Of a stretch of DNA of 36,101 bases, positions 1 to 36,101 are shown piece after piece. The translations under genes were made by a program, and so were the position numbers. Under the pieces are notes generated by a model. It worked only from the letters and a program-made list of their open reading frames with translations, was not told the origin of the DNA and ran no database searches. The stretch is from Bacteroidaceae bacterium (lineage in GTDB: Bacteria > Bacteroidota > Bacteroidia > Bacteroidales > Bacteroidaceae): assembly GCA_017558175.1 (NCBI GenBank), contig JAFYWH010000040.1:1-36101 (forward strand), written 5' to 3'. Each line of letters begins with the position of its first letter. The stretch's first letter is position 1.

Positions 1-1
1 C

Positions 2-121
2 ATCTTGAAGAATCATCACCATAAGGACAAGAAAGCCTCAGTCAAAAGGAAAAGAATGAAAGCAGCATGGGATGAAGATTATCTTAAAAGTTTACTAATA
101 GCCTGGTTAAAAGCATTTTAA
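2..121 (+). CDS. Transposase C-terminal fragment (ISAs1-like), 5' end outside window
   Basis: An open frame enters from the left edge and stops with TAA at 119-121, giving 39 residues. The tail is very basic and contains KRKRMKAAWDEDYLKSLL. A KRKR-x-KA-xx-D-x-DYL pattern close to the C-terminus is, as I recall, typical of ISAs1/H-repeat-associated transposases. The DDE catalytic core lies outside the window, so activity cannot be judged. The adjacent terminal repeat at 121-138 supports a transposase rather than an unrelated basic protein. Family confidence is moderate. Confidence 0.55.
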   Translation: MLKNHHHKDKKASVKRKRMKAAWDEDYLKSLLIAWLKAF

Positions 122-138
122 TTCATGCGTTTTCTCTG
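121..138 (+). repeat. IS terminal inverted repeat, right end
   Basis: ATTCATGCGTTTTCTCTG is the exact reverse complement of 35961-35978. Identity stops at both sides of the 18 bases. It overlaps the last base of the transposase stop codon. Confidence 0.75.
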
Positions 139-367
139 TTTCTTCTATTGCTATAATACGTTTTTCAATTATGGGATTTATGTCCTTCAATTGTAGGATG
201 TATGTTTGTCGTTTGAAGAATGTAAATTCCACACTTATAGAACAAACTAAGTTTCATGGCAAAGATACTTAATTTCTCTGAATGAAGTGTTTAGTTAATA
301 GAGGAAATTAATAAATGCCTCGTAACTCAATTTGAAAAATGGCTTAGTTTAGACATCTTTTCGGTCT

Positions 368-451
368 ATTCCTCTCGGTTTTATCGAAAAATGTATGCTT
401 ATTCCTCTCGGTTTTATCAAAAAACACTTATTTATTCCTCTCGGTTTTATC
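368..451. repeat. Three direct repeats with exact 33-bp period (iteron-like)
   Basis: The 18-mer ATTCCTCTCGGTTTTATC occurs at 368-385, 401-418 and 434-451, identical each time and separated by exactly 15 non-conserved bases. A 33-bp period is close to three helical turns and is also 11 codons. The period keeps a plus-strand frame open, so 395-490 would encode a 31-residue peptide with a repeated IPLGFI motif. No ribosome-binding site supports that peptide. Confidence 0.85.
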
Positions 452-664
452 GGATTTTTGTATTACTGTAATGAAAAAGGAACAAAGTGATGAATTTGCT
501 CGTTTGTTGCCGTAACACAGATTCGGCACTCTAACCGCTTGAAACAGAGCGGGAATGACGCAAGTGAAGGAGTGATGTTTTATCTATATGCGTAAATAGA
601 GACTCCCTAGAGATATATAACTGAAAAAGTTTGTAAAACTACTGCGTTGAAAAGATTTGTTTTT

Positions 665-672
665 TATCTTTG
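665..672 (+). promoter_or_regulatory. Probable -7 box for the DUF3990-remnant operon
   Basis: TATCTTTG fits the Bacteroidetes -7 consensus TAnnTTTG and lies about 37 bp before the ATG at 709. I see no well-placed -33 TTG, so the call rests on the -7 box and position. Confidence 0.45.
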
Positions 673-692
673 CAGTAACCAAATCAAAAGAT

Positions 693-699
693 AAGGAGG
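693..699 (+). promoter_or_regulatory. Strong Shine-Dalgarno site
   Basis: AAGGAGG lies 9 bases before the ATG at 709. A canonical Shine-Dalgarno site is uncommon among the genes of this window, where leaders are mostly AT-rich, and it fixes the start of the short DUF3990-like ORF. Confidence 0.6.
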
Positions 700-708
700 A
701 TAATTAGG

Positions 709-831
709 ATGAAGTTATATCATGGTAGTAATGTGCCGGTAAAGGTTCCCGAAATCAGGTCTGTTGGGTTTTACACAGATTTTGGTTACGGGTTTTATTG
801 CACGGCTTTTGAAAACAGTTATGCTTTATGA
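709..831 (+). pseudogene. Truncated DUF3990-family protein (N-terminal 40 residues)
   Basis: The 40-residue frame begins MKLYHGSN, the hallmark N-terminus of DUF3990 proteins, and includes a DFGYGFYCT segment matching the next conserved block (DFGxGFY). Family members are usually about 150-170 residues, so roughly three quarters is missing. It has a strong Shine-Dalgarno site and its TGA overlaps the start of the next gene (ATGA at 828-831), so translation may still be coupled to the downstream ORF. DUF3990 proteins often sit beside small partner genes in Bacteroidetes and Firmicutes; their function is not established to my knowledge. It may be a deletion remnant or a reduced leader ORF. Confidence 0.6.
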
Positions 832-1301
832 CAAATATCTATTTCTCCGATGAGGAAGTAACGGTAAACGACCTTTACTTTGTGTGCTATATGGTGGAGC
901 GTATAGCCCGTCAGTTGAAGCAACCCAATAAATATGTGGTAAATGCGTTGGGTAAGCAAGTATTGCAGGAAAAGCTTTCGTTGGCCAATGTCTTGCATTG
1001 CGAGAATCCCGATGCGGTGGCATACGATTGGATAGAAGCATACGGCTTGCAATCGGGAGTGTATGATGTAAGTAAGGTAAATCCTCAGTATACCGATCAT
1101 ATACCTACAGCTACCCAAATGGGAAAGGTGTATAGCCGGCTTGTCGTCAGTACTTTGCAGGAAGGTGAAGATTATGCCGATGGGATGATTCGTATCTATA
1201 ACCATCCCATCTGTGAAATCATCGATGACTACAATAGTAGTGCCTATTATGAACCCTCGTATGTGTTGACACGTAGCTATTGGGCAGGTAGCTTTAATTG
1301 A
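828..1301 (+). CDS. Small protein of a DUF3990/DUF3791-associated family
   Basis: The 157-residue protein overlaps the truncated DUF3990 gene by four bases (ATGA). No signal peptide or membrane segment is visible. Residues about 14-75 form a helical region (NDLYFVCYMVERIARQL, then a block ending in HCENPDAVAYDWIEAYGL) of a type I associate with small proteins encoded beside DUF3990 genes. The C-terminus contains IDDYNSS. I cannot assign a biochemical activity. It may be the orphaned partner of the broken upstream gene, in a toxin-antitoxin-like or accessory locus next to an IS. The start at 828 is chosen because of the overlap; there is an in-frame stop at 810. Confidence 0.7.
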   Translation: MTNIYFSDEEVTVNDLYFVCYMVERIARQLKQPNKYVVNALGKQVLQEKLSLANVLHCENPDAVAYDWIEAYGLQSGVYDVSKVNPQYTDHIPTATQMGKVYSRLVVSTLQEGEDYADGMIRIYNHPICEIIDDYNSSAYYEPSYVLTRSYWAGSFN

Positions 1302-1309
1302 AAGTTGAA

Positions 1310-3193
1310 TTACAGCAAATAGCCATGCGCTTTCAACTTGTCGATAAAGGCTTTTTGTTGTTTCTTCTCGACCAGAATTTTGTATCCTTCGGCACGAATG
1401 AGGATGGATTTCAGAAGAGGGTCGGTAGAAAGCAGTTGAATCAGTTCCTTGTTATTGCCGTCTAACTGATAGATGACGTATTTGTCGACACCGATAGGCT
1501 TTAACGGATGGCATTGACGAAGCAATGATTCGAAAAAGGCTGTCCATACTTCCGGAATGTCTTTGCTGATAAAACGTTTGAAGAAGTCTATCTTATCTTT
1601 TACGTCCTTTTCATTTCGGCAATTCTTCAAAAAACTTTCGTTGCTCATCATATATCGGCGGTTGCCGATAGGGATGGCTGTATCCGTCAGCAAGGATTCG
1701 TAAGGGTTGTTTTCCTTTAGCGAGCGAATGACCAGACGCTGTTCATCCAAATGGAATAGTTCTTCCGTATCAGTGTTCTGAGGTGGGGTATAGCTTGGGG
1801 TTATATGGAGAACATATTTCCCCAATTCGGTCAGACGGACATATTGCAAAGTGTCAAAGTCCGAAGCATCGTCCATGTTCCTTTGGCGGTATGCCACTTT
1901 CACCAATCCTAATCCTGCCATGGTATAAAGTAATCCTTTCAAGCAAGGAATGCCCAAATGCTTGATGATGTTGGATAAGCAAACAAATTCGCCGGTTTCA
2001 TTATTCACCAAGTTAAGTTTGTCCATATAGTAAGGCTCGAATATTTGTAACGGGTTGATTCCTTTTGGAAATATCAAAAGTTGGTCAATTATGCCCTGAA
2101 CAGATATCCAACCGTGCATGGAGGGGATGAGAGCAGTGAAAGCCGATAAAATAAGTGACTGAATGGTTGAATCGGCAACGACAGAAGATTTAATCCCAAC
2201 GATATGAGGAAACAAGAAAGATGTGCATGAAACATAGCGAAAACTCAATACGGTATGTAGATTCTTCAACAAATCTTCTGCCGGTTGTTTCTTGTATTTC
2301 TTGTTATGTTCGAACAGTAATGCCATGGTTGGAAGCATTGTCGAGGCACGCAATTGTGAAAGAGGATTGGTTTTGTCTGCCTCGAAAAACTCTTTCATGC
2401 AAAGCTGGCCGGATACTTTCTTGAGGGTGGTTGCAAGCATCTTGGTCTTTCCCATGCACAGAATGCCTTGTTCGTACAGGGCTTGCAGGATAGGGTAGTA
2501 TTGTAGGAATGTCAACTCTCCATTAAAAACGGTGAGATTCTTTTCCGGTAATTCTTGATAATGGGGAATGATGTATTCTGTTGTTTCTGGGAAGAACAAT
2601 GGAGCGAACACATCTCTAAGAAACGACGGTAGATAATAATAAATAGTCGTTTCCCTGTATCCATATCGGTTTAATTTGTCTGAATGTGTCCGAGAGGTTC
2701 TGAACCAGCTTGTTTCGGGAAGCTTCTCCATATAATAATAGTATCTGTAATCGGATGGAGTAATCCATTTTTGCTCTCCGGTCCATTCGGCAAGCTGTTC
2801 TTGGCTGCAATACAGGTTTTTGATAATTTGCTTCCATGCAAAAACATCCTTGTCCGACAAAGAACGGATATAGTGTTCCATGTTCCGTCTGTCGGCGCAA
2901 AAGAATGCCAACAAGATGACCAAATCGTTTTTGTACATGGTTCCCTTCTTTGTCGCGATATGTTCAATATCGGATTTTTTCTGACGGTTGTCTTTATCGG
3001 AAACGACCTCTATCTTCTTATGCTTCAGCAAAGGGATTAAATTGTCTGCCAATGACTTTAATTCGGGTACGGTGAAACGCTCGAAGAGCTTCTTGAAGTG
3101 ATTGAAAGTATTCTCTTCCGGTTCATACAGACGGATGGCTCCCAACTGTATTGTTCCCATTTCCTTATCTTCAAATAATGTCTTTTTCTTCAT
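1310..3193 (-). CDS. Companion protein of SNF2 helicase, 627 aa, function unknown
   Basis: This 627-residue soluble protein begins MKKKTLFEDKEMG, only 7 bases after the SNF2 stop, so the two are surely co-transcribed. No catalytic motif is visible. Residues about 400-470 look like a winged-helix region (KYVLHI and flanking strands). The last 65 residues, with spaced leucines followed by YKILVEKKQQKAFIDKLKAHGY, resemble the pattern of the Helicase_C_3 (XPB/Ssl2-like) C-terminal domain, here without a helicase core. The inference is a DNA-binding or regulatory partner of the adjacent SNF2 ATPase. I know similar paired genes in other Bacteroidales only as hypothetical proteins. Confidence 0.75.
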   Translation of the reverse strand: MKKKTLFEDKEMGTIQLGAIRLYEPEENTFNHFKKLFERFTVPELKSLADNLIPLLKHKKIEVVSDKDNRQKKSDIEHIATKKGTMYKNDLVILLAFFCADRRNMEHYIRSLSDKDVFAWKQIIKNLYCSQEQLAEWTGEQKWITPSDYRYYYYMEKLPETSWFRTSRTHSDKLNRYGYRETTIYYYLPSFLRDVFAPLFFPETTEYIIPHYQELPEKNLTVFNGELTFLQYYPILQALYEQGILCMGKTKMLATTLKKVSGQLCMKEFFEADKTNPLSQLRASTMLPTMALLFEHNKKYKKQPAEDLLKNLHTVLSFRYVSCTSFLFPHIVGIKSSVVADSTIQSLILSAFTALIPSMHGWISVQGIIDQLLIFPKGINPLQIFEPYYMDKLNLVNNETGEFVCLSNIIKHLGIPCLKGLLYTMAGLGLVKVAYRQRNMDDASDFDTLQYVRLTELGKYVLHITPSYTPPQNTDTEELFHLDEQRLVIRSLKENNPYESLLTDTAIPIGNRRYMMSNESFLKNCRNEKDVKDKIDFFKRFISKDIPEVWTAFFESLLRQCHPLKPIGVDKYVIYQLDGNNKELIQLLSTDPLLKSILIRAEGYKILVEKKQQKAFIDKLKAHGYLL

Positions 3194-3200
3194 GGTTGTC

Positions 3201-5996
3201 TTAGCTTAAAATGAATTGGATGTCTTCTTCCGTCAACAGCTTGGTGGAAGAAGCATCGTTCCCAATCAATCCGGCAAAAAGTTCTGCCTTCTGTTGTTGC
3301 AACAGGCAAATCTTTTCTTCGATACTGTTTTGGGTAATTAATGAATAGCACAGCACTTTTGCTTTCTGACCGAACCGATGCAATCGGTTGATAGCTTGTT
3401 CTTCGGCTGCCTTGTTCCACCAGGGTTCGAAGATGAAGACTGTGTCGGCTGCTGTGAGATTCAATCCTACGCCACCGGTCTTGAGGGTCATCAGCAAGAC
3501 TTTACAATGGGGATTGTTCTGAAAGCGTTCCACGACTCCTTTGCGGTCATTCGTAGAACCGGTCATGCAAGCAAAGTCTATTCCGGCTTCATTCAGCTTT
3601 TCACTTACTAATTCGATACCGGCTATATAATTGAAGAATATCACAACCTTGTGCCCGTTCCATACGGCATCGGTTATCATTTCTACCAATGTGCTAATCT
3701 TGGGTGAAGCTATTTGGCCGTCGGTCATGCTTTCGGGTACAGAAGCAATACGGCGTAATTCATTCAACGCTTGAAACATCACGAACTGTGATTTCTGTAT
3801 CCCTTCGGATGCGATGGTGTTTTTTACATACCGTTGGTAGAAATTTCGTCGTTCGTTGTAGAAGTCGGCATGTTCTTTTTCCATTTCTACATAAAGCGTT
3901 TGGTCAATGCGGTCGGGAAGTTCCTTCAGTACATCTTTTTTCAAACGACGGAGCAGGAAAGGGAAAATCTTCCGGCGAAGTCCTTGTAAGACATCCTTGT
4001 CGTTGTCCTTTTGGATGGGATAAGTATATCGGGCATTGAAATCTTCCAACGAACCAAACATGGCGGGATTAAGGAAGCGGAATAGGGAGTACAGCTCAGT
4101 CAGGTTGTTCTCGATAGGAGTACCGCTCAATGCTAACCGGTGCTTGGCTTGCAGAAGGTGGATGGCTTGGGTGGTTTGCGAAGAAACATTCTTGATGTTC
4201 TGCGATTCGTCCAGTATGACATAGTGGAACTTTTGTTTACAGAATGATTCGGCATCATTTCGGACGATGGCGTATGTGGAGAGCACTAACTGATGAGTGA
4301 GTGCCTTTTGCATATCGCGTTGTAGCCCGTAATAAGTATAGACGGTTAATTGGGGCGCAAAGCGTTGCAATTCATTCTGCCAATTGAAGATGAGGCTCTT
4401 GGGCATAACAATCAGTGTCGGTTCTTTGGTCTGGGGATAAATGCGAGCTAACATGGCAATGGTCTGCAAGGTCTTTCCAAGCCCCATGTCATCGGCCAGA
4501 CAACCACCTAAATTGTTCTCATATAGATAGTTTATCCATTTTACACCTTCTTGTTGATAATTTCTCAATTGGGCGTTAACTTGGGTGAATCTCATCCGTT
4601 GTTTGGAGAGTTCATTGAATCCTTCGAATACTTTATGATGGCGTTCGAAGACTTCTCCTTTCATCCGCTCTTCTAGCATGCTTTCTACTTCGGGCAAATC
4701 GAAGAAGGAAATCTTGATGTTTTTGTTCCCTCTTTCTTGCTTGAATATGCGTTCCAGTCTTTTTACATAGCCATTGTCCACAATGGCACGGTTCCCATCC
4801 GATAGAAGGATGTATTTTTGTTTCTTGTATTGTTGGAGGAATTGTTTCAGACTGAAGTTTTCACCTTCTAATGTCAGATTTGCTTCACCTTCCAAAAAGT
4901 CGATGCCTGACCCGATGTTTATATTCAGTTTGGGTACAACCGGTTTTACCTTATAGTCTTTCAGATTTTCAGCACCCAATAATTGAAACTCCTTGACTAA
5001 TGAGGGCAGTGCTTGTAGGAGAAACGGTCCGGCTATTGTTTGTGGAATGATAAAGAAATCGTTGTCCCGATAGATTTCTTTAGCTGCTGCTTTGCTGGGT
5101 GCACATTGCATGATCTGCTTGTGAAGGGAGGCTGTTGCACTCTCGTTTGATTGTTGTGAAATGCGTTTCAGGATAATCTGATGTTCTATGGTAAGTGTAG
5201 CTATATACAGCAGGTCGAAATTCTGAAAGAAATCCAAGTCTGCATTGGGAAGCATTTGTGTGACACGTAAATAGAGTGCCATATCCGTATCTACCTTTTC
5301 AAAAACAATGGTAGGAATGGTCTCCACTTCGTTGGGCGAATAAACCAAAGTGTAGTTTTCGTATATGGGCACAATATTCTCCATGTAAGAATAGAATACG
5401 GATAAAAATTTCTCGAATAAATGCTCCGGGAAAGAAGACTTGAAGAAATCTAACTTATCATAATTCTCTCCAACCGATTGGATAGGATAAATGACATGGT
5501 CTGCCAATACAAAGATGTCCGTCAAGAATTTGAATTCAGGGATTTCCTTGTTCTCCACTTTTAAAGAGAAGGAGGTTGATATTTGACCGTCCTTCTTGTC
5601 GATGAAAAGCTGAGGAATAGCAGTCTCGGCAGAAACGGATATAGGTTCGGATTTGGCAGAAATCAAATTGTTGCATCTCAACAATTGATATAGAAGATAA
5701 GGATATTCTTTCAGATAAATCCGCTTGTCCGTTTCGTCCCAAGAAAAATAATTCTGTTGCTCTTTGCGGATAGTGTCAATGGAGCGGAGTACATGAAATG
5801 TCTCTCCGTTATACAAGCGATAATCAGGGTTTACTTCGGTATTTTTGTCATTGACTATGCTGACATAGGCATGTTTTTGTTCGTCAAAGGAAATTTGAAA
5901 AAACAATTTTTCCCGCGTTCCCATGCTGCCCTTGTGAACATGATTGATGTTGCCTCTTTTTAGAAAAGGTAGAAATTCTTCCATTCTTATATGCAT
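3201..5996 (-). CDS. SNF2-family DNA helicase/ATPase
   Basis: This 931-residue SF2 ATPase of the SNF2/Rad54 class has all helicase motifs: I (DDMGLGKTLQT, about residue 500), II (DESQ, about 600), III (SGTPIENN, about 625), V (KTGGVGLNLTAAD, about 845) and VI (INRLHRFGQ, about 868). The first 450 residues are a family-specific region with no recognised domain. Such proteins translocate on double-stranded DNA and remodel protein-DNA complexes; the bacterial role is mostly unknown. The minus promoter at 6010-6039 would place transcription start only about 7-10 bases before the first ATG, so the second Met (codon at 5984, MEEFLPFL) is a credible alternative start. It forms an operon with the 627-residue partner. 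Confidence 0.92.
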   Translation of the reverse strand: MHIRMEEFLPFLKRGNINHVHKGSMGTREKLFFQISFDEQKHAYVSIVNDKNTEVNPDYRLYNGETFHVLRSIDTIRKEQQNYFSWDETDKRIYLKEYPYLLYQLLRCNNLISAKSEPISVSAETAIPQLFIDKKDGQISTSFSLKVENKEIPEFKFLTDIFVLADHVIYPIQSVGENYDKLDFFKSSFPEHLFEKFLSVFYSYMENIVPIYENYTLVYSPNEVETIPTIVFEKVDTDMALYLRVTQMLPNADLDFFQNFDLLYIATLTIEHQIILKRISQQSNESATASLHKQIMQCAPSKAAAKEIYRDNDFFIIPQTIAGPFLLQALPSLVKEFQLLGAENLKDYKVKPVVPKLNINIGSGIDFLEGEANLTLEGENFSLKQFLQQYKKQKYILLSDGNRAIVDNGYVKRLERIFKQERGNKNIKISFFDLPEVESMLEERMKGEVFERHHKVFEGFNELSKQRMRFTQVNAQLRNYQQEGVKWINYLYENNLGGCLADDMGLGKTLQTIAMLARIYPQTKEPTLIVMPKSLIFNWQNELQRFAPQLTVYTYYGLQRDMQKALTHQLVLSTYAIVRNDAESFCKQKFHYVILDESQNIKNVSSQTTQAIHLLQAKHRLALSGTPIENNLTELYSLFRFLNPAMFGSLEDFNARYTYPIQKDNDKDVLQGLRRKIFPFLLRRLKKDVLKELPDRIDQTLYVEMEKEHADFYNERRNFYQRYVKNTIASEGIQKSQFVMFQALNELRRIASVPESMTDGQIASPKISTLVEMITDAVWNGHKVVIFFNYIAGIELVSEKLNEAGIDFACMTGSTNDRKGVVERFQNNPHCKVLLMTLKTGGVGLNLTAADTVFIFEPWWNKAAEEQAINRLHRFGQKAKVLCYSLITQNSIEEKICLLQQQKAELFAGLIGNDASSTKLLTEEDIQFILS

Positions 5997-6009
5997 TTTG
6001 TTAATGTTG

Positions 6010-6039
6010 CAAATTTAAAGAATGAATCGGAATTGACAA
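6010..6039 (-). promoter_or_regulatory. Promoter of the SNF2 operon
   Basis: On the minus strand TTG (6039-6037) is followed after 19 bp by TAAATTTG (6017-6010), a full Bacteroidetes-type promoter. Its -33 element overlaps that of the divergent channel gene inside the palindrome ATTGACAAT (6032-6040). Confidence 0.7.
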
Positions 6040-6062
6040 TACAAAAGAAAGCGTTATCTTTG
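6033..6062 (+). promoter_or_regulatory. Promoter of the YbdG-like channel gene
   Basis: TTG (6033-6035), 19 bp, TATCTTTG (6055-6062), then ATG at 6083. Spacing and boxes match the Bacteroidetes housekeeping consensus. Confidence 0.75.
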
Positions 6063-6082
6063 GACGTTTAAAAGAAAGAATT

Positions 6083-7279
6083 ATGGAAACAATCAATAAT
6101 GAATTGGTAATGTGGTTGCAACAAATGGGGGCAGCCGAAGGATTGGCAAAATGGATTATCCGCATAGGAGTGTTTTTGGTCATTTTGCTAATCATATATG
6201 TGTTCGACAGAATTTGTAGAAAAACAATTATACCGCTGGTGCAGAAACTGACTTCCAAAACACAAAGCACTTGGGACGATTATTTGCTCAGTGAAAAGGT
6301 GTTGGATAATGTTTGCCATCTTGTACCGCCGGTGGTGTTTTATGCTTTGATTCCTTTGGCTTTCTCTGCCGAATCAAATCTGCTTGCCTTGTTGCTGAAG
6401 GCATGTCACATCTATATTGTGGTGATTGCGATGAAGTTGGTTTGTGCGGTTATCACTTCGTTGTATACCATTTCGAGCGAGCATGAGAAGTTGAAGAACC
6501 ATTCGCTCAAAGGTTTCTATCAGATGTTGAAACTGCTGGTGGTTTGTGTCGGTGCAATTGTAATAATCGGTGAGTTGATAGGTAAGAACCCGATTACCAT
6601 TTTGGCGGGTTTGGGTGCTGGTGCGGCGGTCTTGATGCTTGTTTTTCAAGACACCATCAAAGGCTTGGTGGCCGGTATCCAGCTTGTTGCTAATGATATG
6701 GTTCGTGTGGACGACTGGATTACCATGCCGAAGTATGGTGCCGATGGAGATGTCATGGAAGTGTCCTTGACTACCGTGAAGGTTCGCAATTGGGATAAGA
6801 CTATAACCACCGTGCCTCCCTATGCCTTGGTGAACGATTCTTTCCAGAATTGGCGAGGAATGTTTGATATTGGTGGCCGACGGGTGAAGCGTTCCATCAA
6901 CATCGATATGAACACGGTACGTTTCTGTACGGAAGAGGAGTTGGCATACTTCAAGCAACAACCTTGGATGGAGGGTTTCGAGGAAACAGGTAAGGAAGAG
7001 GTGAACCTGTACATCTTCCGTCATTATGTAATGTATTACCTGACACATCATCCGAAAGTGAACCAGGAGATGATTATGACGGTGCGTCAATTACAACCTA
7101 CGGCTCACGGATTGCCTATCGAACTCTATTTCTTCTCGGCCAATACGGCTTGGCTCCGTTACGAGCATCTGCAAGCCGAAGTGTTTGACCATGTGTTGGC
7201 CATGCTTCACCAGTTTGACCTTAAGGTGTTCCAAAGTCCTACGGGGTTGGATGTGCAGAAATTAGCATCGGAAAAGTAA
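6083..7279 (+). CDS. ybdG: MscS-family mechanosensitive channel, YbdG-like
   Basis: This 398-residue inner-membrane protein has about five hydrophobic segments in the first 190 residues. The MscS pore/beta-domain core follows (GLGAGAAVLMLVFQDTIKG, about 173-191), then the soluble domain with DDWITMPKYGADGDV and VKVRNWDKTITTVP. These blocks closely match E. coli YbdG (MscM) rather than classical MscS, and the roughly 400-residue length agrees. The expected role is a tension-gated channel easing hypo-osmotic stress. It is transcribed divergently from the SNF2 operon from a clear promoter. The efflux operon follows 71 bp downstream; a hairpin with a T-run at 7301-7376 may separate the two transcripts. 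Confidence 0.9.
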   Translation: METINNELVMWLQQMGAAEGLAKWIIRIGVFLVILLIIYVFDRICRKTIIPLVQKLTSKTQSTWDDYLLSEKVLDNVCHLVPPVVFYALIPLAFSAESNLLALLLKACHIYIVVIAMKLVCAVITSLYTISSEHEKLKNHSLKGFYQMLKLLVVCVGAIVIIGELIGKNPITILAGLGAGAAVLMLVFQDTIKGLVAGIQLVANDMVRVDDWITMPKYGADGDVMEVSLTTVKVRNWDKTITTVPPYALVNDSFQNWRGMFDIGGRRVKRSINIDMNTVRFCTEEELAYFKQQPWMEGFEETGKEEVNLYIFRHYVMYYLTHHPKVNQEMIMTVRQLQPTAHGLPIELYFFSANTAWLRYEHLQAEVFDHVLAMLHQFDLKVFQSPTGLDVQKLASEK

Positions 7280-7300
7280 GCTAAATAAGTTAAAGATAGC

Positions 7301-7376
7301 AACCAAACGTATTCTTGTCTGTTATTGCTTAGCATAAAAAGTAATACACCATGACAAGAATACGTTTGGTTTTTTA
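7301..7376 (+). promoter_or_regulatory. 19-bp perfect hairpin with T-run overlapping the start of the efflux operon
   Basis: AACCAAACGTATTCTTGTC (7301-7319) is perfectly complementary to 7353-7371, with a 33-base loop that can itself pair partially. The right arm starts at the G of the ATG (7351-7353) and covers codons 2-7 of the outer-membrane factor gene; T residues follow. It could terminate the channel-gene transcript, attenuate the efflux operon, or mask its translation start. No TAnnTTTG promoter was found between 7280 and 7350. Confidence 0.7.
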
Positions 7377-8736
7377 TATGCTTCTATGTCTGCCTATGGC
7401 GATGCTTGCCCAGCAAGCAGAGAAGTATTTGGAACGTCCGTTGCCCGACGGATGGCGGGAGAAAGACACGCTCTTTCAACAAGTGTTGCCGGTGGATGAC
7501 CAATGGTGGAAGGCGTTCGAGGATGCTACACTCGATTCGCTTATCAATTTGGCGATGAAGCAAAACCCTTCGGTGTTTATGGCAATAAACCGAATGGATC
7601 AAGCCAAAGCGCAATGGCGCATTTCGCAAAGTGATTTCTATCCTTCGTTGATGTTCGATGGGGGATGGAATCGGCAACAGACGAGTGGAAGCTTGGGAAA
7701 TCCGCAATCGTGGAGCGGATATTACAATGCCGCCATCAAGATGAGTTGGCAACTCGATGTATTTGGAGTGATTCGTCAGAAGGCAAAGGCGCAGAAGGAA
7801 CTCTATGCGGCCAGCAAAGAGGAATACAATGCCACGATGGTAAGTCTTTGTGCCGAGGTGGCAACGGCTTACTTCAACCTCCGCGAGATGCAGCAGGAAG
7901 TGGATGTCTTGAAGCGGAATGCAGCATCGCAGGAAGCGGTGGTGGCCATTACGGAAACCCGATACAAGACGGGACTGGTTTCAAAACTCGATGTGGCTCA
8001 AGCGAAGTCGGTCTATTATAGCACTTTGGCTTCTATCCCTGCAACCGAAGCGAGTGTCATCCAATATTTGAATACATTGGCCGTGCTCTTGGGACTTTAT
8101 CCACAAGATGTGACGGATGCATTGAGCATTGTTCGTCCTCTGCCGGATTATGTGGAACCGGTGGGAGTGGGTGTGCCGGGCGAATTGTTGCTCCGTCGTC
8201 CCGATGTGAGGGCTGCCGAACGACAGGTCAATGTACAGGCTGCTTTATTGGGTGCATCGAAACTCGATTGGTTACCGGAGTTTTTCTTGAACGGCTCATT
8301 TGGCTATGCATCGAATGACCTCAGGGATATGGGTAAGAAAGGAAGCATGACTTGGAGCATCGCTCCTTCGATGACATGGACGCTCTTCAATGGAGGACAA
8401 CGATTGAATGAAGACCGCTTGCAACGTGCACAATTGGATGAAAGCATCAATAGCTTTAACAATACGGTGCTTACGGCTGTGCAAGAGGTAGATAATGCCA
8501 TGAGTGCTTACAAGAATTCCATCAAACAGATTGTGGCGTGTCGCGAAATGCTCTATCAGGGTAAGGAAGCTTTCGACCTTTCGCTCGACCTCTATAAACA
8601 AGGTTTGACTCCCTTTCAGAATGTGCTCGATGCCCAGCGTTCTTTGTTGACTTACGAGAATACGTTGGTGAAAGCAAAAGGCTATTCCCTTGTTTGTTTG
8701 GTGCAGATGTATCAGGCATTGGGAGGTGGATGGTAA
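7351..8736 (+). CDS. RND efflux outer-membrane factor (TolC/NodT family)
   Basis: This 461-residue exported protein has a signal peptide with a basic n-region (MTRIRLVFYMLLCLPMAMLA) and a likely signal peptidase I site after AMLA. Two long alpha-helical hairpin repeats follow, including ELLLRRPDVRAAERQV, a signature of OEP/NodT family members. It forms the outer-membrane tunnel of a tripartite pump. The next Met (codon 9) would drop the basic residues of the signal peptide, so I keep the first ATG, which lies at the edge of the hairpin. It is first gene of the operon with the adaptor and inner-membrane pump. Unlike many NodT proteins it shows no clear lipobox. Confidence 0.9.
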   Translation: MTRIRLVFYMLLCLPMAMLAQQAEKYLERPLPDGWREKDTLFQQVLPVDDQWWKAFEDATLDSLINLAMKQNPSVFMAINRMDQAKAQWRISQSDFYPSLMFDGGWNRQQTSGSLGNPQSWSGYYNAAIKMSWQLDVFGVIRQKAKAQKELYAASKEEYNATMVSLCAEVATAYFNLREMQQEVDVLKRNAASQEAVVAITETRYKTGLVSKLDVAQAKSVYYSTLASIPATEASVIQYLNTLAVLLGLYPQDVTDALSIVRPLPDYVEPVGVGVPGELLLRRPDVRAAERQVNVQAALLGASKLDWLPEFFLNGSFGYASNDLRDMGKKGSMTWSIAPSMTWTLFNGGQRLNEDRLQRAQLDESINSFNNTVLTAVQEVDNAMSAYKNSIKQIVACREMLYQGKEAFDLSLDLYKQGLTPFQNVLDAQRSLLTYENTLVKAKGYSLVCLVQMYQALGGGW

Positions 8737-8757
8737 CCATAAAATAACTAAACGAAT

Positions 8758-9870
8758 ATGAAAACAAATACATACCTCATCGCCTTATTCGGAGTCCTAT
8801 TATCCGGATGCGGCAAGAAAGAAACTTCGGCAAGGATGGAAGCCCTTCCGGTGGAAGTGGCAAAGCCTCTCGTAAAGAATGTTACACTCACGCGTGATTA
8901 TCCCGGCTATCTTACGGCCGAGACAAGTGTGGACATCGTGGGACGTGTAAACGGAACACTGTTATCCAAACTTTATCCGTCGGGTCAGCGGGTGAAGAAG
9001 GGGCAGACTTTGTTTGTGGTAGATCCTACGTTGTATCAGAATGCCGTGAAGCAGGCCGAAGCGGCTCTCAAGACTGCCAAGGCCAATTTGGACTATGCCC
9101 GTAGCAATTATGAACGCATGAAGGAGGCTATCAAGAGCGATGCGGTGAGCCGTATCCAATTGGCGCAAGCCGAAAGTAATGTACAGATTTATGAAGCGGC
9201 GGTAAGCAATGCCGAGGCCGAGTTGAAAACAGCTCGTGTGAATTTGAGTTATTGTTACATCAAGTCGCCGATAGATGGAATTGCCGATTTGGCCGAATAT
9301 TCGGATGGGGCTTACATCAGCGGGGAAGGCAATCCGGTGAAGATGACAACAGTTTATCAGGACAGCAAGCTTTATTCCTATTTCGATATTTCGGATAACC
9401 AATATTTGGCTTTTGAATTGTTGAGGGCAGCGGATACAAAGATTCCTGAAGCAGACCATTCGGTGACGCTTCGGGTGGGTGCGGACGGCTCGAAAACATG
9501 GCAAGGAAAGTTGAATTATCTTTCGCCAAGCTTCAGCCTTTCTACGGGAACCATGCGTTTGCGTGCCGAGTTGGAGAATCCGGATGGGGTATTGAAACCA
9601 GGTTTGTATGTCAGTGTAACTTTGCCATACGCTACGGCAGAGAAAGCCATATTGGTGGACAATGCTTCGATAGGAACCGACCAATTGGGTAAGTTCCTGT
9701 ATGTGGTGAACGACAGCAATGTGGTGAATACGCGTCATGTAGAACTGGGTCAGTTGGTGGATGATGGGATGCGTATTGTTACATCCGGCCTTTCACCGGA
9801 TGAGCGTTATGTAACCAAGGCGCTGATGAAAGTCCGCCAAGGCATGAAGATTCAACCGATACAAAAATAA
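8758..9870 (+). CDS. RND efflux periplasmic adaptor (AcrA/MexA family lipoprotein)
   Basis: This 370-residue lipoprotein has the lipobox LLSGC within the first 20 residues. A barrel-sandwich/lipoyl half follows (VDIVGRVNGTLLSKLYPSGQ), then a coiled-coil hairpin (about 95-160, ending with CYIKSPIDGIADLA), a beta-barrel region and a membrane-proximal domain near LDNASI-type residues and VTSGLSPDE. This order is diagnostic of membrane fusion proteins that link an inner-membrane RND pump to a TolC-like channel. It begins 21 bp after the outer-membrane factor and ends 6 bp before the pump gene, so the three form one operon. Confidence 0.93.
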   Translation: MKTNTYLIALFGVLLSGCGKKETSARMEALPVEVAKPLVKNVTLTRDYPGYLTAETSVDIVGRVNGTLLSKLYPSGQRVKKGQTLFVVDPTLYQNAVKQAEAALKTAKANLDYARSNYERMKEAIKSDAVSRIQLAQAESNVQIYEAAVSNAEAELKTARVNLSYCYIKSPIDGIADLAEYSDGAYISGEGNPVKMTTVYQDSKLYSYFDISDNQYLAFELLRAADTKIPEADHSVTLRVGADGSKTWQGKLNYLSPSFSLSTGTMRLRAELENPDGVLKPGLYVSVTLPYATAEKAILVDNASIGTDQLGKFLYVVNDSNVVNTRHVELGQLVDDGMRIVTSGLSPDERYVTKALMKVRQGMKIQPIQK

Positions 9871-9876
9871 TAGCTT

Positions 9877-12800
9877 ATGTTTTCCAAATTCTTTATCGAA
9901 CGGCCCATCTTTGCAACGGTCATTGCTTTGCTCATCGTCGTGGCTGGGTTGGTGACTCTCAATAAGCTTCCGGTGGCCCAATATCCGGAAATCACTCCCC
10001 CCACCGTGCAGGTGAATGCGGTCTATCCGGGAGCGAATGCCGAAACGGTGGCACAGACTGTAGGCATCCCCATTGAACAACAGGTGAATGGGGTAGAAGG
10101 GATGATGTACATGAGTTCCACTTCGTCGGCATCGGGCATGTATGCCTTGACGGTGACTTTCGAGGTGGGAACGGATATTGATATGGCTACGGTCATGGTG
10201 CAGAATCGTGTGAGTGTGGCCATGAATTCTTTGCCCGAAGCGGTGAAGCAGCAAGGTGTGACGGTTCAGAAGAAATCATCGAATATTGTCATGATGCTCA
10301 CTTTGCTGGGCGATAGCATTTACGATGGGCTTTACTTGGCCAACTATGCAAACCTGAACTTGGTGGACCAGCTCACCCGTGTGCCGGGAGTGGGAGCGGT
10401 GAACGTGATGGGAGCCGGTGACTATTCCATGCGTATCTGGCTTGATCCGGAGGCTATGCGAATCCGTAATCTTAGTGCGCAGCAGGTATTCTCTGCCATC
10501 CAGTCGCAAAACATGGAAGTGTCTGCCGGAAACGTAGGCCAGCCTTTTGGACGGACGGGAAGCAATGCTTTTCAATATACCTTGAATGTGAAAGGTCGAT
10601 TGGCTACACCCGATGAGTTTGGCGAAATCATTCTTCGGGTGGAAGATGGCGGACGGATTCTCCGATTGAAGGATGTGGCACGCATCGAGTTGGGAAGCAA
10701 GAAATACAATGTCGTTTCGCGGTTGGAAGGACAGCCTACGGCGGGCATTGCGGTCTATCAGCTTCCGGGTTCCAACTCCCTCGATGTGGCGAAAGGGGTG
10801 AAAGCACGCATGGCCGAATTGGCTGAGGCGTTTCCGCAAGGCATCCGTTATCAGGTGACATTGGACACAACGGAGGTGGTGCACGACTCCATCAACGAAG
10901 TGATGAAGACCTTTGTCGAAGCAACCATATTGGTGGTCTTGGTGATGTTCTTCTTCCTGCAAAGTTGGCGGGCGGTGTTGATTCCTTGCATCACCATTCC
11001 GGTGTCACTCATCGGCACATTGGCGGTGATGTCGCTCTTGGGATTCTCCATTAATACGCTGACCTTGTTCGGCTTGATTTTGGCGATTGCCATTGTGGTG
11101 GACGATGCCATTGTGGTGGTGGAAAATGTCACCCGATTGATTGACGAGGCAGAGGCGAAAGGCGAGAAGGTGAATATGCGACAGATAACCGAAAAGGCGA
11201 TGAGTGAAATCACCGGTCCGATTGTGGGCGTGGTGTTGGTCTTGTTGGCCGTGTTCATTCCTACGACTTTGATTAGTGGCATTTCGGGACAGCTCTACAA
11301 GCAGTTTGCCTTGACCATTGCGGCTTCTACGGTGTTGAGCGGATTGAATTCATTGACACTCTCGCCGGCGCTTTGTGCGATTTTGTTGAAGCCTATGCCC
11401 AAGCGGAAATCCAAGCTGTTTTTGGCATTCGACCGATTCAACGACTGGATGCAGCGCACCTATAACCGCTCCGTGAAATGGTTGTTGGCCAAGCCGGTTG
11501 TGGCTATCAGCTCGTTTGTTGTGCTTTCGGTCATAGCCTTGTTGCTTTTCGTGAAATGGCCCAGCACGTTCATGCCCGAAGAAGACGATGGCTATTTCAT
11601 TGTATCCGTACAACTTCCGGCTGCATCTTCCTTGGAACGCACCGAGGCGGTGGGAAAGCAGATAGATGGCATCTTGAAGCAATATCCCGAAATCAAGACT
11701 TTCTTGGGTGTGAATGGCTTCAGCGTGATGGGCGGAGGCGAACTTCCCAATGCAGCCACTTATTTTGTGGTGTTGAAAGATTGGAAAGAGCGCCCGGGCA
11801 AGGAACATGCTGCCCAAGCAGTGGTGGACCGATTCAATAGGCAGGCATACGGTGTGATACAAGAAGCGCAAGTGTTCGGCATCATTCCTCCGGTGATACC
11901 CGGCATGGGCAACACGGGCGGGCTCCAATTCGAGCTTGAAGACCGCCAATCCTTGGGGTCCGAAGAGTTGCAGAAAGCGGTCAATACCTTGTTGGCTGAG
12001 TATCGCACCGAGCCTTCCATTGCTTCGCTCAGCAGTATGTATCAGGCCAATGTTCCGCAATATTATCTGAACATCAACCGAGACAAGGTGCAGCTCATGG
12101 ACTTGGATTTAGGACAGGTTTTCTCTTCTTTAGGATATTACTTGGGACAAGCCTATGTGAACGACTTTGTGGAGTTCGGACGCATCTATCAAGTGAAGTT
12201 GGGAGCTGGCGAAGATGCACAGAAATACATTGACGATGTGTTGAAACTGAGTGTGGAAAACTCGCAAGGCGAGATGGTGCCTTTCCATAGCTTTATGCAG
12301 GTGGAACAAGTTCTTGGCATGGACCAGGTGAGCCGATATAACATGTATCAGGCAGCTTCTGTCACCGCCAATGTGGCGCCGGGCAAGAGTTCGGGACAAA
12401 CCATCGAAGCGGTGGGCAGTTTGGTCAGAAATCAGTTGGGCAATGAGTTCGGCTACGAATGGACATCGGTGGCCTATCAGGAAACTCAGGCGAGCGGGTC
12501 TACGGCTATTATTCTCGTGATGGCTCTGTTGGTGGCTTACTTGGTCTTGGCTGCCCAATACGAAAGTTGGACAAGTCCCATGGCAGCTGTGATGGGTTTG
12601 CCGATAGCCATCCTCGGAGCGATGTTGGGTTGTTGGATCATGGGCGAGCCGGTGAGCATTTACACCCAAATCGGCATCGTGTTGTTGATAGCCTTGTCGG
12701 CCAAGAACGGCATCTTGATTGTGGAGTTTGCCCGAGATTATCGCAAGGCCGGAAACTCCATTCGTGAGGCTGCTTTCGAGGCCGGTCATGTCCGTCTGCG

Positions 12801-13008
12801 TCCTATTCTGATGACCTCGTTCACCTTCGTGCTTGGGGTGATGCCGTTGCTTTTTGCAACGGGAGCCGGAGCGGGCAGTCGTGTGGCATTAGGGGCAGCC
12901 GTGGTGTTCGGCATGCTGGTCAATACGGTGATTGCAACGCTTTACATCCCGAATTGGTATGAGGTGATGCAGACCATTGAAGAACGATGGTTCGTACGGA
13001 AAAAGTGA
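9877..13008 (+). CDS. RND multidrug efflux transporter (AcrB/MexB, HAE1 family)
   Basis: At 1043 residues the length is normal for HAE1 transporters. The N-terminus [16 protein letters not shown] is typical. The proton-relay acidic pair in TM4 is present ([13 protein letters not shown], about 409-410), as is the TM10 lysine ([13 protein letters not shown], about 943). Two large periplasmic loops follow TM1 and TM7. It exports hydrophobic drugs, bile salts or similar compounds using proton motive force. It is the last gene of the operon and no local regulator gene is present. A hairpin at 13015-13076 follows the stop. Confidence 0.95.
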
Positions 13009-13014
13009 TAGAAA

Positions 13015-13076
13015 AAAACGCTTTGGCGTTCGAGGCAAAACGTCAAAGCGTTTTAATCGAAACGTCAAAGCGTTTT
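13015..13076. terminator. Bidirectional terminator hairpin with a duplicated arm
   Basis: Left arm 13015-13030 pairs with 13039-13054 (16 bp, one G-T wobble, 8-base loop). The right arm is repeated exactly at 13061-13076, allowing an alternative longer-loop hairpin. It lies between the convergent pump and sensor-like genes, with A/T runs at both sides. A diverged copy lies at 26261-26320. Confidence 0.75.
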
Positions 13077-13081
13077 CTTGT

Positions 13082-14479
13082 TTATGAATGCAATTCCAAA
13101 ATGAATCGGGTGCCTTTCTTGTATTCCTCATCCAAGCGGAGCGTGCCGTTCAGCTTGTAGGCGATGAGGGCGCATGTAGGCAACCCCAATCCGTCGCCCT
13201 TGGTCAAGTCCTGGATTTCGGCAAATGGCTTGAACAATGTGGCAATCTTTTCTTCAGGGATGCCACAACCTGTATCGGTTACAATGAACTGTCCCGAATG
13301 GGCGCTGCGCTTCTTGAATTCCAATGAAATCTTGCCCGTTTCGGTGTGCAGAGCAGCATTGCCCAAGAGATAGAGCAAGATGTTTTCCAGCGCTTCGGCA
13401 TTGGTGCGGACGCTTACGCGAGGCACGTTGAGCGAAGCTGCCACTTCCGGCTTGAAGGTTTCCTTCGCCTTGTTCATGATGTTTTCGCAAAGGGTGCTGA
13501 TGTTCATGTCCTTCATTTCGTAACGTTCTTCGCGAGTCTTTTCCAACTCCATATAGCTTTGGATGTGGGTCATCAAGTCCTTCAAGGCTTGTACATGTTT
13601 CTTGGTGTTACCGGCTTCGATGGCATCGAGCGATGGGGCAATCTGCAAGCCGATGTTGTTGATGAACTTGCTCTTCAACTCGTTGTTGTCGTTGGCAATG
13701 TTGAGGCTCTTCTTGAGTTTCTTGATCTGACGGATGTTCTTCACCATGACGCCGATAAAGAACAACAATCCGCCGGCCAATGCAGCAGCCAAGACGCAAA
13801 GGAATGCGATGACACCCTTCTGTGTGCTGATCTTGCTTTCCTTTTCGGCCAAGGTGTTCTGCGATGCGGTATATTCATCTTGTAAGGATTTCAGCTCCTG
13901 TGCGGCTCTTACGGCCTTGATGGAATCTTGCCAATTGGTGTAGAGGCGTTCGAGAGCGCGGGTAAGCGATGCGTTCTTTCCGCTCTTGGCTTGTGCCAAC
14001 ATGTCCTGATAGCATTGGTCCACTCCCTTTTCGTCCTTGCCTGCCGAGCGTTGTTGAACCAAAGCCTTGTAGCATTGCAGGCTCTTGTCGTTCATGCCAT
14101 ACTTCTGATAATAGCCGGCCTTGGTCATGAGGAGGTCTTCGTTCACTTCTGCCGACTTGGCCTTTTCGGCATACTCTTCCAACTTGTCCAACTGTTCCTT
14201 GCATTGTTCAGGCTTGTTCAAACGCATATACATGCGCAAACGTTCCTTGCTCACTAAAAAGTGAAGTTCTGGAGCTGCTTTCTTGGTCTTCTGTTCTTCT
14301 ACGGCAATGAGGGCATCCATTTCGCGACAAGTGGCGAAGGCTTCTTTCCATTCGCGGTTTTCTGTCTGCTGGATGCTGGTCTTGATGCCGTCTTCTACGG
14401 TTTTCTTTAAGTTCGCATTTTGTGCTTGCATGGCCATCAGCGAGCAAGCAAATGTCAATATGAATAATAACTTTTTCAT
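13082..14479 (-). CDS. Membrane protein with degenerate histidine-kinase module
   Basis: I start at the internal Met (MKKLLFILTFACSLMAMQAQ), which gives a signal peptide and a 465-residue protein; the longer frame would put 17 residues before it. A helical, TPR-like periplasmic region (about 25-215) is followed by one membrane segment (about 221-247), a linker, a dimerisation helix and a C-terminal HATPase_c domain with an N-box (LLGNAALHT), G1 (DTGCGIPEEKI) and G2 (GDGLGLP). The H-box, normally S-H-E-x-R-T-P, reads GLQIAPS, so the phospho-acceptor His is Leu (about residue 278). There is no adjacent response regulator. It may bind ATP and signal without autophosphorylation, or be a decayed sensor. 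Confidence 0.8.
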   Translation of the reverse strand: MKKLLFILTFACSLMAMQAQNANLKKTVEDGIKTSIQQTENREWKEAFATCREMDALIAVEEQKTKKAAPELHFLVSKERLRMYMRLNKPEQCKEQLDKLEEYAEKAKSAEVNEDLLMTKAGYYQKYGMNDKSLQCYKALVQQRSAGKDEKGVDQCYQDMLAQAKSGKNASLTRALERLYTNWQDSIKAVRAAQELKSLQDEYTASQNTLAEKESKISTQKGVIAFLCVLAAALAGGLLFFIGVMVKNIRQIKKLKKSLNIANDNNELKSKFINNIGLQIAPSLDAIEAGNTKKHVQALKDLMTHIQSYMELEKTREERYEMKDMNISTLCENIMNKAKETFKPEVAASLNVPRVSVRTNAEALENILLYLLGNAALHTETGKISLEFKKRSAHSGQFIVTDTGCGIPEEKIATLFKPFAEIQDLTKGDGLGLPTCALIAYKLNGTLRLDEEYKKGTRFILELHS

Positions 14480-14541
14480 CTTCTTGTCAATTTTTTGCGC
14501 AAAATAAAGGAAAATAATGTTATCACACAAGAAAAATCGTT

Positions 14542-14549
14542 TAACTTTG
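14542..14549 (+). promoter_or_regulatory. Probable -7 box for the thioesterase gene
   Basis: TAACTTTG, 21 bp before the ATG at 14571. No clear -33 TTG at the proper distance. Confidence 0.5.
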
Positions 14550-14570
14550 TTGCATTAATAACGTAAAGAT

Positions 14571-14939
14571 ATGGAAATAGGTTTAACTTATACTTCGACT
14601 TTGGTGGTTACTACAGACCACGTGGCTGCTGTGATGGGCAGCGGTGATTTACATGTGTTTGCCACACCTGCTATGGTGGCTCTGATGGAAAATGCAGCCA
14701 TGCTGGCCGTGGCTCCGCATCTGCCGGAAGGCTCTACAACAGTAGGGGCTATGATGAACACTTCGCATGTCAAGCCGTCGCCGGTGGGCGATACGGTGAA
14801 AACTACGGCTGTGCTCACCGCGGTAGAAGGCCGTAAGCTGACATTCTCCGTGAAGGCGGAAGACAGCAAGGGCGTGATTGGCGAGGCGGTGCATGTGCGC
14901 TACATTGTCGATCGTGAAAAGTTCATGAGCAAATTATAA
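14571..14939 (+). CDS. Hot-dog-fold thioesterase, FlK-like
   Basis: This 122-residue cytoplasmic protein matches the thioesterase family that includes fluoroacetyl-CoA thioesterase FlK. It shows FATPAMVALMENAAM (helix with the conserved Glu), a TVGAMMNTSHVKPSPVG segment with a His expected near the active site, and GRKLTFSVKAEDSKG. It probably hydrolyses a small acyl-CoA; the substrate cannot be told from sequence. It has its own -7 box and lies 15 bp upstream of the DUF4838 gene, so the two may share a transcript although their functions look unrelated. It is divergent from the sensor-like gene. Confidence 0.85.
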   Translation: MEIGLTYTSTLVVTTDHVAAVMGSGDLHVFATPAMVALMENAAMLAVAPHLPEGSTTVGAMMNTSHVKPSPVGDTVKTTAVLTAVEGRKLTFSVKAEDSKGVIGEAVHVRYIVDREKFMSKL

Positions 14940-14954
14940 TAAGGATAGGTTACC

Positions 14955-17153
14955 ATGAAAAGACACTTGAAACTGATAGCCTTGGGTGTGGTGTGCGCAA
15001 TGGTTTCGCCTTTGAGCGCGCAAATCACGTTGGTGAAGAAGCAGAAACCGGTGGCCCGCATCTGTGTGGTGGGCGACAAGGAGCCCGAGAAGCAGGCAGC
15101 CACGTTGTTGCAGGATTTTGTCCAACGCATCAGCAAGGCGCAATTGCCCATTGTAGATGGCGCATCGGAATTCCGCAAGGGAGACATCGTGATTGGTGAA
15201 CCGGATGCGAAGGTGGGCGAAGATGGCTTCAGTTTGACTACGGCCGACAATCGCCTGTATATCCGCACGGGAGGCGATAAGGGAAGCATCTATGGCGTGG
15301 TGACCTTGCTCGAGAAATGGTTGGGCGTGTCTTATTATGCCAAGGATGTGTGCCATTTTACACCGATGGAGACCATCGAACTCCCGGCCTTGGCGCATAG
15401 CGAAACGCCTGCCTTCCGATATCGTCAGACATTCAGCTACGGCAATGAAGACCCTATCTATCGCATGTGGTTCCGCTTGGAAGAGCCGAACGAAATGTTC
15501 ATCGACAATCTGTGGGTGCATACGTTCAACCGCATCCTGCCGTCGGACGAGTATGGCAAGGAGCATCCGGAATATTATTCGTTCATCAATGGCGAGCATC
15601 GTCCGGGACATAATAGCCAATGGTGTCTCACCAATCCGGAGGTGTTCGATGCAGCGGTCAAGAGTCTTGATTCCATCTTCAAGGCGCATCCGGATTTGAA
15701 GATGATTTCGGTGAGTCAGAACGATGGAAACAATACGAATTGCTCGTGTCCGGAATGTAAGGCGGTGGACGAGTATGAAGGTTCGCCATCGGGCAATCTC
15801 ATCCGCTTCCTGAACAAGTTGGCCGAGCGTTTCCCGGATAAGGAATTTTCAACGTTGGCATACCTCTATTCCATGCAGCCTCCCAAGCACACCAAGCCGC
15901 ATCCGAACGTGAACATCATGCTTTGCGACATCGACTGCAAGCGCGAAGTGCCATTGACCGACAATGAGTCCGGCCAATATTTCGTGAAGGCATTGGAAGG
16001 CTGGTCGGCCATTTCGAACAACATTTTCGTGTGGGATTACGGCATCAATTTCGACAACATCGTGTCTCCGTTCCCTAACTTCCACATCCTTCAGAAGAAC
16101 ATCCAACTCTTCAAGAAGAATCACGCCACCATGCACTTTTCGCAAGTGAATGGCATTCGTGGAGGCGATTTCTCGGAAATGCGTGCATATATGATTGGCA
16201 AGCTGATGTGGAATCCGGACTTTGATGCCGACTCGCTGATGCATACGTTCATGGATGGATATTATGGCGAGGCAGCTCCTTATCTGTATCAATATCAGAA
16301 AATCATGCAAGGGGCTTTGTTGGCAAGCGGACAGCCGTTGTGGATATACGATTCGCCCATCTCGCACAAGCATGGCATGCTGAACAAGCATCTGATGAAG
16401 GTGTACGATGAACTTTTCGACCAAGCAGAGAAGGCAGTGGAAGGCGATCAGGACTTGTTGGAACGTGTATGGGTGGCACGCCTCCCGTTGCAATATTCGC
16501 AACTGGAAATAGCACGCACCGAAGCCGATTCGGACAAGCAGAAGAGCCGTGAATTGCTGGAATTATTCGAGCAACGTACGCACGACTTGGGCGTGGAATC
16601 GTTGAACGAACGCAACAATCCGCCAGCCGAATATTGTGTGCTCTATCGCAAGCGTTTCTTGCCTCAGAATGAAAAGAGCAAGGCTGCCGGAGCAACTGTG
16701 GAATGGATTTCGAAGCCCGAAAGCCGTTATCAGCCTATTGCCGACAAGGCTTTGACGGATGGACTTTACGGAGGAACGACATATGTGGAAAGTTGGGTAG
16801 GATGGGAAGGTCGTGATGCCGAATTCATCCTCGACTTGGGTGAGGAGAAGGAATTCTCACGCATCGAAACCGACTTCTTGCATCAGTTGGGTGCATGGGT
16901 GTTGTTGCCTAAGAGTGTGACTTATTCGGTGTCTTCGGATAAAGAAATGTTTACTCCGTTCGGCAATGCGTTCGAGTTTGCCGAAGACCGTGACTTGCAG
17001 GTGAAGTTCGTGGCCGGAAAGGCTGAGGTGGATTCGCCGGTGAAGGCACGTTACATCAAGGTGCAGGTGAAGACCATCGGCTTGTGTCCTTCGTGGCATT
17101 ATGGGGTAGGTTATCCGGCTTGGTATTTTATGGATGAGGTTGCGGTGTATTAG
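14955..17153 (+). CDS. Secreted DUF4838 glycosidase-like protein (GH163-related candidate)
   Basis: This 732-residue protein has a signal peptide (MKRHLKLIALGVVCAMVSPLSA). Residues about 25-130 look like the N-terminal domain shared with GH20/GH67 enzymes (DIVIGEPDA, then LLEKWLGVSYYAKD). The central region carries the DUF4838 signature SVSQNDG with a Cys-x-Cys-xx-Cys cluster (CSCPEC) and the block IFVWDYGINFDN. The C-terminal 130 residues fit an F5/8C-type carbohydrate-binding fold (FILDLGEEKEFSRIE). As I recall, DUF4838 contains the founding members of GH163, endo-beta-N-acetylglucosaminidases acting on complex N-glycans. Substrate here is inferred only. It has no SusC/D neighbours, but a GH89 enzyme lies 17 kb away. 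Confidence 0.8.
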   Translation: MKRHLKLIALGVVCAMVSPLSAQITLVKKQKPVARICVVGDKEPEKQAATLLQDFVQRISKAQLPIVDGASEFRKGDIVIGEPDAKVGEDGFSLTTADNRLYIRTGGDKGSIYGVVTLLEKWLGVSYYAKDVCHFTPMETIELPALAHSETPAFRYRQTFSYGNEDPIYRMWFRLEEPNEMFIDNLWVHTFNRILPSDEYGKEHPEYYSFINGEHRPGHNSQWCLTNPEVFDAAVKSLDSIFKAHPDLKMISVSQNDGNNTNCSCPECKAVDEYEGSPSGNLIRFLNKLAERFPDKEFSTLAYLYSMQPPKHTKPHPNVNIMLCDIDCKREVPLTDNESGQYFVKALEGWSAISNNIFVWDYGINFDNIVSPFPNFHILQKNIQLFKKNHATMHFSQVNGIRGGDFSEMRAYMIGKLMWNPDFDADSLMHTFMDGYYGEAAPYLYQYQKIMQGALLASGQPLWIYDSPISHKHGMLNKHLMKVYDELFDQAEKAVEGDQDLLERVWVARLPLQYSQLEIARTEADSDKQKSRELLELFEQRTHDLGVESLNERNNPPAEYCVLYRKRFLPQNEKSKAAGATVEWISKPESRYQPIADKALTDGLYGGTTYVESWVGWEGRDAEFILDLGEEKEFSRIETDFLHQLGAWVLLPKSVTYSVSSDKEMFTPFGNAFEFAEDRDLQVKFVAGKAEVDSPVKARYIKVQVKTIGLCPSWHYGVGYPAWYFMDEVAVY

Positions 17154-17684
17154 TTGTATGCTTCCTTTCATTTTTCTTTTGCCCGAACAAAAGAAAAACG
17201 GAAACAAAAAGAAAATTCGCCGGCTCCCGTTCCAGAGCTAAAAAATGGAGGTTTTTCCTAAACGAAAAGAACTTGCTTCGCTCAAACGGCTTTTCGTTCT
17301 TCACGGAAAAATCTCCATTTTTCTTCACGCTCTTCCACTAAATGCCGGTGCTTGTTCAGGTGGGTGGGGGATTAACTTCGCTTTGCTCGTTTTTGGTTGA
17401 TTTGTTTTTGTGTGGGTGTTGACGGCATACAGCTTCCACCTCTAACGAACGAAGTGATGTTGTGTTGTTGATAGGCCTCATTTTTTAGGCGTGAAGCGGA
17501 GGTGCTTTTCGGAGCGTTAAAAACAAAAAGCTGTTTGAGCGAAGCGAGTTCTTTTTGTTTAGCGTAGAAAAGTATCGGAGTAGCCTAAAAAATGCAGCCT
17601 TGATTTTTTCTTTTGTTACTTTTCTTTTGCATCAAGGCAAAAGGAAAAGTAAGGATGCTGACAGAAAGAAAAAAGTAAGAGCAC
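17154..17684. repeat. 530-bp non-coding block of nested palindromes
   Basis: It lies between two convergent genes with no credible ORF. Stems seen: 17171-17181 with 17088-type partner at 17188-17198 (11 bp perfect, 6-base loop); 17241-17258 with 17305-17322 (18 bp, one wobble), enclosing 17261-17269 with 17290-17298 (9 bp); 17474-17490 with 17583-17599 (two mismatches), enclosing 17521-17530 with 17551-17560 (10 bp); and 17597-17604 with 17631-17638 (8 bp). The apical cores 17270-17287 and 17533-17550 are the same 18-mer in opposite orientation with one mismatch. The flanking stems differ in sequence but keep pairing. The partner of 17171-17181 is 17188-17198. Confidence 0.8.
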
Positions 17685-19571
17685 TCACACTTCCTGCACA
17701 TACTCATAAAGCCGTTTATAAAAAGGATGCTTAGTAAGCGTAGAAGCATCTCCCAAGATGATGAGCTTCATCCGGGCGCGGGTTATCGCCACATTCATGC
17801 GTCGCAGGTCGTTCAAAAAACCTATCTGACCATCCTCGTTGGCACGGACCAGGCTGATGAGAATCACATCGCGTTCCTGACCTTGGAATCCGTCCACCGT
17901 ATTGATGGTGATTTGCGAGCGGAACGGCTTGAAGAAGGCGTCCTTGCGGATGAGCTGACGGAGGTATTGCACCTGTGCCTTGTAAGGAGATATCAAGCCG
18001 AAATCTATGCGCTCTTCCAACAGGCGTTCCTTGCCTATCTTGTTGATATATTTCTTCAGCTCCTCGATGCTGAGGTTGGCCTCCTGCTTGTTGATGCGTC
18101 CGAAACTTTCGCCCACAAACTCCTCGTTGCAGTCCATGCCTTCCGTGTTCACCCACACGATGGGCGTGTCGTAATCCAGAATGCTCCGATACTTCACTTC
18201 GGGAGCCGATGTCAGGGCTCCGTGATAGAACCAATCTGACGAGAAGCGCATGATTTCATCGTTCATGCGATATTGGATTTTCAGGAGCGATACGGCTTCG
18301 GGCTTGTTGCGGACAATGCGCTGCATCAGCGTTTCGTCCAACCCGCCACGCATGGCCTCTATGCACTTGATGGTGGGAGGGAGCTGACAATGGTCGCCTG
18401 CCAACACCACGCGGTCGGCCTTGCGGATGGCTATCCAGCAAGCGGCTTCCAGCGCCTGGGCTGCTTCGTCGATGAACAATGTGCCGAATTTCATGCCCAT
18501 CAACACCCGGTTGGCCGAGCTCACCAGCGTGCACGATATCACCCTCGCTTCGCTGAACAAGGCCTCGTTGATGCGGATTTCAAGCTCCGTAGCGCGCTCT
18601 TTCAGCGAGTTGATTTTCTGACGGATGTTCTCGCGGTTTGCCCCCTTGCGGTTTTGCGAATGCAGCTCGCGGATGGCCTTGCGGATGCTCCACAGCTGCG
18701 GATGGTCGGGATGGCTCTCGAAGCGCCGTTCGTAGGTGAAGGAGAGCATCTTGTCGTTCACTCGCGTAGGGTTCCCGATGCGGAGCACGGGCACACCTCT
18801 GTCCACCAGTTTCTCGCTGATCCAGTCCACCGCCATGTTGCTCTGTGCGCACACCAGCACCTGGTTTTCGCGATGCAGCGTTTCGTAGATGGCTTCCACC
18901 AGCGTGGTGGTTTTTCCCGTTCCCGGAGGGCCGTGTACGATGGCTACATCCTTGGCATGCAGCACCTTGTTCACGGCTTCTTCTTGGGTGGAGTTCAGCC
19001 AGGGGAATCGGGTGAGCCCGAATCCGTAGGTCGATGTCTTCTGCGTGCCGTGGAAGATGTCGCGCAGCTCGGCCAGACGGTTGTTCTTTGCCTTGCTCAC
19101 TTGTGCGAGGGCTTCGAACATCAGCTTGTAGCTGGTCTCGTCGAAGTATAGCTGAACGCCCAGCCGGTCGGCATTCTGTATGTCCATCAGGGCAGATGCT
19201 CCCGGCAGAATCACCACCATGCGGTCTTCGTCCACATAGTTCACCGTGGCGGTAAAGTTGAAGTAATGCAACCGTTCGCTGGCATCTTGCGTGAAGAAGC
19301 ATACGGGGCGTCCGAACTCGAAAACATGCTCTATTTCCTTGTCTTCGCGGCGTTCTACTTCCACCACCAGTTGGTTGAGCGAGTTGTAGTAACTCCGCCC
19401 TACGCTGAGCGGATACCAGCACATTCCGCGCTTCACCTTCCGGCCGATTCCCATCGTCTCGGTCTGCTGGCGGAAAGTTTCCTTTTCGTATTCGTACTCC
19501 ATACGTAGGAGCAGTTCTTGCCTCTGTATCAGTGCAATGGGCGATGTGGTGTGTATGGAGTTCTTGTTCAT
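17685..19571 (-). CDS. UPF1/IGHMBP2-like superfamily 1B DNA/RNA helicase
   Basis: Starting at the internal Met (MNKNSIHTTSPIAL) gives 628 residues; the promoter at 19599-19630 supports this start over the longer frame. The helicase motifs are complete: I (GPPGTGKTTTLVEAI), Q/Ia region (CAQSNMAVDWI), II (IDEAAQALEA), III (LAGDHCQLPPTIK), IV-V (TVDGFQGQERDVILISLVR) and VI (RRMNVAITRARMKLIILGD). The N-terminal 200 residues include the beta-barrel typical of the UPF1/SMUBP2 group. These are 5'-3' helicases on nucleic acid; the physiological role in Bacteroidetes is not established. The gene stands alone. Confidence 0.92.
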   Translation of the reverse strand: MNKNSIHTTSPIALIQRQELLLRMEYEYEKETFRQQTETMGIGRKVKRGMCWYPLSVGRSYYNSLNQLVVEVERREDKEIEHVFEFGRPVCFFTQDASERLHYFNFTATVNYVDEDRMVVILPGASALMDIQNADRLGVQLYFDETSYKLMFEALAQVSKAKNNRLAELRDIFHGTQKTSTYGFGLTRFPWLNSTQEEAVNKVLHAKDVAIVHGPPGTGKTTTLVEAIYETLHRENQVLVCAQSNMAVDWISEKLVDRGVPVLRIGNPTRVNDKMLSFTYERRFESHPDHPQLWSIRKAIRELHSQNRKGANRENIRQKINSLKERATELEIRINEALFSEARVISCTLVSSANRVLMGMKFGTLFIDEAAQALEAACWIAIRKADRVVLAGDHCQLPPTIKCIEAMRGGLDETLMQRIVRNKPEAVSLLKIQYRMNDEIMRFSSDWFYHGALTSAPEVKYRSILDYDTPIVWVNTEGMDCNEEFVGESFGRINKQEANLSIEELKKYINKIGKERLLEERIDFGLISPYKAQVQYLRQLIRKDAFFKPFRSQITINTVDGFQGQERDVILISLVRANEDGQIGFLNDLRRMNVAITRARMKLIILGDASTLTKHPFYKRLYEYVQEV

Positions 19572-19598
19572 AGGGCTTCTGGTTTTTATTACGTTATG

Positions 19599-19630
19599 CA
19601 AAAATACAGAATAATTCCTATACATCCAAA
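19599..19630 (-). promoter_or_regulatory. Promoter of the UPF1-like helicase gene
   Basis: Minus strand: TTTG (19630-19627), 20 bp, TATTTTTG (19606-19599). Predicted transcription start lies about 20-25 bases before the ATG at 19571. Confidence 0.65.
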
Positions 19631-19780
19631 GGCTTGTCCGGGTTTACCTCTATGCTATGGGCGGACAAGGGCTCCGATGTTAAAATGTTAAATGTTAAGC
19701 TATGCGATTTGCACATGTACAAGGGGAGGAGTGACGGTTTATTTTGTCCTATGTCAAATGGATATGTCGGTGATTGTTTG

Positions 19781-19788
19781 TAGATTTG
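19781..19788 (+). promoter_or_regulatory. Probable -7 box for the acyltransferase gene
   Basis: TAGATTTG fits TAnnTTTG and lies 32 bp before the ATG at 19821. No clear -33 partner. Its position within the longer open frame argues for the downstream start. Confidence 0.5.
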
Positions 19789-19820
19789 CAACATTGTGTA
19801 TAAACTTAAAATCTACAGAC

Positions 19821-20984
19821 ATGTCAAACAAACTGATTTCGTCGGCTTCGTATGCCGACACCAAGCCGCACTATCACATTCTCGACGGGCTGCGTGGGGC
19901 AGCTGCGCTGATGGTGGTGTGGTATCATGTGTTCGAAGGCTTTGCCTTTGCCGAGGGTTCGGCCATCGATGTGTTCAATCATGGATATCTGGCCGTGGAC
20001 TTCTTCTTCATGCTTTCGGGTTTCGTAATCAGCTATGCTTACGATGACCGCTGGAACAAGATGTCGATGGGCGATTTCTTCAAGCGCCGACTGGTGCGTC
20101 TGCATCCGATGATCGTGATGGGCGCCATCATCGGTCTCACTACATTCTTGCTGCAAGGCGGGGTGAAATGGGATGGCTCGGTGACTCCTACGGCAGGCGT
20201 GGTGGTGGCTTTCCTGCTCACTTGCTGCTTCATTCCGGCGTGGCCGGGTGCGATGCACGAGGTGCGTGGCAATGGCGAGATGTTTCCGCTGAACGGACCG
20301 GCCTGGTCGTTGTTCTTCGAGTATATCGGCAACATCTGCTATGCGTTGTTCATCCGTCGTTTCTCGACCAAAGTGTTGGCCATCTGGACAGCTATCCTCG
20401 GTGCCGTTTATCTGTGGTTTGCCATAGGCAATGTGTCTGGCTACGAGATGGTTGGCGTGGGTTGGACCATTGGCGATTCGGTCAACATCTACGGCGGTTT
20501 CCTGCGCATGATGTTCCCGTTCTCGGTGGGTATGCTCATGGCACGTAACTTCAAGCCGGTCAAGGTGCGTGGCATCTTCTGGTTGGCCATTGTCCTGTTG
20601 TTCGCGTTGTTCTCCGTGCCTTTCTTCCCAAGTGCAGACGGCATTTGCGTGAACGGCATTTTCGAAATGTGCTGCATCATGCTCATCTTCCCGGCCATCG
20701 TATGGTTGGGCGCGTCGGGCGATACATCCGACAAGGCATCCGCCGGCATCTGCAAGTTCTTGGGCGACATCTCTTATCCGCTCTACATCGTGCACTATCC
20801 GGTGATGTATCTGTTCTATGCTTGGCTCATCAAGAACCAGCTCTACACGCTTGGCGAAACATGGCAGGTGGTGGCTTGCGTCTATGCTACGAACGTGCTG
20901 CTGGCAATTGCAGCCCTCAAGCTGTACGACGAGCCAGTGCGCAAGTGGCTCACTTCGAAGCTACGCATCGGGATGAAAAAATAA
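19821..20984 (+). CDS. Acyltransferase family 3 (OafA/NolL-like) integral membrane protein
   Basis: I choose the Met at 19821 (MSNKLISSASYADTK) because the frame upstream is poorly protein-like and holds a -7 box; this gives 387 residues. The N-terminus carries HILDGLRGAAALMVVWYHVFEG, whose conserved Arg and His mark acyltransferase-3 proteins. About ten hydrophobic segments follow, including FFFMLSGFVISY and ISYPLYIVHYPVMYLFY. The family transfers acetyl or other acyl groups across the inner membrane to sugars of O-antigen, capsule or other exported molecules. No glycosyltransferases flank it, so the acceptor is unknown. It ends 11 bp before a GC-rich palindromic repeat. Confidence 0.88.
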   Translation: MSNKLISSASYADTKPHYHILDGLRGAAALMVVWYHVFEGFAFAEGSAIDVFNHGYLAVDFFFMLSGFVISYAYDDRWNKMSMGDFFKRRLVRLHPMIVMGAIIGLTTFLLQGGVKWDGSVTPTAGVVVAFLLTCCFIPAWPGAMHEVRGNGEMFPLNGPAWSLFFEYIGNICYALFIRRFSTKVLAIWTAILGAVYLWFAIGNVSGYEMVGVGWTIGDSVNIYGGFLRMMFPFSVGMLMARNFKPVKVRGIFWLAIVLLFALFSVPFFPSADGICVNGIFEMCCIMLIFPAIVWLGASGDTSDKASAGICKFLGDISYPLYIVHYPVMYLFYAWLIKNQLYTLGETWQVVACVYATNVLLAIAALKLYDEPVRKWLTSKLRIGMKK

Positions 20985-20994
20985 ACCCATATCC

Positions 20995-21099
20995 TCCCCC
21001 TTATGAAGGGGGTAGGGGGATGTGTCATTCAGATGGTTTGTATGAGCATATGGCTTCATATCCAATGGGACATCCCCCTTGCCCCCTTCACAAGGGGGA
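20995..21099. repeat. GC-rich palindromic repeat (REP-like), copy 1
   Basis: Two arms of about 29-30 bases (20995-21023 and 21070-21099) are inverted near-copies with the pattern TCCCCCTT-n2/3-AAGGGGG-n-AGGGGGATGT. Each arm also folds on itself (CCCCCTT/AAGGGGG). The 46-base centre is unlike that of copy 2 at 33665-33757. It may act as a terminator after the acyltransferase gene. Confidence 0.85.
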
Positions 21100-21108
21100 T
21101 TCTTTTGC

Positions 21109-21138
21109 TTGCATTTCCAAATAATTTGCCTATATTTG
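21109..21138 (+). promoter_or_regulatory. Promoter of the ATPase/DUF4435 pair
   Basis: TTG (21109-21111), 19 bp, TATATTTG (21131-21138), then ATG at 21167. It lies directly after the REP-like repeat, so the two genes form their own transcription unit. Confidence 0.7.
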
Positions 21139-21166
21139 TAGCACTAAGCAAGAAAATCGTATCACT

Positions 21167-21979
21167 ATGAAGAAGCAGGCTGATTATATCAAACGTATCG
21201 AGATAAAGGGTCTCTGGGGGCGCAAGAACATTTCGTGGGAGCTGAAACCGGATGTGAACATCCTCAGCGGTGTGAACGGGGGAGGCAAGAGCACGATTCT
21301 GAACAAGTCGGTTAACACCCTCGATATGCTCGAAGGCGGTTCGCTGGACAATGACAACGGGCTGAATGTGCGGTTCGAGTTCTCGCCGGCCGATGCAACC
21401 TTTATCCATTACGATGTAATCCGTAGTTTCGACCGTCCGTTGCTGCATGGCGACCTCATGGAAAAGATGGCCGATAAGAACGTGAAGTCCGAGCTCGACT
21501 GGCAACTCTATCAGCTTCAGCGCCGATACTTGGACTATCAGGTGAATGTGGGCAACCGCATCATCGAGTGCCTCACTTCCGGCGAGGCAGAAAAGGCGGC
21601 TTCCATTTCGTATCCCAAGACCAAGTTCCAGAACCTGGTGGACGAGCTTTTCGGCGAGACCGGAAAGAAGATTCTCCGCAAGAGCAACGAAATCCTTTTC
21701 GAGCAGGATGGCGATACGCTCTATCCTTATCAGCTTTCGTCGGGCGAAAAGCAGATGCTGGTGATCTTGCTAACCGTTCTTGTGCAGGACAATCGCAAGG
21801 GCGTGCTCTTCATGGACGAACCCGAAGTTTCCCTCCACGTAGAATGGCAACAGCGCCTCATCGGTCTCATTCGCGAACTGAACCCCAATGTACAGATTGT
21901 GCTCACCACCCATTCGCCGGCCATGATTATGGACGGATGGCTGGATGCCGTGACCGAAGTGAGTGACATCACCCAGTAA
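21167..21979 (+). CDS. Compact AAA/ABC-type ATPase (AAA_21-like; PARIS AriA-like candidate)
   Basis: This 270-residue cytoplasmic ATPase has Walker A in LSGVNGGGKSTILNK (about residues 35-49), an ABC-type signature LSSGEKQML (about 190), Walker B FMDEPEVSLH (about 208) and an H-loop THSPAMI near the C-terminus. This is the OLD/RecF-like ATPase layout. The linker between Walker A and signature is only about 150 residues, so it lacks the long coiled coil of SMC proteins and is much shorter than the roughly 400+ residues I associate with AriA. It is co-transcribed with the DUF4435 gene 11 bp downstream. The role, defence or housekeeping, is not proven. Confidence 0.82.
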   Translation: MKKQADYIKRIEIKGLWGRKNISWELKPDVNILSGVNGGGKSTILNKSVNTLDMLEGGSLDNDNGLNVRFEFSPADATFIHYDVIRSFDRPLLHGDLMEKMADKNVKSELDWQLYQLQRRYLDYQVNVGNRIIECLTSGEAEKAASISYPKTKFQNLVDELFGETGKKILRKSNEILFEQDGDTLYPYQLSSGEKQMLVILLTVLVQDNRKGVLFMDEPEVSLHVEWQQRLIGLIRELNPNVQIVLTTHSPAMIMDGWLDAVTEVSDITQ

Positions 21980-21985
21980 AGGAGG
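21979..21985 (+). promoter_or_regulatory. Shine-Dalgarno site fixing the DUF4435 start
   Basis: AAGGAGG lies 5 bases before the ATG at 21991 and overlaps the last base of the ATPase stop codon. It favours ATG 21991 over the in-frame GTG at 21985. Confidence 0.65.
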
Positions 21986-21990
21986 TGGCT

Positions 21991-22989
21991 ATGGGAAAGC
22001 GTTTGCAAGACAATTTGTCTTCCTTATATATAGGTGCAGCCAATCGGTTGAAACCGAAAAAGGCAAAGCGCAGGATTGTGGCCTATGTAGAGAGCTACGA
22101 CGATGTGTCGTTCTGGCGTTCGGTTTTCGCCGATTTCGAGGACGACAACTTCTATTTCGAGGTCATGCTCCCTTCCCAAAACTCGCTTTGCAAGGGGAAG
22201 AAATCTGTGCTCATGAATCAGCTGGGATCCCGATTGGGCGACAACATGGTGGCTTGTGTGGACAGCGATTACGATTATCTTTTGCAGGGCGTGACATCCA
22301 CTTCCCGCCAGATAAACAACAGCCGATACGTGTTCCAGACCTATGCCTATGCCATCGAGAATTACCAATGCTATGCCGACAGTCTGCACGAGGCTTGCGT
22401 AATGGCCACCCTCAACGACCATCCGCTCATCGATTTCGTAGGCTTCATGACCATGTATTCGCAGATAGCCTATCCGCTTTTCGTGTGGTCGGTGTGGTTT
22501 TATCGCAAGCGCAATCTCAGTGAGTTTTCGTTGATGGACTATTGTTCGTATGTCCGTCTGGATCATGTCAGCGTTCAGCAGCCGGAGCAATGCCTGTTGG
22601 CGATGGACAAGCGCGTGAAGAACAAGCTACGCGAGTTGGAGAAACATCATCCGGAGGCGTTGGAAGAAATAGAATCGATGAAGGCCGAATTCACCTATCT
22701 GGGCGTAACGCCGGAGAACACGTACATGTTCATTCAGGGCCATCACATCATGGAGAGTGTGGTGATGAAAGTCCTCACCCCGGTTTGCAATGCGCTTCGT
22801 AGGGAGCGTGAAGAAGAAATCAAGCGATTGGCAGAGCATCACACCCAGTTCCGCAACGAGCTCACCAGCTACGAACGTCGTTTGCTGGGCATCGATGTGG
22901 TTCTCCGCAAGCACACCGGCTTCAAGGATTCGCCGGTGTACAAGAAGTTGGAGAATGATATTCGGGAGTTTTTGAAGCGGATAAAATAG
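21991..22989 (+). CDS. DUF4435 (TOPRIM-like) protein, PARIS AriB-like candidate
   Basis: From ATG 21991 this is a 332-residue protein. The N-terminal half matches DUF4435: AYVESYDDVSFWRSVF places a conserved Glu at residue 34, and CVDSDYDYL gives Asp91 and Asp93, the E...DxD layout of TOPRIM metal sites. DUF4435 is the family of AriB, the effector of the PARIS anti-phage system, which is a TOPRIM nuclease paired with an AAA ATPase. Gene order ATPase then DUF4435, tight spacing and one promoter agree with that. The C-terminal 150 residues are helical and unassigned. Whether this pair is a true defence system or a conserved Bacteroidales pair cannot be decided here. Confidence 0.8.
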   Translation: MGKRLQDNLSSLYIGAANRLKPKKAKRRIVAYVESYDDVSFWRSVFADFEDDNFYFEVMLPSQNSLCKGKKSVLMNQLGSRLGDNMVACVDSDYDYLLQGVTSTSRQINNSRYVFQTYAYAIENYQCYADSLHEACVMATLNDHPLIDFVGFMTMYSQIAYPLFVWSVWFYRKRNLSEFSLMDYCSYVRLDHVSVQQPEQCLLAMDKRVKNKLRELEKHHPEALEEIESMKAEFTYLGVTPENTYMFIQGHHIMESVVMKVLTPVCNALRREREEEIKRLAEHHTQFRNELTSYERRLLGIDVVLRKHTGFKDSPVYKKLENDIREFLKRIK

Positions 22990-22995
22990 GATAGG

Positions 22996-23030
22996 TTCCC
23001 CTCTTGAGAGGGGGAAGGGGTGTGTCATTA
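22996..23030. repeat. Single arm of the REP-like repeat
   Basis: TTCCCCTCTTGAGAGGGGGA continuing to about 23030 resembles one arm of the elements at 20995 and 33665, ending in the same GTGTCATTA as copy 1. It lies between the convergent DUF4435 and phosphatase genes and touches the phosphatase stop codon. It can form a short hairpin. Confidence 0.6.
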
Positions 23031-23675
23031 CACAAACTCCAGCAATTCCTCTGCCTTGTCAATCAACCCCTTCGGAGAGAAACTTTCCAATTCTGCTCGT
23101 GGTCGGAATCCCCAAGTCACGGCTACGGCATCTACGCCGGCATTCAGTGCGGTCTGCATATCCACGCCCGAATCGCCTACGTACAACACTTCCTTCTTGC
23201 TTACATCCGTTTTCTTCAGAATGTCGAACACGATAATCGGGTCCGGCTTCACGGCAATGCCATCGCGTTGTCCCAACACTTCGATGAACGAGATTGTAGG
23301 GAAATATTGTTCAACCAACTTGGCGGTCGCTTCCTGATATTTGTTCGATGCCACGGCAAGCTGCAATCCCTTTTCTTGCAACGTTTCCAATAGCGAAACA
23401 ATGCCCGGATAAGGAGCGCTCAAATCGGCATTGTGCGCATCATAATAAGGTATGAAGTGCGTGCGCATACGCATCACGTTCTCTTCCGTGCGTTCGTTGG
23501 CAGGGAGGGCGCGTTCCAATAGCTTGTTGATGCCATTGCCCACATAGGTGCGGATAACTTCGGTTTCGTGGGTAGGATATCCCAATTGCTCCAGCGCATG
23601 ATTGGTGGCCACGGCCAAGTCGGCAATGGTGTCCAATAAAGTGCCGTCTAAATCAAATATGACTAGTTTTTTCAT
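23028..23675 (-). CDS. gph: HAD-family phosphatase, phosphoglycolate phosphatase-like
   Basis: Starting at MKKLVIFDLDGTLLDT gives 215 residues; the longer frame adds 14 residues that would overlap the promoter box. Motif I is DLDGTLLDT (nucleophile and acid/base Asp), motif II is around AVASNKYQEA, motif III uses a Lys in AVKPDP and motif IV is VGDSGVDMQTA. A helical cap follows motif I. Length and motifs fit Gph/PGP enzymes that dephosphorylate 2-phosphoglycolate, although the HAD family is broad and the substrate may differ. It is divergent from the nitroreductase gene with abutting -7 boxes. Confidence 0.85.
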   Translation of the reverse strand: MKKLVIFDLDGTLLDTIADLAVATNHALEQLGYPTHETEVIRTYVGNGINKLLERALPANERTEENVMRMRTHFIPYYDAHNADLSAPYPGIVSLLETLQEKGLQLAVASNKYQEATAKLVEQYFPTISFIEVLGQRDGIAVKPDPIIVFDILKKTDVSKKEVLYVGDSGVDMQTALNAGVDAVAVTWGFRPRAELESFSPKGLIDKAEELLEFV

Positions 23676-23696
23676 GATTCTATCGTTTATATGGTA

Positions 23697-23713
23697 CAAA
23701 GTTACTAATTTTG
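23697..23713. promoter_or_regulatory. Back-to-back -7 boxes of divergent genes
   Basis: Minus strand TAACTTTG (23704-23697) serves the phosphatase and plus strand TAATTTTG (23706-23713) the nitroreductase, one base apart. Neither has a clear -33 TTG. The two promoters cannot easily be occupied together. Confidence 0.5.
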
Positions 23714-23735
23714 TCAATTATAAACAGAATCGCTT

Positions 23736-24236
23736 ATGAACTTTTTAGAATTGGTAAAGGCGCGTTATTCGTCGCGCAAATATGCTGCCCGTCAGGTGGA
23801 GGCAGAGAAATTGGATTATATCATGGAGTGTGTGCGTTTGGCTCCATCGGCAGTAAATCTTCAGCCGTGGCGTTTCCGCATCGTGACCGATCAGGAAACC
23901 ATCGCCAAGCTTCAGTCTTGCTATAAGCGCGACTGGCTTTCTACAGCTCCTTGCATCATTGTGGCTTGTGCCAACCACGAAGAGTCATGGCATCGCCGTG
24001 CCGACAACAAGGACCATGCCGACATCGACCTTGCCATTGCCGTAGAGCACATTTGCTTGGCTGCAACCGAACAGGGCTTGGCTACATGCTGGGTATGCAA
24101 CTTCGATGCTGCCAAGTGTCGCGAACAGTTGGCTTTGCCGGAAAACTTGGAGCCTATCGCCTTGGTTCCGCTGGGATATGCCGAAGACGAAATGGGCGAA
24201 AAGAAGCGCAAGTCTTTGGAAGAGATCATGTTCTAA
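23736..24236 (+). CDS. Nitroreductase-family flavoprotein
   Basis: This 166-residue protein begins with the FMN-phosphate binding signature KARYSSRKYAAR (Arg and Ser residues), followed by RLAPSAVNLQPWRF, a standard nitroreductase block. The C-terminal part has LGLATCW-like EQGLATCWVCNFDAAK and VPLGYAED. The family uses FMN and NAD(P)H to reduce nitro compounds, quinones or related substrates, usually as homodimers. The length is at the short end of the family, as in the small Bacteroidetes/Clostridia subgroup. A strong terminator follows at 24263-24310. Confidence 0.9.
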   Translation: MNFLELVKARYSSRKYAARQVEAEKLDYIMECVRLAPSAVNLQPWRFRIVTDQETIAKLQSCYKRDWLSTAPCIIVACANHEESWHRRADNKDHADIDLAIAVEHICLAATEQGLATCWVCNFDAAKCREQLALPENLEPIALVPLGYAEDEMGEKKRKSLEEIMF

Positions 24237-24262
24237 CGACGCATTTCGCACAGAATTTGCCT

Positions 24263-24310
24263 CAAAATTGCACACAAAACTCGAAAAGTGTGCAGTTTTG
24301 GGGCTTTTTT
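24263..24310 (+). terminator. Rho-independent terminator after the nitroreductase gene
   Basis: Arms 24263-24275 and 24288-24300 form a 13-bp stem with one wobble and a 12-base loop; a T-run at 24305-24310 follows. Confidence 0.75.
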
Positions 24311-24323
24311 CATTTATTCTTCG

Positions 24324-24331
24324 TATCTTTG
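24324..24331 (+). promoter_or_regulatory. -7 box of fabI
   Basis: TATCTTTG, 24 bp before ATG 24356. A TTTG at 24297-24300 is 23 bp upstream, slightly long for a -33 element and inside the preceding terminator arm. Confidence 0.55.
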
Positions 24332-24355
24332 CACCCAAATTAAAACTTAATAGGT

Positions 24356-25213
24356 ATGAATTATAATTTGTTGAAAGGAAAGAGAGGCATCATTTTCGGT
24401 GCGTTGAACGAACAGTCTATCGCATGGAAAGTAGCCGAAAAGGCCGTAGAAAATGGTGCAATCATCACATTGTCTAACACTCCGGTTGCCGTACGTATGG
24501 GCGAAACCAATGCATTGGCAGAGAAGTTGAATTGCGAAGTCATCCCTGCAGATGCTACAAGCGTGGCCGATTTGGAAAACGTGTTCAAGCGTTCGATGGA
24601 AGTGTTGGGCGGACAAATTGATTTCGTTTTGCACTCTATCGGTATGTCACCAAACGTACGCAAGCGCCGTACATACGATGACCTCGATTATGATATGTTG
24701 GGTAAGACATTGGATATTTCTGCCGTGTCTTTCCACAAGATGATTCAGGCTGCCAAGAAGTTGAACGCCATTGCCGATTACGGTTCAATCATCGCATTGA
24801 GCTATGTGGCTGCTCAGCGTACATTCTTCGGTTACAACGATATGGCCGATGCAAAGGCATTGCTCGAATCCATTGCACGCAGCTTCGGTTACATCTATGG
24901 CCGCGAACACCATGTACGTGTAAACACCATCTCTCAGTCGCCTACCATGACAACTGCAGGCTCGGGTGTAAAGGGCATGGACAAGCTCTTCGACTTTGCC
25001 AACCGCATGTCTCCACTTGGCAATGCATCGGCAGAAGAATGTGCAGATTACTGTATCGTGATGTTCTCCGACTTGACTCGCAAGGTCACTATGCAGAACC
25101 TCTATCACGATGGCGGTTTCTCGAGCATGGGTATGTCTCTCCGCGCCATGACAGCTTACGAAAAGGGCTTGGAAGAGTATATGGACGAAAACGGAAACAT
25201 CATTTACGGATAA
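24356..25213 (+). CDS. fabI: Enoyl-[acyl-carrier-protein] reductase (NADH)
   Basis: This 285-residue short-chain dehydrogenase has the FabI-type nucleotide-binding motif KGKRGIIFGALNEQSIAW at the N-terminus, LHSIG after the central strand, and the catalytic Tyr-x6-Lys in YNDMADAK preceded by LSYVAAQRT. NTISQSPTMTTAGSGVKG forms the substrate-loop region. It reduces trans-2-enoyl-ACP in the last step of type II fatty-acid elongation and is the target of triclosan-class inhibitors. It is slightly longer than E. coli FabI (262) through a C-terminal extension, common in Bacteroidetes. The RsmI paralogue follows after 10 bp, likely in the same transcript. Confidence 0.95.
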   Translation: MNYNLLKGKRGIIFGALNEQSIAWKVAEKAVENGAIITLSNTPVAVRMGETNALAEKLNCEVIPADATSVADLENVFKRSMEVLGGQIDFVLHSIGMSPNVRKRRTYDDLDYDMLGKTLDISAVSFHKMIQAAKKLNAIADYGSIIALSYVAAQRTFFGYNDMADAKALLESIARSFGYIYGREHHVRVNTISQSPTMTTAGSGVKGMDKLFDFANRMSPLGNASAEECADYCIVMFSDLTRKVTMQNLYHDGGFSSMGMSLRAMTAYEKGLEEYMDENGNIIYG

Positions 25214-25223
25214 GCATCCAACG

Positions 25224-25928
25224 ATGGAAACAGCTCTGTATCTTATTCCCGTAACGTTGGGCGACACTTCCATTGAGCAGGTCTTGCCCTCACACAATAA
25301 GGAAATCATCCTCGGCATCAAGCATTTCATTGTAGAGGATGTCCGTTCGGCACGCCGTTTCTTGAAGAAGGTGGAGCGTAGCATCAACATCGATGAGCTC
25401 ACGTTCTATCCGCTCAACAAGCACACCTCGCCCGAAGACATATCCGGCTATCTGAAGCCATTGCAGGCAGGCCAGTCGATGGGTGTGATTTCGGAAGCCG
25501 GATGTCCGGCCGTAGCCGATCCGGGCGCCGATGTCGTGGCCATTGCCCAGCGGAAGAATCTCAAGGTGGTTCCATTGGTGGGTCCATCGTCCATCATCCT
25601 TTCGGTCATGGGTTCGGGCTTCAATGGTCAGAGTTTTGCTTTCCATGGTTATTTGCCCATCGAGCCAGGCGAACGTGCCAAGCGCATCAAGGTTTTGGAG
25701 CAACGCATCTATGCCGAAGACCAGACACAGCTTTTCATCGAGACTCCCTATCGCAACAACAAGATGATGGAGGACATCTTGAAGAACTGCCGTCCGCAAA
25801 CCAAGCTTTGCATTGCTGCCAACATCACTTGCGAGGACGAATACATCAAGACCAAAACCGTTAAGGAATGGCAAGGAAAACTTCCCGACCTTTCGAAGAT
25901 TCCATGTATCTTTCTTATTTACAAATAA
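25224..25928 (+). CDS. RsmI-related SAM-dependent methyltransferase (tetrapyrrole methylase fold)
   Basis: This 234-residue protein belongs to the same fold as RsmI: TALYLIPVTLGD at the N-terminus, MGVISEAGCPAVADPGADVV in the SAM-binding region, then VVPLVGPSSIILSVMGSGF and FIETPYRNNKM. Compared with the RsmI encoded at 27490 it has the same block order, but it lacks the EDTRTSG motif (here VEDVRSARR) and ends without a C-terminal extension. It is therefore a divergent paralogue whose substrate is unknown, possibly an RNA. Bacteroidetes commonly carry such a second gene. It lies behind fabI and ends at a good terminator. Confidence 0.85.
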   Translation: METALYLIPVTLGDTSIEQVLPSHNKEIILGIKHFIVEDVRSARRFLKKVERSINIDELTFYPLNKHTSPEDISGYLKPLQAGQSMGVISEAGCPAVADPGADVVAIAQRKNLKVVPLVGPSSIILSVMGSGFNGQSFAFHGYLPIEPGERAKRIKVLEQRIYAEDQTQLFIETPYRNNKMMEDILKNCRPQTKLCIAANITCEDEYIKTKTVKEWQGKLPDLSKIPCIFLIYK

Positions 25929-25935
25929 CAAAAGA

Positions 25936-25971
25936 AACTGCCTCAATCAATCTGGTTGGGGCAGTTTTTTT
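25936..25971 (+). terminator. Rho-independent terminator of the fabI operon
   Basis: Arms 25936-25946 and 25956-25966 pair over 11 bp with one wobble and a 9-base loop, ending in seven T residues. Confidence 0.85.
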
Positions 25972-26044
25972 GTTTATAATGGTTGGAGGATTTTATAGTT
26001 GGATGGTTTACACAAATGGGTAAAACTATGTATCTGGTGAGCAT

Positions 26045-26072
26045 AAAAAAAAGAGTCACATACCTGTAACTC
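26045..26072 (-). terminator. Terminator of tRNA-Lys
   Basis: On the minus strand an 8-bp stem (26072-26065 with 26060-26053, 4-base loop, one wobble) is followed by eight T residues (26052-26045). Confidence 0.75.
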
Positions 26073-26086
26073 TCTGATTCTTCGAG

Positions 26087-26159
26087 TGATTCGCTTGGGG
26101 CTCGAACCCAAGACCCCAACATTAAAAGTGTTGTGCTCTACCTGCTGAGCTAGCGAATC
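26087..26159 (-). tRNA. tRNA-Lys(UUU)
   Basis: The 73-base cloverleaf on the minus strand has acceptor arms GATTCGC/GCGAATC, D-arm with AGCTCAGC-GGTAGAGC, anticodon loop CTTTTAA (anticodon TTT), and T-arm with GGTTCGAGCC. The discriminator base is A at 26087 and CCA is not encoded. It has its own promoter and terminator. The 384-base gap between 25928 and 26312 is thus filled by a terminator, this tRNA unit and a palindromic repeat. Confidence 0.96.
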
Positions 26160-26195
26160 AAACCTTATGGAGCATATTCTTCCGAATTGCGGGTG

Positions 26196-26227
26196 CAAAG
26201 GTAAGGCTTTCTGCCGAGATTTGCAAA
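26196..26227 (-). promoter_or_regulatory. Promoter of tRNA-Lys
   Basis: Minus strand TTTG (26227-26224), 20 bp, TACCTTTG (26203-26196); the tRNA begins at 26159. Confidence 0.7.
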
Positions 26228-26260
26228 TATTTGATTCTTAAACCTCGTGAAGCTGTTTTA

Positions 26261-26320
26261 AAAACGCTTGGGCGTTTGAGGCAAAATGCTTCTGTGTTTT
26301 TAGTGAAACGCCTAAACGTT
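26261..26320. repeat. Diverged second copy of the 13015-13076 hairpin element
   Basis: Over about 60 bases it follows the same order as 13015-13076 (AAAACGCTT-GGCGTT-GAGGCAAAA, then degenerate arm, then AAACG-C-AAACGTT). Arms 26263-26277 and 26306-26320 pair with two imperfect positions; the inner right arm has decayed. It overlaps the last codons of the minus-strand permease gene and may serve as its terminator. Confidence 0.65.
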
Positions 26321-27406
26321 CTTGATGGAGCTCTCTTCCTGATTCTTGATGAATCGTTTGTAATAAGACAAAATGATGGTGGTGCATGGCAAGGCGATAA
26401 TCATACCCAGCATGCCCATCAAGGCACCCCAAATGGAGAGCGAGAGTAGGATAATGGCCGGATTCAATCCGGTGATTTTTCCCATCACCTTTGGCACGAT
26501 GATGGCATCTTGGATGGCTTGAACGATGCAGAACACCAACAGGGCTGTGCCCAATATCCACCAGAAGTTTTCTCCCGTATCGGCAGCCTTGAGCAAGGCT
26601 AACAGAATAGTCGGAACAAGGGCAATGAGTTGCAGATAGGGAACCATGTTCAGAAGTCCGATGAACAATCCGAAACCGATGGCAAGCGGAAAGTCGATGA
26701 TCAGGAATCCGATGCTGAACAAGACGCCCACCAGGAATGCAACCAATGCTTGTCCGCGGAAATAGCGGTTCATGCCTTCCTTCACATCGTTGACAATTCG
26801 GACGGTCATCTCCCGGTATTTGGCGGGCACAAGGTTTATCCATCCGGTTGCGATGGTTTCATAATCCAACAAGATGAAGAACGTGTAAAGCAATACGATG
26901 AAGGCGGTGAAGATGCTGAAAATGACATTCACCGATTGGGTGAAGATGCTCCATGCCTTTGGGAGAATGCTTTGTAGCGTATGTGTTAAGTTGCTTTCAG
27001 TCAATGCATTCTGAATCTGCTCCATGTTGATGTATTCCTTGATGAAATTGGCCACCGTTCCCGGTATGTGGGCTTGTTGCGAGCCTTCGATGAAGTAGGC
27101 GGTGAGCAATTCCTTCAGCTTTCCGAATTCGTCGATGATAGGAGGGAAGAGCACGATGGCGGTGAGCGTGAAGAACACTAAGAGAGACATCATGACTATC
27201 AAGATGGAGGCCACCCGATTCTTGACCCTCAGCTTGTGTTGCACGAAAGTCACCATCGGATAAGTCATGTAAGCTATCAGCCATGCTATAAAGAAAGGAA
27301 GGAGGACGCTGCTCAGATAATTGATTAAGTAGAGTATGCCTAATACGATAATGACACTGATTATTCCTCGGATAAAACTATCGAATGTGATTTTCTTTTC
27401 TAGCAT
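26312..27406 (-). CDS. AI-2E family transporter (UPF0118/PerM-like permease)
   Basis: This 364-residue inner-membrane protein has about eight hydrophobic segments in the family pattern: N-terminal LYLINYLSSVLLPFFIAWLI, a central amphipathic region, then RGQALVAFLVGVLFSIGFL and FGLFIGLLNMVPYLG-like GLLNMVPYLQ, and PKVMGKITGLNPAIILLSL near the end. The NxxPYxG/Q and P-x-V-x-G blocks define the AI-2E transporter family. Members have been linked to autoinducer-2 export, Na+/H+ exchange or other transport, so substrate is open. It stands alone and is divergent from rsmI. Confidence 0.9.
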   Translation of the reverse strand: MLEKKITFDSFIRGIISVIIVLGILYLINYLSSVLLPFFIAWLIAYMTYPMVTFVQHKLRVKNRVASILIVMMSLLVFFTLTAIVLFPPIIDEFGKLKELLTAYFIEGSQQAHIPGTVANFIKEYINMEQIQNALTESNLTHTLQSILPKAWSIFTQSVNVIFSIFTAFIVLLYTFFILLDYETIATGWINLVPAKYREMTVRIVNDVKEGMNRYFRGQALVAFLVGVLFSIGFLIIDFPLAIGFGLFIGLLNMVPYLQLIALVPTILLALLKAADTGENFWWILGTALLVFCIVQAIQDAIIVPKVMGKITGLNPAIILLSLSIWGALMGMLGMIIALPCTTIILSYYKRFIKNQEESSIKNV

Positions 27407-27432
27407 GTTTTTGAATAATTAAGTTTCAATCG

Positions 27433-27463
27433 TTGCAAATATACTACTTTCTTCTTACATTTG
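27433..27463 (+). promoter_or_regulatory. Promoter of rsmI
   Basis: TTG (27433-27435), 20 bp, TACATTTG (27456-27463). A minus-strand -7 box TATATTTG (27443-27436) for the permease sits inside the spacer, so divergent promoters overlap. The position excludes the longer reading frame beginning at 27433. Confidence 0.7.
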
Positions 27464-27489
27464 TTCCGAATATAAGCAAAAACCGAAAA

Positions 27490-28164
27490 ATGGGAAAATT
27501 GTTCGTTGTTCCTACACCAGTAGGAAATTTGGGAGACATGACTTTTCGCGCCATCCGTGTGTTGAAGGAGGCAGATTTGATATTGGCGGAAGACACTCGC
27601 ACATCGGGTATTCTGTTGAAACATTTCGAAATAAAGAATTCGATGATTTCGCACCATAAGTTCAATGAACACAAGACGGTGGAAGGCATCGTCAATCGTT
27701 TGAAGGCAGGCGAAACCATTGCCCTCATCTCCGATGCCGGCACTCCGGGCATCTCCGATCCGGGCTTCCTCGTGGTTCGCGAATGTGTGCGCAATGGCAT
27801 CGAAGTGCAATGTTTGCCGGGAGCTACGGCTTTCGTTCCGGCTCTGGTGTCTTCGGGCTTGCCGAATGACCGCTTCTGCTTCGAAGGGTTCCTTCCGCAG
27901 AAGAAAGGTCGTATGACCCGTTTGCTCTCGCTTCAAGAGGAGTCTCGAACCATGATTTTCTACGAATCTCCTTATCGTTTGGTGAAGACACTCACTCAGT
28001 TTGCCGAATATTTCGGTGGAGAACGACAAGTGTCTGTATGTCGTGAAATCTCGAAAATACACGAAGAAAGCGTCCGTGGAACGTTAACCGAAGTTATTGC
28101 CCACTTTACGGCCAACGAACCACGAGGCGAAATTGTTATCATATTGAGCGGCAAAGAGGACTAA
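27490..28164 (+). CDS. rsmI: 16S rRNA (cytidine(1402)-2'-O)-methyltransferase
   Basis: Starting at MGKLFVVPTPVGNLGDMT gives 224 residues; this N-terminus is canonical for RsmI. Further family blocks are AEDTRTSGILLKHF, LISDAGTPGISDPGFLVV (SAM-binding region), CLPGATAFVPALVSSGLP, FEGFLPQKKGR and FYESPYRL. It methylates the 2'-O of C1402 of 16S rRNA, in the ribosomal P-site, with RsmH modifying the same base. It is shorter than E. coli RsmI (286) because it lacks the C-terminal domain, usual in Bacteroidetes. The lipoprotein gene follows after 23 bp, probably in the same transcript. Confidence 0.95.
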   Translation: MGKLFVVPTPVGNLGDMTFRAIRVLKEADLILAEDTRTSGILLKHFEIKNSMISHHKFNEHKTVEGIVNRLKAGETIALISDAGTPGISDPGFLVVRECVRNGIEVQCLPGATAFVPALVSSGLPNDRFCFEGFLPQKKGRMTRLLSLQEESRTMIFYESPYRLVKTLTQFAEYFGGERQVSVCREISKIHEESVRGTLTEVIAHFTANEPRGEIVIILSGKED

Positions 28165-28187
28165 CTAAATATAAAACACAAGAAATT

Positions 28188-29054
28188 ATGAAGAAAATTT
28201 TATTCGTATCCGTATGTATGGCCCTGTTGGTTTCATCTTGTGGCCAAAGCAAGCGCAATGAATCATTGAAGGCGCAGAACGATTCTTTGAGTGTGGCATT
28301 GGCAGAACGCGATGCCGAATTGGAAGGCATCATGGAAGCTTTCAACGAAGTTCAGGAAGGTTTCCGCTTGATAAACGAAGCCGAAAACCGTGTGGATTTG
28401 CAAAACAATCAGGTAGAAGGTGCGTCGGCTGCTCAGAAAATTCGTGAAGACATCCGCTTCATCAGCGAAAAGTTGCAGAGCAATCGCGACCGCATCGCCG
28501 AATTGGAAAAGCAATTGAATAACAGCAAATATGCTTCCGCTCAGTTGAAGAAGACCATCGAAAACTTCAAGCAGGAATTGGAAGCAAAGACCCAACAGAT
28601 TGAAACTTTGCAAACCGAGTTGGCTTCAAAGAACATCCGCATCGCCGAGTTGGACGATGCTGTTGCCGGCTTGAGCCAAGATGTGGCTGATTTGACCGCA
28701 TTGAACAAGGCGAAGGAAGTGTTGGTGGCCACTCAAGACCAGGCGTTGAATGCCGCATGGTTCGTGTTTGGCACAAGCTCAGAGTTGAAGGATCAGAAAA
28801 TCATCTCGAAGAAACTCTTGCAGAAGACCAAAGTTTTGGAAGACACTGATTTCAATAAGGATTACTTTACTCAGATTGACATCCGTACAGACAAGGAAAT
28901 CAAGCTTTATTCTAAGGATGCCAAGTTGTTGACCGCTCACCCTGAAGGCACTTACGAATTGGCAAAAGACGATAAAGGCCAGCTTGTCTTGAAAATCTCC
29001 AATCCGAACAAGTTCTGGAGCGTTTCACGCTATTTGGTCATCGAAGTGAAATAA
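28188..29054 (+). CDS. Coiled-coil lipoprotein of unknown function
   Basis: This 288-residue protein has a lipoprotein signal with lipobox VSSC (Cys18) followed by GQ. Residues about 25-190 form a nearly continuous heptad-rich coiled coil (LKAQNDSLSVALAERDAELE and similar). The C-terminal 90 residues are globular with strands (FVFGTSSELKDQKII, LLTAHPEGTYEL) and end in RYLVIEVK. It is likely anchored in the periplasmic or outer leaflet of a membrane. I do not recognise a named family; similar coiled-coil lipoproteins next to rsmI are common in Bacteroidales. A terminator follows at 29133. Confidence 0.85.
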   Translation: MKKILFVSVCMALLVSSCGQSKRNESLKAQNDSLSVALAERDAELEGIMEAFNEVQEGFRLINEAENRVDLQNNQVEGASAAQKIREDIRFISEKLQSNRDRIAELEKQLNNSKYASAQLKKTIENFKQELEAKTQQIETLQTELASKNIRIAELDDAVAGLSQDVADLTALNKAKEVLVATQDQALNAAWFVFGTSSELKDQKIISKKLLQKTKVLEDTDFNKDYFTQIDIRTDKEIKLYSKDAKLLTAHPEGTYELAKDDKGQLVLKISNPNKFWSVSRYLVIEVK

Positions 29055-29132
29055 GATTCAGAACTTCAGAACGTCATTCTGCTTGAAATTCAAAGGGTTG
29101 GAATGAAGTTCCTTACTGAAAGAAAAATAAGG

Positions 29133-29166
29133 GTGGGTGTGTTGAAATACGCATCCACTTCTTTTT
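29133..29166 (+). terminator. Terminator after the rsmI-lipoprotein unit
   Basis: Arms 29133-29142 and 29149-29158 pair over 10 bp with two wobbles, followed by TTCTTTTT. Confidence 0.6.
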
Positions 29167-29169
29167 AGG

Positions 29170-29235
29170 CACGGATTACACGGATTAACACGGTTTTTAG
29201 TGCGCGTTTACATAAATTTATCCGTGAAATCCGTG
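29170..29235. repeat. Inverted repeat with internal 9-bp tandem copies
   Basis: CACGGATTACACGG (29170-29183) is inverted at 29222-29235 with one mismatch. The left arm carries two tandem CACGGATTA units plus a partial third. It lies in the 292-base gap between the lipoprotein and the integrase gene (convergent ends). I recall similar CACGGATTA repeats in many Bacteroides intergenic regions. Confidence 0.65.
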
Positions 29236-29346
29236 TTTAAATTTATATTATGACATACCAACTTTCTTTTTTTATTGAAAAGAAAACGGAAAATGAGGTT
29301 TAGTATTGGCTGAACTTGGCGTATATATGGTTGGATATTTTTTTTT

Positions 29347-30501
29347 CTAACAGCAATTCTTCAAATCCTTTACGATAGTGCTTTCCATTACTTCGCTATA
29401 AATCTGGGTGGTGGCGATGTTTCGGTGCCCCAATAATTTCTGTACGGTAGTTATTTGTGCTCCTCTATATATTAGTAAGGTTGCATTGGTGTGTCTGGCC
29501 GAATGGAAAGAGAAGTGTTTGTGGATGTTTGCGAGTTTTCCTAACTTAATCAGTTCTTTATTGGCCGTAGAGTTGGGCTTGATGGCAAAGAATTCGTTCC
29601 ATTTGTTATGGTATTTTTTTAACAATAGCCATGCTTTCCCCTCGAAGAGCAGATGAAGAGGTAATTTTACTTCCGTTCCGGTCTTGATAGTACGGAAAAT
29701 AATCCAAGGATTTTCATTTATCAGTGTGATATTTGTTTCAGAAAGATGGGTGAAGTCCGAATATCTCAATCCCGTATAGCAACAGAACAGAAAAGCATCG
29801 AGTGTATGTGATAGGGCTACTTTCTTTCCTTTCAATTTCAAATCTTCCAATCTTTGCATTTCTTCCGGTAACAGGAAGCTATGTTTTCCTGTTTGTTTTT
29901 TTATCCGGTATCGTTGGAAAGGATTCTTGTTGGCGTCTATCTGTCCCTTATTGATGGCTGTGTTTACAAAAGCTTTCAAATGTTTCATGTGTTTGGCTAC
30001 AGTATTCGTTTGCATTCCTTGTTCGTATAAGAATCTCTCGAAATCATAAATCAGTTGCGGAGTAATATCATTGAATTTCAAATCGCTTCGGAAACGTTTT
30101 AAAAGTTGTAGTGTGGTATTCTTGTTTTTTCTCGTGCTTTCTTTGTTGGGAGAATGGCAGATTTCATCTTCCACAAAGGGAATAAATGAATTGGTTTTGA
30201 TAGAAGGGGGATTGTCTTTCAATATTTGGAGTGTAACTTCTCCTCCACTTTTCCATACGTTGAGTTCCTTTTGTTCCAAATGGATGATGAATTCCAGCAA
30301 CATATAGTTTAACTCTCTTGCATGGGGATGTCTCTTGATGGCTTTTCTCTTGTTGTCCCATTGTTCCGGCTTTAGATAAATGTGTGTAGAAAAATAGATT
30401 TTCTTCTTTTCTAGACTGGCTTCTACATGCAAAAGCGCTTTACCTTGTGCATTCAATTGCTTGTTTTTATTGAAAACCAGACGATAATTAATCTTTTTCA
30501 T
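29347..30501 (-). CDS. Tyrosine recombinase/site-specific integrase
   Basis: This 384-residue protein has an N-terminal arm-binding-like domain (KINYRLVFNKNKQLNAQG; HIYLKPEQWD), a SAM-like core-binding domain (about 115-210) and a catalytic domain with TGLRYSDF (Arg), a Lys in IKTGTEVKLPL, HSARHTNATLL (His-x-x-Arg), LLGHRNIATTQIY (His and nucleophile Tyr). All catalytic residues appear intact. The type matches Bacteroidetes mobile-element integrases and promoter invertases. No attachment-site repeats, cargo or invertible promoter are evident beside it, and it sits between core genes. Its AT-rich codon use stands out from hflX and fumarase. A -7-like box is at 30546-30553 (minus). Confidence 0.92.
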   Translation of the reverse strand: MKKINYRLVFNKNKQLNAQGKALLHVEASLEKKKIYFSTHIYLKPEQWDNKRKAIKRHPHARELNYMLLEFIIHLEQKELNVWKSGGEVTLQILKDNPPSIKTNSFIPFVEDEICHSPNKESTRKNKNTTLQLLKRFRSDLKFNDITPQLIYDFERFLYEQGMQTNTVAKHMKHLKAFVNTAINKGQIDANKNPFQRYRIKKQTGKHSFLLPEEMQRLEDLKLKGKKVALSHTLDAFLFCCYTGLRYSDFTHLSETNITLINENPWIIFRTIKTGTEVKLPLHLLFEGKAWLLLKKYHNKWNEFFAIKPNSTANKELIKLGKLANIHKHFSFHSARHTNATLLIYRGAQITTVQKLLGHRNIATTQIYSEVMESTIVKDLKNCC

Positions 30502-30605
30502 GTTCTTTTTGTATTTAGATGATATTTGGGGAAGAATTTTACAAACAAAAATATAAGAAAAACGTTTTGTGCGATAAAAATGGCCTCTATGTCATGAAGA
30601 AATGG

Positions 30606-30613
30606 TAACTTTG
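30606..30613 (+). promoter_or_regulatory. -7 box of hflX
   Basis: TAACTTTG, 25 bp before ATG 30639. No evident -33 TTG. Confidence 0.5.
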
Positions 30614-30638
30614 CGAAAAATTTCAAGACATTTACTGA

Positions 30639-31889
30639 ATGAAAGAATTTGTAATATCAGAAGCAAAAGTAGAAACAGCGATATTGGTCGGCTTGATTAC
30701 TCAGACACAAGACGAACGGAAAACAACGGAATATCTCGATGAACTTGAGTTCTTGGCGCAAACAGCTGGGGCTGAAGTGGTAAGACGTTTTACTCAGAAG
30801 ATGCCGTGTGCTCACTCGGTTACCTATGTGGGAAAGGGTAAGCTCGAAGAAATCCGTGACTTTATCCGTGCAGAGGAAGAAGAGGAACGTGAAATCGGTA
30901 TGGTTATCTTCGACGATGAACTTTCGGCCAAGCAGATTCGTAACATTGAAGCGGAGCTGAAGGTGAAGATTTTGGACCGTACATCGTTGATTCTCGATAT
31001 CTTTGCGATGCGTGCTCAGACAGCTAACGCCAAGACACAAGTGGAATTGGCTCAATATAAGTATATGTTGCCTCGCTTGCAACGCCTTTGGACCCACTTG
31101 GAACGCCAAGGTGGTGGCTCCGGTGCCGGTGGTGGTAAGGGTTCGGTAGGTCTTCGTGGTCCGGGTGAAACCCAGCTCGAAATGGACCGCCGTATTATCT
31201 TGAACCGTATGTCGCTCTTGAAGGAACGATTGGCCGAAATCGATAAGCAGAAGGCTACCCAAAGAAAGAACCGTGGCCGATTGATTCGTGTGGCATTGGT
31301 GGGATATACCAACGTGGGCAAATCGACATTGATGAACCTGTTGGCCAAGAGTGAGGTGTTTGCTGAAAACAAGTTGTTTGCTACGCTCGATACAACCGTT
31401 CGTAAGGTTATTATTGAAAACCTTCCGTTCTTGTTGTCAGACACCGTGGGATTTATCCGCAAGCTTCCTACCGACTTGGTGGATTCGTTCAAGTCTACAT
31501 TGGACGAAGTGCGTGAGGCGGACTTCTTGGTGCATGTAGTCGATATCTCTCATCCTGACTTCGAAGAACAGATTCAAGTGGTAGAAAAGACCATTGCCGA
31601 CTTGGGTGCAGCAGGCAAGCCTACCATGATTGTCTTCAACAAGATTGACGCTTACACTTATGTGGAAAAGGCGGAAGACGACTTGACTCCGAAGACCAAG
31701 GAAAACATTACGTTGGAAGAACTGATGAATACTTGGATGGCCAAGTTGAATGACAACTGCTTCTTCATCTCGGCCAAGGAAAAGACCAACATGGATGAAT
31801 TGAAGAACATTATATATGATAAGGTAAAGGAACTTCACGTACAGAAGTATCCGTACAATGATTTCCTTTATCAAACATACGATGAATAA
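30639..31889 (+). CDS. hflX: Ribosome-associated GTPase HflX
   Basis: This 416-residue GTPase has the HflX N-terminal domain (THYVGKGK-like VTYVGKGKLEEI; IFDDELSAKQIRNIE; LDRTSLILDIFAMRAQT) and the glycine-rich linker GGGSGAGGGKGSVGLRGPGETQLEMDR region (about 160-185). The G domain shows G1 GYTNVGKSTLMN (about 220), G3 DTVGFIRKLP, G4 NKID and G5 SAKEKTN. HflX splits stalled or hibernating ribosomes under stress. The gene has its own -7 box and a strong terminator at 31892, so it is monocistronic. Confidence 0.96.
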   Translation: MKEFVISEAKVETAILVGLITQTQDERKTTEYLDELEFLAQTAGAEVVRRFTQKMPCAHSVTYVGKGKLEEIRDFIRAEEEEEREIGMVIFDDELSAKQIRNIEAELKVKILDRTSLILDIFAMRAQTANAKTQVELAQYKYMLPRLQRLWTHLERQGGGSGAGGGKGSVGLRGPGETQLEMDRRIILNRMSLLKERLAEIDKQKATQRKNRGRLIRVALVGYTNVGKSTLMNLLAKSEVFAENKLFATLDTTVRKVIIENLPFLLSDTVGFIRKLPTDLVDSFKSTLDEVREADFLVHVVDISHPDFEEQIQVVEKTIADLGAAGKPTMIVFNKIDAYTYVEKAEDDLTPKTKENITLEELMNTWMAKLNDNCFFISAKEKTNMDELKNIIYDKVKELHVQKYPYNDFLYQTYDE

Positions 31890-31891
31890 AG

Positions 31892-31920
31892 AAAAGCCGA
31901 CATTTGTCGGCTTTTTCTTT
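31892..31920 (+). terminator. Terminator of hflX
   Basis: Arms 31892-31902 and 31905-31915 are perfectly complementary (11 bp), ending in a T-rich run. Confidence 0.85.
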
Positions 31921-31961
31921 TATTTTATGTCGTAAAAGTGCGATAATTCAAGAATCCTTCC

Positions 31962-31969
31962 TATCTTTG
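31962..31969 (+). promoter_or_regulatory. -7 box of the fumarase gene
   Basis: TATCTTTG, 42 bp before ATG 32012; no clear -33 element. An AT-rich leader follows, as usual for highly expressed Bacteroidetes genes. Confidence 0.55.
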
Positions 31970-32011
31970 TCGTAATTGATAACTAACGTATAATCTTAAA
32001 ATACTATCATT

Positions 32012-33649
32012 ATGGCAAATCCAGAATTCCACTATCAACCGATGTTTGATTTGGGTCCTGATAAGACCGAGTATTATTTGCTGACCAAGGACTATGTGTC
32101 AGTAAGTGAATTTGAAGGCAAACCTATCTTGAAGATTGAAAAGGAAGGTTTGACTGCGATGGCTAATGCCGCTTTCCGCGATGTTTCTTTCTTGCTTCGT
32201 CGTGCACACAACGAACAGGTTGCCAAGATCTTGAGCGACCCAGAAGCGAGCGATAACGATAAATATGTAGCTTTGACTTTCCTTCGCAATGCTGAAGTTT
32301 CGGCTAAGGGTAAGTTGCCATTGTGCCAGGATACAGGTACAGCTATCATCCATGGTGAAAAGGGTCAGCAAGTATGGACCGGTTACTGCGATGAAGAAGC
32401 TTTGTCGCTCGGTGTGTACAAGACTTATACAGAAGAAAACTTGCGTTATTCTCAGAACGCTCCTTTGACTATGTACGATGAAGTGAACACTAAGTGTAAC
32501 CTTCCTGCTCAGATTGACATCGAAGCAACTGAAGGTATGGAATATCACTTCCTCTGCGTGACTAAGGGTGGTGGCTCGGCTAACAAGACTTACTTGTATC
32601 AGGAAACTAAGGCCGTATTGAATCCGGCTACATTGGTTCCGTTCATGATTGAAAAGATGAAGTCGCTCGGTACAGCTGCTTGCCCTCCTTATCACATTGC
32701 GTTCGTAATCGGTGGTACATCTGCTGAAAAGAACTTGCACACTGTGAAGTTGGCTTCTACTCACTACTACGATGAATTGCCTACAACTGGTAACGAACAT
32801 GGTCGTGCATTCCGCGATGTAGAACTCGAAAAGCAAGTATTGGAAGAAGCTCACAAGATTGGTCTCGGTGCTCAATTCGGCGGTAAGTACATGGCTCACG
32901 ACGTTCGCATCATCCGCTTGCCTCGTCACGGTGCTTCTTGTCCGATTGGTTTGGGCGTATCTTGCTCGGCCGACCGTAACATCAAGTGTAAGATTAACAA
33001 GGACGGTATCTGGATTGAAAAGATGGACGACAAACCAGCTGAATTGATTCCTGCAGAACTCCGCGAAGCTGGTGAAGGCGATGCAGTTAAGATTAACTTG
33101 AACCAACCGATGGCTGACATCTTGAAGGAATTGACTAAGTATCCGGTGGCTACTCGTTTGTCTTTGAACGGTACTATCATCGTAGGTCGTGACATCGCTC
33201 ATGCTAAGTTGAAAGAACGCATCGACAATGGTGAAGACTTGCCACAATACATCAAGGATCATCCTATTTACTATGCAGGTCCTGCTAAGACTCCGGCTGG
33301 TATGGCTTGTGGTTCTATGGGCCCAACAACAGCTGGTCGTATGGACTCTTACGTTGACTTGTTCCAAAGCCACGGCGGTAGCATGATTATGTTGGCAAAG
33401 GGTAACCGTAGCCAGCAGGTAACCGATGCTTGTCAGAAGCATGGTGGTTTCTACCTCGGTTCTATCGGTGGTCCGGCTGCTATCCTTGCTCAGAACAATA
33501 TCAAGAGCATCGAATGTGTGGAATATCCGGAACTCGGCATGGAAGCAATCTGGAAGATTGAAGTAGAAGACTTCCCTGCATTTATCTTGGTAGACGATAA
33601 GGGTAACGACTTCTTCAAGCAATTGAAGCCTCGTTGTTCTTGTAAGTAA
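32012..33649 (+). CDS. fumA: Fumarate hydratase class I (iron-sulfur, FumA/B type)
   Basis: This 545-residue single-chain class I fumarase holds both the alpha region ([32 protein letters not shown]) and beta region ([41 protein letters not shown]) of the family. Cysteines in [18 protein letters not shown] and MACGSMG are the likely ligands of the [4Fe-4S] cluster. It interconverts fumarate and malate, in Bacteroidales mainly in the reductive branch leading to succinate. Codon use is strongly biased (GGT, GCT, CGT, AAC, AAG), suggesting high expression. It is followed by REP-like repeat copy 2. Confidence 0.95.
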
Positions 33650-33664
33650 TTAAAAGAATAACTC

Positions 33665-33757
33665 TCCCCCTTGTGAAGGGGGCTAGGGGGATGTTTCATA
33701 ATTGGAACTCGTATCCATGCGGTTGGAACATCCCCCTGCCCCCCTTCGCAAGGGGGA
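33665..33757. repeat. GC-rich palindromic repeat (REP-like), copy 2
   Basis: Arms 33665-33694 and 33728-33757 have the same design and nearly the same sequence as copy 1 at 20995-21099, with an unrelated 33-base centre. It lies between fumarase and the GH89 gene, in the only 124 bases separating them, and probably terminates the fumarase transcript. Read through in frame it gives a false N-terminal extension of the GH89 protein. Confidence 0.85.
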
Positions 33758-33773
33758 TACATTTTATACGACG

Positions 33774-35930
33774 ATGAAAAAACTCTTTTCTTTATTTCTC
33801 TTATTAAGCTGTATCGCTACTCTTTCCGCCAATCCTATTCATGGTTTGTTGGAACGCATCGATCAAGGTGCTTCCAAGAAATTCATCATCCAGCAACAGA
33901 AGTCGGATGTAGATTTCTTTGAATTGGATCAGAAAGGCGATAAGGTGGTGGTGCGTGGCAACAATTATGTGAGCATTGCTACCGGTATCAACTGGTATTT
34001 GAAGTATCATGCCGGCATTCATCTTTCGTGGAACGGCATGACTGCCGATTTGCCCGAAGTGCTTCCGGCGGTAAAGCAGAAGGAACGCCATGAAACCAAC
34101 CTTCCATATCGTTATGCTTATAACTATTGTACTTTCTCTTATTCCATGGCTTTTTGGGATTGGGAACGTTGGCAACAAGAAATCGACTGGATGGCATTGC
34201 ATGGTGTGAACCTTTCATTGGCTTTGACCGGTGCGGAAACTGTTTGGAAGAATGTCTTGACCAAGTTGGGTTATAGCAAAGATGAAATAAATGACTTTGT
34301 ATCCGGTTCGGGCTTTACAGCTTGGTGGTTGATGAATAACCTCGAAGGATGGGGTGGACCGAATCCCGATAGCTGGTATGTGCAACAGGAACAGCTTCAG
34401 AAGAAGATTGTAAAGCGGATGCGTGAGTATGGCATTCATCCGGTATTGCCGGGGTATTGCGGTATGGTTCCTCACAATGCCAAGGAGAAGTTGGGTTTGA
34501 ATGTGGCCGATCCTGGTTTGTGGTGCAGCTACAATCGTCCGGCTTTCTTGCAACCCGAAGACGAACGTTTCGAAGAAATCTCTTCCATTTATTATAAGGA
34601 GTTGACCAAACTTTATGGCAAGTCGAAGTTCTATGCCATGGACCCATTTCACGAAGGGGGAAATACGTCGGGCGTGAATCTCGATGCAGCTGGACAAGCG
34701 GTAATGGATGCCATGAAGAAGTGCAATCCGGAAGCCGTTTGGGTGATTCAGGCATGGCAAGAAAATCCTCGTGTGCCGATGATTCAGAACCGCAAGGCTG
34801 GTGATATGTTGGTGCTCGACCTTCATGCCGAATGTCGTCCGCAATGGGGCGATGCGTGGTCGGAATGGTGCCGTAAGGATGGTTTCATGCAGCACGATTG
34901 GGCTTATTGTATGTTGTTGAACTTCGGTGGCAATGTGGGCTTGCATGGCAAGATGGACATCCTAATCGATGGATTCTACAATGCCAAGGCCGATGCTCGT
35001 GCTTCGCAGACCATGAAGGGGGTAGGTATTACTCCGGAAGGTATTGAGAACAATCCGATGATGTACGAACTCCTTTACGAACTTCCTTGGCGTGCCGAGC
35101 GATTTACTCGTGAGGACTGGTTGAAGGAATACGTGCAGGCTCGTTATGGTGCTGACAATAAGGCTCTTCAGCAAGCATGGCAACTCTTGGGGGCCGGTAT
35201 TTATAACAGTCCGAAGGAAAAGCCTCAGCAAGGTACACACGAGTCGTTGTTCTGCGCCCGTCCGGGATTGGATGTATGGAAGGCTTCTGCATGGGCAGAA
35301 TCGAAGAACTATTACAACCCGAAGGAAGTGATGGAAGCAGCCCGTTTGATGGTTTCAGTAGCCGATAAGTTCAAAGGCAACAATAACTTTGAATACGATT
35401 TGGTGGATGTACTTCGTCAGGCATTGGCAGAGAAAGGTCGCTTGACATTGAAAGTGGTTTCGGCTGCATATAAGGCAGAAGACAAGGAACTTTTCAATCA
35501 GGCATCGAAGCGTTTCTTGAATCTCATCCTTTTGCAAGACGAGCTTTTGGGCACTCGCAAGGAATTCCGTGTAGGCAATTGGACAGAGATGGCACGCAAC
35601 ATCGGTAGCACTCCAGAAGAAAAGAACCTTTACGAATGGAATGCCCGCGTGCAAATCACGACTTGGGGCAACTATGCTGCTTCCGAACGTGGCAATCTTC
35701 ACGACTATGCCCACAAGGAATGGAATGGCATCTTGAAAGACTTCTACTACATGCGTTGGAAGACTTATTTCGATGCCTTGACCGCTACTTTAAATGGTAG
35801 CCTTGTTCCGGTGATCGATTGGTATGCCATCGAAGAACCATGGACCAAGGTCTCGGATACTTATGCTGCTGCTCCGGAAGGAGATTGTGTAGAAGTGGCC
35901 AAACGTGTCTATAAGGCCGTATTCGAGTAA
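33774..35930 (+). CDS. Alpha-N-acetylglucosaminidase, GH89 (NAGLU-like)
   Basis: I start at MKKLFSLFLLLSCIATLSA, a signal peptide, giving 718 residues; the upstream open frame is REP-like repeat. The family core is clear: NLPYRYAYNYCTFSYSMAFW, WERWQQEIDWMALHGVNLSL, FTAWWLMNNLEGWGGP, VLPGYCGMVP, NFGGNVGLHGKMD. Glu294 in DPFHEGG and Glu422 in TPEGIENNP align with the two catalytic acids of GH89 as I recall them. The enzyme removes terminal alpha-linked GlcNAc from host glycans such as mucin or heparan-type chains. It acts in the periplasm or outside. It is not in a Sus-type locus here. Confidence 0.93.
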   Translation: MKKLFSLFLLLSCIATLSANPIHGLLERIDQGASKKFIIQQQKSDVDFFELDQKGDKVVVRGNNYVSIATGINWYLKYHAGIHLSWNGMTADLPEVLPAVKQKERHETNLPYRYAYNYCTFSYSMAFWDWERWQQEIDWMALHGVNLSLALTGAETVWKNVLTKLGYSKDEINDFVSGSGFTAWWLMNNLEGWGGPNPDSWYVQQEQLQKKIVKRMREYGIHPVLPGYCGMVPHNAKEKLGLNVADPGLWCSYNRPAFLQPEDERFEEISSIYYKELTKLYGKSKFYAMDPFHEGGNTSGVNLDAAGQAVMDAMKKCNPEAVWVIQAWQENPRVPMIQNRKAGDMLVLDLHAECRPQWGDAWSEWCRKDGFMQHDWAYCMLLNFGGNVGLHGKMDILIDGFYNAKADARASQTMKGVGITPEGIENNPMMYELLYELPWRAERFTREDWLKEYVQARYGADNKALQQAWQLLGAGIYNSPKEKPQQGTHESLFCARPGLDVWKASAWAESKNYYNPKEVMEAARLMVSVADKFKGNNNFEYDLVDVLRQALAEKGRLTLKVVSAAYKAEDKELFNQASKRFLNLILLQDELLGTRKEFRVGNWTEMARNIGSTPEEKNLYEWNARVQITTWGNYAASERGNLHDYAHKEWNGILKDFYYMRWKTYFDALTATLNGSLVPVIDWYAIEEPWTKVSDTYAAAPEGDCVEVAKRVYKAVFE

Positions 35931-35960
35931 ATCGGTTGTTGAAAAGTTCATTCTTCCTCT

Positions 35961-35978
35961 CAGAGAAAACGCATGAAT
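35961..35978 (-). repeat. IS terminal inverted repeat, left end
   Basis: Exact 18-base reverse complement of 121-138; the inner bases diverge immediately (GCTAAG versus TAAAAT). Confidence 0.75.
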
Positions 35979-36101
35979 GCTAAGTTTTTATTTTCCAGCG
36001 ATGTTCGTTTGTTGAATAAAATTATTTGGGCCCTTTTTAGAAGAATTTGTTAGAACCATTCTAAACGGATTTTTTAAGATAAATCATTACGCAATTAAAG
36101 G
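35961..36101 (+). mobile_element. Left end of a second ISAs1-like IS copy, cut by window edge
   Basis: CAGAGAAAACGCATGAAT (35961-35978) is the exact inverse of the IS right-end repeat at 121-138, in the orientation expected for a left terminus. The next 123 bases are AT-rich with no transposase start yet visible, consistent with a left-end leader. The IS would lie 30 bp after the GH89 stop codon. Confidence 0.6.

Follow-up and report, generated by a model that had tools for sequence, protein, structure and literature searches.

In the anti-phage system PARIS of Escherichia coli, the ATPase AriA keeps AriB sequestered until a phage trigger brings about its release, according to two reports (PMC12409363, PMC11455837). 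Excerpts of the first describe cleavage of tRNA-Lys by AriB between C40 and A41 and an AriB active site resembling that of RNase M5 (PMC12409363), and excerpts of a further study give deletions of ariA or ariB in E. coli as non-toxic (PMC9122126). A commentary places PARIS under toxin–antitoxin systems (PMC11455837).

We analyzed a pair of genes in a 36,101-nt stretch of DNA from a Bacteroidaceae bacterium (contig JAFYWH010000040.1), the whole of which is hereafter called the window. The pair is of PARIS type by descent, its products being homologues of AriA and AriB, and it is fixed in the core genome. Judged on titles and abstract openings, no description of the pair as core in Bacteroidaceae was recognized in the open-licence PMC literature.

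A two-gene unit related to PARIS

Among the open reading frames of the window, the ATPase gene (21167–21979) is followed on the same strand by the DUF4435 gene (21985 or 21991–22989). The features of the unit are as follows; f107 denotes a second family, discussed below.

21131–21138, + strand: TATATTTG, predicted −7-type promoter box of the unit; 119 of 142 loci have TANNTTTG ahead of the ATPase gene (mean of shuffled sequences, 9.4)
21167–21979, + strand: compact AriA-like ABC ATPase, 270 aa (profiles, predicted fold)
21269–21295, + strand: Walker A, residues 35–43 (GVNGGGKST); G35, N37, G38, G40, K41 and T43 invariant in 56 sequences
21737–21754, + strand: ABC signature, residues 191–196 (SSGEKQ); S191, G193, E194, K195 and Q196 invariant, S192 nearly so
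21809–21826, + strand: Walker B, residues 215–220 (FMDEPE); D217–E220 invariant in 56 sequences
21991–22989, + strand: DUF4435/AriB-like TOPRIM protein, 332 aa from ATG, 334 aa from GTG at 21985 (profiles, predicted fold)
21991–22062, + strand: N-terminal element of the DUF4435 protein, residues 3–26, probable ATPase dock; the start of the profile match tracks ATPase presence in f107
22090–22092, + strand: catalytic-type E36 (E34 in the first-pass annotation); invariant in 71/71 rows from three groups
22192–22203, + strand: KGKK, residues 70–73, basic stretch in the TOPRIM insert; G71 and K72 in 30/30 core and 23/23 f107 rows
22261–22275, + strand: D93-x-D95-x-D97 metal-site motif (D91 and D93 in the first-pass annotation); D93 and D95 in 71/71 rows

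The TATATTTG box, named after what we take to be the −7 box consensus, begins 36 nt 5΄ of the ATPase start. The TANNTTTG matches were located 15–110 nt 5΄ of the ATPase start, and the count was 97 of 118 when identical ATPases were collapsed to one; ahead of the DUF4435 gene, TANNTTTG was found in only 4 of 138 loci. Because it is common before the ATPase gene and rare before the DUF4435 gene, the pair looks like one operon. The DUF4435 gene likely starts at the ATG at 21991, 5 nt behind AGGAGG, and orthologues agree with this start. Upstream of the pair, a G/C-rich inverted repeat occupies 20995–21099, with 25-nt arms (88%) and a GGGGGATGTGTCATT-like core. This repeat (20995–21099, 33686–33700) has three copies in the window, compared with 0.09 expected, and looks like a dispersed intergenic repeat.

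The first-pass annotation had described a two-gene unit of a 270-aa ATPase and a DUF4435/TOPRIM protein resembling PARIS. The unit is real, and the resemblance was borne out by gene order, by AriA and AriB profile matches, by the folds, and by the E and DxD residues. In the HMM search that it had proposed, the PADLOC AriA profile PDLC04164 matched the ATPase over residues 5–269 (9.9e-60), and the AriB profiles PDLC02983 and PDLC04165 matched the DUF4435 protein (4.6e-68 and 5.2e-37). In the structural comparison, likewise proposed there and carried out on single proteins, AriB was the best match of the DUF4435 model; for the ATPase, AriA was the top match by VIA-align, and Foldseek put the retron protein PtuA slightly ahead of AriA. 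E218 of the ATPase aligned to E393 of E. coli AriA, with numbering counted by hand on the alignment, and the E393Q structure (entry 8v49) was among the structural matches of the ATPase. RNase M5 was not among the 50 structural entries listed for the DUF4435 model, a listing status that carries no weight. Chance open reading frames are ruled out by the profiles, the folds and the dN/dS ratios of 33 gene pairs given below.

In the DUF4435 protein, D97 was kept in all 53 core and f107 rows, with R at this position in 14 of 18 accessory rows (see below). Residue 70 of KGKK was always K or R in the 30 core and 23 f107 rows, K73 was nearly invariant among 69 sequences, and K72 was present in only 3 of the 18 accessory rows. 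Queries with a single protein and with two profiles gave no sequence match to the solved AriB, and K60 and K64 of E. coli AriB are thus not mappable onto the window protein; by its spacing, KGKK might be their counterpart.

Distribution in the family and the order

We surveyed 298 genomes of the window's family with a completeness of 90% or more, and DUF4435 gene matches were obtained in 290 of them and in all 22 genera. The order-wide survey gave 61 of 295 genomes, of which five belong to the window's family. Among 100 relatives, 60 matched, namely 57 of 60 of the same genus (Phocaeicola, the window's own genome included) and 3 of 40 from other families, the latter at 25–32% identity. Three same-genus genomes did not match, two of which (G013, G031) reach a completeness of just 83–84% and also lack an ATPase orthologue. 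Bacteroides ihuae and Synechococcus elongatus matched among 14 named control genomes.

Seven of the eight family misses also lacked an ATPase orthologue. In the eighth (G247), the contig stops about 235 nt past the ATPase gene, which accounts for the missing DUF4435 gene. Three gene-less genomes (G182, G190, G205) are close relatives, with 95.6–97.4% identity over about 14.6 kb of compared stretches; stretches from two others (G252, G288) aligned neither to these three nor to each other and are uninformative. Two genomes (G108, G306) had weaker DUF4435 matches in two pieces each and retained the ATPase at 64–67%, and the only g46 genome listed (G104, counted in the 290) had a distant pair only. 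More than one DUF4435 match occurred in at most 28 of the 298 genomes, pieces included, and internal stops were absent from all family DUF4435 matches among the matches listed.

None of 50,697 phage records carried the pair. A pattern-based scan of a viral collection gave a single contig (31% identity), which carries an ATPase–DUF4435 pair with frames of 343 and 339 aa. Of 72,556 plasmid records, seven matched, two of them closely, Phocaeicola massiliensis (75%) and Bacteroides finegoldii (52.5%); these two are probably chromosomal contigs. Phage- or plasmid-borne cargo is accordingly unsupported, and the patchy, mobile or phage-borne distribution of an exchangeable island, a trait that does not define PARIS, was not found.

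The first-pass annotation had likened the pair to anti-phage defence, with a conserved non-defence pair as an alternative, and had held that universal presence in Bacteroidales would argue against defence. Such presence was found at the level of the family and not across the whole order. The homology to PARIS stands, whereas the anti-phage reading is weakened by the near-universal presence in the window's family (290/298, compared with 61/295 in the order).

Gene order, descent and selection

The locus set comprised 143 sequences (the window and L001–L142, some genomes twice) with 118 distinct ATPases. Both genes were resolved in 138 of them, always with the ATPase first and on the same strand. 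Four of the remaining five (L084, L106, L125, L131) have a DUF4435 gene that was placed with its start unassigned, and in the fifth (L094) the contig begins just 5΄ of the DUF4435 gene. The intergenic gaps among the 138 were −23 to +136 nt in 134 loci and +251 nt in one. In the other three, of Bacteroides type (L107, L112, L117), 1.4–1.8 kb is inserted between the genes, both of which are still open; by eye, the L112 insert contains an NVEALA-like peptide and a lipoprotein-like gene.

Flanking gene families recur across genera. Immediately upstream, 12 of 21 loci have what is presumably an EamA-like transporter gene; a helicase of SF1 type, identified by Pfam, lies upstream in 7 of 21, and what we take to be a mechanosensitive-channel-like gene lies immediately downstream in 5 of 21. 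Ten window proteins were scanned, and the neighbours were mostly metabolic. A tyrosine recombinase (29347–30501, − strand; Arm-DNA-bind_5, SAM-like and Phage_integrase domains) is encoded downstream of the pair, at a distance of about 6.4 kb. Elsewhere in the window, a 627-aa protein without a Pfam match at 1e-5 (1310–3193, − strand) adjoins an SNF2-type helicase gene (3201–5996).

We compared pairwise distances with those of RpoB in 30 genomes; FumA was dropped as species-tree marker because two groups suggest paralogues. The correlation with RpoB was 0.77 for the DUF4435 protein and 0.69 for the ATPase, and the two proteins correlated with each other at 0.77, each of these three values being reached in 0 of 5000 permutations; the partial correlation of the two proteins given RpoB was 0.51. 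The DUF4435 tree has 10 of 27 splits in common with the RpoB tree and the ATPase tree 8 of 27, which counts against strict congruence; the genera g1 and g47 are whole in the RpoB tree and broken in the DUF4435 tree, g47 also in the ATPase tree. The descent of the pair is largely vertical. Of 96 close pairs, 33 were usable for dN/dS and gave medians of 0.046 and 0.058 for the two genes; these pairs have sequences in common, and dS exceeds 1 in some of them. Both genes are under strong purifying selection and are about equally constrained. The pair evolves faster than RpoB, which together with its loss in 7 of 298 genomes argues against an essential role.

These data bear on whether the pair is a PARIS anti-phage system that became fixed in the family and gives lasting protection by abortive infection, with an ATPase that detects a phage protein and sets a tRNase free. 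Gene order, profiles and folds as in E. coli PARIS and the retained E and DxD residues are in favour of such a guard, as is the expressed PARIS that DefenseFinder called in B. thetaiotaomicron jmh43, as given in an excerpt of PMC12135933, which may or may not be this locus. However, the near-universal and largely vertical inheritance, the mostly metabolic neighbours among the ten proteins scanned, the loss of the sensor with retention of the effector in most f107 genomes, and the patchy Phocaeicola DUF4435 pairs outside the core branch all speak against it, and we consider a fixed anti-phage guard rather unlikely.

A second family that mostly retains the DUF4435 gene without the ATPase

Of 60 genomes of the family f107, probably Muribaculaceae as inferred here, 59 carry the DUF4435 gene, and all 16 genera are represented among them. 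The ATPase search gave matches in 36 of the 60 genomes. Eleven of these matches were orthologue-like: ten scored at least 254 bits, and the last is divided between two contigs. The others scored below 50 bits; 48 of the 59 DUF4435-bearing genomes thus have no ATPase orthologue. Six of the 11 orthologue-like ATPases are adjacent to the DUF4435 gene and five lie elsewhere in the genome; for three of these five the distance was measurable, at 50, 152 and 153 kb. The neighbours of the f107 DUF4435 genes gave no clue to function or to another partner.

We compared 23 DUF4435 proteins of f107 (L264–L283 and L216–L218). The profile match started at positions 1–3 in all seven proteins from genomes with an ATPase, compared with positions 18–29 in all 16 from genomes without one. 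Identity to the window protein over residues 5–22 averaged 41% (33–50%) with an ATPase and 15% (0–33%) in the solo proteins, whereas over the rest of the protein it was 38% in both groups. The 16 solo proteins keep E36, D93, D95 and the KGK stretch and not the N-terminal segment, a pattern suggesting that this segment is probably the ATPase dock. On the tree, the correlation represents one evolutionary event: the 30 window-family DUF4435 rows are set apart by one branch (100/99) and the 23 f107 rows by another (100/99), and the 16 solo proteins form a single clade (100/98), so that a single loss of the ATPase suffices. The root is unsure because the accessory rows, 6 of 18 of which were included in the careful tree, are on long branches.

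RNase M5 acts without an ATPase. The DUF4435 protein might serve chiefly as a cellular RNase that works independently of the ATPase and is akin in function to RNase M5, the ATPase being an optional regulator. The 48 f107 genomes and the catalytic and KGK residues of the 16 solo proteins would fit such an enzyme, and so would the likeness of the AriB active site to RNase M5 given in an excerpt (PMC12409363). However, in the window's family the two genes occur together and are about equally constrained, the ATPase-less protein might use another partner, and the RNA substrate is putative; we regard this reading, too, as rather unlikely.

Other architectures occur in the order. The accessory Phocaeicola DUF4435 pairs (L199–L208) are patchy, and their ATPase frames measure 243–331 aa. 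They fall outside the core branch; L199 comes closer to it than the others do, but on a long branch. In f3, f22, f26, f29, f58, f83, f84, f99 and f103, DUF4435 is found inside single genes of 515–536 aa (14 read), and the three that were scanned consist of an AAA_21 part and DUF4435 and match PADLOC AriAB (PDLC02982). Such fused compact genes (L214, L215, L219–L229, L233) recur in several families of the order. All four f58 genomes have a DUF4435 gene, and the fused genes may be core in some families.

Possible function of the pair

Taken together, core inheritance, the solo lineage and the constrained catalytic residues favour a standing cellular use and are compatible with fixed immunity. 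We lean towards the explanation that the pair is a vertically inherited core-genome module of the window's family, an AriA–AriB complex with a standing cell function, and not an exchangeable anti-phage island. In such a complex, which probably acts like PARIS as a gated nuclease, the compact ABC ATPase would bind the DUF4435 TOPRIM protein via the N-terminal segment of the latter, and ATP binding and hydrolysis would gate it. Once released or activated, the TOPRIM protein would be a Mg-dependent nuclease, most likely acting on RNA, and its main use may lie in the processing or quality control of RNA, or in a fixed guard against stress and infection. The pair appears no less likely to serve the cell itself than to act purely in anti-phage defence. 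The ATPase-independent RNase overlaps with the favoured core complex, and the likelihoods of the explanations are not shares of one total.

The first-pass annotation had pointed to a tRNA-Lys gene downstream of the pair in view of the AriB target, which proved a coincidence: no such link was found in 20 loci, and tRNA-Lys as a linked target is ruled out. The tRNA-Lys of the window has G40-U41, not C40-A41, so that the target, if RNA, probably differs from that of E. coli AriB. A toxin–antitoxin pair is disfavoured as well, since the E. coli ariA and ariB deletions are non-toxic, despite the classification in one commentary.

More broadly, and only tentatively, AriB-type TOPRIM nucleases could be core cellular RNases in gut lineages of Bacteroidales, whether or not an AriA-type regulator accompanies them. 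PARIS defence and this core machine would then have a common ancestor, one having arisen from the other. Defence systems are normally expected to be gained and lost. A PARIS-type pair present in about 97% of the genomes sampled from a dominant gut family, together with a second family in which most genomes dropped the sensor and retained the nuclease, would be a case of a defence toxin that became a core enzyme, or of the opposite change. Tools based on profiles will probably report 'PARIS' in nearly all genomes of the Bacteroides family, and such a call may not mean anti-phage defence.

Comparison with known systems

OLD nucleases combine an ABC ATPase and a TOPRIM part, fused in one chain, whereas the two are encoded by separate genes here; that the pair is an OLD/RecF-like DNA repair system working on DNA ends appears very improbable. 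Septu and retron PtuA have an HNH nuclease as partner, in contrast to the DUF4435 partner of the present ATPase. The fused AriAB (PDLC02982) is similar in its compact ATPase part and DUF4435; it is a single gene, however, and falls below the 30- and 45-bit display cuts with the profiles of this pair.

PARIS of the E. coli B185 type likewise has an ABC ATPase followed by a DUF4435 TOPRIM protein, E and DxD residues, and an E393 that aligns with E218; among solved structures, AriA (by VIA-align) and AriB are nearest in fold. PARIS itself is an AriA6–AriB3 assembly. It differs in that E. coli AriA has 464 aa, compared with 270 here; the long AriA insertion was not found, and the stretch from Walker A to the signature is about 178 residues shorter, as counted on alignments. 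PARIS is moreover patchy, being present in 5.2% of genomes according to an excerpt of PMC9122126, whereas the pair described here is core and largely vertically inherited.

The long insertion is not required for the short class of PADLOC. The short AriA (PDLC04164) and AriB (PDLC02983, PDLC04165) entries agree with the present pair in size class and in the nearly full-length profile match; the core loci have ATPases of 268–290 aa, with one exception of 241 aa, and DUF4435 proteins of 329–357 aa. The first-pass annotation had suspected a minimal or divergent variant because the ATPase is short. The PADLOC AriA model itself has 253 aa, and the accessory ATPase frames fall in the same range, so that shortness does not set the pair apart, and the view that a compact AriA is new is rejected. 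The short PADLOC entries are silent on core inheritance, and the accessory short Phocaeicola pairs stand apart from the core branch. Compactness was thus already known, and what surprises is the core distribution of a PARIS-type pair.
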